Positions 1 through 35,478 of a stretch of 35,478 nucleotides of DNA are shown here, piece after piece. Under the pieces are notes generated by a model. That model did no database searches, was not told the origin of the DNA, and worked only from the letters and a program-made list of their open reading frames with translations. Position numbers and translations under genes: made by a program. The stretch comes from a virus: positions 1-35,478 of IMG/VR virus record IMGVR_UViG_3300011118_000016, one strand, 5' to 3'. Within the stretch, counting starts at the first letter, position 1; every line of letters begins with the position of its first letter.

Positions 1-2
1 CT

Positions 3-632
3 AATGGTGGCGAAGACCTTGCTAATCCTACTGGATTTTATAAGGCTATGATAGACCTCAAGGACAAGGTGCCCTTTGATTTAGATTACAAAGTGCCTGA
101 TGCACAGTATGATGTGATATCCCGCGAATGGGAAGAGTTATTTGAGGAATACGAAAATGTTATTGGGACTGAATCTGAAAGAGAATTGGCTAGGGAAGCT
201 ATCCTCAGAGACAACCCTGAATTCCGTAAAGCACGAAGACGAAGGGAAGCCTATGGCAAGTTCATACCCGAAGGTCAAGTAGAAGATTATGTAGAGTATT
301 ATGAGATACCGCCAAAATCTTCCGATGAGTGGTATGTTAATCATTCAAACGAGACTTATTACGAAGATGATTGGTTTTTACAGGAGCACCCAGAGTTCTA
401 CGATATAATGACAAACGCCGAGATTATGGGCGATGATGTCTGGTCGGAGAGGGACTTCAGCAAAGTTCCTACCAAGGAAGTACACAAGAAATATAAGAGA
501 TATGTAGATATGGGGATTGGCAAACCGAGGTTATGGTTTAGATGTCACAACGAAGACCTAGATGATTGGCTACACGATGCAAAGGGACTAAAACGAGCTT
601 TTGGGACAGATAGATGCCTGTTTAACGAATAG
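3..632 (+). CDS. C-terminal part of a phage structural-region protein (5' end off the window)
   Basis: The reading frame is open to the left edge, so this is the C-terminal ~209 residues of a longer protein; an internal ATG at 48 is not needed as a start. It is acidic and rich in Tyr, Trp and Asp/Glu, with no membrane segment and no domain I recognise. It lies upstream of the scaffold and capsid genes. In a permuted genome it would follow the large protein that runs off the right edge, and the two could be one gene or neighbours. Joining the edges directly gives an immediate stop (AAC TAA), so continuity is not shown. The role is unknown; a head-internal or ejected protein is a guess from position only. 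Confidence 0.7.
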   Translation, partial: NGGEDLANPTGFYKAMIDLKDKVPFDLDYKVPDAQYDVISREWEELFEEYENVIGTESERELAREAILRDNPEFRKARRRREAYGKFIPEGQVEDYVEYYEIPPKSSDEWYVNHSNETYYEDDWFLQEHPEFYDIMTNAEIMGDDVWSERDFSKVPTKEVHKKYKRYVDMGIGKPRLWFRCHNEDLDDWLHDAKGLKRAFGTDRCLFNE

Positions 633-637
633 GGGCA

Positions 638-793
638 TTAGGGGGCTGGGACTGCGGTGTTTTGATAGGCAAAAGGTTCGGGGATAACCCCAAAGAGAGA
701 TGCAATAAAATATATAATAAACAAAATTAGAAGAATACCAAGCACCTTGTAATTAAGTATCAAGGCAATAAGCCATTGTTTTTTTGACTTCAT
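638..793 (-). CDS. possible small membrane protein on the opposite strand
   Basis: A 51-residue ORF fills the 200-base gap between two plus-strand genes. It begins MKSKKQW and continues with about 27 strongly hydrophobic residues, which would make one or two membrane spans. On its own strand the sequence TGGTATAAT, an extended -10 form, lies just before the ATG, but there is no clear ribosome site, so it would have to be nearly leaderless. All surrounding genes run the other way. The hydrophobicity may be only the reverse reading of an A/T-rich spacer. Low confidence. Confidence 0.25.
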   Translation of the reverse strand: MKSKKQWLIALILNYKVLGILLILFIIYFIASLFGVIPEPFAYQNTAVPAP

Positions 794-832
794 ACTTAAA
801 TTATACCACACCCTGTCAATAGGAGGCATTAT

Positions 833-1150
833 ATGTTCAAATATCCAATGCAAGGGCTTATGAATAAAGCCATACATGGATATGTAGTTAGGATAGGTGA
901 TGTAAGGGCTAAATTAAGGCAAAAAGGTGAATACGAATTAGCTGATGAAATAAGAGCTATCCTGAATGACCTTGTTTACGATATTGAAGACAATGGGGAC
1001 AAGTTCACAATTTTGGAACAACATGGAATAGCTACGTCAAATAAAAAGCAGTGGTATATCTATTTCTCTTGTGAAGGCGATGATTTCCCATATAGGGCTA
1101 AGGATATGGTACATAAAATGGAAGAAATATCAATGGATGTTTACTCATAG
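833..1150 (+). CDS. small protein resembling the C-terminal tail of cysteinyl-tRNA synthetase
   Basis: 105 residues, with AGGAGG eight bases before the ATG. Residues 24-60 contain VRAKLRQKGEYELADEIR followed by a helix, then YDIEDNGDKFTIL. This follows the pattern of the last ~40 residues of bacterial CysRS (R-x2-K-x5-A-D-x-I-R-x2-L-x6-I-x-D-x2-x-G-T), a tRNA-contacting tail. The catalytic HIGH and KMSKS motifs are absent, so it cannot be an active synthetase. It sits in the head module before the scaffold gene, an odd place for such a fragment. The similarity is by eye only and the role is unknown. Confidence 0.7.
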   Translation: MFKYPMQGLMNKAIHGYVVRIGDVRAKLRQKGEYELADEIRAILNDLVYDIEDNGDKFTILEQHGIATSNKKQWYIYFSCEGDDFPYRAKDMVHKMEEISMDVYS

Positions 1151-1162
1151 GTAGGGGTAATT

Positions 1163-1372
1163 ATGAAGTGTAAAGATTGCCTTATATGGAAAAGGAAAAG
1201 AGACCACATTCTATACCTGAATACCACATGGTGGAGCGACACAGCCAAGCGCAACATAAACTTAGCCATGGAACTCGATAAAATAATACCTTTGCTACGA
1301 GAAGAGTTTTATACCCATCTGTCTCTTAAAAATAAGAAATGCCCTGATGGTAGGTGTATATTAGTTAATTAA
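1163..1372 (+). CDS. small Cys-containing protein of unknown function
   Basis: 69 residues, starting 12 bases after the previous stop with GGTAGGGG upstream. It has a CKDC pair at residues 3-6 and CPDGRC near the C-terminus. These two Cys pairs could bind zinc, although the ~55-residue spacing is unusual for a single finger. The rest is basic and helical, with a Trp pair. No family is recognised. It appears co-transcribed with the gene before it and is followed by two hairpins. Confidence 0.6.
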   Translation: MKCKDCLIWKRKRDHILYLNTTWWSDTAKRNINLAMELDKIIPLLREEFYTHLSLKNKKCPDGRCILVN

Positions 1373-1385
1373 GGTCGAACGGCTA

Positions 1386-1437
1386 CTGCGTGCCATAAAC
1401 GCAGAAAGGTAAGAAGCCCGTCTAAATAGGCGGGCTT
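1386..1437 (+). terminator. two tandem hairpins upstream of the scaffold gene
   Basis: The first hairpin pairs CTGCGT (1386-1391) with ACGCAG (1399-1404) around a 7-base loop. The second pairs AAGCCCGTC (1414-1422) with GGCGGGCTT (1429-1437), nine pairs with one G-U, around a 6-base loop. No T-run follows, so this is not a classic intrinsic terminator. It may attenuate transcription or set a processing or RNA-stability boundary ahead of the highly expressed scaffold and capsid genes. Confidence 0.5.
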
Positions 1438-1464
1438 AATCTATTTAGGGAGGTTTAACACAAT

Positions 1465-2079
1465 ATGGACGAACCCAATGGAACTGAAGAGAATACCACC
1501 CAAGATAAAGGGCAGGCTTCTACTGGTGAAACTGGGACTCCAAAGGGAACACCAACTCATACTCAGGCTCAGGTAGACGAGATACTGCAAAAAGACCGCA
1601 TGATTAGAGGTCGAGATGACAAGGCACTTAAGGCTAGGGAAGATGCTGTAGCTATCAGGGAAACTGAGGCAGACCGCATACAAAAGGAACGGGATGCTGA
1701 GGATTTGAAAGCTGCAGAGGGAAACCCTGAAGCTCTTAATACTGTGCAGACCAAGCAAGCGTTAAAGGCTAGAGAATCTGCCCTTGCTAAAAGCGAGGCT
1801 GAACACCGAGCAGAAATAGAATCTGCCAGAGAAACCAGGAGGGAAGTAGATATTTGGCAGATAGCTTCAAAGTATGGTGTGGATGCCGATACTCTAAAGG
1901 CGCTAAATCTCGACAAAGAGAAGACCGAAGATGTTGCTAAGGCTATGTCAGGCGGTCAAATAGTAACTAGCAAAGATGGTAAGTCAGTAAAGATACCTGA
2001 CTCCGGTAGGACGATTGGGGGTGAAAGCTGGAAGGATTTGTCTCCTGACGAGAAAATCCGAAAAGCTCTGAATAAGTAG
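1465..2079 (+). CDS. capsid scaffolding protein
   Basis: 204 residues, with GGGAGG upstream of the ATG. The composition is typical of phage scaffolds: a disordered, Thr/Gly/Glu-rich N-terminus (1-35), then a long charged coiled coil (about 40-130) with repeated KARE/KSEAE stretches, and a Lys-rich C-terminal tail ending SPDEKIRKALNK that would dock on the capsid protein. It lies 14 bases before the capsid gene. Such proteins form the inner core of the procapsid and leave or are cleaved before DNA packaging. The call rests on composition and position rather than on a sequence motif. Confidence 0.8.
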   Translation: MDEPNGTEENTTQDKGQASTGETGTPKGTPTHTQAQVDEILQKDRMIRGRDDKALKAREDAVAIRETEADRIQKERDAEDLKAAEGNPEALNTVQTKQALKARESALAKSEAEHRAEIESARETRREVDIWQIASKYGVDADTLKALNLDKEKTEDVAKAMSGGQIVTSKDGKSVKIPDSGRTIGGESWKDLSPDEKIRKALNK

Positions 2080-2093
2080 GAAGGAGTAAGAAA

Positions 2094-3092
2094 ATGTCTC
2101 TAACATTAGTTGAGGCAAGCAAATACTCTAATGATATTCTTCAGGTTGGTGTTATTGAGAAGTTGGTTCATAAAGACCCAATTCTTGAGAAACTCCAATT
2201 TAAGGATATCAAGGGTAATGGTCTGACTTATAATGTCGAGAAAACAATGTCCGGTGCCCAGTTCTATGCTGTCGGCGATGTATGGGTTGAATCAACTTCC
2301 GAAGTTGAGCAAGCAACCGCTGTAACCACTATCCTTGGTGGTGATGCCGATGTGGACAACTTCTTGCAGGCTACTCGCTCCGATGTGCAAGACCTGATGA
2401 GTGAGCAGATAAACGACAAGATAAAGGCAATCAAGGATAAGTTCATGACGATGTTCTACTACGGGTGGAACGGAGCAACTCCAGTTGATACCAAGGGGTT
2501 CACGGGGGTTCATGGTCTCATCTATTCAACGGTTGCTGCCTATCCGAATACCGTAACTGATGGGGCAACTGGCAATCCTGGTTCTACCTTTAGCCTGTCA
2601 CAGCTAGAAAAGGCAGTGGATATGGTGAAGAACGGCAATCCTGAGTTAATTGTCATGTCCAAGAATATGCGCCGGCTCATTAACAAATATCTCCGAGGCG
2701 TTGGAGGTATAAGTTATACCGATGCAGGTCAAGGGCGTATTCAGGATTTATTCGGTGTCCCTGTAGCTGTATCTGATTATGTCAGCGACACCGAGGACTG
2801 CACCAAAGATTACGGACCTGCGGCTGGGGTGAATGAGTTCGGGCATGACTACGCCCAGGGAACCCTTTACACTGCGAGCACTTCAACCAGTATCTTTATC
2901 CTTCAATTTGCTCCTAATGCTGTCTGCGGTCTTCAGTCTATGCCTATCACCGTAGATAATATAGGCAAGTTGGAAACCAAGGATGCAGAGAGGGTCAGGA
3001 TAAAGTGGTATCCCAGCTTGATGCTGCAAAACATTCTCACCTGCTCTAAGGTCACGGGCATTGATGCCGTAACACAGGCTGTTGCTGCTTAG
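2094..3092 (+). CDS. major capsid protein, HK97-type fold
   Basis: 332 residues, with GGAAGGAG upstream. The N-terminal arm (LVEASKYSNDILQVGVIEKL) leads into an E-loop-like region and then a spine helix with DLMSEQINDKIKAIKDKFM. Later segments are the usual peripheral and axial elements: SQLEKAVDMV, ELIVMSKNMRRLINKYL, and the closing RIKWYPSLMLQN. The length and order fit the HK97-fold capsid family, here without a fused protease or delta domain, in keeping with the separate scaffold gene just upstream. It forms the icosahedral shell. This is one of the firmest calls in the window. Confidence 0.88.
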   Translation: MSLTLVEASKYSNDILQVGVIEKLVHKDPILEKLQFKDIKGNGLTYNVEKTMSGAQFYAVGDVWVESTSEVEQATAVTTILGGDADVDNFLQATRSDVQDLMSEQINDKIKAIKDKFMTMFYYGWNGATPVDTKGFTGVHGLIYSTVAAYPNTVTDGATGNPGSTFSLSQLEKAVDMVKNGNPELIVMSKNMRRLINKYLRGVGGISYTDAGQGRIQDLFGVPVAVSDYVSDTEDCTKDYGPAAGVNEFGHDYAQGTLYTASTSTSIFILQFAPNAVCGLQSMPITVDNIGKLETKDAERVRIKWYPSLMLQNILTCSKVTGIDAVTQAVAA

Positions 3093-3112
3093 AGGCGGCA
3101 GGCAGGCTCTAG

Positions 3113-3136
3113 ACATCGAGCCGATAAAATCGATGT
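3113..3136 (+). terminator. hairpin after the capsid gene
   Basis: ACATCGA (3113-3119) pairs perfectly with TCGATGT (3130-3136) around a 10-base loop, 20 bases after the capsid stop. There is no T-run. It could protect the 3' end of capsid mRNA or cause partial termination, giving more capsid than downstream message. Confidence 0.45.
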
Positions 3137-3160
3137 CACAAAATAGGAAGGTAAAGTTAA

Positions 3161-4030
3161 ATGGCTTTTACCGATAGAAACCCAAAAACCATTCTACATA
3201 GCTGGGGAAGATTTAAGGCAATGGTGTATGAGGATGTAGTTGTTGGTGACTTGCTGGCAGTTAAAGAACACGCCACTACCGGTTGTTTCCAACTTGCCGA
3301 TGACTCAAATGGTTATGCGGCTGTAGCCATCGCTTGTCAAAATGGTTCTGCATTGGACACTATTTGGATGTGCCTGGCTGCTGAAATGAAGGCACCAGCT
3401 TCAGTTGGAACTGGTGGGGTGGTAACTCAATCATACTTCATTGGCGCCGCTGAAGTTCTGGGTGATGAGCTTTTCCTGGGTGAATCCGGGAAGATTGAGC
3501 ATACCATAGGTACTACAACCAAGCAACATATAGGTTATGCCCTGTCTCGTGACAGAATTATCGTTGTTCCTGGTCATGTGCTGGGCAGTGTTGCTGGAAG
3601 TTTTACCACCCTAGCAGCAAGTGGGGCTACATCATTGAGCGATACTTTGGGAGTTACTGGTATAGCAACCTTTGCGGCTCTCCCTGTCTTTTCCATGGGA
3701 ATTTCCATCCCAGCGAATAAAACGCTGGTAATGGCGGTTACTGACCACTCTGGTGACGATGCAATTATCCCTCTGGGTATGCACACTATGAGCAAAGGTT
3801 CTGCCGGGGCGCACACCTTAGCTGCTCCTACTGCTGGCGCAGTCTGCGCTATCTCAGCTAAGACAGCGCATGCACATGTTGTAACTACTGGTGATGGCAT
3901 TACCTATGACGGGACAAACAACACCGCTACCTTTGGTGGGGCAGTCGGGGATAGCATTGTTCTGATTGGCATTTCAGCTACTTTGTGGGCTGTTCTTGCT
4001 AACAACAATGTAACCCTCAGTAGTGTCTAG
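3161..4030 (+). CDS. head decoration / head fibre protein
   Basis: 289 residues, with GGAAGG upstream. Residues 1-140 form a compact beta-rich domain (VVVGDLLAV, then RDRIIVVPG) like the small capsid decoration proteins of the DUF2190 type, which bind the outside of the shell. Residues 145-190 carry a fibre-like pattern (TTLAASGATSLSDTLGVTG) seen in phage fibre shafts. The rest is an Ala/Thr/Gly-rich beta domain ending in hydrophobic strands. The position straight after the capsid gene supports decoration. The fusion of a decoration base to a fibre-type extension suggests a projection from the capsid surface. Confidence 0.7.
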   Translation: MAFTDRNPKTILHSWGRFKAMVYEDVVVGDLLAVKEHATTGCFQLADDSNGYAAVAIACQNGSALDTIWMCLAAEMKAPASVGTGGVVTQSYFIGAAEVLGDELFLGESGKIEHTIGTTTKQHIGYALSRDRIIVVPGHVLGSVAGSFTTLAASGATSLSDTLGVTGIATFAALPVFSMGISIPANKTLVMAVTDHSGDDAIIPLGMHTMSKGSAGAHTLAAPTAGAVCAISAKTAHAHVVTTGDGITYDGTNNTATFGGAVGDSIVLIGISATLWAVLANNNVTLSSV

Positions 4031-4058
4031 GAAGTGTAGGTTAACTTGCAAGGCTTCT

Positions 4059-4086
4059 GGGGCTGTGCCTTTACCTAAACAGCCCC
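4059..4086 (+). terminator. hairpin after the decoration gene
   Basis: GGGGCTGT (4059-4066) pairs with ACAGCCCC (4079-4086), eight perfect pairs around a 12-base loop. Only TACTTGATT follows, so termination would be partial. Confidence 0.5.
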
Positions 4087-4106
4087 TACTTGATTGAGGA
4101 GCGATA

Positions 4107-4322
4107 ATGGGCAACGAATATGCAACAGAAGATAACGAATTACCTTATGTGCCAGACCTTCATGTTACGGGAACGGTTAAAAGACCAGGTAGTTTAACCT
4201 TCTGGATGTTCAACCCGCCTTATAGCAAACCGTGCAGAATAAGGTGTGGCATCTGTCATAAGCCTATGGATGGCTATAGTCAATGCCCGAATTGCTTCCC
4301 CAATAATAAGGAGGTGGTATGA
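4107..4322 (+). CDS. small zinc-ribbon protein
   Basis: 71 residues, with GAGGAG upstream. Two Cys pairs, CGIC and CPNC, lie about 15 residues apart in the C-terminal half, giving a CxxC-x(n)-CxxC zinc ribbon. The N-terminal part is acidic and Pro-rich. Its stop overlaps the next start by four bases (ATGA), so the two are translationally coupled. Function unknown. Confidence 0.65.
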   Translation: MGNEYATEDNELPYVPDLHVTGTVKRPGSLTFWMFNPPYSKPCRIRCGICHKPMDGYSQCPNCFPNNKEVV

Positions 4323-4507
4323 AGAATATACCAATTTCTCAGTTAAAGCAGATGTCAACTAAAGAGATAAAGGAAGGTCCCAGCTTTAATGTAATAGCTG
4401 ATGGGGAGTTTGCCTTTATTGTGGTTGTCCCTGCCTCAGCAGAAAAGAGGTTCCAATTCCAATCCTTAGCTGATATGGGCAATAAAGCACTAGGATTTGA
4501 AGATTAG
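4319..4507 (+). CDS. small protein of unknown function
   Basis: 62 residues, starting inside the stop of the zinc-ribbon gene, with GGAGG just upstream. The N-terminus reads as a short amphipathic helix (ISQLKQMSTKEIKEG), followed by two hydrophobic strands (FNVIADGEFAFIVVV) and a short C-terminal helix. The shape loosely recalls Phd-type antitoxins, but no toxin partner is present, so I do not assign that role. Confidence 0.55.
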   Translation: MKNIPISQLKQMSTKEIKEGPSFNVIADGEFAFIVVVPASAEKRFQFQSLADMGNKALGFED

Positions 4508-4533
4508 AGGAGTCTTTAAAGGGAGGTGATGTA

Positions 4534-4695
4534 ATGCCTAGTGTAAATGAAAAACAGAAGACTCTCTTTTGCATAGCCCTTTCAATAAAGCGGGGCAAGA
4601 CTTCACCGAGCTACAGCAAAGAGGCAGCGAAGATGGCGGAAGAGATGAGCGAAGAGCAACTGAAAGACTATTGTGAGGGCAAAATAAAGAAGTAG
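4534..4695 (+). CDS. short DUF3008-like phage protein
   Basis: 53 residues with a very strong ribosome site, GGGAGGTGAT, just before the ATG. The sequence MPSVNEKQKTLF and the later pattern KRGK-x-SPSYSKEAAKMAEEM matches the small proteins found in many phages that start MPsxSxKQ and continue with A-x(3)-K-G-E and an alternating A-x-x-M helix (DUF3008-like). Their role is not established; some are virion-associated. The family link is from memory of the pattern. Confidence 0.6.
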   Translation: MPSVNEKQKTLFCIALSIKRGKTSPSYSKEAAKMAEEMSEEQLKDYCEGKIKK

Positions 4696-4756
4696 GCGGT
4701 GAGCTATTGGTGCGCCGACTGTAACTAGACACGAAGGCGGTTAAACGGGGGTAATT

Positions 4757-4807
4757 ATGCTAGTAAAGATACAGCGTAATCAGATACATTGCCTCAAAGA
4801 GGAATAA
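4757..4807 (+). CDS. possible 16-residue leader peptide
   Basis: ATG at 4757 follows GGGGGTAATT and encodes MLVKIQRNQIHCLKEE. The stop lies two bases before the ATG of the next gene, so translation could be coupled. It is too short to judge further, and the upstream 60 bases (4696-4756) hold nothing else I recognise. Confidence 0.25.
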   Translation: MLVKIQRNQIHCLKEE

Positions 4808-4809
4808 AT

Positions 4810-5160
4810 ATGCCAAATCCCATATCTATTGACCCAATAGAGGAAGCAAAAATATTAGCTGGTAGAAGCGCAGTTGAAACTTATAGGATTGCTCACGCCA
4901 AACTCTATGAAGGATGCTGGCATAAGGGAATACCTGAAGAGCATACCCCTCTCCTAAAAGCTATGGTTGGTAGTTTTGAAGCTCAGGGCTTTACTTCTAT
5001 TGAAGCTAGTTTTGAGCCAAAGAAAAATGAGATATTGGCTAAGTTTTGGCTTGCAAGCTACGACCTGAATGTTAAAGAACTTGGCTTTAAAGATATGGAT
5101 GATTTTAATAAGAATGCTACTGAAGTAGACAAAGAAGAACTAGAAGAGATGTGGTTCTAA
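4810..5160 (+). CDS. phage protein of unknown function
   Basis: 116 residues. I chose the ATG at 4810 (AGAGGA upstream) over a TTG at 4789 that has no site. The protein is mainly helical, with IEEAKILAGRSAVETYRIAH then a mixed segment and an acidic C-terminus ending EELEEMWF. No motif is recognised. Its stop overlaps the next start (TAATG), so it belongs to the same translation unit as the Fn3-type protein that follows. Confidence 0.6.
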   Translation: MPNPISIDPIEEAKILAGRSAVETYRIAHAKLYEGCWHKGIPEEHTPLLKAMVGSFEAQGFTSIEASFEPKKNEILAKFWLASYDLNVKELGFKDMDDFNKNATEVDKEELEEMWF

Positions 5161-6182
5161 TGCAGAAGGTTCTACACGAAACTTGTCAACAGTATGTAGC
5201 CAGACGGTTGTCTGAAGGCTGGTATATTGTCAGTCAAAAAGGATATTCCGTCGTTCTTTCTTCCCCAAATGGCGGCATCCTTAGACCAGTTGACTTACGA
5301 AATGATATTGAAACATTAAGACCAGATAGTGCTGGTAGCGATTGTAATATAATATACCCCAATGGTTGCTCAGATTGTCCAAACCATTATGACTGTGTAG
5401 ATGAAGAGAGTTATGATGGCTTCGTTACAATGATTGGTACCAATACGGAGAACTATGAGAGAGATTTATACAACATAGAGAATCATAGTGTAGGCTCTGG
5501 TGTAATAAATCATATCACTGTTTATGCTATATGCTATGTTGGTGGTGCCACAGACCAGCACTCCTTAAAAATCTGTATAAAAAGTGACAGTACCGTCACA
5601 GAGGATGTTGAGCAGACTATCCCAGATACATCAAGCTGGGAAACTATGTCTAAGCAATGGACTAAAAATCCTGCCTCTGATGATGATTGGACTTGGGATG
5701 ATATTGATGCTTTGGAAATTGGGATTGCTATGCGGAGGGCTAGTGCTGGTGGTGTGACTTCCTATTGCACCCAAGTGTATGTTGAGGTTGATTATACTGC
5801 ACCCGTAGCCCCCACGGTTACCACTCAAGCGGCATCCAACATAGACACAACTACAGCTACAGGTAATGGAAATATCACAGCTACAGGTGGAGAGAATGCC
5901 GACCACAGGGGAATAGTATATGGAACGACCACCAAAGGCGACCCAGGAAATACTGCGCCTGGAGATACTGACTATGATGACTATGAGGATGAGAGCGGGG
6001 ACTTTGGAACGGGTGCTTTCACCAGGAGCTTAACAAGCCTTGACCCAGGAACTAAATATTATGCTAGAGCTTACGCTCACAACTCGGCAGGTTATAGTTA
6101 TGGGGATGAGGTTGATTTTACAACGGCAGCAGGGGGAGTTCCCCAACAGGCAATGCACTTGATGAGAATGAGGAGAAACTAA
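5160..6182 (+). CDS. virion surface protein with a C-terminal fibronectin-III-like domain
   Basis: 340 residues from the ATG at 5160, which overlaps the preceding stop. Residues ~1-75 are a small mixed domain with four Cys (CNIIYPNGCSDCPNHYDC). Residues ~85-215 form a beta sandwich of the kind seen in phage neck or appendage proteins. Residues ~217-325 are an Fn3-like domain (APVAPTVTTQAAS, then LTSLDPGTKYYARAYAHNSA and VDFTT). The C-terminus ends in a short basic Met/Arg tail. Fn3 domains in phage usually mediate surface contact. It is the first gene of a run of beta-rich appendage candidates. Confidence 0.7.
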   Translation: MQKVLHETCQQYVARRLSEGWYIVSQKGYSVVLSSPNGGILRPVDLRNDIETLRPDSAGSDCNIIYPNGCSDCPNHYDCVDEESYDGFVTMIGTNTENYERDLYNIENHSVGSGVINHITVYAICYVGGATDQHSLKICIKSDSTVTEDVEQTIPDTSSWETMSKQWTKNPASDDDWTWDDIDALEIGIAMRRASAGGVTSYCTQVYVEVDYTAPVAPTVTTQAASNIDTTTATGNGNITATGGENADHRGIVYGTTTKGDPGNTAPGDTDYDDYEDESGDFGTGAFTRSLTSLDPGTKYYARAYAHNSAGYSYGDEVDFTTAAGGVPQQAMHLMRMRRN

Positions 6183-6183
6183 A

Positions 6184-7194
6184 ATGAAATATTTAAGGGC
6201 GGATACGGCAGCAACTATTTTAATCGGTCCAGCAGTGGCGGTAGCTGATGGGGTAACGCCAGTTACAGATGTTACCCTAGCAGGGGCTGACCACGCCGAG
6301 TTAATGAAGCACGATGGCACTACCTTTGTTGACCTCACATCGGATAGTAGAACTCTAACTCACAAAGAGGGTGGCTGGTATACCTTGACACTAGGGACTG
6401 GGGATACAGACACAGAAGGTCGGCTTACCGTGCTTATTATGGACACTGATAAATGTTTGCCTATCTGGATGGAATTTATGGTAATGAACCAGCCTGCTTA
6501 TGACGCCCTTTATGCTGTTGCGGCTACAGATTACTTGCCAACAGATGTGACGCAGATAGCAGGCACGGCTGTTCCCAATACCAGCGGCAAGCTCCATGTG
6601 CTTGACGATGAAGGTAATCCCGTAGCCAATGAAAGCAAGCAAGATATTATTGATACCAACATTGACGACATCGAGACTGACACAAATGAGTTGCAGACAG
6701 ATTGGCACGATGCTGGCAGGTTGGATGCCTTAATAGACGCCATTAAAGCTGTAACCGATGCCTTGCCTGACGCGGGGGCTTTAAGCGACTTGGCAAATAT
6801 GAACGATACGGACTTACCAGCTGTAAAGACTGTGGTAGATGCAATTCAGGTCATTACAGATAATATTCCAGATAGTGGTGCCTTGACTGCCCTATTAGCT
6901 TATGTGGATTGCCTACCTGCTTCCCTGAATAATCTTTCTGCTGCTGAGGTTAATGCCGAAGTGGTGGATGCTCTGGGGACAGATACACTCTCGGAGTTAT
7001 CCCAAGGAGTGCCAGCATCCACGCCTACGATAAAGGCTGCCTTGATGCTCCTCTATATGATAGCTAGGAATCAATTAACCACGACTGCTTCTTCACTGGG
7101 TGTCTATAACGATGCCGGGACTAAGATTGCTAAGAAAGCCTTGAGCGATGATGATACGACCTATACTGAAGGAAAGATGGCAAGTGGGGCATAA
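6184..7194 (+). CDS. fibre-like protein with BppU-type N-terminus and coiled-coil shaft
   Basis: 336 residues, with GAGGAG upstream and one base after the previous stop. Residues 1-100 are a beta domain (RTLTHKEGGWYTLTLGTGDT, then a hydrophobic strand) of the kind that anchors receptor-binding proteins. From ~150 onward there is a heptad-like shaft with repeated units such as RLDALIDAIKAVTDALPDAG and VVDAIQVITDNIPDSGAL. The C-terminus is a small Gly/Thr-rich tip. The shaft unit recurs in the genes at 7786 and 8260, so these are paralogues. Probable role: tail or head fibre. Confidence 0.7.
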   Translation: MKYLRADTAATILIGPAVAVADGVTPVTDVTLAGADHAELMKHDGTTFVDLTSDSRTLTHKEGGWYTLTLGTGDTDTEGRLTVLIMDTDKCLPIWMEFMVMNQPAYDALYAVAATDYLPTDVTQIAGTAVPNTSGKLHVLDDEGNPVANESKQDIIDTNIDDIETDTNELQTDWHDAGRLDALIDAIKAVTDALPDAGALSDLANMNDTDLPAVKTVVDAIQVITDNIPDSGALTALLAYVDCLPASLNNLSAAEVNAEVVDALGTDTLSELSQGVPASTPTIKAALMLLYMIARNQLTTTASSLGVYNDAGTKIAKKALSDDDTTYTEGKMASGA

Positions 7195-7205
7195 AGGATA
7201 GATAA

Positions 7206-7784
7206 ATGGGATGGGTAAGTCCGACTGGATTTGATGACCCTGATAGTGAATGGACAGCGGAAACTCTTCTATACGATGATGATGAGGGCAGTTATGGGAT
7301 TGGTAAGGGAGACCATTATGTAGAATTAAGTCTCGCATCTGCTATCAACTGCGAAAAGTGCCGTCTCCAAGTTGCCCTAGATGGGACTTATAATGTTGAT
7401 TTTCATTATGATGCTGATTGGCATAATATTTTCCATGATACTGTCACTGAAGCTGAAGGCTGGAAGGAAATAACAAACGTAGCTGGTATAAAGTTAGTTG
7501 ATAAAGCAAGGATAAAGAGAGATACATCTGATGCTTATGTTGAGGAATTTGACTTCTGGAAAGATGTAACTCTTGCTACGGCAGCCAAAAGAAGAATGGC
7601 GGCAGCCTTCAAGCCAATCCTGAAAGCACCTATACCAGATGGGACTATTTCGGCTGCGGATAGAGAGCATATTGCCTGGACTTATGGAGGATTAGCAGCA
7701 CCAGTTGGATTAGGTGCTTATTATATGATGCTCAGCTCGTATGGTATCAATATACAATCTGCAGGACAAGGGAGGGTACAGTAA
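7206..7784 (+). CDS. beta-sandwich appendage protein
   Basis: 192 residues, with AAAGGATAG upstream. Residues ~1-125 read as alternating strands rich in aromatic and acidic residues (FDDPDSEWTAETLLYDDDEG, later NVDFHYDADWHNIFHD), like a discoidin or carbohydrate-binding sandwich. The C-terminal 60 residues include a basic helix (AKRRMAAAFKPIL) and end GQGRVQ. It is placed among fibre genes, so a role in host recognition or virion decoration is likely but not shown. Confidence 0.6.
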   Translation: MGWVSPTGFDDPDSEWTAETLLYDDDEGSYGIGKGDHYVELSLASAINCEKCRLQVALDGTYNVDFHYDADWHNIFHDTVTEAEGWKEITNVAGIKLVDKARIKRDTSDAYVEEFDFWKDVTLATAAKRRMAAAFKPILKAPIPDGTISAADREHIAWTYGGLAAPVGLGAYYMMLSSYGINIQSAGQGRVQ

Positions 7785-7785
7785 A

Positions 7786-8178
7786 ATGGCGAGTTTTTTC
7801 CCGTGCAAAAAGAATGATACTAACGGCTATATATTCTATGTGAGCTTGGTGTCTCAGGCTAATACTAAGATATTCAAAGCAAACCCAACACTAGCTGCTG
7901 GCGATGTGAAGATAACAATAGACGATGGTGCGCCAGCTAATCTTGGTACACTCCCTGCGGTGGATGGTGATTTTACCAAGCGGGTCAAGGTAACTCTAAG
8001 TCAAGCCGAAACTAACGGAGATAACCTTACTGTCATATTCTCGGATGCTGCTGGTGATGAATGGTGCGACCTAACAGTGAATATCCACACATCAGGGCAA
8101 ACCTTAGATACGGTTGATAGTAATGTTGATAGCATAAAAACGAAGACCGATAAGCTTCCCGAAGCTCAACACGGCTAA
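7786..8178 (+). CDS. short fibre paralogue, apparently missing its shaft
   Basis: 130 residues. I chose ATG 7786 (GGGAGGG upstream) over an internal start at 7741 that overlaps the previous gene. Residues 1-105 form the same kind of N-terminal beta domain as the protein at 6184. The sequence then enters the shared shaft motif (TVDSNVDSIKTKTDKLPEAQ) and stops after about 20 residues. A terminator follows. It may be a truncated copy or a short form that caps or competes with longer fibres. Confidence 0.65.
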   Translation: MASFFPCKKNDTNGYIFYVSLVSQANTKIFKANPTLAAGDVKITIDDGAPANLGTLPAVDGDFTKRVKVTLSQAETNGDNLTVIFSDAAGDEWCDLTVNIHTSGQTLDTVDSNVDSIKTKTDKLPEAQHG

Positions 8179-8200
8179 AGTCACTCATTCTCTAATTCAC

Positions 8201-8232
8201 ACGCTCAGGATTAAAACCCTGGGCGTTTTGTT
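8201..8232 (+). terminator. intrinsic terminator inside the fibre cluster
   Basis: ACGCTCAGG (8201-8209) pairs with CCTGGGCGT (8218-8226), nine pairs with one G-U, around an 8-base loop, and is followed by TTTTGTT. This is the best rho-independent terminator in the late region. It would lower expression of downstream fibre genes unless read through. Confidence 0.7.
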
Positions 8233-8259
8233 ATAAAAAATACATAGGAGGTAAGGAAA

Positions 8260-9048
8260 ATGGCAGCGGGAATTTATAAAAGTGGAGTAGCAATCATAGT
8301 AACTTATCAGGCGGTAGCTTGTGCTACGGGCAAGACTGTGACAATGGATGTCTATGATGAGGCACACGCTAAGGATGTAGCGAAATGTGTCGCGGAAATG
8401 ACCGAGTTTGCTGCTACAGGAAGGTATTACGCTACCTTTACCCCGGATGCTGAGGGTGAGTGGTTATGCGTAATGAAGAACACCACTGACGACAATGGTG
8501 AGGTTCTGAAATCTTACGAGGTAGCTGGTCACGATGTGGATTCCATTGGCGATGCGGTGGAGACTGTAGACACCGTAGTTGACGCTATCAAAGCTGTAAC
8601 TGACGACCTTGCAGATGGTGAAAGGTTAGACCTTCTGATAGATGCTATCAAAGCCCAAACCGATGACCTAGCTGACGGCGAAAGGTTAGACCTGCTGGTA
8701 GACGCTATCAAGGCGAAGACAGACAACATTGGTGCGTCAGTTGCGCCTGCCAGCGAGTACGATACCGAGATGGCTAGGATTACTGCTGATGTAGCTACCG
8801 AAGCCAAGCAGGATGTCATTGATGGCTTCCACGATGTGCCTGGTGAGGATGGTGCTAACGACGCTCAGATGCGAGATGTTATAGGAAAGAAATCCGATAC
8901 TGTCGCTGGAGATAGTGTGGTTGCATTAGCAAAACAGCTTCTAGCCGATACAGGTACGACAGGAAGTATTCGTGGTGCTGACGATGATACCCTGAAGAGC
9001 CTTTCCGACCAGCTTGACTCTGTAAGTGCGCCGGCAATGGTAGGTTAA
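8260..9048 (+). CDS. fibre-like protein with internal 18-residue tandem repeats
   Basis: 262 residues, with AGGAGG upstream. Residues 1-85 are an N-terminal beta domain (IIVTYQAVACATGKTVTMDV, then GRYYATFTPDAEGEWL) shared with the protein at 9069. Residues ~95-155 hold near-identical tandem shaft units of the form DDLADGERLDLLIDAIKAQT. The shaft continues with NIGASVAP and a helical C-terminal part. The repeats are also near-identical in DNA (8577-8730), so they could expand or contract. Likely a fibre or appendage, paralogous to 6184 and 7786. Confidence 0.7.
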   Translation: MAAGIYKSGVAIIVTYQAVACATGKTVTMDVYDEAHAKDVAKCVAEMTEFAATGRYYATFTPDAEGEWLCVMKNTTDDNGEVLKSYEVAGHDVDSIGDAVETVDTVVDAIKAVTDDLADGERLDLLIDAIKAQTDDLADGERLDLLVDAIKAKTDNIGASVAPASEYDTEMARITADVATEAKQDVIDGFHDVPGEDGANDAQMRDVIGKKSDTVAGDSVVALAKQLLADTGTTGSIRGADDDTLKSLSDQLDSVSAPAMVG

Positions 9049-9068
9049 CAAAAATGTGAGGGCAGAAT

Positions 9069-9557
9069 ATGGCTGAACTTTACAGCAAGGGAACGAATAG
9101 AATTGTCTATAGAAGCATAAGCTTTGCAACTGGCTTGACAGTTACAGCTTATATCTGGAATCCATCACTGGTTAAAAGCGACCTACAGACGTTTACCGAA
9201 GTTGAGTTAGGTTTGTATTACCTTGACTATAACTTCACTGTCTCTGGTACTTACTTCGGGATATTCTACGAGGATGATGTAGCTAAAACCAGCGGAGTAT
9301 TCAGGGTATCACCCTTATCTACATTAGGCGCTGGCGCAACGGCTAAAACCTACACCTTGACCGATGGAGACGAAGAACCAATAGCCGATGTCGATATTTG
9401 GGTTACTACCGATGAGGCAGGTAGCGATGTAATTGCCTCTGGTAAAACTGACCCGTATGGACAAGTGACCTTCTATCTGGATCCCGGGACAGTTTATCTC
9501 TGGAGACAAAAGAGTGGCTGGAACTTTGATAATCCTGATACGGAGGTGGTTGAATGA
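9069..9557 (+). CDS. fibre-base paralogue with a prealbumin-like C-terminal domain
   Basis: 162 residues. Residues 1-85 match the N-terminal domain of the protein at 8260 (compare YRSISFATGLTVTAYIWNP with YQAVACATGKTVTMDVYDE). Residues ~92-160 look like a carboxypeptidase-regulatory or Cna-B-type sandwich (EPIADVDIWVTTD, then KTDPYGQVTFYLDPGTVYL), a fold used for rigid extracellular modules. Its stop overlaps the adaptor start by four bases. Confidence 0.65.
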   Translation: MAELYSKGTNRIVYRSISFATGLTVTAYIWNPSLVKSDLQTFTEVELGLYYLDYNFTVSGTYFGIFYEDDVAKTSGVFRVSPLSTLGAGATAKTYTLTDGDEEPIADVDIWVTTDEAGSDVIASGKTDPYGQVTFYLDPGTVYLWRQKSGWNFDNPDTEVVE

Positions 9558-10981
9558 GTGACTGGATAGGTACTGGGACTGAAGCTAGTGCGGGTTACTT
9601 GAGCGCAATAAAAACTAAGATAAGGCAGTTATTAAAGGACGAGAGTGGTGTTGATTTTGGGAATACTGAGATAGATACACATATAGGTAATTGCCTTACA
9701 GAAATATCTCAGCGCAGCCCTTACAAGGATAAGGAAACCCTATCCACAACAGAAGGCTCAAGGGAACTTGATATTAGCTCTATAACTAATCTCCTGGGGA
9801 TTCCGCAGTGTATGGGGCTGGAGTATCCCGTAGGCAATTACCCGAGAGATTATCGCAACCACAGGCAGATAGATGCTGGCACTATAGAGATAGACACTAA
9901 TCTAACCCCTGGTGATGCTGAGAGTGTTTATCTCTACTGCCACAAAGTCCATCAGCTAACCGAGCTATTGTCTACCCTAACTCCACAGTTAGAGCTTGTG
10001 CTAATAAAAGGTGTAGTGGCGTATGTTGCGCTGGCTTGGCTTAACACCATAAGAGAGCAACTAGAGGCAGCTATTACCGCTATAACTGGGGTGAATACCA
10101 CTATAGGCTATATGTCAGCCAGGGTAACTCAAGCCATAGACGACTTGACCACTGGAAGGGCAAAGATAGGCTACAAAATCACGGAAGCTAATACTGCCAT
10201 TGGTGATATGTCCGATCGGATAACGGCAGCAATAGCAGATATAACCAGTGGCAGAGATTTAGTCGGCAGTAAAAAGACGGAAGCTATAGAGACGCTGGAT
10301 GCTGTAGCCGCTGAAATAACCCAAGCTGGTGATGACTTAACATCGGGGAGAGCACAGATAGACGATTTAAGGGATACAGCGGATGGGGCTATAGACGATG
10401 TAACAGCCAGAATCACACAGGCTTTAGATGACCTAACATCTAGCCGTGCCAAAATAGATGTAGTGCCACTTTGGGATGACCCGGCGGGCGCATACGCTAA
10501 CACTGCCAGCAAGGAACTAAATGCAGGGCTTAGTTTACTTAGCCAGGCTAGGGCATATCTGAGTGAAGGCTCTACCTCTAGTATGTACCAGATTTATGCA
10601 GCTAGAGATTTGCAAAAGGCAAACACACATATAGCTCTGGCTAGAGGTTACTTGGCAGTAGATGTGGTTACTGACGAATACGCAAGACTGGCAGCAAGTG
10701 AACTAGGTACTGCTAATGCATACGCTACACAGGCTAGGATGTACCTAACTATGGATATTGAGGCACCGCAGTATGCCAACTATGCCTCAAGGGAAATCGC
10801 CAATGCTATGGGTTATCTACACCAAGCCGATATATCTATAAAGAGTTTGGTTCAGAGAGTCAATATAGCCAGGGCGACTAGCAGTTATCATATTTGGGCT
10901 AGAGAGAGCTATGCAAATTATAAGCGAGATCTTAAACGATTAGCCGAGCCCAAGATGTATGTTAGATACCCAGTAAGCTAA
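9554..10981 (+). CDS. head-tail adaptor (P22 gp4-like) with a large helical repeat insertion
   Basis: 475 residues, starting ATGA inside the previous stop. Residues ~15-165 follow the adaptor pattern of short-tailed phages: IKTKIRQLLKDESGVDFGN, LTEISQRSPYKDKETL, a conserved GLEYPVGNYPRDYR, then a hydrophobic helix LIKGVVAYVALAW. The usual closing helix (YHIWARESYANYKRDLKRL) comes only at ~447-465. Between them are four units like ARVTQAIDDLTTGRAKIG (~185-300) and four units like EYARLAASELGTANAYATQA (~315-430). Adaptors form a ring under the portal. The insertion would make long helical hairpins projecting from that ring. Confidence 0.72.
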   Translation: MSDWIGTGTEASAGYLSAIKTKIRQLLKDESGVDFGNTEIDTHIGNCLTEISQRSPYKDKETLSTTEGSRELDISSITNLLGIPQCMGLEYPVGNYPRDYRNHRQIDAGTIEIDTNLTPGDAESVYLYCHKVHQLTELLSTLTPQLELVLIKGVVAYVALAWLNTIREQLEAAITAITGVNTTIGYMSARVTQAIDDLTTGRAKIGYKITEANTAIGDMSDRITAAIADITSGRDLVGSKKTEAIETLDAVAAEITQAGDDLTSGRAQIDDLRDTADGAIDDVTARITQALDDLTSSRAKIDVVPLWDDPAGAYANTASKELNAGLSLLSQARAYLSEGSTSSMYQIYAARDLQKANTHIALARGYLAVDVVTDEYARLAASELGTANAYATQARMYLTMDIEAPQYANYASREIANAMGYLHQADISIKSLVQRVNIARATSSYHIWARESYANYKRDLKRLAEPKMYVRYPVS

Positions 10982-10983
10982 TG

Positions 10984-11015
10984 AGAAGGGATGGAAGTTA
11001 TTAACCATCCCTTCT
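10984..11015 (+). terminator. strong hairpin after the adaptor gene
   Basis: AGAAGGGATGG (10984-10994) pairs perfectly over 11 bases with CCATCCCTTCT (11005-11015) around a 10-base loop. Only ATTAGTATT follows, so it is a weak terminator or an mRNA-protecting hairpin. Confidence 0.6.
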
Positions 11016-11046
11016 ATTAGTATTGAGGGTTGGAGATAAATAACTT

Positions 11047-13242
11047 ATGAGAACATTATCTGACACATTACTAGCAGCTCAGAAGGTTGCTGATAAAGAT
11101 GCTCTTTATAAGATAGTCCTGACTCATGGGGAGAACGAATATACCTATGATAAAAGCAGGATACTTGATATTGACCCGGAAGAGGAGCCATATAGCCAGA
11201 AGGCTAAGCTATTATTAAGCAATAGCGATGGCACTCTTACTGATTTAGACCTCAAAGGCTATCAGGGAGTGATTAGTTTTGGAGCGGTTACAGGTGAGGG
11301 AGATGAGTATTCAGCTAATGCGCCTTTGTGGGTTATTGACCAACAATTAAATTCCTCTCCAAGCGGGCTCTATTGCGAACTATCCTTAATAGGCATAATG
11401 AATCTGCTGGCTGAAGACCGAGCCAGCGAGCCCTACAATCCTGATGAAGATGATGAGGATACAGTCAAAGATTTAATAAATGCCATACTGGGAGCTACTT
11501 TAGATTGTTTCAGCCATTGTAAGGCGTGGGAAGTGGTCTGGGATAGTGAAGATGACTTAATAGATTCCTTCCAACCTAAAGACGGATTTAAGATACTTAC
11601 CAATTGGTGTAGGCTCGCAGTATTGAGGAAACTCCTTGACTTTACGAAGTGCGTAGCCAGACCTGAAGCCGATGGTAAAATCCATATATTCAACCCCACT
11701 ATTTCAGGCGAGGTTTATGATTATGAATATGAGCGGGCAGTTGAGGGTAAGCATCCCTTCTGGTCCAAAGCCTATCGCAAATCATTAGTAATCCCTAACT
11801 ACATCATAGTCAAGTCCAGGAAAAATGATACCGATAAATATGAGGGAGAAGCTAAAGACCAGGACAGCATAGATGCCTTAGCGACTAATGGTTACAACGG
11901 CGAGATAAGGCAATACAAGTTAGCTAGATTACAGAGCGATGATGAGGCTAAAGATATAGCTGAGGCTACAATAGGTAAATACCAACTCCACGCTAATATG
12001 GGTGGGGCTGAAGTACCTATGAATGTAGGGGCTGAGATATTTGACTATGTTAAGGTAACGGATGATAGAGAGAGTGATTACAGAGTAGGCAATGTAGGAC
12101 ATATTAGCAGGCATATTAAACGAGGACGGAGAAGCGGTCATTGGACTATGAATTTTAGCTTCGGTGGGTGGCTCTCTGTTAGAGGATTAGCAAGCGACTT
12201 AAATGTCTACCCTGACGGAATCCTGCCATATTATGAGGAGCTATTTGTAGAGAATTTATACACTACATATATCTATGCCCAGATGATAGATGTGGATTTT
12301 CTAAGTGCTTTTACCGCTCATATGGGGCAGCTTACAGCGGGTGAAATCAAGATAGGAACTGGGACTTTAGAGCCTGCTGGAACCGCGACAGGCGGGAGTA
12401 ATATCACACTGGAGGATACTGGGGCTAGTTGGGATGTTGATGAGTGGTCGGGCGAAGATATAGTTGTTGTTATAGATAGAGTAAAATACACCAGGGCAGT
12501 ATCAAGCAATACGGAAACAATCATTACCCTAGCTGCCTTACCAGATGGAGTAGAGGTAGCGGTTGGCACAGAGTATTTTATAGGCAAGATTACTGTAGCG
12601 TCTGGTGATAGCTACTTCGTGAAAGGCTCAGGCTCGGGTACAGCAACAGGGGGAAGCACAACTACTCTGGAAGATTCATCAAAGGATTGGGAAACAGATG
12701 AGCATAAGGGTAAACAGCTAAGTATTATTAAAAACGGTTACTGGTATCAAAGAAAGGTTACATCCAATGAGGCGACTACACTCCATTTTGACGAACTGCC
12801 CAGTTATGAGCCTTTTACTGGCTTCAGGCTATGGGCTGACTCGGAATTAGGCAGGATAGCAGGCTTCAAGGAAGGGGTAATGCAATTCTATACTGGGAGT
12901 GATGGCGTGCTATACGCTGGTGGTGGCAAAGTGCTCTTGGACAAAGAGGGCGTATCAGTCAAAGATAATCGTCTTTTCCGTGCCTTTGATGAGGACACCG
13001 AGATTGGTTATCTGTATGTAGGCAACGCTGGTTGGGGTATAATTGCTAATTCTGGTAAGAATATAGTTATTGGTCTAAATGCTGACACCCCTGGAGACAT
13101 CATATTCAATACTCCTGATGGTGCAGTGGTAAAGGGAATATCTGATGGTTACACCAATCTAGGGAGCATTGGCACCCAATTCAAAGGCGGGTATTTCAAA
13201 AGCAGATTGAAAATCCCAGTAGGAACTGATATGTATGACTAG
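11047..13242 (+). CDS. tail hub / fibre protein
   Basis: 731 residues, with GGAGATAA upstream. Residues ~1-385 resemble a tail-hub domain: it starts with a beta-rich region (YKIVLTHGENEYTYDKSRIL), then a helical core with Trp, then FDYVKVTDDRESDYRVGNVG and a final FSFGGW. Residues ~440-520 and ~530-605 are two copies of a beta unit, GGSxxTLEDxxxxW followed by SNExxxxLxxLP. The last 130 residues (GDIIFNTPDG, then NLGSIGTQFKGGYFKSRLKI) are a typical fibre end that would trimerise. In a phage without a tape measure this is probably the tail tip or nozzle with fused fibre. Confidence 0.65.
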   Translation: MRTLSDTLLAAQKVADKDALYKIVLTHGENEYTYDKSRILDIDPEEEPYSQKAKLLLSNSDGTLTDLDLKGYQGVISFGAVTGEGDEYSANAPLWVIDQQLNSSPSGLYCELSLIGIMNLLAEDRASEPYNPDEDDEDTVKDLINAILGATLDCFSHCKAWEVVWDSEDDLIDSFQPKDGFKILTNWCRLAVLRKLLDFTKCVARPEADGKIHIFNPTISGEVYDYEYERAVEGKHPFWSKAYRKSLVIPNYIIVKSRKNDTDKYEGEAKDQDSIDALATNGYNGEIRQYKLARLQSDDEAKDIAEATIGKYQLHANMGGAEVPMNVGAEIFDYVKVTDDRESDYRVGNVGHISRHIKRGRRSGHWTMNFSFGGWLSVRGLASDLNVYPDGILPYYEELFVENLYTTYIYAQMIDVDFLSAFTAHMGQLTAGEIKIGTGTLEPAGTATGGSNITLEDTGASWDVDEWSGEDIVVVIDRVKYTRAVSSNTETIITLAALPDGVEVAVGTEYFIGKITVASGDSYFVKGSGSGTATGGSTTTLEDSSKDWETDEHKGKQLSIIKNGYWYQRKVTSNEATTLHFDELPSYEPFTGFRLWADSELGRIAGFKEGVMQFYTGSDGVLYAGGGKVLLDKEGVSVKDNRLFRAFDEDTEIGYLYVGNAGWGIIANSGKNIVIGLNADTPGDIIFNTPDGAVVKGISDGYTNLGSIGTQFKGGYFKSRLKIPVGTDMYD

Positions 13243-13253
13243 GAGAAAATTAT

Positions 13254-14159
13254 ATGAGTGAAAGCCGGAGTAGCGTTGAAGCCTATGGTGAAGGACACAC
13301 TCATAAAGTCAATGCCATCGTTGGTCAAGGTGGGGTTGATTGGAAATCATACCTGGAATATGCAACTGTAGATGGTGCTAGATGTGATATTCACGACCAA
13401 ACTTGCAAAGTAGCGGGATTGTCGGAGCTGAGGTATCAGTCATATTCTAAAGAGGAAGTGAATACTGATACAATAGTCGGCGACTCGAATGGACATCATT
13501 ATCATAAGTTCGATACAGCAAATAAAACAAGCCTTCCGTACAGTCTTGCTAAAACCTTGGGTCAGTGTCCTGCTGGACATCCCAAGTGTATGGTTACCAT
13601 GGGTGCGCCTTATAGATACTTCACAAAGGAAACTTACAGTAGGAAAACAGGCTATGAGATAGCTTCAGATAGTGGACACTATCACATTTACGAGGAAGAC
13701 CACATTAAAGAGATTAAGCGACTTGTAGAGCTGTTTACATTGATGGGAGAGGATTGGTATGACTACTGTTCTCTGGGACATTTCGTTTGCAAGGTTAAAT
13801 CTGGCTATTTTGACACCACACGAACAGTATATGCCTATATCTCTGAAAGTATAGGTGGGTATATTTGGTGTTCGGATGAGGCTGAGGAAGAGACTGAGTT
13901 TCACTATATTGATGGAGTTAATAATGAGAGGGCTATAGAAGGAACTCTCGTAGGTGATAGCGGGGGTTCTGGTTACATTGGTGTAGGCGGAACTTATTAC
14001 TACTATATAGATTCACTTGGCGATAGGAGATGGTTTGAGGGAACTTTGACAGGTATCACTGGAAAAGTTCCTCAACAAATATCTATAAACGGCTCAAAGT
14101 TTTGTTATATAGACGATGATGGGAAGGAGAGGTGTAAAGAAGGTAGTCTAGTATTATAA
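13254..14159 (+). CDS. modular His/Cys-repeat virion protein
   Basis: 301 residues. Three N-terminal modules of about 65 residues each start with a GHxH-type motif (GHTHKVN, GHHYHKFD, GHYHIYEED) and carry a C-x6-C pair enclosing a His (CDIHDQTC, CPAGHPKC, CSLGHFVC) followed by a basic/hydrophobic strand. Then come three ~37-residue units of the form YIDxxGxxRxxEGTLxG, the last ending CYIDDDGKERCKEGSLVL. GHxH motifs bind iron in the tips of several phage spikes and fibres, so a metal-stabilised fibre or spike is plausible. It lies directly after the tail-hub gene. No catalytic motif is seen. Confidence 0.6.
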   Translation: MSESRSSVEAYGEGHTHKVNAIVGQGGVDWKSYLEYATVDGARCDIHDQTCKVAGLSELRYQSYSKEEVNTDTIVGDSNGHHYHKFDTANKTSLPYSLAKTLGQCPAGHPKCMVTMGAPYRYFTKETYSRKTGYEIASDSGHYHIYEEDHIKEIKRLVELFTLMGEDWYDYCSLGHFVCKVKSGYFDTTRTVYAYISESIGGYIWCSDEAEEETEFHYIDGVNNERAIEGTLVGDSGGSGYIGVGGTYYYYIDSLGDRRWFEGTLTGITGKVPQQISINGSKFCYIDDDGKERCKEGSLVL

Positions 14160-14172
14160 GGTAGGTTAAATT

Positions 14173-14367
14173 ATGAATAGCAAAGACAAAATCATTCACA
14201 TAGTCTTACATCACTTCGTAGAGATGGTCTGTGTGGTGGGGATAACCGTTATAGTAGTCGCCTATATGAGCGTGGGAGAGTCTGAGACGCCAATAATTCT
14301 AGCTGCTATAGGCTCTATCGGGGTCATAGCCGGTTGGGACATACATAAGAAGAGCCAGGAGAAATAG
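14173..14367 (+). CDS. small membrane protein, holin candidate
   Basis: 64 residues, with GGTAGG upstream. It has a short charged N-terminus, a first hydrophobic span (MVCVVGITVIVVAYMSVG), a short polar turn, a second span (IILAAIGSIGVIAGW) and a charged tail HKKSQEK. Two spans with a basic C-terminus fit class II holins. It is the first of several tiny membrane proteins after the tail genes, where lysis genes usually lie. I see no endolysin next to it. Confidence 0.6.
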   Translation: MNSKDKIIHIVLHHFVEMVCVVGITVIVVAYMSVGESETPIILAAIGSIGVIAGWDIHKKSQEK

Positions 14368-14380
14368 ATGAGAGGTGAAT

Positions 14381-14500
14381 ATGATAATGTGCTTAATCAT
14401 CCTGTTTATCATTCTAACAACTCCCGTCTGGCTGACTACTGCTATCATTCTAAAAATAGTTTCACTGGTGCTGTGTGTCCTTGAGGATGCCCCATGTTAG
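14381..14500 (+). CDS. 39-residue membrane peptide
   Basis: The ATG follows AGAGGTGAAT. The peptide (MIMCLIILFIILTTPVW, then a second hydrophobic stretch and EDAPC) is hydrophobic almost throughout and would form one long or two short spans. A 15-residue ORF, MLGKVYKWLYTRFWG (14494-14541), overlaps its end and could be a further leader. Possible holin, antiholin or lysis accessory; no family recognised. Confidence 0.45.
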   Translation: MIMCLIILFIILTTPVWLTTAIILKIVSLVLCVLEDAPC

Positions 14501-14544
14501 GTAAAGTATATAAGTGGCTTTATACTAGGTTTTGGGGGTAAGAA

Positions 14545-14718
14545 TTGATTAATTTTTATCATTTCATATTGTGGGTTGTAGGATTCATAGAAGGCGATAC
14601 TATCTCAGATATGCTACGCAGACAGAAGGAACGCCTGGGCATAGTCTGGTGGATATTCCCTATCGGCACCATCGGCGGTGGCATCTGGTTGCTGCTGCAT
14701 ATACTAGAGATTGTCTAG
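14545..14718 (+). CDS. small two-span membrane protein with TTG start
   Basis: 57 residues. The start TTG at 14545 is chosen because GGGGGTAAGAA lies directly upstream and no ATG precedes the hydrophobic region. Spans are roughly NFYHFILWVVGFI and VWWIFPIGTIGGGIWLLLHI, separated by a charged stretch (SDMLRRQKERL). The C-terminus is short. It is a second holin-type candidate in the lysis-gene position. Confidence 0.5.
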   Translation: MINFYHFILWVVGFIEGDTISDMLRRQKERLGIVWWIFPIGTIGGGIWLLLHILEIV

Positions 14719-14728
14719 GAGTAAGTAA

Positions 14729-14965
14729 GTGGGAACTATAAGACTGATAATGCCCATAGAATTAACCTTAAAGGAGTCCGAAATTCTGAACCTGGTTAAG
14801 CACGGTTATAAGGATAGAGAGATTGCTGAAAGAATGGATATAGCAATCAGTACAGTTAAAAGACATTTGCAAGATATAGCCAATAAACTTGGGACAGATA
14901 ATCGGGTGCAGGCTGTTGTTGAGGGACTCCGTAGAGGGTATATCACATTAGATGATTGGAGTTGA
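14729..14965 (+). CDS. stand-alone LuxR-type HTH protein
   Basis: 78 residues. The GTG at 14729 has AGGAG seven bases upstream; an ATG at 14750 is the alternative. Residues 11-65 are a complete GerE/LuxR DNA-binding domain: LTLKESEILNLVKHGYKDRE, then IAERMDIAISTVKRHLQDIA and KLGTDNRVQAV. There is no receiver or ligand domain. It is placed among tiny membrane proteins at the end of the late block, an unusual spot for a regulator; it may control late or lysis timing or act on host genes. Confidence 0.72.
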   Translation: MGTIRLIMPIELTLKESEILNLVKHGYKDREIAERMDIAISTVKRHLQDIANKLGTDNRVQAVVEGLRRGYITLDDWS

Positions 14966-14969
14966 TAAG

Positions 14970-15239
14970 ATGGATACTACAGCGATAATTATTGTAGCTG
15001 TCACACTGACGGGGAACATAGCAGGATGGGTTACTACATTAGTCTTCGCCAGTAGAAACCACTCTAAGCAACAGGGGAAATACGAGCAGAAACTTAATAA
15101 CTTAAAGGAAGAGGTTGATGAATTATCCTGTAAAAGTAATCCTAGCTTCCAACTAGATATGGGGGCTATGATACAGAACCAGCTTGATACTAACAGGCGC
15201 TTGGGTCGGATAGAAGAAAAGTTATTTAATGGAGATTAA
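14970..15239 (+). CDS. membrane-anchored coiled-coil protein
   Basis: 89 residues from the ATG at 14970 (GGAG nine bases upstream). One N-terminal span (IIIVAVTLTGNIAGWVTTLVF) is followed by a basic stop-transfer (ASRNHSKQQ) and a coiled coil (YEQKLNNLKEEVDELS), then a second short helix near the C-terminus. The form recalls inner-membrane spanins or XhlA-type lysis proteins. Role inferred from topology and position only. Confidence 0.5.
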   Translation: MDTTAIIIVAVTLTGNIAGWVTTLVFASRNHSKQQGKYEQKLNNLKEEVDELSCKSNPSFQLDMGAMIQNQLDTNRRLGRIEEKLFNGD

Positions 15240-15326
15240 ATGCCGGGATTAGTCGTAGTAGGCATATTGATAATTGTAGGATTCATTATTGCTACTGTAT
15301 TTGGTCATATATCCTTCCGAGGGTGA
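15240..15326 (+). CDS. 28-residue single-span peptide
   Basis: The ATG follows the preceding TAA with no gap and has GGAGATTAA upstream. The peptide MPGLVVVGILIIVGFIIATV ends in GHISFRG and is one clean membrane span. Its end overlaps the next ORF. It is short, but the coupling, ribosome site and composition are consistent. Confidence 0.45.
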   Translation: MPGLVVVGILIIVGFIIATVFGHISFRG

Positions 15327-15540
15327 ACACATCATCGGCTTCGTGGCACCCGAACACAGTAATATAATAGCCAGGAATATTTTGAAGTTCAGTAGCCTTG
15401 AGGATTTAGAGGGGCTTGGCAAAAAGATACTGGAATATTGTCAGAAAATTAGAGAGGGTGGTATTCCACCTGAAATTACGGAAGCCTTTAAGAATGACGA
15501 GGAGAACAAAGATACAGACGGCTCTAATGAGAAGCCATAG
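15289..15540 (+). CDS. small protein of unknown function at the end of the late block
   Basis: Up to 83 residues. The start is uncertain: TTG 15289, TTG 15301 and GTG 15343 are in frame, none with a good ribosome site, so translation may be coupled to the peptide upstream. The C-terminal part is helical and acidic (SSLEDLEGLGKKILEYCQKI, then ENKDTDGSNEKP). No motif is recognised. It is the last gene before the terminator. Confidence 0.5.
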   Translation: MLLYLVIYPSEGEHIIGFVAPEHSNIIARNILKFSSLEDLEGLGKKILEYCQKIREGGIPPEITEAFKNDEENKDTDGSNEKP

Positions 15541-15586
15541 AATCCAAATCTAGCCCCCTAAAAACTTATATGAGTAGTAAACCATA

Positions 15587-15630
15587 CCCCCGCTCTGCTA
15601 TCTAGGCAGAACGGGGGATTTGTTTTATTT
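15587..15630 (+). terminator. terminator between late genes and integrase
   Basis: CCCCCG (15587-15592) plus TCTGC pair with GCAGA plus CGGGGG (15612-15617), 11 pairs with one mismatch and a 7-base loop, followed by ATTTGTTTTATTTT. It ends plus-strand late transcription and overlaps the last codons of the convergent integrase. Confidence 0.75.
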
Positions 15631-16590
15631 TAGGGACATCCTATCAACCGGGGAGAATGAAGAATGAGACTTAACCGCTTCTTCGCTGTCCACTGTGCTG
15701 GCATATTTTCTGGTCATAGTTAATGTGCTATGACCTAACAATGATTGAACATAGAATATATTAGCCCCATTCCTTATTGCCATTGTGCCGAAAGTATGCC
15801 TGAAGGTATGAGGGCTACAGCGCAATCCTTTGAAGCCTGCCCTCTTTCCCAGCCTCTTTACCATAATCTGTATGCCTCTGGCTCTCATAGGATGCCTCTC
15901 CTCAGTTACCCACAAGCAAGGGTGATTATCCTTCCGCATAAGCAGATAACGGAGTATAGCCTTCTGAGCCTTTTTGCCGATGCCTACTACTCTTCCTTTG
16001 GCACCTTTACCCATAACCTGTATAAACTCTTTTTCAAAGTCTATGTCTTTCATCTGAATATTAGCCAACTCAGACAACCTTAGCCCGGTATCAAGGAATG
16101 TCAGGATTATAGCCATATTCCTATTACCCAGGAAGGTCCCATCATTACACAAGGTAAGCAGGTCTTTTATATGGCTACTGCCAAAAGGCTGAATGACCTT
16201 ATTAGGTACTTTGGGGGAGCGCATAGAAGCCATAGGATTACGGCTCAAGACCCCTTCATTTACCAGCCAGTTAAAAAACCTTTTGACCACACCATGGTAG
16301 TCGTGGACAGAAACAGGATTACATCGCTCTTGGAGCTTCAGGATGAATAAACGAATGTGGCTGGAATTAACATCCTGAGGTTTATAGATTTCTAGCTGAC
16401 CGCAGTAAACAATGAAAGACCCTAGCTTTTGCTCATAATCGCTTAATGTCGCGGGGGACAGTTCATCTACTCGGCAAGATAATAAGAATGACCTTAGCTG
16501 TCCATCGAGGTCTCCTAGAGCAATTATGTGCTCTAGCTCAGATAGGTTTCCTATTTGGTAATTTTGCTTTGTTATGTGCTCTAAAACCAT
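15625..16590 (-). CDS. int: tyrosine site-specific integrase
   Basis: 321 residues. An N-terminal SAM-like core-binding domain (~30-120) precedes the catalytic domain. All tyrosine-recombinase residues are visible: Arg171 (DTGLRLSELA), Lys in the GKGAKGR hairpin, His261 and Arg264 (SPHTFRHTFG), His287 (LLGHSTL) and the nucleophile Tyr296 (TRKYAST). The length matches XerC/D-like phage integrases without a large arm-binding extension. The gene starts 37 bases beyond attP and slightly overlaps the ORF before it. It would catalyse insertion into the tRNA gene and, with a directionality factor not identified here, excision. Confidence 0.92.
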   Translation of the reverse strand: MVLEHITKQNYQIGNLSELEHIIALGDLDGQLRSFLLSCRVDELSPATLSDYEQKLGSFIVYCGQLEIYKPQDVNSSHIRLFILKLQERCNPVSVHDYHGVVKRFFNWLVNEGVLSRNPMASMRSPKVPNKVIQPFGSSHIKDLLTLCNDGTFLGNRNMAIILTFLDTGLRLSELANIQMKDIDFEKEFIQVMGKGAKGRVVGIGKKAQKAILRYLLMRKDNHPCLWVTEERHPMRARGIQIMVKRLGKRAGFKGLRCSPHTFRHTFGTMAIRNGANIFYVQSLLGHSTLTMTRKYASTVDSEEAVKSHSSFSPVDRMSLK

Positions 16591-16796
16591 ACATTTTGGA
16601 TACCTAACCGCTTTTTAGCTTCGGAATCGGGGTGAGAGGATTTGAACCTCCGACCACCTGAACCCCATATATGGAAGCAAAAAGCTAGGTAGCCTTGCCT
16701 CCTTTCTTTTTTTTGTTTAGTGCCTAAAGGTCTAACTCGCCACCAGGATAATCCCCATAGTTCTAGTATTTTTGACCAAGTGGGATAGTTGCTCAT
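16581..16796 (-). CDS. small ORF that contains attP
   Basis: 71 residues from the ATG at 16796, which overlaps the previous stop (TAATG) and has GGAGG a few bases upstream. The N-terminal half is real-looking (MSNYPTWSKILELWGLSWWR, then a basic KQKKERRQ). The C-terminal half is read straight through the tRNA-like attP core, giving GSGGRRFKSSHPD, a peptide that results from translating a tRNA 3' end. Its last codons overlap the integrase start. It could be an excisionase-sized DNA-binding protein or a coupling ORF. Integration would replace its C-terminus with host sequence. Confidence 0.5.
   Translation of the reverse strand: MSNYPTWSKILELWGLSWWRVRPLGTKQKKERRQGYLAFCFHIWGSGGRRFKSSHPDSEAKKRLGIQNVWF
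16627..16657 (-). other. attP: attP core matching a tRNA 3' end (tRNA-Pro-like)
   Basis: On the minus strand this reads as a variable-loop end, a T arm (GGAGG, loop TTCAAAT, CCTCT) and the acceptor strand CACCCCGA. No D or anticodon arm precedes it and there is no CCA, so it is only the 3' part of a tRNA. An acceptor ending CACCCCGA implies a partner CGGGGTG, the C1-G72 / A73 pattern typical of tRNA-Pro. Phage sequence lies on both sides and integrase is next to it, so this is attP rather than attL or attR. Confidence 0.8.
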
Positions 16797-16999
16797 TATC
16801 CGCCTCCGGTATTCCAATCTGCCGGGTCAACAACACGCAACAATTCTTTTACATACCAAGGTGCTGTATCGTAAAACAACCAACAAAGCATGACAAATAC
16901 AGCTAGACCGAAGAGAAGAAGAACAAAACCTTTGACATTATCGTGGTAGTGGAAGAATTTATTAACCTGCTTAATTAAGGAGGATTTTATGACGCTCAC
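16796..16999 (-). CDS. single-span membrane protein in the lysogeny operon
   Basis: 67 residues. Its ATG overlaps the repressor stop by four bases, so it is co-translated with the repressor and should be made in the lysogen. A charged N-terminus with HYHDN precedes one span (GFVLLLFGLAVFVMLCWLF), then a short outer tail (APWYVKELLRVVDPADWNTGGG). Lysogenically expressed small membrane proteins often block superinfection by related phages; that role is an inference from position and topology. Confidence 0.6.
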   Translation of the reverse strand: MSVIKSSLIKQVNKFFHYHDNVKGFVLLLFGLAVFVMLCWLFYDTAPWYVKELLRVVDPADWNTGGG

Positions 17000-17619
17000 T
17001 TCAGTCTCCTGATAACCTCAAGCACCGGGGCTTTGATTAGACAATCCTGGAGCCTAACCATCGCGTCTCCATTTTCCAACCAGGGTTCACCATCAATCAT
17101 TCTTGTACGACCTAACATTCTCCCAGATTTGCATAAGCAAGCCACAATATCCCCCGAATTTATATCACCATCCCTATCAATGACGATTATATCGCCTTCC
17201 TTGATAATAGGCTCAAGGCACATACCCATTACTGGATAGGCTTCAATATTCTTTTTTACCGCTTTGACTCTTGCTAAATAAACATATTCTATCGTGTCCA
17301 TAGGTGACCCAAGATGAAAAGGGAAGTCTTTATATACAGGAACACTGACTGGTGCGGCTAATCTGAGACGGTCTAGTATCTGCTCCGGTGTTTCTGTTGC
17401 TAAACTTTTCTCACCTCTTATCTCCTGATTCAACTGGATAATCGTTAATCCTAAACCTTTAGCAAGAAGCTCAAAGGTTCTTTGGGATGGTATTTTATAG
17501 TGCCCTTTCTCTATGCGTGATATATGCCCTCGACCTAAGCCTGACCTCAAACTTAACTTATCTTGAGTCAAGCCCCTCTCCTCACGCAACCTCTTAATAG
17601 TGTAGCCCCAATTCTCCAC
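16996..17619 (-). CDS. CI/LexA-type prophage repressor with altered peptidase dyad
   Basis: 207 residues, GTG start. Residues 5-62 are an Xre-type HTH (YTIKRLREERGLTQDKLSLR, then GRGHISRIEKG). Residues ~92-205 are an S24/LexA-like domain with VMGMCLEPIIKEGDIIVIDR and GDIVACLC. In active members the motif is G-(D/N)-S-M; here the Ser is Cys134. The Lys that normally follows (VKR) is replaced by LGRTR, and no Ala-Gly cleavage site is obvious in the linker. It probably keeps the dimer fold but does not self-cleave in the usual way. It represses the divergent early promoter. Confidence 0.82.
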   Translation of the reverse strand: MENWGYTIKRLREERGLTQDKLSLRSGLGRGHISRIEKGHYKIPSQRTFELLAKGLGLTIIQLNQEIRGEKSLATETPEQILDRLRLAAPVSVPVYKDFPFHLGSPMDTIEYVYLARVKAVKKNIEAYPVMGMCLEPIIKEGDIIVIDRDGDINSGDIVACLCKSGRMLGRTRMIDGEPWLENGDAMVRLQDCLIKAPVLEVIRRLK

Positions 17620-17660
17620 CCTGTCCGCCTGTCTAGTAAAAAGATATTCAGTAGAGTTTT

Positions 17661-17688
17661 ATTGTAACATACTCGCTACATTTGTCAA
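17661..17688 (-). promoter_or_regulatory. leftward repressor promoter
   Basis: Reading the minus strand, TTGACA (17688-17683) and TACAAT (17666-17661) are 16 bases apart, with TG one base before the -10 (extended -10). Transcription would start near 17654 and give a short leader before the repressor GTG at 17619. Confidence 0.75.
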
Positions 17689-17690
17689 GC

Positions 17691-17704
17691 AGTACCATAG
17701 TACT
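17691..17704. promoter_or_regulatory. palindromic operator candidate
   Basis: AGTAC and GTACT flank a 4-base centre (CATA). The site lies just upstream of the leftward -35 and between the two divergent promoters, the usual place for repressor binding. Confidence 0.5.
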
Positions 17705-17741
17705 ATATTAAAGGAATTTTGAAAATTGGTTACAGGGGGGC

Positions 17742-17781
17742 TTGACAAGCGTGTGTATTTGTGCTACAGTAGTAGGCACAA
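17742..17781 (+). promoter_or_regulatory. rightward early promoter with overlapping inverted repeat
   Basis: TTGACA (17742-17747) and TACAGT (17765-17770) are exactly 17 bases apart, with TG one base before the -10. An inverted repeat, TTGTGC (17759-17764) and GCACAA (17776-17781), brackets the -10 and the start site, an ideal operator position. The start of transcription (~17777) would be about four bases before the ATG, so the first gene may be translated from a nearly leaderless mRNA. Confidence 0.8.
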
Positions 17782-18128
17782 TGATAATTGATAAGCTAAA
17801 AGCCATACAGACTAAAGAGGGAGTATCGGATGCTCAATTTGCCAAGAAGCTCGGTATTCACCGGGTTAGCTGGCAGAGAATAAAGAACCGTCGCAGGAAA
17901 TTCGGTTTGAAATTCATAATGCGTGTCTGGCGAGTTTACCCGGAACTGAAGAATGAAATAGACTTTTTTTTATCTAGCAGGCTTACAGATGTAAACAATT
18001 ATGAATCTTTCGCTACAGGCACTACTGTTTACCCGGATGCCGATGAGACGCCCTCAAATCAAAATATAAGGGGTATAAGGGGCTGGTTGGTAACATTCAT
18101 CGGTAAGGTTAAAAACATCCGGTTCTAG
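17781..18128 (+). CDS. Cro-like HTH regulator, first early gene
   Basis: 115 residues from the ATG at 17781; an upstream TTG at 17742 is excluded because it lies in the promoter. Residues 1-55 hold an HTH (GVSDAQFAKKLGIHRVSWQR, then a basic KNRRRKFG). The C-terminal part is not conserved by eye and ends basic. It is transcribed away from the repressor, from the promoter the repressor would control, which is the Cro position. It lacks a good Shine-Dalgarno and has almost no leader. Confidence 0.7.
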   Translation: MIIDKLKAIQTKEGVSDAQFAKKLGIHRVSWQRIKNRRRKFGLKFIMRVWRVYPELKNEIDFFLSSRLTDVNNYESFATGTTVYPDADETPSNQNIRGIRGWLVTFIGKVKNIRF

Positions 18129-18155
18129 GGGATACTCAGAAAGGAGGATAGGTCA

Positions 18156-18329
18156 ATGGCACAACTAATATTCAAGATATTCCTGACTGTGCTTTTCACG
18201 ATGGAGGTTATAGCTTGCCTGGTATCTGTTGCTAGAGGTACTCATCCTAGGGTTGAGAAGCCAATTAGAAATGCCATAGCCTCAGTAGTGATAGTAATTA
18301 TCATCGGCTTATTGTGGTATTTGTTTTAA
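18156..18329 (+). CDS. small two-span membrane protein
   Basis: 57 residues, with AAGGAGGATAG upstream. Span 1 is LIFKIFLTVLFTMEVIACLV, then a charged loop (ARGTHPRVEKPIRNA), then span 2 (ASVVIVIIIGLLWYLF) to the C-terminus. Early expression right after the Cro-like gene fits a superinfection- or host-modifying protein. A six-codon ORF (MNSKYI) follows at 18345 and is probably meaningless. Confidence 0.6.
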   Translation: MAQLIFKIFLTVLFTMEVIACLVSVARGTHPRVEKPIRNAIASVVIVIIIGLLWYLF

Positions 18330-18400
18330 GTAGGGAGGGGATAGATGAATAGCAAATATATCTAAGATGAAACCATCAAATCGGTTCAAAAGGAGGGAGC

Positions 18401-19381
18401 GTGAATAGAGCAAGTTCAGCAACAGGTTGGGTAAGAGACCCAATTGTGAAATCAGGCGGATTAGACCCCACTCAAGCTAGTAGTTATGAGTTAGGATGGA
18501 CATTTAATCCTATTACGGGCTGTCTGAATCATACAAACGGGCTGTGTAATGGGGGTGGCTTCCCTTGCTATGCTTATAAGCTGGCTAATGGGCGGTTGAG
18601 GGACAGGTATCTGGCGAATATGAATGTGGCACCAACGCCAGTAGTTCATAGCCAAGAATTACACGAACAAGATGTAGGCGAACAGTTAAGAGACCCCTTC
18701 TATCCCCGCTTCTGGTATGAGAGGGTGAGAGAGGAATTCGGAGCTTGGACTAGTGGGGCGATACCTAAAGGAATTTTTGTCTGTGATATGTCAGACCTAT
18801 TCGGTATTGGTATACCTGAAGAATGGACACGGCGAATATTAAACCATATAGGAATGTCTTACTACAAAGAACACCGCTTCTACCTACTCACCAAGCAATC
18901 ACAGAACCTAATCAATTTTAGCCCGTTTCCTGATAATTGCTGGGTGGGAGTGACGGCTACTAATTTAGATATGGCTTATATGGCAAGTTATCATCTAAAA
19001 GAGATTACGGCGAAAGTAAAGTATATCTCCTTTGAGCCATTGCTGGATTGGAAACCCACCAATGCTCAATTTTTTTTATCTGGCATTGTTGACTGGGTAA
19101 TCATCGGCGCACAAACAAAACCAGCAGTTTACCCTCAGGTAGAGTGGGTAGAAGATATAGTTTCAGCTTGTGATAAGGCCGGGGTGAAGGTGTTTCTCAA
19201 AGATAATCTAATACCATTATTCAAAGGGATGACCACTGAAGAACAAGGTGAATATCAAGATATACTCATTGACCACTTTTACGCCAAAGGTATAGAGTTT
19301 GGACGCATTTATACCCCAGAGGATAATAAGGTAGTTGAGATTGCTTTAAGACAAGAGATGCCTGTAGGAGGGGGCAGATGA
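18401..19381 (+). CDS. Gp37/Gp68 (DUF5131) family protein
   Basis: 326 residues, GTG start with AAGGAGGGAGC upstream. Near the N-terminus is the family signature WTFNPITGC, with C41, then C49 and C56 before YAY. Later come FVCDMSDLFG, FYLLTKQSQNL, WVGVTATN, YISFEPLLDW and WVIIGAQT, in the order typical of the family, which is distantly radical-SAM-like. The three Cys would hold an iron-sulphur cluster. The first Cys spacing is wider than CxxxCxxC. The biochemical role is not established; these proteins are common in phage early regions. Confidence 0.85.
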   Translation: MNRASSATGWVRDPIVKSGGLDPTQASSYELGWTFNPITGCLNHTNGLCNGGGFPCYAYKLANGRLRDRYLANMNVAPTPVVHSQELHEQDVGEQLRDPFYPRFWYERVREEFGAWTSGAIPKGIFVCDMSDLFGIGIPEEWTRRILNHIGMSYYKEHRFYLLTKQSQNLINFSPFPDNCWVGVTATNLDMAYMASYHLKEITAKVKYISFEPLLDWKPTNAQFFLSGIVDWVIIGAQTKPAVYPQVEWVEDIVSACDKAGVKVFLKDNLIPLFKGMTTEEQGEYQDILIDHFYAKGIEFGRIYTPEDNKVVEIALRQEMPVGGGR

Positions 19382-19692
19382 CTAACCTGGGGAAGCTCAG
19401 AGAGCAGGTAGAAGAGAATAGGGCTTGGGCATTCTCTGAGACTGCCTTTGGGAGTTCCAACAGCAAATTACAGTTTGAAGGGCAAGTAAATGCTTATGAC
19501 CTGGTCTTGATGATGATAGATAAATTAAACAAACATATTTGTAAGAAATGTGGTGGGACTGTATGGGCTAATCACGGTAGACCACAATGTATAAACTGCG
19601 GGGCTTACCACAATGAAGAAGGGGATTTAATAGAGACTATTGACGGCAAGGATGCAAAAGTTAGCAAGTATGAATACAGATATGAAGAATAA
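19378..19692 (+). CDS. zinc-ribbon protein of unknown function
   Basis: 104 residues, ATGA overlap with the Gp37/Gp68 gene and a GGAGGGGG site. The N-terminal half is helical. The C-terminal half has CKKCGGTVWANHGRPQCINC, a textbook CxxC-x(n)-CxxC ribbon. Tight coupling suggests it works with, or at the same time as, the Gp37/Gp68 protein. No catalytic motif. Confidence 0.65.
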   Translation: MTNLGKLREQVEENRAWAFSETAFGSSNSKLQFEGQVNAYDLVLMMIDKLNKHICKKCGGTVWANHGRPQCINCGAYHNEEGDLIETIDGKDAKVSKYEYRYEE

Positions 19693-19921
19693 ACATCAAA
19701 GTGCCGGGAGGCTTGGAGGATTAACAACGCTGATGAGGTATGGACGGGAATTCTATTCTACTATTGGGGCTAAAGGGGGGAGACCTAAAGCCACTCAACT
19801 AGGGCGTCAAACAGTTCTGGCAGCAAATTCAAAAGTCGAAGGAGGATGGATACCTAACCGGCTAAGCGAATTAAAGGAACTGTGGAGGCAAAATAAAAAG
19901 GAGGGGATGATTGGGGCTTGA
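19682..19921 (+). CDS. small Gly-Gly motif phage protein
   Basis: About 79 residues from ATG 19682, which overlaps the previous stop; ATGs at 19652 and 19670 are alternatives and none has a strong site. It contains AGRLGGLTTLMRYGREFYST followed by IGAKGGR. This GGxxT-x-x-x-x-G-x-(2,6)-IGxxGG pattern is common in small phage and KGG-type proteins. Function unknown. Confidence 0.55.
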   Translation: MKNKHQSAGRLGGLTTLMRYGREFYSTIGAKGGRPKATQLGRQTVLAANSKVEGGWIPNRLSELKELWRQNKKEGMIGA

Positions 19922-19955
19922 CGGGCACCCATATCATCCCCTGAAAGGAGGAGAA

Positions 19956-20609
19956 ATGACCACGAACAGTAAAGCTAAAATCCACACCGTCTACAAAACA
20001 AAGGATGGGGAAAGAGTTCCTAGCGTCACAACTATACTGGGGATTCTCAACAAGCCTGCATTGCTGGAATGGGCTTGGAAGTGTGGATGTGATGGGCTGG
20101 ACTACAAGGCAATCAGAGACCAAACCGCAGACATAGGTAAGCTGGCTCATTATATGGTTATGTGCCATTTGTTGGAGCAGAAGACTGATACTAGCGAATA
20201 CTCAGCAGAGGATATAGACAAGGCTGAGAACAGTTTCCTCAAGTATCTTGAATGGGAAAAGCAACACGATGTAGAGCCGATACTTGTAGAGTCGGCTTTA
20301 GTATCAGAGAATTACAAGTTTGGTGGGCAGATAGATTGTTACTGCCGGCTAGACGGGTCCCCGACTCTAATAGACTTCAAAACTGGCAAGGCTATATATC
20401 CGGAATACTTTCACCAGTTGGCGGCTTACGAGATGTTGCTATCAGAGAACGGCTATGAAGTAGACCAGTCCCGTATTCTGCGTATTGGTAGAAACGATGA
20501 TGAAGGGTTTGAGGACAGGTTTATTGGCAAATTAGATAAGCATTGGGAGCTTTTCCTAAATTGCCAGAGAGTCTATGAATTGCAGAAGGAATTAAGGAGG
20601 GATAAATAA
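19956..20609 (+). CDS. RecB/Cas4-like PD-(D/E)XK exonuclease
   Basis: 217 residues from the ATG at 19956, with AAGGAGGAG upstream; the longer reading from 19911 has no site. Motifs in order: PSVTTILGILNKP (22-34), GKLAH (61-65), GGQID with Asp127, DFKTG with Asp140 and Lys142, and QLAAYEM (154-160). This is the full catalytic set of the RecB-family nuclease fold. It is adjacent to the annealing-protein candidate, the standard two-gene phage recombination pair in which the exonuclease makes 3' single-stranded ends. Confidence 0.82.
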   Translation: MTTNSKAKIHTVYKTKDGERVPSVTTILGILNKPALLEWAWKCGCDGLDYKAIRDQTADIGKLAHYMVMCHLLEQKTDTSEYSAEDIDKAENSFLKYLEWEKQHDVEPILVESALVSENYKFGGQIDCYCRLDGSPTLIDFKTGKAIYPEYFHQLAAYEMLLSENGYEVDQSRILRIGRNDDEGFEDRFIGKLDKHWELFLNCQRVYELQKELRRDK

Positions 20610-21469
20610 TGGATAATAAAGCATTGACTTTGCCTGATGAAGCTACTTTTACCAATGACCTGATGGCTATCAACAAGTTCCAGAATATAGTCCGTGCCAA
20701 TATGGTTGAAGGGCATGATTTTGGGGTTATTCCTGGTACAAAGAAACCGACACTTTTGAAACCCGGAGCGGAGAAGATAGCCAAACTGCTAGGATTATCA
20801 GACCTATACGAGATTATTGATAGACAGGAAGATTGGGATAAGCCATTCTTCCGCTATCTAATCAAATGCCAGTTAGTATCTGTTTCTCATGGTGTAGTTA
20901 TAGCTGAAGGCTTGGGTGAGTGCAACAGCCTTGAGAGTAAGTATCGGTGGAGGTGGGTATTTCCTTCCGATGTGCCTGAAAACCTAGAAAAAGGGAAGCT
21001 ACTTAGCCGAGAGATAAATACTAAGAGAGGTAAGGCTAAACAGTACCGATTAGAAAACGAGGATATATACAGCCAAGTCAACACTATTCTCAAGATGGCT
21101 AAGAAGAGAGCTTTGGTTGACGCCTCTCTTTCGGCTGGTAGATTGTCTGATGTTTTCACCCAAGACGTTGAGGATATGGGGCATACAACTGGTGATATTA
21201 TCTCGGGGGAAGAAGATGCAAAAGCTACACCACCAAATTTAGCCACCGAAGCGCAGCTCAAAAAGATTTTCGCCAGTGGCAAGCAGATGGGTTATCAGGA
21301 CGAGGATATAAAGGGAATAATCAAGACAAAGTGGGGGGTGGAGAGCACCAAAGAGTTATCCAAGTCCCAGGCATCAGAACTTATCCAGATGATTGAGAAG
21401 GGAGAGGGTGTAGAGTCGGCAGAAGCAAAATCGCCTTTCGATGAGGCAAAGAGCGAAAGTAAAGAATAG
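20609..21469 (+). CDS. putative single-strand annealing protein
   Basis: 286 residues, its start overlapping the exonuclease stop by one base. The N-terminal ~180 residues include GHDFGVIPGTKKPTLLKPGA, EKIAKLLGL and later a motif AKKRALVDASL, a pattern shared by a broad set of phage recombination proteins. The C-terminus (TEAQLKKIFASGKQMG, then SKSQASELIQMIEKG) is a small helical domain often attached to annealing proteins, and the tail is acidic. Coupling to the exonuclease supports a strand-annealing role. A related DNA-binding role is possible. Confidence 0.6.
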   Translation: MDNKALTLPDEATFTNDLMAINKFQNIVRANMVEGHDFGVIPGTKKPTLLKPGAEKIAKLLGLSDLYEIIDRQEDWDKPFFRYLIKCQLVSVSHGVVIAEGLGECNSLESKYRWRWVFPSDVPENLEKGKLLSREINTKRGKAKQYRLENEDIYSQVNTILKMAKKRALVDASLSAGRLSDVFTQDVEDMGHTTGDIISGEEDAKATPPNLATEAQLKKIFASGKQMGYQDEDIKGIIKTKWGVESTKELSKSQASELIQMIEKGEGVESAEAKSPFDEAKSESKE

Positions 21470-21485
21470 CTATTACTTCAAGTTG

Positions 21486-21520
21486 TCAGAGAGGGGGAGC
21501 AATCACCTTCCCCTCTCTGA
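21486..21520 (+). terminator. hairpin between recombination and replication genes
   Basis: TCAGAGAGGGG pairs perfectly over 11 bases with CCCCTCTCTGA around a 13-base loop. AATAAGGAG follows, so there is no T-run. Probably an mRNA boundary or attenuator rather than a terminator. Confidence 0.5.
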
Positions 21521-21535
21521 AATAAGGAGAGTATC

Positions 21536-22144
21536 TTGGCAAGGGGCACACCTAAAAGAAGATGGATAAAATTATACCCGATAGATTGTTTGGAGGGTAG
21601 TATTCGCTACCAACTGGAGGCGGATGAGAGAGGCGTATGGTATGACTTGTTACAATTCTCAGCGCTTTGTGCCACCCCTGGATTTATTTCCGACAAAGAT
21701 GGTAGACCATACCCTCACAGTTTTATTGCCAACAGGTTGAACATAAGTGTTGACTTACTGGAAAGAACTATTGATAAGTGCAAAGAAGAAGGCAGAATAT
21801 CCGAAAATACCACTGGGATTAAAATATCAAATTGGGCTTTCTACCAGAGCGAATATGACAGGCAGAAGCCCTATCGTCAGAAAAAGAAAGATAGTGAAGG
21901 CAATATGTTAATAGCCGGCCATTACTTTAACAAAGATTGGCTAGAGGTATTAAAAGAGGAATTCAATGATATAGACTTTGCTACTGAACTAAAGAGATTT
22001 GCCGACTACTGGACAGATGGAGGCAGGAACTTAAAGAATCCCAAACTAGCTTTGCGTAACTGGATGACGAAGGCTAGGGATATAAAACAAAAGAGCGAAC
22101 CAGAGTCAGATGATAAGCCAATACAAGGGCTGAAGATAAGATGA
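21536..22144 (+). CDS. replisome organiser / replication initiation protein
   Basis: 202 residues. The TTG start at 21536 has AAGGAGA upstream. Residues 1-100 look like a winged-helix N-domain (RRWIKLYPIDCLEGSIRYQL, then RGVWYDLLQFSALC and FIANRLNI). Residues ~145-185 (FADYWTDGGRNLKNPKLALR followed by NWMTKA) match the DnaD/replisome-organiser C-terminal motif YW-x(n)-W. It precedes a DnaC-like loader, as in many phage replication modules. It should bind the phage origin and recruit the loader and host helicase. Confidence 0.72.
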   Translation: MARGTPKRRWIKLYPIDCLEGSIRYQLEADERGVWYDLLQFSALCATPGFISDKDGRPYPHSFIANRLNISVDLLERTIDKCKEEGRISENTTGIKISNWAFYQSEYDRQKPYRQKKKDSEGNMLIAGHYFNKDWLEVLKEEFNDIDFATELKRFADYWTDGGRNLKNPKLALRNWMTKARDIKQKSEPESDDKPIQGLKIR

Positions 22145-22212
22145 AGCCATATTATCAAAGAGATAGAAGAGAAATATGGGGTTATGAAGAAATATCAGAT
22201 AATATATGCTGA
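22141..22212 (+). pseudogene. remnant start of a DNA methyltransferase (MKPYY type)
   Basis: A 23-residue ORF whose ATG overlaps the previous stop. It begins MKPYYQRDRREIWG. MKPYY(E/Q) followed by a GITIYHGD-type motif is a common opening of phage DNA N-methyltransferases, but here the frame ends with no catalytic motif. A similar relic, MKPYYEQALG, occurs at 25257. Reading it as a relic is an inference. Confidence 0.4.
22181..22212 (+). repeat. 32-base direct repeat, copy 1 (left flank of slot A)
   Basis: Identical over 32 bases to 25291-25322. It starts GTTATGAAGAAATATCAGAT and ends TATGCTGA. Each copy lies just before the ribosome site of a different accessory gene. Confidence 0.9.
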
Positions 22213-22255
22213 CCAGAATAAAAGGAGGGGGATATGGAAGCATACCATTTCTTAA
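22184..22255 (+). pseudogene. remnant start of an MT-A70-type methyltransferase
   Basis: A 23-residue ORF beginning MKKYQIIYADQNKRRG. MT-A70 adenine methyltransferases typically open (K)KYQIIYADPPW, where DPPW is catalytic. Here the match runs exactly to the Asp and then diverges. The start also lies in the 32-base repeat shared with 25291. It ends inside the next gene. Interpreted as the scar of a deleted or replaced gene. Confidence 0.45.
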
Positions 22256-22956
22256 AGGACAATATGAGAGGGGGGTATGGACGGGAGAAGGCTTGGAAGA
22301 TTGGTGAGGAGCGGGAGGTTAAGGGTGAACTTAAAATGTGTGAGTGGGGATACCACGCTAGTCCTAGTTTCTATGACGCATTACCCTATGCTAAAGGGAG
22401 TATAGCTTGTATAGTGGAGTTGTCAGGTGAAATAATTAAGGCTACAGATAAATATATAGGCAGAAAGCGCAAGCTCATCAAAGCGGTTAATGCTGAAAAG
22501 GTATTAAGAACTTGGGGATGCGACTGTGCTGAAAGAGCATTAAGGAAAGCCAAAGTTAAAGATGAACGAAGCTGGAACGCTATTAAAGTAGCCCGATTAT
22601 ACAATGAGGACAAGGCTACTAAAAAGGAACTAGCTGCTGCTTGGGCTGCTGCTTGGGCTGCTTGGGCTGCTACTAGGGCTGTTTCGGATGCTACTTCGGC
22701 TGCTGCTTGGGCTGCTGCTAGGGCTGCTGCTAGGGCTGCTTGGGCTGCTAGGGCTACTGCTGAGGCTGTTGCTAGGGCTGCTGCTAGGGCTGCTTGGGCT
22801 GCTGCTTGGGCTGCTGCTGAGGCTGCTGCTGAGGCTGCTGCTGAGGTTGCTGCTGAGGCTGCTAGGGCTGCTGCTTGGGCTGCTGCTGAGGCTGCTGAAA
22901 CCCAGTGGCAGAGAAAGCGTCTTAATAAACGTATGAAGGAACTGATGGAGCAATGA
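22234..22956 (+). CDS. DUF7666-like protein with Ala-Ala-Trp/Arg/Glu repeats
   Basis: 240 residues, with AGGAGGGGG upstream. The N-terminal ~110 residues (EAYHFLKDNMRGGYGREKAW, then KMCEWGYHAS, and VELSGEIIKA) fit the small domain found in many phages with pattern FK-x-x-n-C-x-GFHA (DUF7666-like). From ~131 to 225 the sequence is almost all Ala with Trp, Arg or Glu every third or fourth residue, which would form one long amphipathic helix. The C-terminus is basic (QRKRLNKRMKELMEQ). Function unknown. It is the payload of slot A. Confidence 0.65.
   Translation: MEAYHFLKDNMRGGYGREKAWKIGEEREVKGELKMCEWGYHASPSFYDALPYAKGSIACIVELSGEIIKATDKYIGRKRKLIKAVNAEKVLRTWGCDCAERALRKAKVKDERSWNAIKVARLYNEDKATKKELAAAWAAAWAAWAATRAVSDATSAAAWAAARAAARAAWAARATAEAVARAAARAAWAAAWAAAEAAAEAAAEVAAEAARAAAWAAAEAAETQWQRKRLNKRMKELMEQ
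22632..22905 (+). repeat. GCT-rich coding tandem repeat
   Basis: About 270 bases built from GCTGCT followed by TGG, AGG or GAG and GCT. Every Ala uses GCT and the variable codon changes mainly at its first base. Such DNA is prone to slippage, so copy number may vary. It also opens long false frames on both strands. Confidence 0.9.
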
Positions 22957-22977
22957 AGTGGAGAGTGATATAGAGTT
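22950..22977 (+). repeat. 28-base direct repeat, copy 1 (right flank of slot A)
   Basis: Matches 25616-25643 with a single difference (AAGTGG versus AAGTAG). It covers the last codon and stop of the payload gene (CAATGA) and the spacer before the next gene, and continues GAGAGTGATATAGAGTT. Confidence 0.9.
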
Positions 22978-23005
22978 ATAGGCAGATGGTTATGGAGCTA
23001 AAGGT

Positions 23006-23926
23006 ATGACAACAGAAGAACGAGGTGGAAAGATAGAGCGGATAGGGCGAGGCACTCTTAGTAAAGGGCTTTATAATATTATGAGTTCTACCCAGCTTGA
23101 GTCGGAATATGGCACTTGCCCTGATTGCGGCAGAGAGAATATAGAGTTCAAAAGGTGGAGCCTGGGCGATGGGTCTATCAAGAAAATAGGGAATTGCCCT
23201 GATTGCCAAAAGAAAGTAGAGAAGCAACTAGAGCAGCAGAAAGAAGTTGAAAGGGGACTAGCCATAGCCAAAAAAAGAAGGGAATGGAGGGAGAGTTGCA
23301 ATATACCTCCTAAGTTTATGAAAGAACAGTTTGATACTTTTGAGCAGGGGCGACAACAGCAAGCCTACGATAAATGCTATGAGTATGCGGATAATTTCCC
23401 ACGAACTAACTCCAGAGGCTATCATTCCTTAGTTTTGTTTTCATATAAATCGTGGGGTACAGGGAAGACGCACCTGACTTGTTCCATAGCTCATCATATT
23501 ATAAATAGATGGGATAGAGAAGAAACTTCATACCCGGTATATTGCATCAGTGAGTATGACATATTCGCATCAATACAGGAGACATTCAATTACTCAATCG
23601 AAGAGAAGTATTGCAGGGAGAGTGAGGCAGATATTATCAGGCGGCTTATATCCGTCCCGTTGCTTATTATTGACGATGTAGGGAAGGAAAAGAGATCCGA
23701 CAAGAAACCTGATGCTAAGTTTTTTGTTCAGCGGACTTTGTTTAAGATTATTGATGGTAGATATAAGGCGGAAAGACCAATAGTGATAACAGCCAATTTA
23801 AGCCCTACACAGTTAAAGAATTATCTGGGTGCCGGGGGTGTAGATGATGCCTCTTTTGACAGGCTTTGGGAGATGACGAAGGGTGAGTTTTTTAATATGG
23901 AGGGGGAGAGCTACAGAAGGAGATGA
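23006..23926 (+). CDS. DnaC-like helicase loader ATPase
   Basis: 306 residues. An N-terminal zinc motif has C38/C41 and C64/C67 (CPDC twice), followed by a basic coiled segment. The AAA+ core has Walker A GTGKT at 151-155 (WGTGKTHL; the usual first Gly is missing, SYKSWGTGKT), Walker B LLIIDDVG (219-226), sensor 1 VITANLS and a final arginine region DRLWEM. This is the DnaC/IstB type of loader. With the replisome organiser it would place the host replicative helicase on phage DNA. Confidence 0.82.
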   Translation: MTTEERGGKIERIGRGTLSKGLYNIMSSTQLESEYGTCPDCGRENIEFKRWSLGDGSIKKIGNCPDCQKKVEKQLEQQKEVERGLAIAKKRREWRESCNIPPKFMKEQFDTFEQGRQQQAYDKCYEYADNFPRTNSRGYHSLVLFSYKSWGTGKTHLTCSIAHHIINRWDREETSYPVYCISEYDIFASIQETFNYSIEEKYCRESEADIIRRLISVPLLIIDDVGKEKRSDKKPDAKFFVQRTLFKIIDGRYKAERPIVITANLSPTQLKNYLGAGGVDDASFDRLWEMTKGEFFNMEGESYRRR

Positions 23927-24828
23927 AATACCAAAAACCTGTTCGGTTGGATAACCCTACACCTGAAGTATTGAGAGATTGTATCAAGAATGGCATTTGT
24001 TGGTGGTGCGGAAGAGGCGGATGGAAAGCGTTAGGTATCCATACATCTCGTGCTCATGGAATAACAGCTAACGAGCTAAGACAAATCGCTGGTTTGTTCA
24101 AACATATACCGACTTGTTCAATTGAACTCTCAAATGATATGTCGTTAAGAACAAAGCAACAATTAAAAAACGGGATTAGTAAGTTACCCAAACAAAAAGG
24201 TCGAGGCTACACGAAGGATTTTAGCGAAGCTGGTAGGAAATACCAAGATGAAGTTAGAACCGCCATAATATTAAGTAACCGACCAAAGGCGATGGCAAAG
24301 TTAGCAGAATTAAGGCTTGAAGGTCAACATTTTGGGAAGCCAGTCAAGCCTCATCTTTGCCCAGTGTGCGGGAAACCAATGCCTTATGCACATCCAATAA
24401 CTTGTTCTCCAGAGTGCAGAAAGATTATAAGGCAAAATACCTGTTTAGAATCAAAGGTAAAAATTAAAATATTGATGGATAATGACCCAGTATATAAGCA
24501 AAGAGTAAAAGACAATATGAGCAAAGGGTCTAAAAAAAGCTATGCTGAGGGCAAGCTACCTAGTAATCCGCCAAAGCCTCATTTTTGTAGAATATGTGGA
24601 ACTTTAATACCTAAAGCTACACCAAGATTATGTTCCGCAGAATGTCGCCATAAGGCTTTTAGAGAAGCACAAATTTTGGCTACATCAAATAGAAACCTTA
24701 AAATTCCTATATCAGAACGAAGCATTATTGCAAGACGATATAATTCTGGCGAACCTGGTGCTGTAATTGCTAGGGAATATGGTATTAGTGCAAGGTATGT
24801 GAGGCTAATAGGGAATAATAAAAGATGA
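23923..24828 (+). CDS. MucR-like zinc-finger protein with two extra zinc knuckles and HTH
   Basis: 301 residues, ATGA overlap with the loader. Residues 26-60 follow the MucR/Ros pattern: C26, C29 (CWWC), H40 and H45, then HGITANELRQIAGL. Two further Cys4 motifs follow: CPVCGKPMPYAHPITCSPEC and CRICGTLIPKATPRLCSAEC, which look duplicated. The last 40 residues (ISERSIIARRYNSG, then AREYGISARYVRLIG) form an HTH. This is a multi-module DNA- or RNA-binding protein, perhaps a regulator. An HNH nuclease is not supported because the His-Asn-His core is not visible. Confidence 0.6.
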   Translation: MKYQKPVRLDNPTPEVLRDCIKNGICWWCGRGGWKALGIHTSRAHGITANELRQIAGLFKHIPTCSIELSNDMSLRTKQQLKNGISKLPKQKGRGYTKDFSEAGRKYQDEVRTAIILSNRPKAMAKLAELRLEGQHFGKPVKPHLCPVCGKPMPYAHPITCSPECRKIIRQNTCLESKVKIKILMDNDPVYKQRVKDNMSKGSKKSYAEGKLPSNPPKPHFCRICGTLIPKATPRLCSAECRHKAFREAQILATSNRNLKIPISERSIIARRYNSGEPGAVIAREYGISARYVRLIGNNKR

Positions 24829-24836
24829 TAACAGAG

Positions 24837-25013
24837 ATGAAAGCTAAAGATACAGTGATACCACTAGAATATTCTGTACTTGATACATTTCATTGCAAGG
24901 GTATACATGATAATAAAATCTTGAGAGCATTGCACGCCCAAGCTGAAATTTCCTTCAAGGCAGGGTATGTAGAAGGAAATAAAGATACTAGTGATATAGC
25001 AGTGGAGGGGTAG
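24837..25013 (+). CDS. small MKAKDTV protein, copy 1
   Basis: 58 residues from the ATG at 24837; a start at 24825 is also open and overlaps the previous gene. It starts MKAKDTV, and its C-terminal half has ALHAQAEISFKAGYVEG. The gene at 26536 shares the same first 23 bases and the AQA-x-ISF-x-x-G pattern, so the two are related. No function known. Confidence 0.55.
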   Translation: MKAKDTVIPLEYSVLDTFHCKGIHDNKILRALHAQAEISFKAGYVEGNKDTSDIAVEG

Positions 25014-25015
25014 TC

Positions 25016-25252
25016 ATGAATCTTACTCAATGTATTAAAGCTGGCAGTCATGAAGAGCGACCAGGCTGGTTGATTAAGTTTGATTATGACCTAAAGGCTA
25101 TTCAATCGCTGAAAGAGAGCGTGCCGTATACCGAAAGGGAATGGAGACCGGATACTTATGAGTGGTGGGTTAGTGAATCTTATAACGATGTTCTTAAAAA
25201 GCTATTCGGCAACTTTGAGGCAATGGTATTTTTGCAAGGAAGGTTATTTTAG
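25016..25252 (+). CDS. small HARP-like protein
   Basis: 78 residues, with GGAGGGG upstream. The pattern FDYDLKAIQSLKESVPYTER, then WRPDTYEWWVSESY, matches the short domain seen at the front of some SNF2-type helicases and in phage proteins (aromatic-x-Y-x-x-x-x-V-x-x-IK-x-x-x-P-x-R-x-W-x-x-x-x-x-W-x-V). That domain can bind branched DNA in SMARCAL1. No helicase is attached here. Confidence 0.55.
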   Translation: MNLTQCIKAGSHEERPGWLIKFDYDLKAIQSLKESVPYTEREWRPDTYEWWVSESYNDVLKKLFGNFEAMVFLQGRLF

Positions 25253-25256
25253 GTAG

Positions 25257-25289
25257 ATGAAGCCTTATTATGAGCAAGCGCTGGGGTAA
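25257..25289 (+). pseudogene. second remnant of an MKPYY-type methyltransferase start
   Basis: A ten-codon ORF, MKPYYEQALG, placed in the same relation to the next relic as at 22141. It is too short to be functional as an enzyme. A relic by comparison with the first copy. Confidence 0.4.
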
Positions 25290-25290
25290 A

Positions 25291-25322
25291 GTTATGAAGA
25301 AATATCAGATAATATATGCTGA
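25291..25322 (+). repeat. 32-base direct repeat, copy 2 (left flank of slot B)
   Basis: Identical to 22181-22212, 3110 bases away. Followed at once by the payload gene at 25335. Confidence 0.9.
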
Positions 25323-25338
25323 AAGGAGAAGGGGATGA
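25294..25338 (+). pseudogene. second remnant of an MT-A70-type start
   Basis: A 14-residue ORF, MKKYQIIYAERRRG, within the 32-base repeat. The MT-A70-like opening is kept up to YA, and the catalytic DPPW is missing. The sequence past the repeat provides the ribosome site of the DUF4326 gene (AAGGAGAAGGGG). Confidence 0.45.
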
Positions 25339-25622
25339 GAGTATTAAACAGGAGAACTGATGATATTCCAGAGGATGCCGTCTATGTGGGTAGACCCAGC
25401 AAGTGGGGTAATCCATTTAAGATGAATGACCCTTTGTTGCCAGCAGGAATTAGTAGGCTGGAAAAACGCAGGCTTGTTATAGAGGAATACAAGGGTTGGA
25501 TTTTAAGGCAAGAGGATTTATTGCGACAGTTGTCAGAACTAAGGGGTAAAGACTTAGTCTGTTGGTGTTCACCATTACCTTGCCACGCAGATGTGCTATT
25601 ACAACTAGCCAATAAGCAATGA
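25335..25622 (+). CDS. DUF4326 family protein
   Basis: 95 residues, with AAGGAGAAGGGG upstream. It contains VYVGRPSKWGNPF (22-34), RRLVIEEYKGWIL and LRGKDLVCWCSPLPCHADVL (the first part near 69-85), the defining motifs of DUF4326. The Cys/His cluster CWC-x(4)-CH may bind metal. These proteins occur widely in phages; the function is not known. It is the payload of slot B, between the 32-base and 28-base repeats. Confidence 0.85.
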   Translation: MRVLNRRTDDIPEDAVYVGRPSKWGNPFKMNDPLLPAGISRLEKRRLVIEEYKGWILRQEDLLRQLSELRGKDLVCWCSPLPCHADVLLQLANKQ

Positions 25623-25643
25623 AGTAGAGAGTGATATAGAGTT
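25616..25643 (+). repeat. 28-base direct repeat, copy 2 (right flank of slot B)
   Basis: One mismatch to 22950-22977. It spans the end of the DUF4326 gene (CAATGA) and the spacer before the nuclease gene. Confidence 0.9.
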
Positions 25644-25649
25644 TAAGGG

Positions 25650-25937
25650 ATGACTACCGAGAAACAATTTGAAAGCCAGGTGAAAGATTTAGCCAAGATA
25701 TTTAGATGGAAGTATTATCATACTTGGCGCTCCATTCATTCACCAGCTGGATTCCCTGATTGTGTGATGGTAAGACCAGATAGAATAATATTTGCCGAAT
25801 TGAAATCTGAAAAGGGGCAAGTAAGCGAGGCTCAGCAGGAATGGCTTGATAAGCTAGAAGCTACCGGCAAATGCGAAGTATATCTCTGGAGACCTGGACA
25901 GATAGAAGAGATAGCCGAGATATTAAGTTGGAAATAG
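25650..25937 (+). CDS. VRR-NUC domain nuclease
   Basis: 95 residues, a stand-alone domain. Motifs: EKQFESQVKDLAKIFRW with Glu8, HTWRSIHSPAGFPDCVMVR with Asp37, then FAELKSEKG with Glu50 and Lys52, and Gln62 in EAQQEWLDKL. This is the VRR-NUC form of the PD-(D/E)XK fold; stand-alone phage versions are thought to cleave branched DNA such as Holliday junctions. It starts MTTE, as does the loader after slot A. Confidence 0.85.
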   Translation: MTTEKQFESQVKDLAKIFRWKYYHTWRSIHSPAGFPDCVMVRPDRIIFAELKSEKGQVSEAQQEWLDKLEATGKCEVYLWRPGQIEEIAEILSWK

Positions 25938-25944
25938 GAGGGTT

Positions 25945-26118
25945 ATGAGTAGAGATAAAAGGTTTGACTGGTGCCAAGTGGAAGGATGTTGTAACAAAGC
26001 TAAATATGGTATATACAGACAATTACCCTATAGAACTAAAAAGTGGCTCCGGGTATGTGGTGCCTGCGAGAGAATAATAGGCGATGAGAATATGCGCCGA
26101 GCCACATTAAAACCTTAA
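25945..26118 (+). CDS. small Cys-rich zinc-binding protein
   Basis: 57 residues, with GGAGGGTT upstream. Cys residues fall in two groups, WCQVEGCCNKA and VCGACERIIG, separated by a basic stretch (YRQLPYRTKKWLR). The spacing suggests one treble-clef or ribbon-type zinc site. Basic overall, so nucleic-acid binding is likely. No family recognised. Confidence 0.6.
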   Translation: MSRDKRFDWCQVEGCCNKAKYGIYRQLPYRTKKWLRVCGACERIIGDENMRRATLKP

Positions 26119-26124
26119 CAACTG

Positions 26125-26450
26125 AATATTGAGGTCGTGCAGCCGGTGAGGGTCGCCTAAATATAGGGCTACTCAATTGACTAAATAGGCGATTACCTAA
26201 TAAGTTGCTGGTGTCCCAGGTGGCGAAGCTCCGCTCTATAGCGAAGTGGTATGGCTCTATAGCGATGTGCCATGCAAGAATCTGGGCAGTCATTGACCGA
26301 GTCAGCAACTAACTCGCTCTGCCAGGTGTAGAGTGGGTACCGATACTGCCTTATAAGCAGTGTCAGCCAATGCCCTGTGGGGGTGGATGGCTAGTAGCTA
26401 CGGATGAGAGAAACCGAATTATGTGAAAGCCAGCCCCCACAGAGCAAGGA
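26125..26450 (+). ncRNA. candidate structured non-coding RNA
   Basis: About 350 bases without a plus-strand gene, full of long pairings: 26153-26159/26186-26192 (7), 26203-26210/26303-26310 (8), 26215-26220/26281-26286 (6), 26232-26235/26240-26243 (4), 26249-26255/26269-26275 (7), 26298-26302/26312-26316 (5), 26342-26349/26357-26364 (8) and 26375-26383/26434-26442 (9), the last continued by a 5-pair stem. The loop 26303-26311 can pair upstream, giving a pseudoknot or a switch. A 12-base direct repeat, GCTCTATAGCGA, sits at 26233 and 26254. No known RNA class is recognised. No clear promoter is seen, so it may be processed from the early mRNA. Confidence 0.55.
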
Positions 26451-26465
26451 AAAGAGAAGTAAAGT

Positions 26466-26546
26466 ATGAAAATAGAATGGTATATTGTTTGTTGTAAAGG
26501 GTGGTGTGTATTAAAAGCTAAACTGGAGGGGTTAGATGAAAGCTAA
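26466..26546 (+). CDS. possible 26-residue peptide
   Basis: The ATG follows AGAGAAG. The peptide MKIEWYIVCCKGWCVLKAKL is hydrophobic with three Cys. It overlaps the next gene start by 11 bases. It could be a leader peptide that couples translation. Weak evidence. Confidence 0.25.
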   Translation: MKIEWYIVCCKGWCVLKAKLEGLDES

Positions 26547-26766
26547 AGATACAGTGATGAGTGATGAGGACTTAAGTGAAGTAGTGCAAAGGCAGACAGG
26601 GAAGTGGGGGATTGTAAGTAAAGATTTTATAATGGATATAGCTAGGGTTATAGCAAACGCTCAAGCCCCAATATCTTTTAGGGAGGGTGTAAGGGAAGCG
26701 GCAAAGTGGGCACCATACTACCCTAAACTCATAATCCGGTATTTAGATATAAAAAGGGAGGTTTGA
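26536..26766 (+). CDS. small MKAKDTV protein, copy 2
   Basis: 76 residues, with GGAGGGG upstream. It starts with the same 23 bases as the gene at 24837 and then diverges. The later segment IANAQAPISFREGVREAAKW corresponds to AQAEISFKAGYVEG there. The N-terminal region looks like a small helical unit (DEDLSEVVQRQTGKWGI). Unknown function. Confidence 0.6.
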   Translation: MKAKDTVMSDEDLSEVVQRQTGKWGIVSKDFIMDIARVIANAQAPISFREGVREAAKWAPYYPKLIIRYLDIKREV

Positions 26767-26768
26767 TA

Positions 26769-27203
26769 GTGGATAAAGCAGAAACTTTTATCAAGATGAG
26801 CAGGAAAGCAAAGGAGTTACAGGCTGGGAGACTATATCAAAGAGACTGGGATGAGGGCGACTTTTATTATTGGTCTGGTGATGTAGATAATGTTTGCGGG
26901 CATTGCGAGATGCACGGTGTATGTAATGTAGACGGCGAATTAAGCGGTGTTGTATGGCTACCTCGTCAAGACCAGTTGCAAGAGATGGTGAGAATATCTA
27001 GTCAATCCCACAATGTATTAAGGCTGGCTCATAGATTTTGGTTCTTTGTTAATAGGTCACCACTTATATCACGGGCAAAATATACACCTGATTGGGCTAA
27101 AACGATAGAGCAATTTACCTCAATGGAACAACTCTGGTTAGCCTTCGTAATGCAGGAGAAATACGGTAAGATTTGGAACGGCGAAGATTGGATAAATGCT
27201 TGA
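26769..27203 (+). CDS. phage protein of unknown function with a Cys/His motif
   Basis: 144 residues from the GTG at 26769, which has GGGAGG eight bases upstream; TTG 26763 is too close to that site. A central motif CGHCEMHGVC (residues ~44-53) may bind zinc. The C-terminal half is helical and rich in Trp and Phe (RFWFFVNRSPLISR, then EQLWLAFVMQEKYGK). No family recognised. It overlaps the next gene by eight bases. Confidence 0.6.
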   Translation: MDKAETFIKMSRKAKELQAGRLYQRDWDEGDFYYWSGDVDNVCGHCEMHGVCNVDGELSGVVWLPRQDQLQEMVRISSQSHNVLRLAHRFWFFVNRSPLISRAKYTPDWAKTIEQFTSMEQLWLAFVMQEKYGKIWNGEDWINA

Positions 27204-27606
27204 TAACTGGTTTGCACCGCGTGAGATATACTTCAGTAAGCCTCAAATGCTGTGGCTGATACGCCACCTATCCGAACTGAAAGAAGGCTCATACCCCAAA
27301 GACTTCTCATCTTACATAGACAATACAGGGAAGAGGACGGCTAATCGCAAAGCCTATTATGAGACCCCGGCTCTCTTTGTCGTTGAGATAGAGGAAAGGC
27401 TGGAGAGTGCTGGTATAGATGGGCTTATCCTCGAGCTAATAGAGGCGTGGGGCAAGAGTACAGCCTCAATATCTGCTCATCTAAGGATACCCGAAGGGCT
27501 GGTTAAAAAGAAGAGAGACACAGCACTGAGCTATGTCTCTGGGTGGCGCCGTAAGAAGAGGACTTACCGGGAGTTCACCAGCCATAAGAAAGCTATTTCA
27601 TTCTAG
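27196..27606 (+). CDS. late-regulator candidate with sigma-like HTH
   Basis: 136 residues. The C-terminal third (LILELIEAWGKSTASISAHL, then RIPEGLVKKKRDTALSYVSG and WRRKKRTYREF) looks like a sigma-region-4 or ArpU/RinA-type HTH followed by a basic tail. It is the last gene of the early operon, where phages often place the activator or antiterminator of late transcription. It ends convergently with the minus-strand genes and overlaps one by 14 bases. No late target site is proven. Confidence 0.55.
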   Translation: MLDNWFAPREIYFSKPQMLWLIRHLSELKEGSYPKDFSSYIDNTGKRTANRKAYYETPALFVVEIEERLESAGIDGLILELIEAWGKSTASISAHLRIPEGLVKKKRDTALSYVSGWRRKKRTYREFTSHKKAISF

Positions 27607-27751
27607 CTAACCGCTCTCTTATAGCCTGATTTATCCACTGACCGACAGTAATCCCCTCATCCAGCGCTTGTTTCCTAGCTTCCCGGTATAAGTCCAGGTC
27701 CATAGACCTTACAGTTTTAGAAACCAATCTAATAGGCTTTTTATTATCCAA
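27593..27751 (-). CDS. ribbon-helix-helix protein
   Basis: 52 residues. The TTG start has GAGGTGA eight bases upstream. The sequence (KPIRLVSKTVRSMDLDLYRE, then ARKQALDEGITVGQWINQAI) follows the CopG/Arc form: a short strand, helix, G-x-(T/S) turn and second helix. It is the last gene of the leftward operon and probably represses a promoter there or elsewhere. Confidence 0.65.
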   Translation of the reverse strand: MDNKKPIRLVSKTVRSMDLDLYREARKQALDEGITVGQWINQAIRERLARMK

Positions 27752-27763
27752 AGTTACTTCACC

Positions 27764-27949
27764 TCAAGTGTTATCTCCTGCAACCTCTAATCCTTGCGAT
27801 GTCACCGTCAAATGCTGTGTAGTTTCAGCGTATAGTCTATTAAGCCTGGCTAGTTGTTCAGCCACTTCCCTTACAGCCTCAATCATAGCAGCTTGCTTAT
27901 CGTCCCACCTGGCATCACCGTGCCATTCGTTATACTCCCAATAAATCAT
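27764..27949 (-). CDS. small helical protein of unknown function
   Basis: 61 residues, with AGGAGG upstream (AAAAAGGAGGAATAGATT before the ATG). The N-terminus is Trp/Tyr-rich (MIYWEYNEWHGDARW), followed by a helix (AMIEAVREVAEQLARLNRLY). No motif recognised. The good ribosome site supports expression. Confidence 0.55.
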   Translation of the reverse strand: MIYWEYNEWHGDARWDDKQAAMIEAVREVAEQLARLNRLYAETTQHLTVTSQGLEVAGDNT

Positions 27950-27952
27950 AAT

Positions 27953-28315
27953 CTATTCCTCCTTTTTGAGTTTTCTTGCAGTTCTCTTTGCCTTCCTTTC
28001 ATCTCGTCTTTTGTCTTCCTCCAACAAGTATCGGTCAACCTCCTCATCCAGACATTTATTTAGAACCTCTCTATGGTCTTGGCTAGGACAGCCGGCGTTT
28101 AGAATCTGGAATATCTTGGCTACATCATCAGCAATATTACACAAGAGTTTACCTTGCTCTTCTAGCATTTCTCTTTCTGAAATATGATAAGGGAAACCAC
28201 TTGAATAAATATTTCTACCCGTTGATTCTAAGCGATGTTCTTGTCTTGATGTACTACCATAAACCCGACTAAGAAAAAATTTACGGGCTTTTTTTCTGCG
28301 TGTTTCATACTTCAT
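27953..28315 (-). CDS. charged protein of unknown function
   Basis: 120 residues, its start overlapping the preceding stop (TAATG) with AGGAGG upstream. A basic N-terminus (KYETRRKKARKFFLSR) and basic C-terminal coil (EEDKRRDERKAKRTARKLKK) flank a central helical part with NIADDVAKIFQILNAG. Could be a small DNA mimic, inhibitor or DNA-binding protein; nothing in the sequence decides. Confidence 0.55.
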   Translation of the reverse strand: MKYETRRKKARKFFLSRVYGSTSRQEHRLESTGRNIYSSGFPYHISEREMLEEQGKLLCNIADDVAKIFQILNAGCPSQDHREVLNKCLDEEVDRYLLEEDKRRDERKAKRTARKLKKEE

Positions 28316-28512
28316 TATGCTTCCTCCTTTGTTGTTTTTAGTGCTGTCCCCAGGGCGTAGAAGGCTACTACGGCATCATCACGGCTCATAGCAACCTCTC
28401 TACCGTCAGGGTCTACCAGATGATAAGTGGTAGACCGTCTGCCACTGGTAGTAAATACCCGTCCCGGGCTCGACCTCTTCAATCTCCTAAAGTAATATAG
28501 ACCTATTTGCAT
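28315..28512 (-). CDS. small basic protein of unknown function
   Basis: 65 residues, with AGGAGG upstream. It has a basic N-terminal half (YYFRRLKRSSPGRVFTTSGR), a beta-hairpin-like STTYHLVDPDGREVAMSRD and a C-terminal helix. Compact single domain. Translationally coupled to the next gene of the operon. No family recognised. Confidence 0.55.
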   Translation of the reverse strand: MQIGLYYFRRLKRSSPGRVFTTSGRRSTTYHLVDPDGREVAMSRDDAVVAFYALGTALKTTKEEA

Positions 28513-28549
28513 TAGTGTTTACCTCCTTTACTTGAGCTAAGTTGCTAGG

Positions 28550-28681
28550 TCAGTTCCTTCTGAGGAATAACCTCAATCCCCACCATTGCTCATCAGTCTC
28601 TAAAAACTCCCATATTATACCTTCCCACTCTAACTCATAGATTAACTGGTTTAGGAACCTCTGAGATATGGCTATTATCAT
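28550..28681 (-). CDS. 43-residue Trp-rich protein
   Basis: The ATG has GGGAG nine bases upstream. The peptide (MIIAISQRFLNQLIYELEWE, then IIWEFLETDEQWWGLRLFLR) is amphipathic and Trp-rich. It sits just after a long inverted repeat. Unknown role. Confidence 0.45.
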   Translation of the reverse strand: MIIAISQRFLNQLIYELEWEGIIWEFLETDEQWWGLRLFLRRN

Positions 28682-28709
28682 TGGCTTTACTCCCTTCCCT
28701 TAACCTCTC

Positions 28710-28775
28710 AATACTGGGCGGGACAAGCACGCTCAAGCCTTCGCCTAATTGTGTTCTCCTGCCCCGCCCAGTATT
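28710..28775 (-). repeat. 13-base perfect inverted repeat with a 40-base loop
   Basis: AATACTGGGCGGG (28710-28722) and CCCGCCCAGTATT (28763-28775). It abuts the stop codon of the first leftward gene, so on the minus-strand RNA it would form a strong hairpin between genes 1 and 2. No T-run follows. It may limit expression of downstream genes or bind a protein. Confidence 0.75.
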
Positions 28776-28954
28776 CAATCTTTATTCCTTTGGAGCTTAA
28801 TGGTAACTGCCCAAGCAATATCCTCACATTTCCTTCGAGCTAGTGGTTTTAGGAGATGAAATCCGTCTTGGTGATTAGCTGGATTGCTTTCTATACTTAA
28901 CCGCAGTTTATTCAACTCCTCAAAGGTCTTGTCTGCTAATTTAACTCGTTTCAT
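28775..28954 (-). CDS. first gene of the leftward operon, unknown function
   Basis: 59 residues, with AAGGAAC upstream. It starts MKRVKLADKTFEELNKLRLS and ends WAVTIKLQRNKD, with a helical middle (HLLKPLARRKCEDI). It is basic overall. Its position immediately after the promoter suggests early expression at a good level. No family recognised. Confidence 0.55.
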   Translation of the reverse strand: MKRVKLADKTFEELNKLRLSIESNPANHQDGFHLLKPLARRKCEDIAWAVTIKLQRNKD

Positions 28955-29006
28955 TTATCTAGTTCCTTTGTTTATTCCTGTAGCTTTTCCCGCTACTCCT
29001 GTGTTC

Positions 29007-29036
29007 ATACTAACACAAGTAATAAATGTATGTCAA
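29007..29036 (-). promoter_or_regulatory. leftward promoter
   Basis: Minus strand: TTGACA (29036-29031) and TAGTAT (29012-29007), 18 bases apart, with TG one base before the -10. The start would be near 29000. The leader carries a small hairpin, GTAGC with GCTAC (28980-28996 on the plus strand). Confidence 0.65.
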
Positions 29037-29040
29037 GATG

Positions 29041-29070
29041 TATTATCCTATATTATCCTTACTTATCCTC
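29041..29070. repeat. three phased 10-base repeats in the divergent promoter region
   Basis: TATTATCCTA, TATTATCCTT and ACTTATCCTC follow one another, so a TTATCC core recurs at exact 10-base spacing, one helical turn. They lie between the leftward and rightward promoters. This could be a regulator site or a small iteron set; TTATCC is also the first part of a DnaA box, but none matches the full box. Confidence 0.55.
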
Positions 29071-29094
29071 CCAACTTTGTTTTGTAGCTATTTA

Positions 29095-29119
29095 GCGACA
29101 CTCAGATACGATTTGTCGC
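29095..29119. promoter_or_regulatory. inverted repeat, operator candidate
   Basis: GCGACA (29095-29100) and TGTCGC (29114-29119) are 13 bases apart and end 16 bases before the rightward -35. The spacer contains AGATACGATTT, a motif found again at 30013 before the large terminase. Confidence 0.45.
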
Positions 29120-29135
29120 ACTCCTAACAAGGGAC

Positions 29136-29164
29136 TTGACAACTGTTTATATCTGTGCTACGCT
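29136..29164 (+). promoter_or_regulatory. rightward promoter for the terminase operon
   Basis: TTGACA (29136-29141) and TACGCT (29159-29164) are 17 bases apart. The -10 lies in TGTGCTAC, the same eight bases that surround the -10 of the early promoter at 17742, with the same 17-base spacing. Transcription should start near 29171. Confidence 0.7.
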
Positions 29165-29170
29165 TGTAAT

Positions 29171-29291
29171 CATAGGCATACTTATTAAGATTTCTCGAAG
29201 GTTTCCTCCTTTTTTGATAGTCCCGGTTGTGCCACCGGGACAGGGTTGCAATCCGCACCGGTTTGGTTCCTCCTTTCCCGGTGCGGATTGC
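29171..29291 (+). promoter_or_regulatory. structured leader with two CCTCC motifs
   Basis: The leader contains GGTTTCCTCCTTT at about 29200, a 7-pair hairpin (29220-29226 with 29235-29241), then a perfect 14-pair hairpin, GCAATCCGCACCGG (29248-29261) with CCGGTGCGGATTGC (29278-29291). Its 16-base loop holds a second GGTTCCTCCTTT. CCTCC is complementary to Shine-Dalgarno sequences, including AGGAG at 29301. After the hairpin only TTAATTTAT follows, a weak terminator. It could be a small RNA, a translation switch or an antitermination leader. Confidence 0.6.
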
Positions 29292-29311
29292 TTAATTTAT
29301 AGGAGTTTGTT

Positions 29312-29506
29312 TTGAATAAGTCATTATTGGTGCGGATAGCTACTCTAAAAGCATTGGATGATTTCTTTCATAGTGACCGTAAGTTTATGGCTGTGTCATC
29401 TGGAACGCCTGGGCTCCACCACAGAGGCAGAGGAGCTTATAAGACTAAGCATCAAGTCCCTGACGGGCATTGGGTTATGAAATACCACCGCTTCAGGGTG
29501 AAGTAA
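29312..29506 (+). CDS. small basic protein before the terminase genes
   Basis: 64 residues. The TTG start at 29312 has AGGAG six bases upstream. The sequence (NKSLLVRIATLKALDDFFHS, then a His/Gly/Arg-rich GLHHRGRGAYKTKHQ and KYHRFRVK) is strongly basic, so nucleic-acid binding is likely. No family recognised. Confidence 0.5.
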   Translation: MNKSLLVRIATLKALDDFFHSDRKFMAVSSGTPGLHHRGRGAYKTKHQVPDGHWVMKYHRFRVK

Positions 29507-29529
29507 TATGTATCTTTTGTATTACAACT

Positions 29530-29913
29530 ATGAAAAATCAACCAAACGCTAACGCAATACAGGCTAAACGAGGACGCAAGCCGAAGACCTTTCAAAGAGC
29601 TACAACGATTAGGCAACTGATTGACGCTTCTCCTGTGGCTGCAAGGTATCTCAGAGCTGTGCTGGACAAGACTGAACAACCTAACTGGGCGATTATTGAT
29701 GTATGTAAGTATGTTATCAACCAAGACCTGGGCACCCCCAGGCAAAGGATGGAGCACACCGGCGCTGATGGGACACCACTACTACCCTATACCGAGCTTA
29801 TCTTACTGGCTGAAAGAGTAGAACAAGAGCGGTTAATTATTATAGACAAGGGGTTAAAAGAGGACAAGGAAACTGCAAATCTTTCCCTAAAAGATGGGGG
29901 AAAAGTAGAGTGA
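29530..29913 (+). CDS. putative terminase small subunit
   Basis: 127 residues from the ATG at 29530; the longer frame from 29470 has no ribosome site. A basic N-terminus (AKRGRKPKTFQRATTIRQLI) leads into a helical region, then LGTPRQRMEHTGADGTPLLP, a motif common in small terminase subunits and similar DNA-binding phage proteins, and a charged C-terminus. It lies 256 bases before the large terminase. Small subunits form rings that recognise the packaging site. The assignment is from motif memory and position. Confidence 0.55.
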   Translation: MKNQPNANAIQAKRGRKPKTFQRATTIRQLIDASPVAARYLRAVLDKTEQPNWAIIDVCKYVINQDLGTPRQRMEHTGADGTPLLPYTELILLAERVEQERLIIIDKGLKEDKETANLSLKDGGKVE

Positions 29914-30169
29914 ATGCGGAGTGAATGTAAAAAAAGTGCAAAAATGTTTTGTAACCCTTCTTATAAAACATCAACAAAAAACAAAACACTACACCACAAA
30001 AACGGACAATATTAGATACGATTTACCCTGTAACTTTCTGAGTAACCTATTTGCTTGTTATTAGTAACTAACCCTGTAACTTTCTTTGCACTTTACCTAC
30101 TTCTCCTCTACTCTATTCTACTCTATTCTATTCTTCTCTTATAAGGGGGTTGTTAAGGGGGATTATAAA
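29914..30169 (+). other. intergenic region before the large terminase with repeats; candidate pac/cos or control region
   Basis: 256 bases without a convincing gene. CCCTGTAACTTTCT occurs twice (about 30021 and 30068); AGATACGATTT recurs from 29104; AAAGTGCAAA (29935) and TTTGCACTTT (30083) form a distant inverted repeat; and a pyrimidine tract with repeated CTCTATTCTA leads up to AAGGGGG, the ribosome site of the large terminase. The repeats between small and large terminase could be a packaging recognition site. No promoter with both boxes is evident. Confidence 0.4.
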
Positions 30170-31606
30170 GTGGTTTCTAGCGCACATAAGCTTCAGTTAA
30201 ATGCTCCAGAAGATGCCTTGAAGATTAGGGATGCGGCTTGGGCTAATCCTGCCGGGTGGATTGAGACCGTCCTGGACTGTAAGTTAACTGATATACAAAG
30301 GCAGATAGTTCAGTCTGTATCAGAGAGCCCCAGGACTGCGGTCAGGTCTTGCTCCGGGAGTGGTAAGTCTTTTATAGCTGCGTGTATTGTTCTATGGTTT
30401 TTATATAACCATCATCCGGCAACTGTTCTCACCACGGCACCCACATTTAGGCAGGTGGTATCTATACTCTGGCGTGAGATAACAACTAGGTTCGGGCGTG
30501 CCAGGGTAAAACTGAGCGGGCAGCTCACGGCTACCAGGCTGGACATAGCTTCGGACTGGTTTGCTCTAGGGTTAAGCACTGACGAGCCTGAGAAGTTCCA
30601 GGGATTACATAATGATTATATGTTAGTTATAGGGGACGAGGCGTCAGGCTTATCGGACAAAGTTTATTCAGCAATAGAGAATCCATTATCAACTGGACAT
30701 TCTCGGTTGTTGTTGATAGGTAATCCTACTCAACCCATAGGACAGTTCAGGAATTGCTTCTCATCAGTGTCGTATCGCACTTATCACATAAACGCATTTT
30801 CCACCCCTAATTTTCTACAGCTAGGGATAACACTAGATGACATAAAAGACGGCACCTGGAAAGAAAAAATAGGTGATAGACCATTACCCTGCCCGTACTT
30901 AATAACTCCACAGTGGGTAAGTGAAAGGATAAGTGAGTGGGGAGAGGGCAGTTTACTATGGCGAGTATATGTACTTGGAGAATTTCCTGAGACAGGTGTT
31001 AATAATTTATTCTCTTTGGCTGATGTGGATGCAGCAGTATCCAAGAGCTTAGAAGCGACTGGGGATAAATTAGCTGCAGTAGATATAGCCAGGTATGGGG
31101 ATAATGAGACTGTTTATACATTGAGGCAGGGTTCTAAAGTATGGAAAACAGAGAGTTGGCATCATCAAGACACGGTATTTACTACAGGCAGGGTAGCGAG
31201 GTTAATACGGGAAGACAAACCTGAACTAACGAGAATAGATAAAGTGGGTGTAGGGGCTGGAGTATATGACGCTTTGAAAGCAGAAGGACTAAAAGTAGAA
31301 GGCGTGAATGTAGGTGACAAAGCAATAGACAGCGAGCAATTTGCCAACCGTAGGGCTGAGTTGTATTGGCTATTGAATCAAAGATTTGTGAACGGTGAGA
31401 TAGATATACCTGATGATATAAAACTAAAAGGTGAGTTATGCGACATAAGGTATAGATTCACACCGAAGGGACAGTTATTAATGGAGAGCAAAGAAGATAT
31501 GAGGGCGAGGGGAGGTAAAAGTCCCGACAGGGCGGATGCTTTGATGATGGCATTTATAGCCAAACCGGTGAGTGTAAGAACTAAACCGCCGGTGTGGCAT
31601 TATTAA
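30170..31606 (+). CDS. terL: terminase large subunit
   Basis: 478 residues from the GTG at 30170, chosen because AAGGGGG lies nine bases upstream; the extra 28 codons before it are a Phe/Ser-rich reading of the pyrimidine tract. The ATPase has Walker A SCSGSGKS (60-67), Walker B MLVIGDE (151-157) and a coupling motif LLIGNPTQ (~181-188). The nuclease has LAAVDIARYGDNETV with Asp305 and Asp311, and a C-terminal DRADALMMAF Asp. This is the motor that packages DNA into the prohead through the portal. Confidence 0.92.
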   Translation: MVSSAHKLQLNAPEDALKIRDAAWANPAGWIETVLDCKLTDIQRQIVQSVSESPRTAVRSCSGSGKSFIAACIVLWFLYNHHPATVLTTAPTFRQVVSILWREITTRFGRARVKLSGQLTATRLDIASDWFALGLSTDEPEKFQGLHNDYMLVIGDEASGLSDKVYSAIENPLSTGHSRLLLIGNPTQPIGQFRNCFSSVSYRTYHINAFSTPNFLQLGITLDDIKDGTWKEKIGDRPLPCPYLITPQWVSERISEWGEGSLLWRVYVLGEFPETGVNNLFSLADVDAAVSKSLEATGDKLAAVDIARYGDNETVYTLRQGSKVWKTESWHHQDTVFTTGRVARLIREDKPELTRIDKVGVGAGVYDALKAEGLKVEGVNVGDKAIDSEQFANRRAELYWLLNQRFVNGEIDIPDDIKLKGELCDIRYRFTPKGQLLMESKEDMRARGGKSPDRADALMMAFIAKPVSVRTKPPVWHY

Positions 31607-31642
31607 TTATCGATCTGTACATTTTATTTGTGGGGTGAAGCT

Positions 31643-33364
31643 ATGGACTTAACATTACAAATGATAAAGGACAAAGAGGCTGAATCTAACAATTTATTTA
31701 AGAGGATGGATGAAGATGCCGACCTTTATCATTTAGTTCCTTATGTAATGAAAGACCCTAATGGGAAGAATACGCCCGATGTTATCAATGTTACCTTTAA
31801 CGACCCTAAAGTATTTGTGGACAGAGCTATAGCCTTAAAGATGGGGGCGCTGATGCAACCGGTGGTAGAGGGGCGGAATATGAAGGATAAAGAAACTACT
31901 CTCATTGAGGAGTTTCTAGCCGATATGTTTATCTCAATAGACGATTACCTTTTCCAGAATATGGGATGGTCAGGTCAATTTCCCTTTCACTGTGAGAAGA
32001 TAGACATAAGAGGTTATATAGGAGCAAGGGTTTTGCTGAGAGAGGAAGCTAACGAGTTTGTACCTGATGTTTTGCCCTTGGATATGAGGCATTGCACTTA
32101 TGAGAGGGGGGTAGATGGTCTATTATGGTGCGCCCCTAGTTATATTCGCAGTAAGGCTATGATAAAGAGTGAGTATGATTTGGATATAGCAGATAAAACA
32201 GGTGAAGTCCGTGATGGGTGGGGGAGGAATGAAGAAATAGTTTGGATTGATAACAAAAAGGTTAAGGAAGTAGAGAATAGTTTAGGCTATGTGCCGTTTG
32301 TTATAGCGCAAGCCCCCGGCTCTACACTGCAAGGCAAGGACGCATTAAAGTACTCAGGCGAGAGTATCCTGGCACCTAACAGGGATTTATATGCTGAGCT
32401 TAACAGGACGGCATCCATATTGCAGACGCTTAATATGTGGTCTTTCGCTGGTGGCTTACAGTTGGAAAGTGAAGCTGGAATGGAGCTTGCAAAGCCAGAT
32501 ATGCCACCTTCCGGTCTGAAAACAGTTGTTCCCGTAGAAATGGGCGGTGGTTATAAGCCTATGCCTATAAATGATATTAAGGCAGCGGCTAGACTGTTTT
32601 ACGCTATATTAGATGCCAGGTTGCAGAGAGCTAGTTTCTCTTCTGTGGATTACGGCAACCTTACATTCCCTCTGTCCGCGGTGGCTATATCAAGGCTGAC
32701 CGCGCATAAGAACGAGATACTTTTACCCCGGATACAAGCCTTGGCTATGCTATATCAGCAGATGGCTAAAATGATTATTAAGCAGTATCAGGAAGGTGGT
32801 ATTAAAGCTGAACTTGGGGAGGTAGGATATAAAAGACTATATGAGCCTAGCTCTCTGGATGGCGATTTCAATATTAAATATAGATTTGTAATTCAAAGCC
32901 CTGATGAGGACATAGCCAATTTATCAATAGCCAATTCTGCTGTTAATTTGCTTTCCCCTGACACTATAAGACGCAAGATACTGAAAGTCGAAGACCCCGA
33001 AGGCGAGGAGATGAAATATCTAGCTGCTATAGCTGAAAGGGCTGACCCGGCAATAGCCTTTTACCGTAGATGCGTTAGCCTTATAGAAGAGGGGAATGAT
33101 ATAGAGGCTAGGATTATGAAGAACAGGCTCATTACACATCTGAAACAAAGGGCTTTGACCGAAGCCCCTAATGTGCCTCTATTGGGCAATAAGGGTGAGG
33201 GTGAAGCTGAGATGCCTCTTACTGATATGCCCGGGGCTGGAACTGGCGGTAAGAGACAAACCCTTACTAACGAATCCCCTGAGTTTAAGGGTATGGAAAG
33301 GGAAGAAGAGGGGACGGAAAGGGAAACTGCTGTAGCCGAATCAAGACAGGAGGGGAGAAGTTAA
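31643..33364 (+). CDS. portal protein
   Basis: 573 residues from the ATG at 31643, with GGGGTGAAG upstream; an in-frame TTG at 31628 is less likely. The size and sequence fit podovirus-type portals: an N-terminal alpha/beta wing (VINVTFNDPKVFVDRAIALK), a central region with VLPLDMRHCTYERG and YVPFVIAQAPGSTLQG, then the long clip-to-crown helices (SILAPNRDLYAELNRTASIL, FYAILDARLQRASFS). The C-terminal ~70 residues are low-complexity and acidic. It forms the 12-fold ring for DNA entry and tail attachment. Confidence 0.85.
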   Translation: MDLTLQMIKDKEAESNNLFKRMDEDADLYHLVPYVMKDPNGKNTPDVINVTFNDPKVFVDRAIALKMGALMQPVVEGRNMKDKETTLIEEFLADMFISIDDYLFQNMGWSGQFPFHCEKIDIRGYIGARVLLREEANEFVPDVLPLDMRHCTYERGVDGLLWCAPSYIRSKAMIKSEYDLDIADKTGEVRDGWGRNEEIVWIDNKKVKEVENSLGYVPFVIAQAPGSTLQGKDALKYSGESILAPNRDLYAELNRTASILQTLNMWSFAGGLQLESEAGMELAKPDMPPSGLKTVVPVEMGGGYKPMPINDIKAAARLFYAILDARLQRASFSSVDYGNLTFPLSAVAISRLTAHKNEILLPRIQALAMLYQQMAKMIIKQYQEGGIKAELGEVGYKRLYEPSSLDGDFNIKYRFVIQSPDEDIANLSIANSAVNLLSPDTIRRKILKVEDPEGEEMKYLAAIAERADPAIAFYRRCVSLIEEGNDIEARIMKNRLITHLKQRALTEAPNVPLLGNKGEGEAEMPLTDMPGAGTGGKRQTLTNESPEFKGMEREEEGTERETAVAESRQEGRS

Positions 33365-33366
33365 TA

Positions 33367-33528
33367 ATGGCTAAACTTACAAAAAAAGAACTGGACAGAG
33401 AAGTGATGAAAGTCCTTGACGAAATAGAGGGGACGGGTGGAAACAAGTCTAAGCCTAATATACTGGAGAGGCTGAGGGCTAAAGCGTTTACGAAGGGTGG
33501 ACGAACTATAGAAAGTGAACGGCGATAG
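33367..33528 (+). CDS. 53-residue protein after the portal
   Basis: The ATG is two bases after the portal stop, with AGGAGGGGAG upstream, a very strong site. The protein (MAKLTKKELDREVMKVLDEI, then ERLRAKAFTKGGRTIESERR) is charged and basic at the C-terminus. It overlaps the following gene by 14 bases. It may be a portal accessory or head completion factor; no family recognised. Confidence 0.6.
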   Translation: MAKLTKKELDREVMKVLDEIEGTGGNKSKPNILERLRAKAFTKGGRTIESERR

Positions 33529-35478
33529 CTTAAAAGACTTCTTAGATAAATATGGCTATCCGATTTCGGAGGAAGGTGCCCCCAAACTAACCAAAAAGAA
33601 AAAACCTTCTTTCGACTGGCTGAATACCCCTAAATTCTATACGCCTGAAGAGGCTAAGGAAGAGTATGGCTATGAGATTGAAGAGGGTTGGCAGCTTAAA
33701 CTCTCACCTGCCGATAATGACGAAGGCTTTACTCGCAGCCTTATCAATCCTCAGGGGTGGGAGCTATTACAAGACCAGAGTTGGATGTCGCCGGAGGGGG
33801 AGAAGTATTCGCCGGATGAGATGACTGATATGTTAGCCAAAAGCTACTACCCTTCTGAGACAGAATACACCGGTCTACCGCCTATGACTCCTGAGAGGTA
33901 TCAAAGAGAAAAGAAGTCTTACGAATTTGAGCAGGTATTGGGGAATGTTTTCCCGGATAGGGATATTGACGAACTATTGGGCTGGGTGGGCGAGAGCGAT
34001 GCTAATATGGATGAGTTTCTTTTTGATATTAGCGAAATTGGAAGGGACCCCGAGACTGAATCGTTACTCAAGGCTATGTTTAAGGGCGTGGATGAAACTC
34101 AATTAAGCGAGATATTCGAACCTGTAGAGCCAGGGGTAATACCGGAAGTAGCCATAACAGAGCAAGGCGAGCATCTATCCGAAGGTATTATCAAAGATAC
34201 TTGGGATGCTGTGTACCTAGGGTTAAGACGATTGTTGCACCGTACAGGACAATATTTCGTATCCGTTTTACCCAGTTATATGTTTCCCCCGATTGAGCCT
34301 GGTGAAATACCTATAACGGGAACAACTAAAACGATAAAATTAACACCAGAGGAGGCGAAGAGGTGGGGTACGACATACGAAGAAGCTATGGAGCTATCAA
34401 TAGAACAATCTGAGCAAAGGAAAGCTCATCGTGATAGGTTTAGAGCGATATACACTCGGCGTCAGGATGAGTTTGACGAATGGTTGAGAGGCAAACCCGA
34501 GCTTCAGCCAAAGCCTGAATATCTGGAAGGAGTCACAGAACATCCTGAACTTCTAAAAGACCCTGGTTATTGGGGATGGGCTATTGCCGATAGCTCAGCT
34601 TATACATTGGCGGTAATGGGGACAACTCTGGGGGTAGGGTTTGTAACTAAAAATCCTTACCTTGCTTTAGCTGCTGGAACTGCTGTTGCCACGCCATCGG
34701 CATCACAGGATTTATATGAAGATTTGATAGCTAGTGGAGCGCCAGAGGATGAAGCGGTGGGACTGTCTGTCCCTGTAGGATTTTTAATAGCTTCTATTGA
34801 ATCTGTAACTGACTTACCTTTTCTAGCAGCAGTATCGCCAGCCTTTAATATACTTAAAATAGGTGTGAAGAAAGCATTAGTCAAGCAAGGTGTAAAAGCT
34901 ATACTTAAAAGCGGTCTAAAGAAAGGTGCTACGATTTCTTTCACCGAAACTTTCTTAGAGGAAGTCCCCCAAAGTGTTATTCAAAATGCAGTGGTTAAGC
35001 TATATGATGAAAATAGAGGACTTTTTGAGGATGTAGATGAGACCATAATCAGGACACTAATAGCCACTCTCCCATTTGCTATTTTTGGTGGGGGTATGAC
35101 TATGAGGCATGTCTCCCAAGATAGAGCCAATACTATAACAGATGACCAGAAAGCGAGGGACGGTTGGGAGCAAGATGAAATTACCGAAGAATGGTATGAG
35201 CCAGTCAAGATGGTTGATTACTACGATGACCTTGTGGCTGGGTTGAAAGATGAGGGAGCTGATATTGAAGAAGCTCGTTTAAGTGCTCTCAATGAAATTG
35301 CCAAGACGACAGAGGGTGAAGAGGCTATCAGAGATTATGTTGAAGAGATTAAAGGGAGTAAGAAGACACCTGAGATGGAATTGCCTAAAGCTGGATTGCA
35401 GAAGGGAGTAATCAAGGTAACAGAAAAGGGTATTATAATAGGTGAAGGATTAGATGCAGGTAGTATCCGTAAATTGAA
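33515..35478 (+). CDS. large virion or ejection protein (3' end off the window)
   Basis: GTG start at 33515 inside the previous gene; 654 codons are present and the frame is open at the edge. Residues ~1-300 are soluble and charged. A block at ~360-520 has hydrophobic stretches (AYTLAVMGTTLGVGFVTK, LALAAGTAVATPSASQ, LSVPVGFLIASIESVTDLPF, and LIATLPFAIFGGG), which could be membrane-active helices. The last ~120 residues are acidic. Large proteins with this make-up after the portal are often carried inside the head and ejected with the DNA, or are polyvalent proteins with enzyme domains. No catalytic motif is visible in the part seen. Confidence 0.7.
   Translation, partial: MNGDSLKDFLDKYGYPISEEGAPKLTKKKKPSFDWLNTPKFYTPEEAKEEYGYEIEEGWQLKLSPADNDEGFTRSLINPQGWELLQDQSWMSPEGEKYSPDEMTDMLAKSYYPSETEYTGLPPMTPERYQREKKSYEFEQVLGNVFPDRDIDELLGWVGESDANMDEFLFDISEIGRDPETESLLKAMFKGVDETQLSEIFEPVEPGVIPEVAITEQGEHLSEGIIKDTWDAVYLGLRRLLHRTGQYFVSVLPSYMFPPIEPGEIPITGTTKTIKLTPEEAKRWGTTYEEAMELSIEQSEQRKAHRDRFRAIYTRRQDEFDEWLRGKPELQPKPEYLEGVTEHPELLKDPGYWGWAIADSSAYTLAVMGTTLGVGFVTKNPYLALAAGTAVATPSASQDLYEDLIASGAPEDEAVGLSVPVGFLIASIESVTDLPFLAAVSPAFNILKIGVKKALVKQGVKAILKSGLKKGATISFTETFLEEVPQSVIQNAVVKLYDENRGLFEDVDETIIRTLIATLPFAIFGGGMTMRHVSQDRANTITDDQKARDGWEQDEITEEWYEPVKMVDYYDDLVAGLKDEGADIEEARLSALNEIAKTTEGEEAIRDYVEEIKGSKKTPEMELPKAGLQKGVIKVTEKGIIIGEGLDAGSIRKL

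Follow-up and report, generated by a model that had tools for sequence, protein, structure and literature searches.

Related systems

The boundary-sequence model of phage mosaicism is reportedly that of Susskind and Botstein (1978) and of Clark et al. (2001; phage HK620). As in that model, the locus described here has differing modules flanked by short conserved sequences at the borders of genes, which are proposed as places of homologous recombination, and the criterion of short conserved border DNA enclosing non-homologous genes is met. In contrast to the model, the borders found here were traced to both ends of one gene family and form an array. They also recur despite little other DNA homology and bear start and stop signals.

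Mobile regulatory cassettes of the T4 type (Arbiol et al. 2010), reported to be early promoters with stem-loops, are likewise small, lie around hypervariable genes and have been suggested to promote shuffling through homologous recombination. Unlike these cassettes, our elements gave no promoter or terminator match. RNA folds of five sequences, calculated with RNA parameters, were no better than those of shuffles (z-scores 0.26 to 1.17). Integron gene cassettes, including phage-borne ones (PMC9892861), resemble our locus in being an array of single-gene cassettes with a repeated element in between. In contrast to integrons, the attC core motifs GTTRRRY and RYYYAAC were absent from the window's four element regions, to which this search was confined, and no integron integrase was shown for the window, the integrase of which is of the tyrosine type (Phage_integrase / PHROG 1). 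"The window" denotes the whole stretch of 35,478 nt of viral DNA analysed.

In bicistronic-design leaders (PMC12548453, PMC4833913), as here, a short leader ORF contains the Shine-Dalgarno sequence of the next gene and its stop overlaps the start of that gene. Unlike such designs, the leader here is natural, derives from the start of a methyltransferase gene and is common to phages with different cargo; its function is inferred. For phage Rad52-like recombinases, short and diverged homology suffices for relaxed homologous recombination (PMC3945230, PMC2327257), and the minimum homology for Red and RecA was quoted as about 30 bp (PMC2327257). Studies of Rad52-like recombinases use natural homology flanks, whereas a recurrent border element is the feature here. 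In the open-licence literature searched, MT-A70 ends were nowhere described as cassette borders. Within that literature our findings extend the boundary-sequence idea, and the methyltransferase origin and the leader/stop design appear to be new, although the evidence for novelty is weak because the search was limited to open-licence papers.

Two cassette slots in the window

A preliminary description, made from the sequence alone, had proposed two slots with the same order of flanks and different payloads. This held: the repeats, the DUF7666 and DUF4326 payloads and the MTTE starts of both following genes were confirmed. The features are:

19911-20609, + strand: PD-(D/E)XK exonuclease, candidate recombination gene (PHROG 298)
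20609-21469, + strand: unidentified protein (PHROG 10048)
22141-22183, + strand: slot A, MKPYY start, then a short sequence ending TGGGGTT
22181-22212, + strand: slot A 5' element, MT-A70 5' end (MKKYQIIYAD), perfect 32-nt repeat
22184-22255, + strand: slot A leader ORF, MKKYQIIYADQNKRRGIWKHTIS and stop, with AAAAGGAGG upstream of the payload start
22234-22956, + strand: payload A, DUF7666 protein with Ala-rich repeat (Pfam E 5.8e-11)
22949-22977, + strand: slot A 3' element, MT-A70 3' end (SNEVESDIEL), contains the payload stop TGA
23006-23926, + strand: DnaC-like helicase loader, MTTE start, after slot A
24835-24859, + strand: second kind of boundary element (start of MKAKDTV... gene), copy 1
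25257-25289, + strand: slot B, MKPYYEQALG ORF with stop, ending CTGGGGTAA
25291-25322, + strand: slot B 5' element, MT-A70 5' end, perfect 32-nt repeat
25294-25338, + strand: slot B leader ORF, MKKYQIIYAERRRG and stop, contains AAAGGAG
25335-25622, + strand: payload B, DUF4326 protein (Pfam E 2.5e-25)
25615-25643, + strand: slot B 3' element, MT-A70 3' end (SNEVESDIEF), contains the payload stop
25650-25937, + strand: VRR-NUC nuclease gene, MTTE start at 25650, after slot B
26534-26558, + strand: second kind of boundary element, copy 2

The repeat finder placed the 32-nt repeat in the window in two perfect copies, and by our estimate (L^2/2/4^32) the chance of an exact pair of 32-mers in 35 kb is ~1e-11. 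A search of the window's own genome returned 2 matches and the reversed control 0. The 3' repeat, previously given as 28 bases covering the payload stop, held as 29 nt with one mismatch, or alternatively as 34 nt at 91% (family D8). Because short repeats are all that both slots share according to the repeat finder, a simple segment duplication was ruled out.

The sequence ATGAAGCC(A/T)TATTAT is present at 22141 and 25257. The interpretation of MKPYY as a relic had to be corrected: both stretches are short ORFs in their own right, and that of slot A continues through the 32-nt repeat in a different frame. We take MKPYY to be the start of another methyltransferase family (PF01555-type), and the stretch in slot A is possibly an emptied neighbouring cassette. 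By eye, the end of the slot B ORF resembles a shortened MT-A70 3' element as found in contig L130. Elsewhere only one MKPYY-like start was seen, KPYFQDDEVVIYHADC in L043.

Origin of the border elements

The 32-base repeat encodes MKKYQIIYAD, the beginning of MT-A70 adenine methyltransferases, and what had been called an MKKYQIIYA relic is now identified as the first codons of such a gene. The 28-29-base repeat encodes SNEVESDIE(L/F), the MT-A70 end, in a frame other than that of the payload. The preliminary description had missed both the origin of the repeats from the two MT-A70 ends and the ribosome-binding site on the leader ORF. The start pattern found 82 distinct intact ORFs, 26 of them with an exact WGNEVESDI, and the three intact ORFs tested all matched PF05063 over profile positions 1-172. 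The window itself gave 0 matches to the PF05063 (MT-A70) domain, only the gene ends being left. Likewise, 13 of 18 searched records contained at least one element and no MT-A70 domain; the 18 include two near-duplicate pairs and are possibly fragments.

The 3' core AATGAAGTAGAGAGTGATATA was exact in 6 of 11 relics versus 0 of 22 intact sample genes (p = 0.0004), and with one relic per record in 4 of 8 versus 0 of 22 (p = 0.0026). Evidence to the contrary comes from L137, an intact MT-A70-like ORF outside the sample that has the exact core, and from relic L111, which has GCA in place of GCT. While the identity of the ends is shown, it is likely that each slot represents an MT-A70 gene with its whole catalytic part replaced by another gene; the direction of this replacement is inferred.

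Recurrence in other viral contigs

By hand count, both MT-A70 ends flank at least 15 different cargo ORFs in at least 13 other distinct viral contigs, all uncultivated. The proposal of exchangeable slots would have been refuted by repeats restricted to this genome or by a payload that is always the same. Neither was the case: the repeats also occur in other viral contigs, and different genomes hold different payloads. An ORF of at least 40 aa ends in or at the 3' element in 25 of 32 cases (random mean 4.0, maximum 10, 300 draws), the count against this being 7 of 32 3' elements without any ORF ending inside. In G010, a VRR-NUC homologue is located directly 3' of a diverged 3' element closing a cassette array.

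Short DNA blocks shared by non-homologous genes coincided with called gene boundaries in both genomes in 95 of 162 cases, compared to a random mean of 3.3 and a maximum of 11 in 1000 draws; 67 of 162 were off the boundary in at least one genome. Inside homologous genes, 3 of 20 blocks were on boundaries. These counts are limited by records picked for the elements, by non-independent blocks and by genes called by length alone.

The helicase loader as query found no close relatives of the window in viral contigs or in 20 other records, and the window region had no match among 50,697 phage records. Rfam and tRNA searches gave no match, and two pattern scans of genome contigs gave 0 matches. One border of L130 yielded short partial matches in 28 phage records (best E about 1), which were treated as noise.

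The carriers, judged by their names, are metagenome contigs and the repeat is short, and hence a chimeric assembly, with a shared 30-nt repeat as the joint, has to be considered. This explanation is all but excluded: each of seven structures was found again, free of mismatches, in another contig of a different data set (for L122/L139 the comparable stretch is only 639 nt), and a single contig holds both slots of the window.

Inferred exchange at the borders

In the related pair L075/G014, one phage has an intact MT-A70 gene where the other has a cargo gene, the two being allelic. The left flank comprises 64 nt at 97%, with identity ending exactly at GCTGA, at the element, and on the right homology resumes after one further gene. 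L132 and L142 carry the same cargo, 756 nt at 75% DNA identity reaching from just after the start codon into the 3' element, while their flanks are otherwise unrelated except for a single additional 26-nt match. The earlier suggestion that homology at gene boundaries allows accessory genes to be swapped with start and stop signals intact is supported by both comparisons. Exchange itself is inferred from contig comparison, and likely on that basis; we observed no recombination event, and the searches yielded no close relative of the window.

Alternatively, the elements could be neutral scars, in which common MT-A70 genes decay by internal deletion, illegitimate recombination fills the gap, and the ends are functionless and not reused. 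L069 with an interior deletion lacking cargo, the truncated L041 without a 3' relic within 2.5 kb, and 10 starts (9 distinct, window excluded) that open only short ORFs without truncation by a contig end speak for this. On the other side stand the 13 of 18 records keeping at least one end without the domain, element DNA that is more uniform than the intact sample, the leader junction AAAGGAGAAGGGGATGAGA preceding different cargo in window slot B, L136 and L132, and the repetition of elements in L130, a tandem array with six 5' elements. We regard neutral scars as unlikely. As a separate observation, the same cargo between elements in L132 and L142 comes close to refuting them.

Leader ORF and stop signals

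The 5' element usually is a leader ORF of 10-30 codons bearing the ribosome-binding site of the cargo. Slot B meets the bicistronic layout, with an internal Shine-Dalgarno sequence and a leader stop overlapping the payload start (ATGA), and its leader matches that of G014/L136 over 57 nt at 89%. Slot A, with a leader/payload overlap of 22 nt, meets it only partly, which counts against a general layout. The leader end was located -8 to +5 nt from the chosen cargo start in 18 of 23 leaders and outside that range in 5; only 11 had -4/-1 spacing, the L130a gap being -4. The argument from spacing is weakened by -4 being the commonest spacing in prokaryotes anyway (PMC12548453). A Shine-Dalgarno-like stretch was present in 18 of 23 leaders and an in-frame start codon in 20, the exceptions being L034, L064b and L124. 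The 3' element supplies stops in all frames, and the cargo uses them. Translational coupling of leader and cargo is inferred.

Leader spacing, Shine-Dalgarno placement and the three-frame stops could also indicate that the ends are selected only as translation parts, i.e. leader peptide and universal stop, with recombination there being incidental. This is very unlikely, as it leaves unexplained why identity ends exactly at the element in the allelic pair and why the same ends occur in phages with little else in common; the 3 of 23 leaders without an in-frame start also speak against it.

Candidate recombination genes

The preliminary description had named an exonuclease and an annealing-protein candidate of the phage as possible drivers of exchange. 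The exonuclease is supported by PHROG 298. The product of 20609-21469, which we take to be the annealing candidate, remains unidentified and its identity unconfirmed: a single-sequence fold gave an unusable model (mean pLDDT 45.7), and relatives occur in 16 phage records, at least 15 of them annotated as 'hypothetical protein'. No relative was found in the other 17 carrier records. A role of either protein in the exchange was not shown, and the recombinase families tested are not common to the 18 records (RecT 2/18, AAA_24 2/18, ERF 0/18).

A dedicated, integron-like site-specific recombinase acting on the elements as sites could account for the L130 array and its repeated borders, and the window does encode a tyrosine-type phage integrase (carriers were not systematically surveyed). 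This too is very unlikely: the window's four element regions lack attC core motifs, the RNA folds are non-significant, and the elements derive from coding sequence.

Proposed mechanism and implications

The explanation we retain as likely is that of hollowed MT-A70 slots, with general phage recombination acting on 25-60-nt borders that are retained as suppliers of start and stop signals. In this model, MT-A70 would keep about its first 10 and last 9 codons and an unrelated cargo gene would replace the catalytic interior. The ends would travel as border elements, in many cases with the 5' end followed by a fused ribosome-binding site. Red/RecT-type annealing or host RecA may then swap the contents between two borders, the partner, carried by a co-infecting phage, being either a further cassette or an intact MT-A70 gene; this pathway is inferred. 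The 5' end would act as a short leader ORF with its stop usually at the cargo start, and the 3' end would stop all three frames and then lead to the next gene. Since the MT-A70 ends are kept and the middle is replaced, the start and stop regions of the gene itself would act as ready-made borders for swapping cargo. We propose that the borders are retained because they are also expression parts; selection for retention is likewise inferred.

A bolder reading, which we would put slightly below an even expectation, is that a group of uncultivated phages shares a 'gene shell' standard with MT-A70 ends as interchangeable docking borders, the front one joined to a leader with a ribosome-binding site and the rear one to a stop in every frame. 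If so, any cargo acquiring the shell could be exchanged through ordinary recombination wherever there is an MT-A70 locus or slot, and its expression would be immediate. The result would be a cassette economy that resembles integrons but needs no dedicated integrase, and other shells (MKAKDTV..., ...LKDWGI) would be used likewise.

It has long been asked how phage genomes come to be mosaic precisely at the limits of genes, and the sequences marking such borders have proved elusive (PMC3029335). The borders described here are explicit and of known origin, recur in phages sharing little other DNA, and bear start and stop signals; therefore border-driven cargo exchange becomes directly testable. 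The elements can furthermore be used to search for accessory genes of phages, for example those of the DUF7666 and DUF4326 families found here.

Slots with the ends of an MT-A70 gene

Of an MT-A70 gene, slots A and B retain only about the first ten and about the last nine codons. In a degenerate scan, at least 118 stretches matched the peptide of the 32-nt repeat (5' element). Most of these were ORFs of about 170-200 aa which start with KKYQIIYADPPW or close to that and often end in WGNEVESDI(EL). The loci collected encoded 82 different intact proteins, of which 26 had exactly WGNEVESDI, and the whole Pfam MT-A70 profile (PF05063) was covered in all three intact ORFs tested. The 3' repeat (3' element), AGCAATGAAGTrGAGAGTGATATAGAGTT, encodes SNEVESDIE(L/F) in the MT-A70 frame. 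Since the former repeat is the start and the latter the end of this gene, the slots represent its two ends without the interior. A domain search found no MT-A70 domain in the window, and the domain was absent from 13 of the 18 records searched, the window included. This set contains near-duplicates (G010/G011 and G019/G020) and possibly fragments.

Features of the window are:
15625-16590 and 16996-17619, minus strand: phage integrase and S24-type repressor genes
22141-22977: slot A
22630-22920: long alanine-rich repeat with Trp, Glu and Arg in payload A, 9- and 12-nt steps
23923-24828: HNH-like gene (PHROG 1271) with repeated cysteine motifs, between the slots
24835-24859 and 26534-26558: second perfect 25-nt repeat, the start of an MKAKDTV... 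gene
25257-25643: slot B

The preliminary description of two slots with the same flanks and different genes held upon sequence reading and repeat finding in the window. Each payload is preceded by the perfect 32-nt repeat, and its stop is covered by the 29-nt repeat with one mismatch between the copies. The start ATGAAGCC(A/T)TATTAT lies upstream of both payloads, and the gene following either slot begins with MTTE. The payloads belong to the families DUF7666 and DUF4326, and beyond these repeats the repeat finder detected no further common sequence. The repeat pattern occurred twice in the window and not at all in a reversed-sequence control. With its integrase and repressor genes, the phage appears temperate.

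Cargo genes in other viral contigs

Both ends, in full, shortened or diverged form, enclosed other genes in 13 further distinct viral contigs (L and G handles; G014 is also L136): G001, G003, G005, G006, G007, G008, G010, G012, G014, G017, G019, L075 and L103. These were counted by hand excluding near-identical second contigs, and their cargo ORFs were not all intercompared. Among the cargo proteins, that of L064 is ASCH-like (PHROG 3193; Pfam ASCH below cut-off), that of L142 is an N6-type methyltransferase, that of L123 resembles a radical SAM family (PHROG 9298; Pfam below cut-off) and that of L144 is an HNH endonuclease; others had no match. In L069 the two ends are joined directly without cargo. 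An array in L130 (2853-4822) comprises seven ORFs and six 5' elements, five of which directly follow a complete or partial 3' element. The array is followed by a VRR-NUC gene whose homologue in the window comes after slot B. Cargo is fused in frame to both ends in L130 (3562-4023) and to the 3' end in L003, L123 and L138.

Scans for the element patterns listed 63 relic matches (elements without intact MT-A70) versus 1 in the reversed control (1.33 million bases), with intact genes left out and duplicates of the same phage counted; a further scan gave 57 versus 0 (0.47 million bases). The loci had been preselected for such patterns. Gene content shared by the carriers was low. With the window as query, similar ORFs numbered 9 in G001, 3 each in G010 and G007, and 0-1 in the other eight carriers, with up to 4 in the reverse direction and listed identities of 24-56%.

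With regard to assembly artefacts, seven structures had a zero-mismatch copy in a second contig from a different data set: L130/L131 (1787 nt), L064/L126, L123/L125, L144/L145, L132/L133 and, in part, L034/L089 (5' end only) and L122/L139 (639 nt available). The data-set names differ; common sampling sites cannot be excluded.

Contig L103 encodes an ORF of about 82 aa (reverse-strand coordinates about 4277-4525) in which the start and the end of MT-A70 share a frame and flank unrelated sequence; an intact MT-A70 is present in this contig as well. In L044 (4092-5195) two intact MT-A70 genes lie in tandem with an ATGA overlap and the repeated tail GACTTCACTAAGGTGTGCGA; such a tandem might be the origin of the joined end/start border.

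Inferred exchange at gene boundaries

At the same place in two related contigs, L075 carries an intact MT-A70 gene and G014 a cargo. Their left flanks are 97% identical over 64 nt, ending exactly at GCTGA; the bodies of the upstream gene differ and the match is confined to its last 13 or so codons. The 3' ends match at 83% over 36 nt, and the contigs rejoin downstream of one further, unrelated gene. Beyond L075 position 7000 the two contigs match in 15 blocks, of which 13 are under 120 nt. Each of the 15 touches a called gene boundary in one genome or both, with 13 doing so in both (no random control for this pair). Further short blocks at gene borders between differing bodies are found at L075 7750-7791, 9593-9625 and 11252-11290 and at the corresponding places in G014, where, for example, one end reads QTKLKDWGIK and one KALIEKVRELFE. 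As several blocks are part of other boundary elements, the pattern extends beyond MT-A70. The 25-nt repeat of the window, also present in G017 and L124, resembles gene starts common to L075 and G014 and represents a second kind of boundary element.

L132 and L142 share the same cargo: the match (756 nt, 75%) begins just past the start codon and runs into the 3' element, and the two loci have a single other match, of 26 nt. A 101-aa cargo common to L130 and L144 (53% identity) terminates within the 3' element in one contig and within a shortened version of it in the other. In a comparison of 14 records, non-homologous genes shared 162 short blocks, of which 95 were on boundaries in both genomes (random expectation: mean 3.3, maximum 11 in 1000); for blocks within homologous genes this was the case in 3 of 20. 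This test is partly circular, because the records had been selected by their elements, the blocks are non-independent and several contigs were covered only in part.

The elements are about as long as the homology of about 30 bp required by the Red and RecA pathways (PMC2327257), and phage Rad52-like recombinases tolerate short, diverged homology (PMC3945230). The window encodes an exonuclease adjoined by an unidentified gene. None of the three recombinase families searched was common to the 18 records (RecT 2/18, AAA_24 2/18, ERF 0/18). Given this result and the element length, the swapping by recombination proposed in the preliminary description would proceed by general recombination, phage or host; this inferred pathway probably fits better than one dedicated enzyme.

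Leaders and stops

A Shine-Dalgarno-like stretch precedes the cargo start in 18 of 23 leaders, the short ORFs from the 5' element (loose motif list, no control). The leader stop lies -8 to +5 nt from the cargo start, chosen by hand, in 18 of 23, and at -4 or -1 in 11. Slot B shows a clean ATGA overlap and L130a a spacing of -4; slot A (-22) is not clean. Spacing alone is weak proof, since -4 is the commonest in prokaryotes (PMC12548453). Twenty leaders have an in-frame start codon; its absence from L034, L064b and L124 makes translation of these doubtful, as judged from sequence alone. In 25 of 32 cases the 3' element contained or adjoined the end of an ORF of 40 aa or more, all three frames being used; when positions in the same loci were drawn at random 300 times, the mean was 4.0 and the maximum 10 of 32.

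Novelty and uniformity of the elements

The idea of boundary sequences is old (PMC3029335, citing Clark 2001; Susskind and Botstein 1978). Integron and T4-type cassettes serve a similar purpose, but differ in the features tested. In the open-licence literature searched, the ends of methyltransferase genes were nowhere described as borders of cassettes; within this scope, such borders are apparently new.

The core AATGAAGTAGAGAGTGATATA was exact in 6 of 11 relics and in none of the 22 intact genes sampled (p = 0.0004), or in 4 of 8 with one relic per record (p = 0.0026); L137, an intact MT-A70-like ORF outside the sample, also has it. Mean pairwise differences in the 3' core were 1.2 for relics versus 2.8 for intact genes. 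The alanine codon GCT occurred in all 8 relic records of a first set versus 40 of the 82 intact genes (p = 0.006), and in 10 of 11 (p = 0.0095) after addition of L034, L069 and L111 (GCA in L111), which that set had left out; the relic sets were hand-picked from scans. A shortened form without one ATA codon is common to L122, L130, L142-L145 and near-duplicates, and the junction AAAGGAGAAGGGGATGAGA precedes three different cargoes (window slot B, L136, L132). Inferred from sequence only, the elements are likely a unit of their own.

Follow-up and report, generated by a model that had tools for sequence, protein, structure and literature searches.

NusB-S10 antitermination of rRNA operons is signalled in the RNA by boxA, and in the nut elements of phage lambda a boxA is combined with a hairpin, boxB. 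The put elements of phage HK022 and the EAR element of Bacillus are processive antitermination RNAs, likewise structured and acting within phage or long operons, while GOLLD, ROOL and OLE are large structured bacterial RNAs, the first two often found in phages. BoxA is known to precede long untranslated RNAs in the case of rRNA and has been reported ahead of CRISPR arrays, and addition of boxA to a synthetic CRISPR array raised transcription about 10-fold (PMC7862264).

Here we describe a locus in an IMG/VR virus record of 35,478 bases from an uncultured phage (the window), in which a first-pass annotation had proposed a large structured non-coding RNA of no known class in a gap of the early operon. 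Our best reading is that positions 26114-26445 specify an untranslated structured RNA that is co-transcribed with the early operon. This RNA is real but poorly conserved and matches no Rfam family; comparable RNAs in four related phages, together with a compensated helix in two of them, bear out the original proposal. The annotation missed the boxA-like 5′ end.

As in rRNA operons, a similar short 5′ motif heads a long untranslated structured RNA, but the window motif lies between protein genes of an early phage operon, its NusB-S10 binding is putative and it departs in sequence from the E. coli form, which may not be that of the host. As in lambda nut, a boxA-like motif is followed by a hairpin, and in relatives the motif likewise stands in a leader close to a promoter and ahead of terminators; here, however, the helix is not recognisable as a boxB, the body measures 180-600 nt against about 60, and no N-like protein was noticed. 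The HK022 put and Bacillus EAR elements are, to our knowledge, smaller and not headed by the window's motif, and the window RNA, which has no Rfam match, is also shorter and much less conserved than GOLLD, ROOL and OLE.

Over 347 bases, from the end of the open reading frame (ORF) at 25945-26118 towards the ORF at 26536, the plus strand carries no gene, save for a possible 26-codon ORF starting at 26466. The first-pass annotation had named a conserved protein in some frame as one finding that would count against an RNA; stops interrupt every plus-strand frame of the gap, a search for relatives of a 90-aa minus-strand ORF returned none, and peptide readings of the RNA found nothing in viral and genome contigs. 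The gap is non-coding, as proposed, with its folding concentrated in the 3′ half. The borders shift from 26119-26465 to about 26114-26445, where the relatives place the RNA. A probable ribosome binding site, AAGGA, follows the RNA in the window and in two relatives, L003 and L090. The window RNA lies downstream of the helicase loader and VRR-NUC genes, farther along the early operon than in its relatives, and candidate promoters and terminators for the RNA alone did not exceed chance level. Elsewhere in the window (22234-22953), a DUF7666 protein carries a long low-complexity repeat tail rich in Ala, Trp and Arg (AAWAAWAA..).

Searches of the whole window against Rfam 15 at the gathering score matched no family, including GOLLD, ROOL, OLE, group I and II introns and riboswitches, and at E ≤ 10 the window, L090 and L003 regions gave spurious weak matches only. 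ARAGORN reported no tRNA or tmRNA, and blastn against phages returned nothing. Coordinates of the features are collected in Table 1.

Table 1. Features of the RNA locus in the window (positions within the 35,478-base record; MFE, minimum free energy).
Feature	Position	Strand	Basis or remark
Upstream 57-aa Cys-rich ORF	25945-26118	+	Stop codon inside boxA-like motif
BoxA-like motif CTTAACAACTGAATA, proposed 5′ end	26114-26128	+	Overlaps stop codon of upstream ORF; identical in L013 and L105
First hairpin domain	26128-26177	+	P1 26128-26133/26172-26177 (AUUGAG/CUCAAU) encloses hairpin 26145-26157; direct complementarity
GACTAAATAGG, possibly a second boxA-like site	26179-26189	+	Also in L013 (GACTTAAATAGG) and L003 (TTTAAATAG), beside their first helices
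Second domain	26203-26310	+	Closed by 26203-26210/26303-26310; MFE fold
Second-domain helix CCCAG/CUGGG	26215-26219/26282-26286	+	MFE fold
Repeats GCTCTATAGCGA in second domain	26233-26244 and 26254-26265	+	
Hairpin ACUCGCUCU/AGAGUGGGU	26312-26338	+	MFE and centroid fold; region z −2.9
Hairpin GAUACUGC/GCAGUGUC	26342-26364	+	MFE and centroid fold
3′ hairpin	26375-26442	+	Outer stem CUGUGGGGG/CCCCCACAG; z −3.5 for 26366-26446
3′ hairpin inner stem UGGCU/AGCCA	26388-26392/26428-26432	+	
AAGGA, probable ribosome binding site of 26-codon ORF at 26466	26446-26450	+	Sequence; just past RNA

Compared with shuffled sequences, the whole region folds with no clear margin (z −1.5, 8 of 100 shuffles equally good); the minus strand of the same region gives z −3.15. 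The excess sits in the 3′ half (26296-26370, z −2.9; 26366-26446, z −3.5), where a sliding window reaches z −4.1 at 26325, the lowest value across the 2.6 kb of operon scanned, whereas the 5′ parts folded alone are at chance (26114-26203, z 0.2; 26203-26320, z 0.0). The stems named in the annotation are present, among them the 9-pair stem (26375-26383/26434-26442), and the 12-base repeat is an exact one, at 26233 and 26254. Each repeat copy belongs to one of two adjacent small hairpins, an arrangement resembling a local duplication; a search pattern made from the repeat hit 23 loci, all dismissed as chance since they aligned over the repeat alone. The 8-base complementarity between 26203-26210 and 26303-26310 also exists, but a nested stem closing the domain describes it better than the suggested pseudoknot: the predicted fold with this pairing (−62.8 kcal/mol) is about 8 kcal/mol better than one in which the competing GAGU/ACUC hairpin is forced (−54.9 kcal/mol). 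No homologue aligned to this second domain. In the first domain, the P1 fold lies 2 kcal/mol above the MFE, a rival pairing joins 26153-26159 to 26186-26192, and the domain alone folds no better than shuffles; P1 has counterparts in the predicted folds of L013, L003 and L021. The window's MFE fold pairs the final one or two bases of the boxA-like motif.

Comparable RNAs occupy non-coding early-operon gaps in four related IMG/VR phages, L003 (342 nt), L013 (about 180 nt), L021 (about 240 nt) and L090 (600 nt), so that the group numbers five, every member from an uncultured phage. The homologue search began from 41 viral loci with a neighbouring VRR-NUC gene, among them L003 (gap 1425-1766); L013 and L021 came from a list of gaps in phages with a common helicase-loader gene, and L090 was found with a pattern from the 3′ end. 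Sequence searches around VRR-NUC and around the downstream gene gave no clear homologue. A RecT-family gene immediately precedes the RNA in L013 and L021, and in L021 a DnaB_2-domain replication gene follows it; the L003 and L090 gaps have a similar location, 5′ of the helicase loader, and their upstream genes have no Pfam match. The RNA thus stays within the early operon without being tied to one neighbour. Its body is highly variable in sequence and in length (about 180 to 600 nt); what is shared is limited to the 5′ end, to which three of the five RNAs add the 3′ hairpin. Our analysis shows an RNA family with a common 5′ motif, the placement of that motif and a conserved 3′ hairpin.

The L013 gap opens with CTTAACAACTGAATA, all 15 bases as at 26114-26128 of the window, and variants open the L021 (ATTAGCAACTGAATA) and L090 (CTTTAACAATAGAATA) RNAs; the L003 RNA has a degenerate 5′ motif only. 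In the window, L013, L021 and L090, the motif at the start of the gap overlaps the stop codon of the preceding gene or follows it at once. A site with two or fewer mismatches is expected with a chance of about 1.7e-6 per position, and reversed-pattern controls gave 0 matches against 5 for the real pattern and, in a second scan, 4 against 10. Beyond the five RNAs, the motif occurs in L105 some 25 nt past a perfect TTGACA-17-TATAAT promoter, in L141 (from the phage of L030) after a similar leader, and in the phages of L004 and L017 on a stop codon with an intrinsic terminator directly after. These leader and terminator sites fit a boxA, because antitermination signals are expected there. A variant in L127, another operon of the L003 phage, is buried in a long, strong hairpin, and the L105 leader (2438-2464) has an imperfect inverted copy of about 27 nt 3′ of the first gene (2893-2919), with which it could pair around that gene; given this burial and this inverted copy, the motif may have another role in L127 and L105. 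In L135 and L139, a boxA-like TTAACAACTGAATAA sits on gene stop codons with intrinsic terminators immediately after.

The ACUGAAUAG half of the motif (ACTSAATAG) recalls what we take to be the actinobacterial rrn boxA. The gamma-proteobacterial boxA consensus is GYTCTTTAANA (PMC5725501); L090's CTTTAACAA comes close to this consensus, which may not be that of the host, and the window motif and its variants match this gamma-proteobacterial form only in part. Two other VRR-NUC phages (L036 and L038, both at 4373-4520) carry a boxA-like CTYACAACTRAATA followed by about 130 nt of non-coding sequence with 7 compensatory pairs of 31 and a folding z that is not significant; they are treated as analogous and not as family members. 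Between these two phages the flanks are nearly identical and the 130-nt stretch is strongly divergent, a local hotspot of RNA divergence.

Immediately after the 5′ segment, the predicted folds of L013, L003 and L021 leave the first 15-16 nt unpaired and then form a two-part helix. L013 and L003 share the flanking words TTAAATAG and TAGCCAGCAAG and the outer helix GCUGG/CCAGC, whereas the inner helix is GUCAG/CUGAC in one RNA and AAGGG/CCCUU in its counterpart. Of these five pairs, four are changed on both strands yet still pair, and the fifth is the same, so the helix has been kept while its sequence was replaced. This compensation concerns two sequences and one helix, in a register taken from a blastn alignment and predicted folds; a MAFFT alignment of the two misplaced the first helix and was not used. 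The covariation that the first-pass annotation had suggested as a check is seen in one helix of L003 and L013 and not in most of the window's own helices; since it lies in the relatives, support for individual window stems comes mainly from the 3′ hairpin.

The L003 gap ends in a window-like UGUAAAAGCCAGCCCC..CCAAGGAAAAGG, a weak match to the window hairpin, and the L090 hairpin is 84% identical to that of the window (26380-26442) over 69 nt, with a conserved loop (UAGUAGC..CGGAUGARAGAAACCRAAUUAKGUGAA). A covariance model of the hairpin recovered just the window, L090 and L003 at E below 0.5 among 53 loci and 37 phage records, and two further matches at E 0.6-0.9; as it was built from those same three sequences, its scores are no independent test. 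One of the model's predicted pairs is changed on both sides, and the hairpin's support is sequence conservation, its predicted pairs covarying little. We regard it as an RNA motif outside Rfam that probably binds something. The only genome match of the hairpin pattern, in an Actinomycetes genome (L093), was judged chance (E 0.5), and a look for rrn leaders in that genome did not find the 16S gene; viral-contig matches besides L090 lacked the rest of the hairpin and were rejected, and an ambiguous stretch of L013 resembling the motif (GACU..AGUC) was left uncounted. Within the L090 RNA, a partial second copy of the motif (GATGAAAACCGAAATGGGTGAAATCC) lies on the minus strand at about 6922-6952.

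That the region is a decayed intron, ribozyme or gene remnant whose structure arose by chance would suit the non-significant folding of the whole region and the chance-level 5′ half, but we hold it to be very improbable: hairpin and 5′ motif are conserved in separate phages, the L003/L013 helix is compensated, and group I and II introns and other Rfam models are unmatched. A cis-regulatory leader or riboswitch governing translation of the next gene would account for the position of the 3′ hairpin, which in the window, L003 and L090 stops a few bases short of a ribosome binding site; the downstream gene, however, is not the same across phages, Rfam riboswitch matches are absent and the boxA-like end would go unexplained, which makes such a leader improbable. 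Conservation of unpaired bases between the window and L090 hairpins despite different adjoining genes, the large folded body and its differing operon position between window and relatives would all suit a phage gene for a trans-acting RNA (scaffold, decoy or protein-binding RNA) that is cut out of the operon transcript, with boxA serving only to protect its transcription, as it does for rRNA and CRISPR arrays. The variability of the body outside the small shared core, and the absence of dedicated promoter or terminator signals above chance, speak against such an RNA gene, which we consider possible but doubtful.

We tentatively prefer, at slightly less than even confidence, a boxA-headed untranslated RNA that acts as an unusually large nut-like cis element. 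The identity of the motif as boxA, its binding by Nus factors and the ensuing antitermination are inferred from sequence. Emerging in the nascent RNA, boxA would recruit host NusB and ribosomal protein S10 (NusE), together with NusA and NusG, and RNA polymerase would be converted to the Rho-resistant antitermination form of rRNA operons, cross the ribosome-free stretch and continue into the downstream genes; the helix 3′ of boxA would keep boxA exposed and the folded body would offer Rho little free RNA. Against this nut-like reading, a body of 300-600 nt far exceeds the needs of antitermination, and the reading offers no explanation for the 3′ hairpin conserved between the window and L090. 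The body may be a folded spacer that aids antitermination or an RNA with its own job, the latter suggested by the conserved loops of the 3′ hairpin. It seems unlikely, though conceivable, that these are a phage family of large RNAs in which boxA, jointly with a folded body that evolves fast, serves at several points of the genome as a processive antitermination device with no need for a phage protein.

If the motif is a boxA, uncultured phages would borrow the host's rRNA antitermination machinery for structured RNAs and long operons, and would do so at leaders, at terminators and inside operons. Beyond rRNA, CRISPR arrays and lambdoid phages, a further group of phages would then be added to the known users of boxA.
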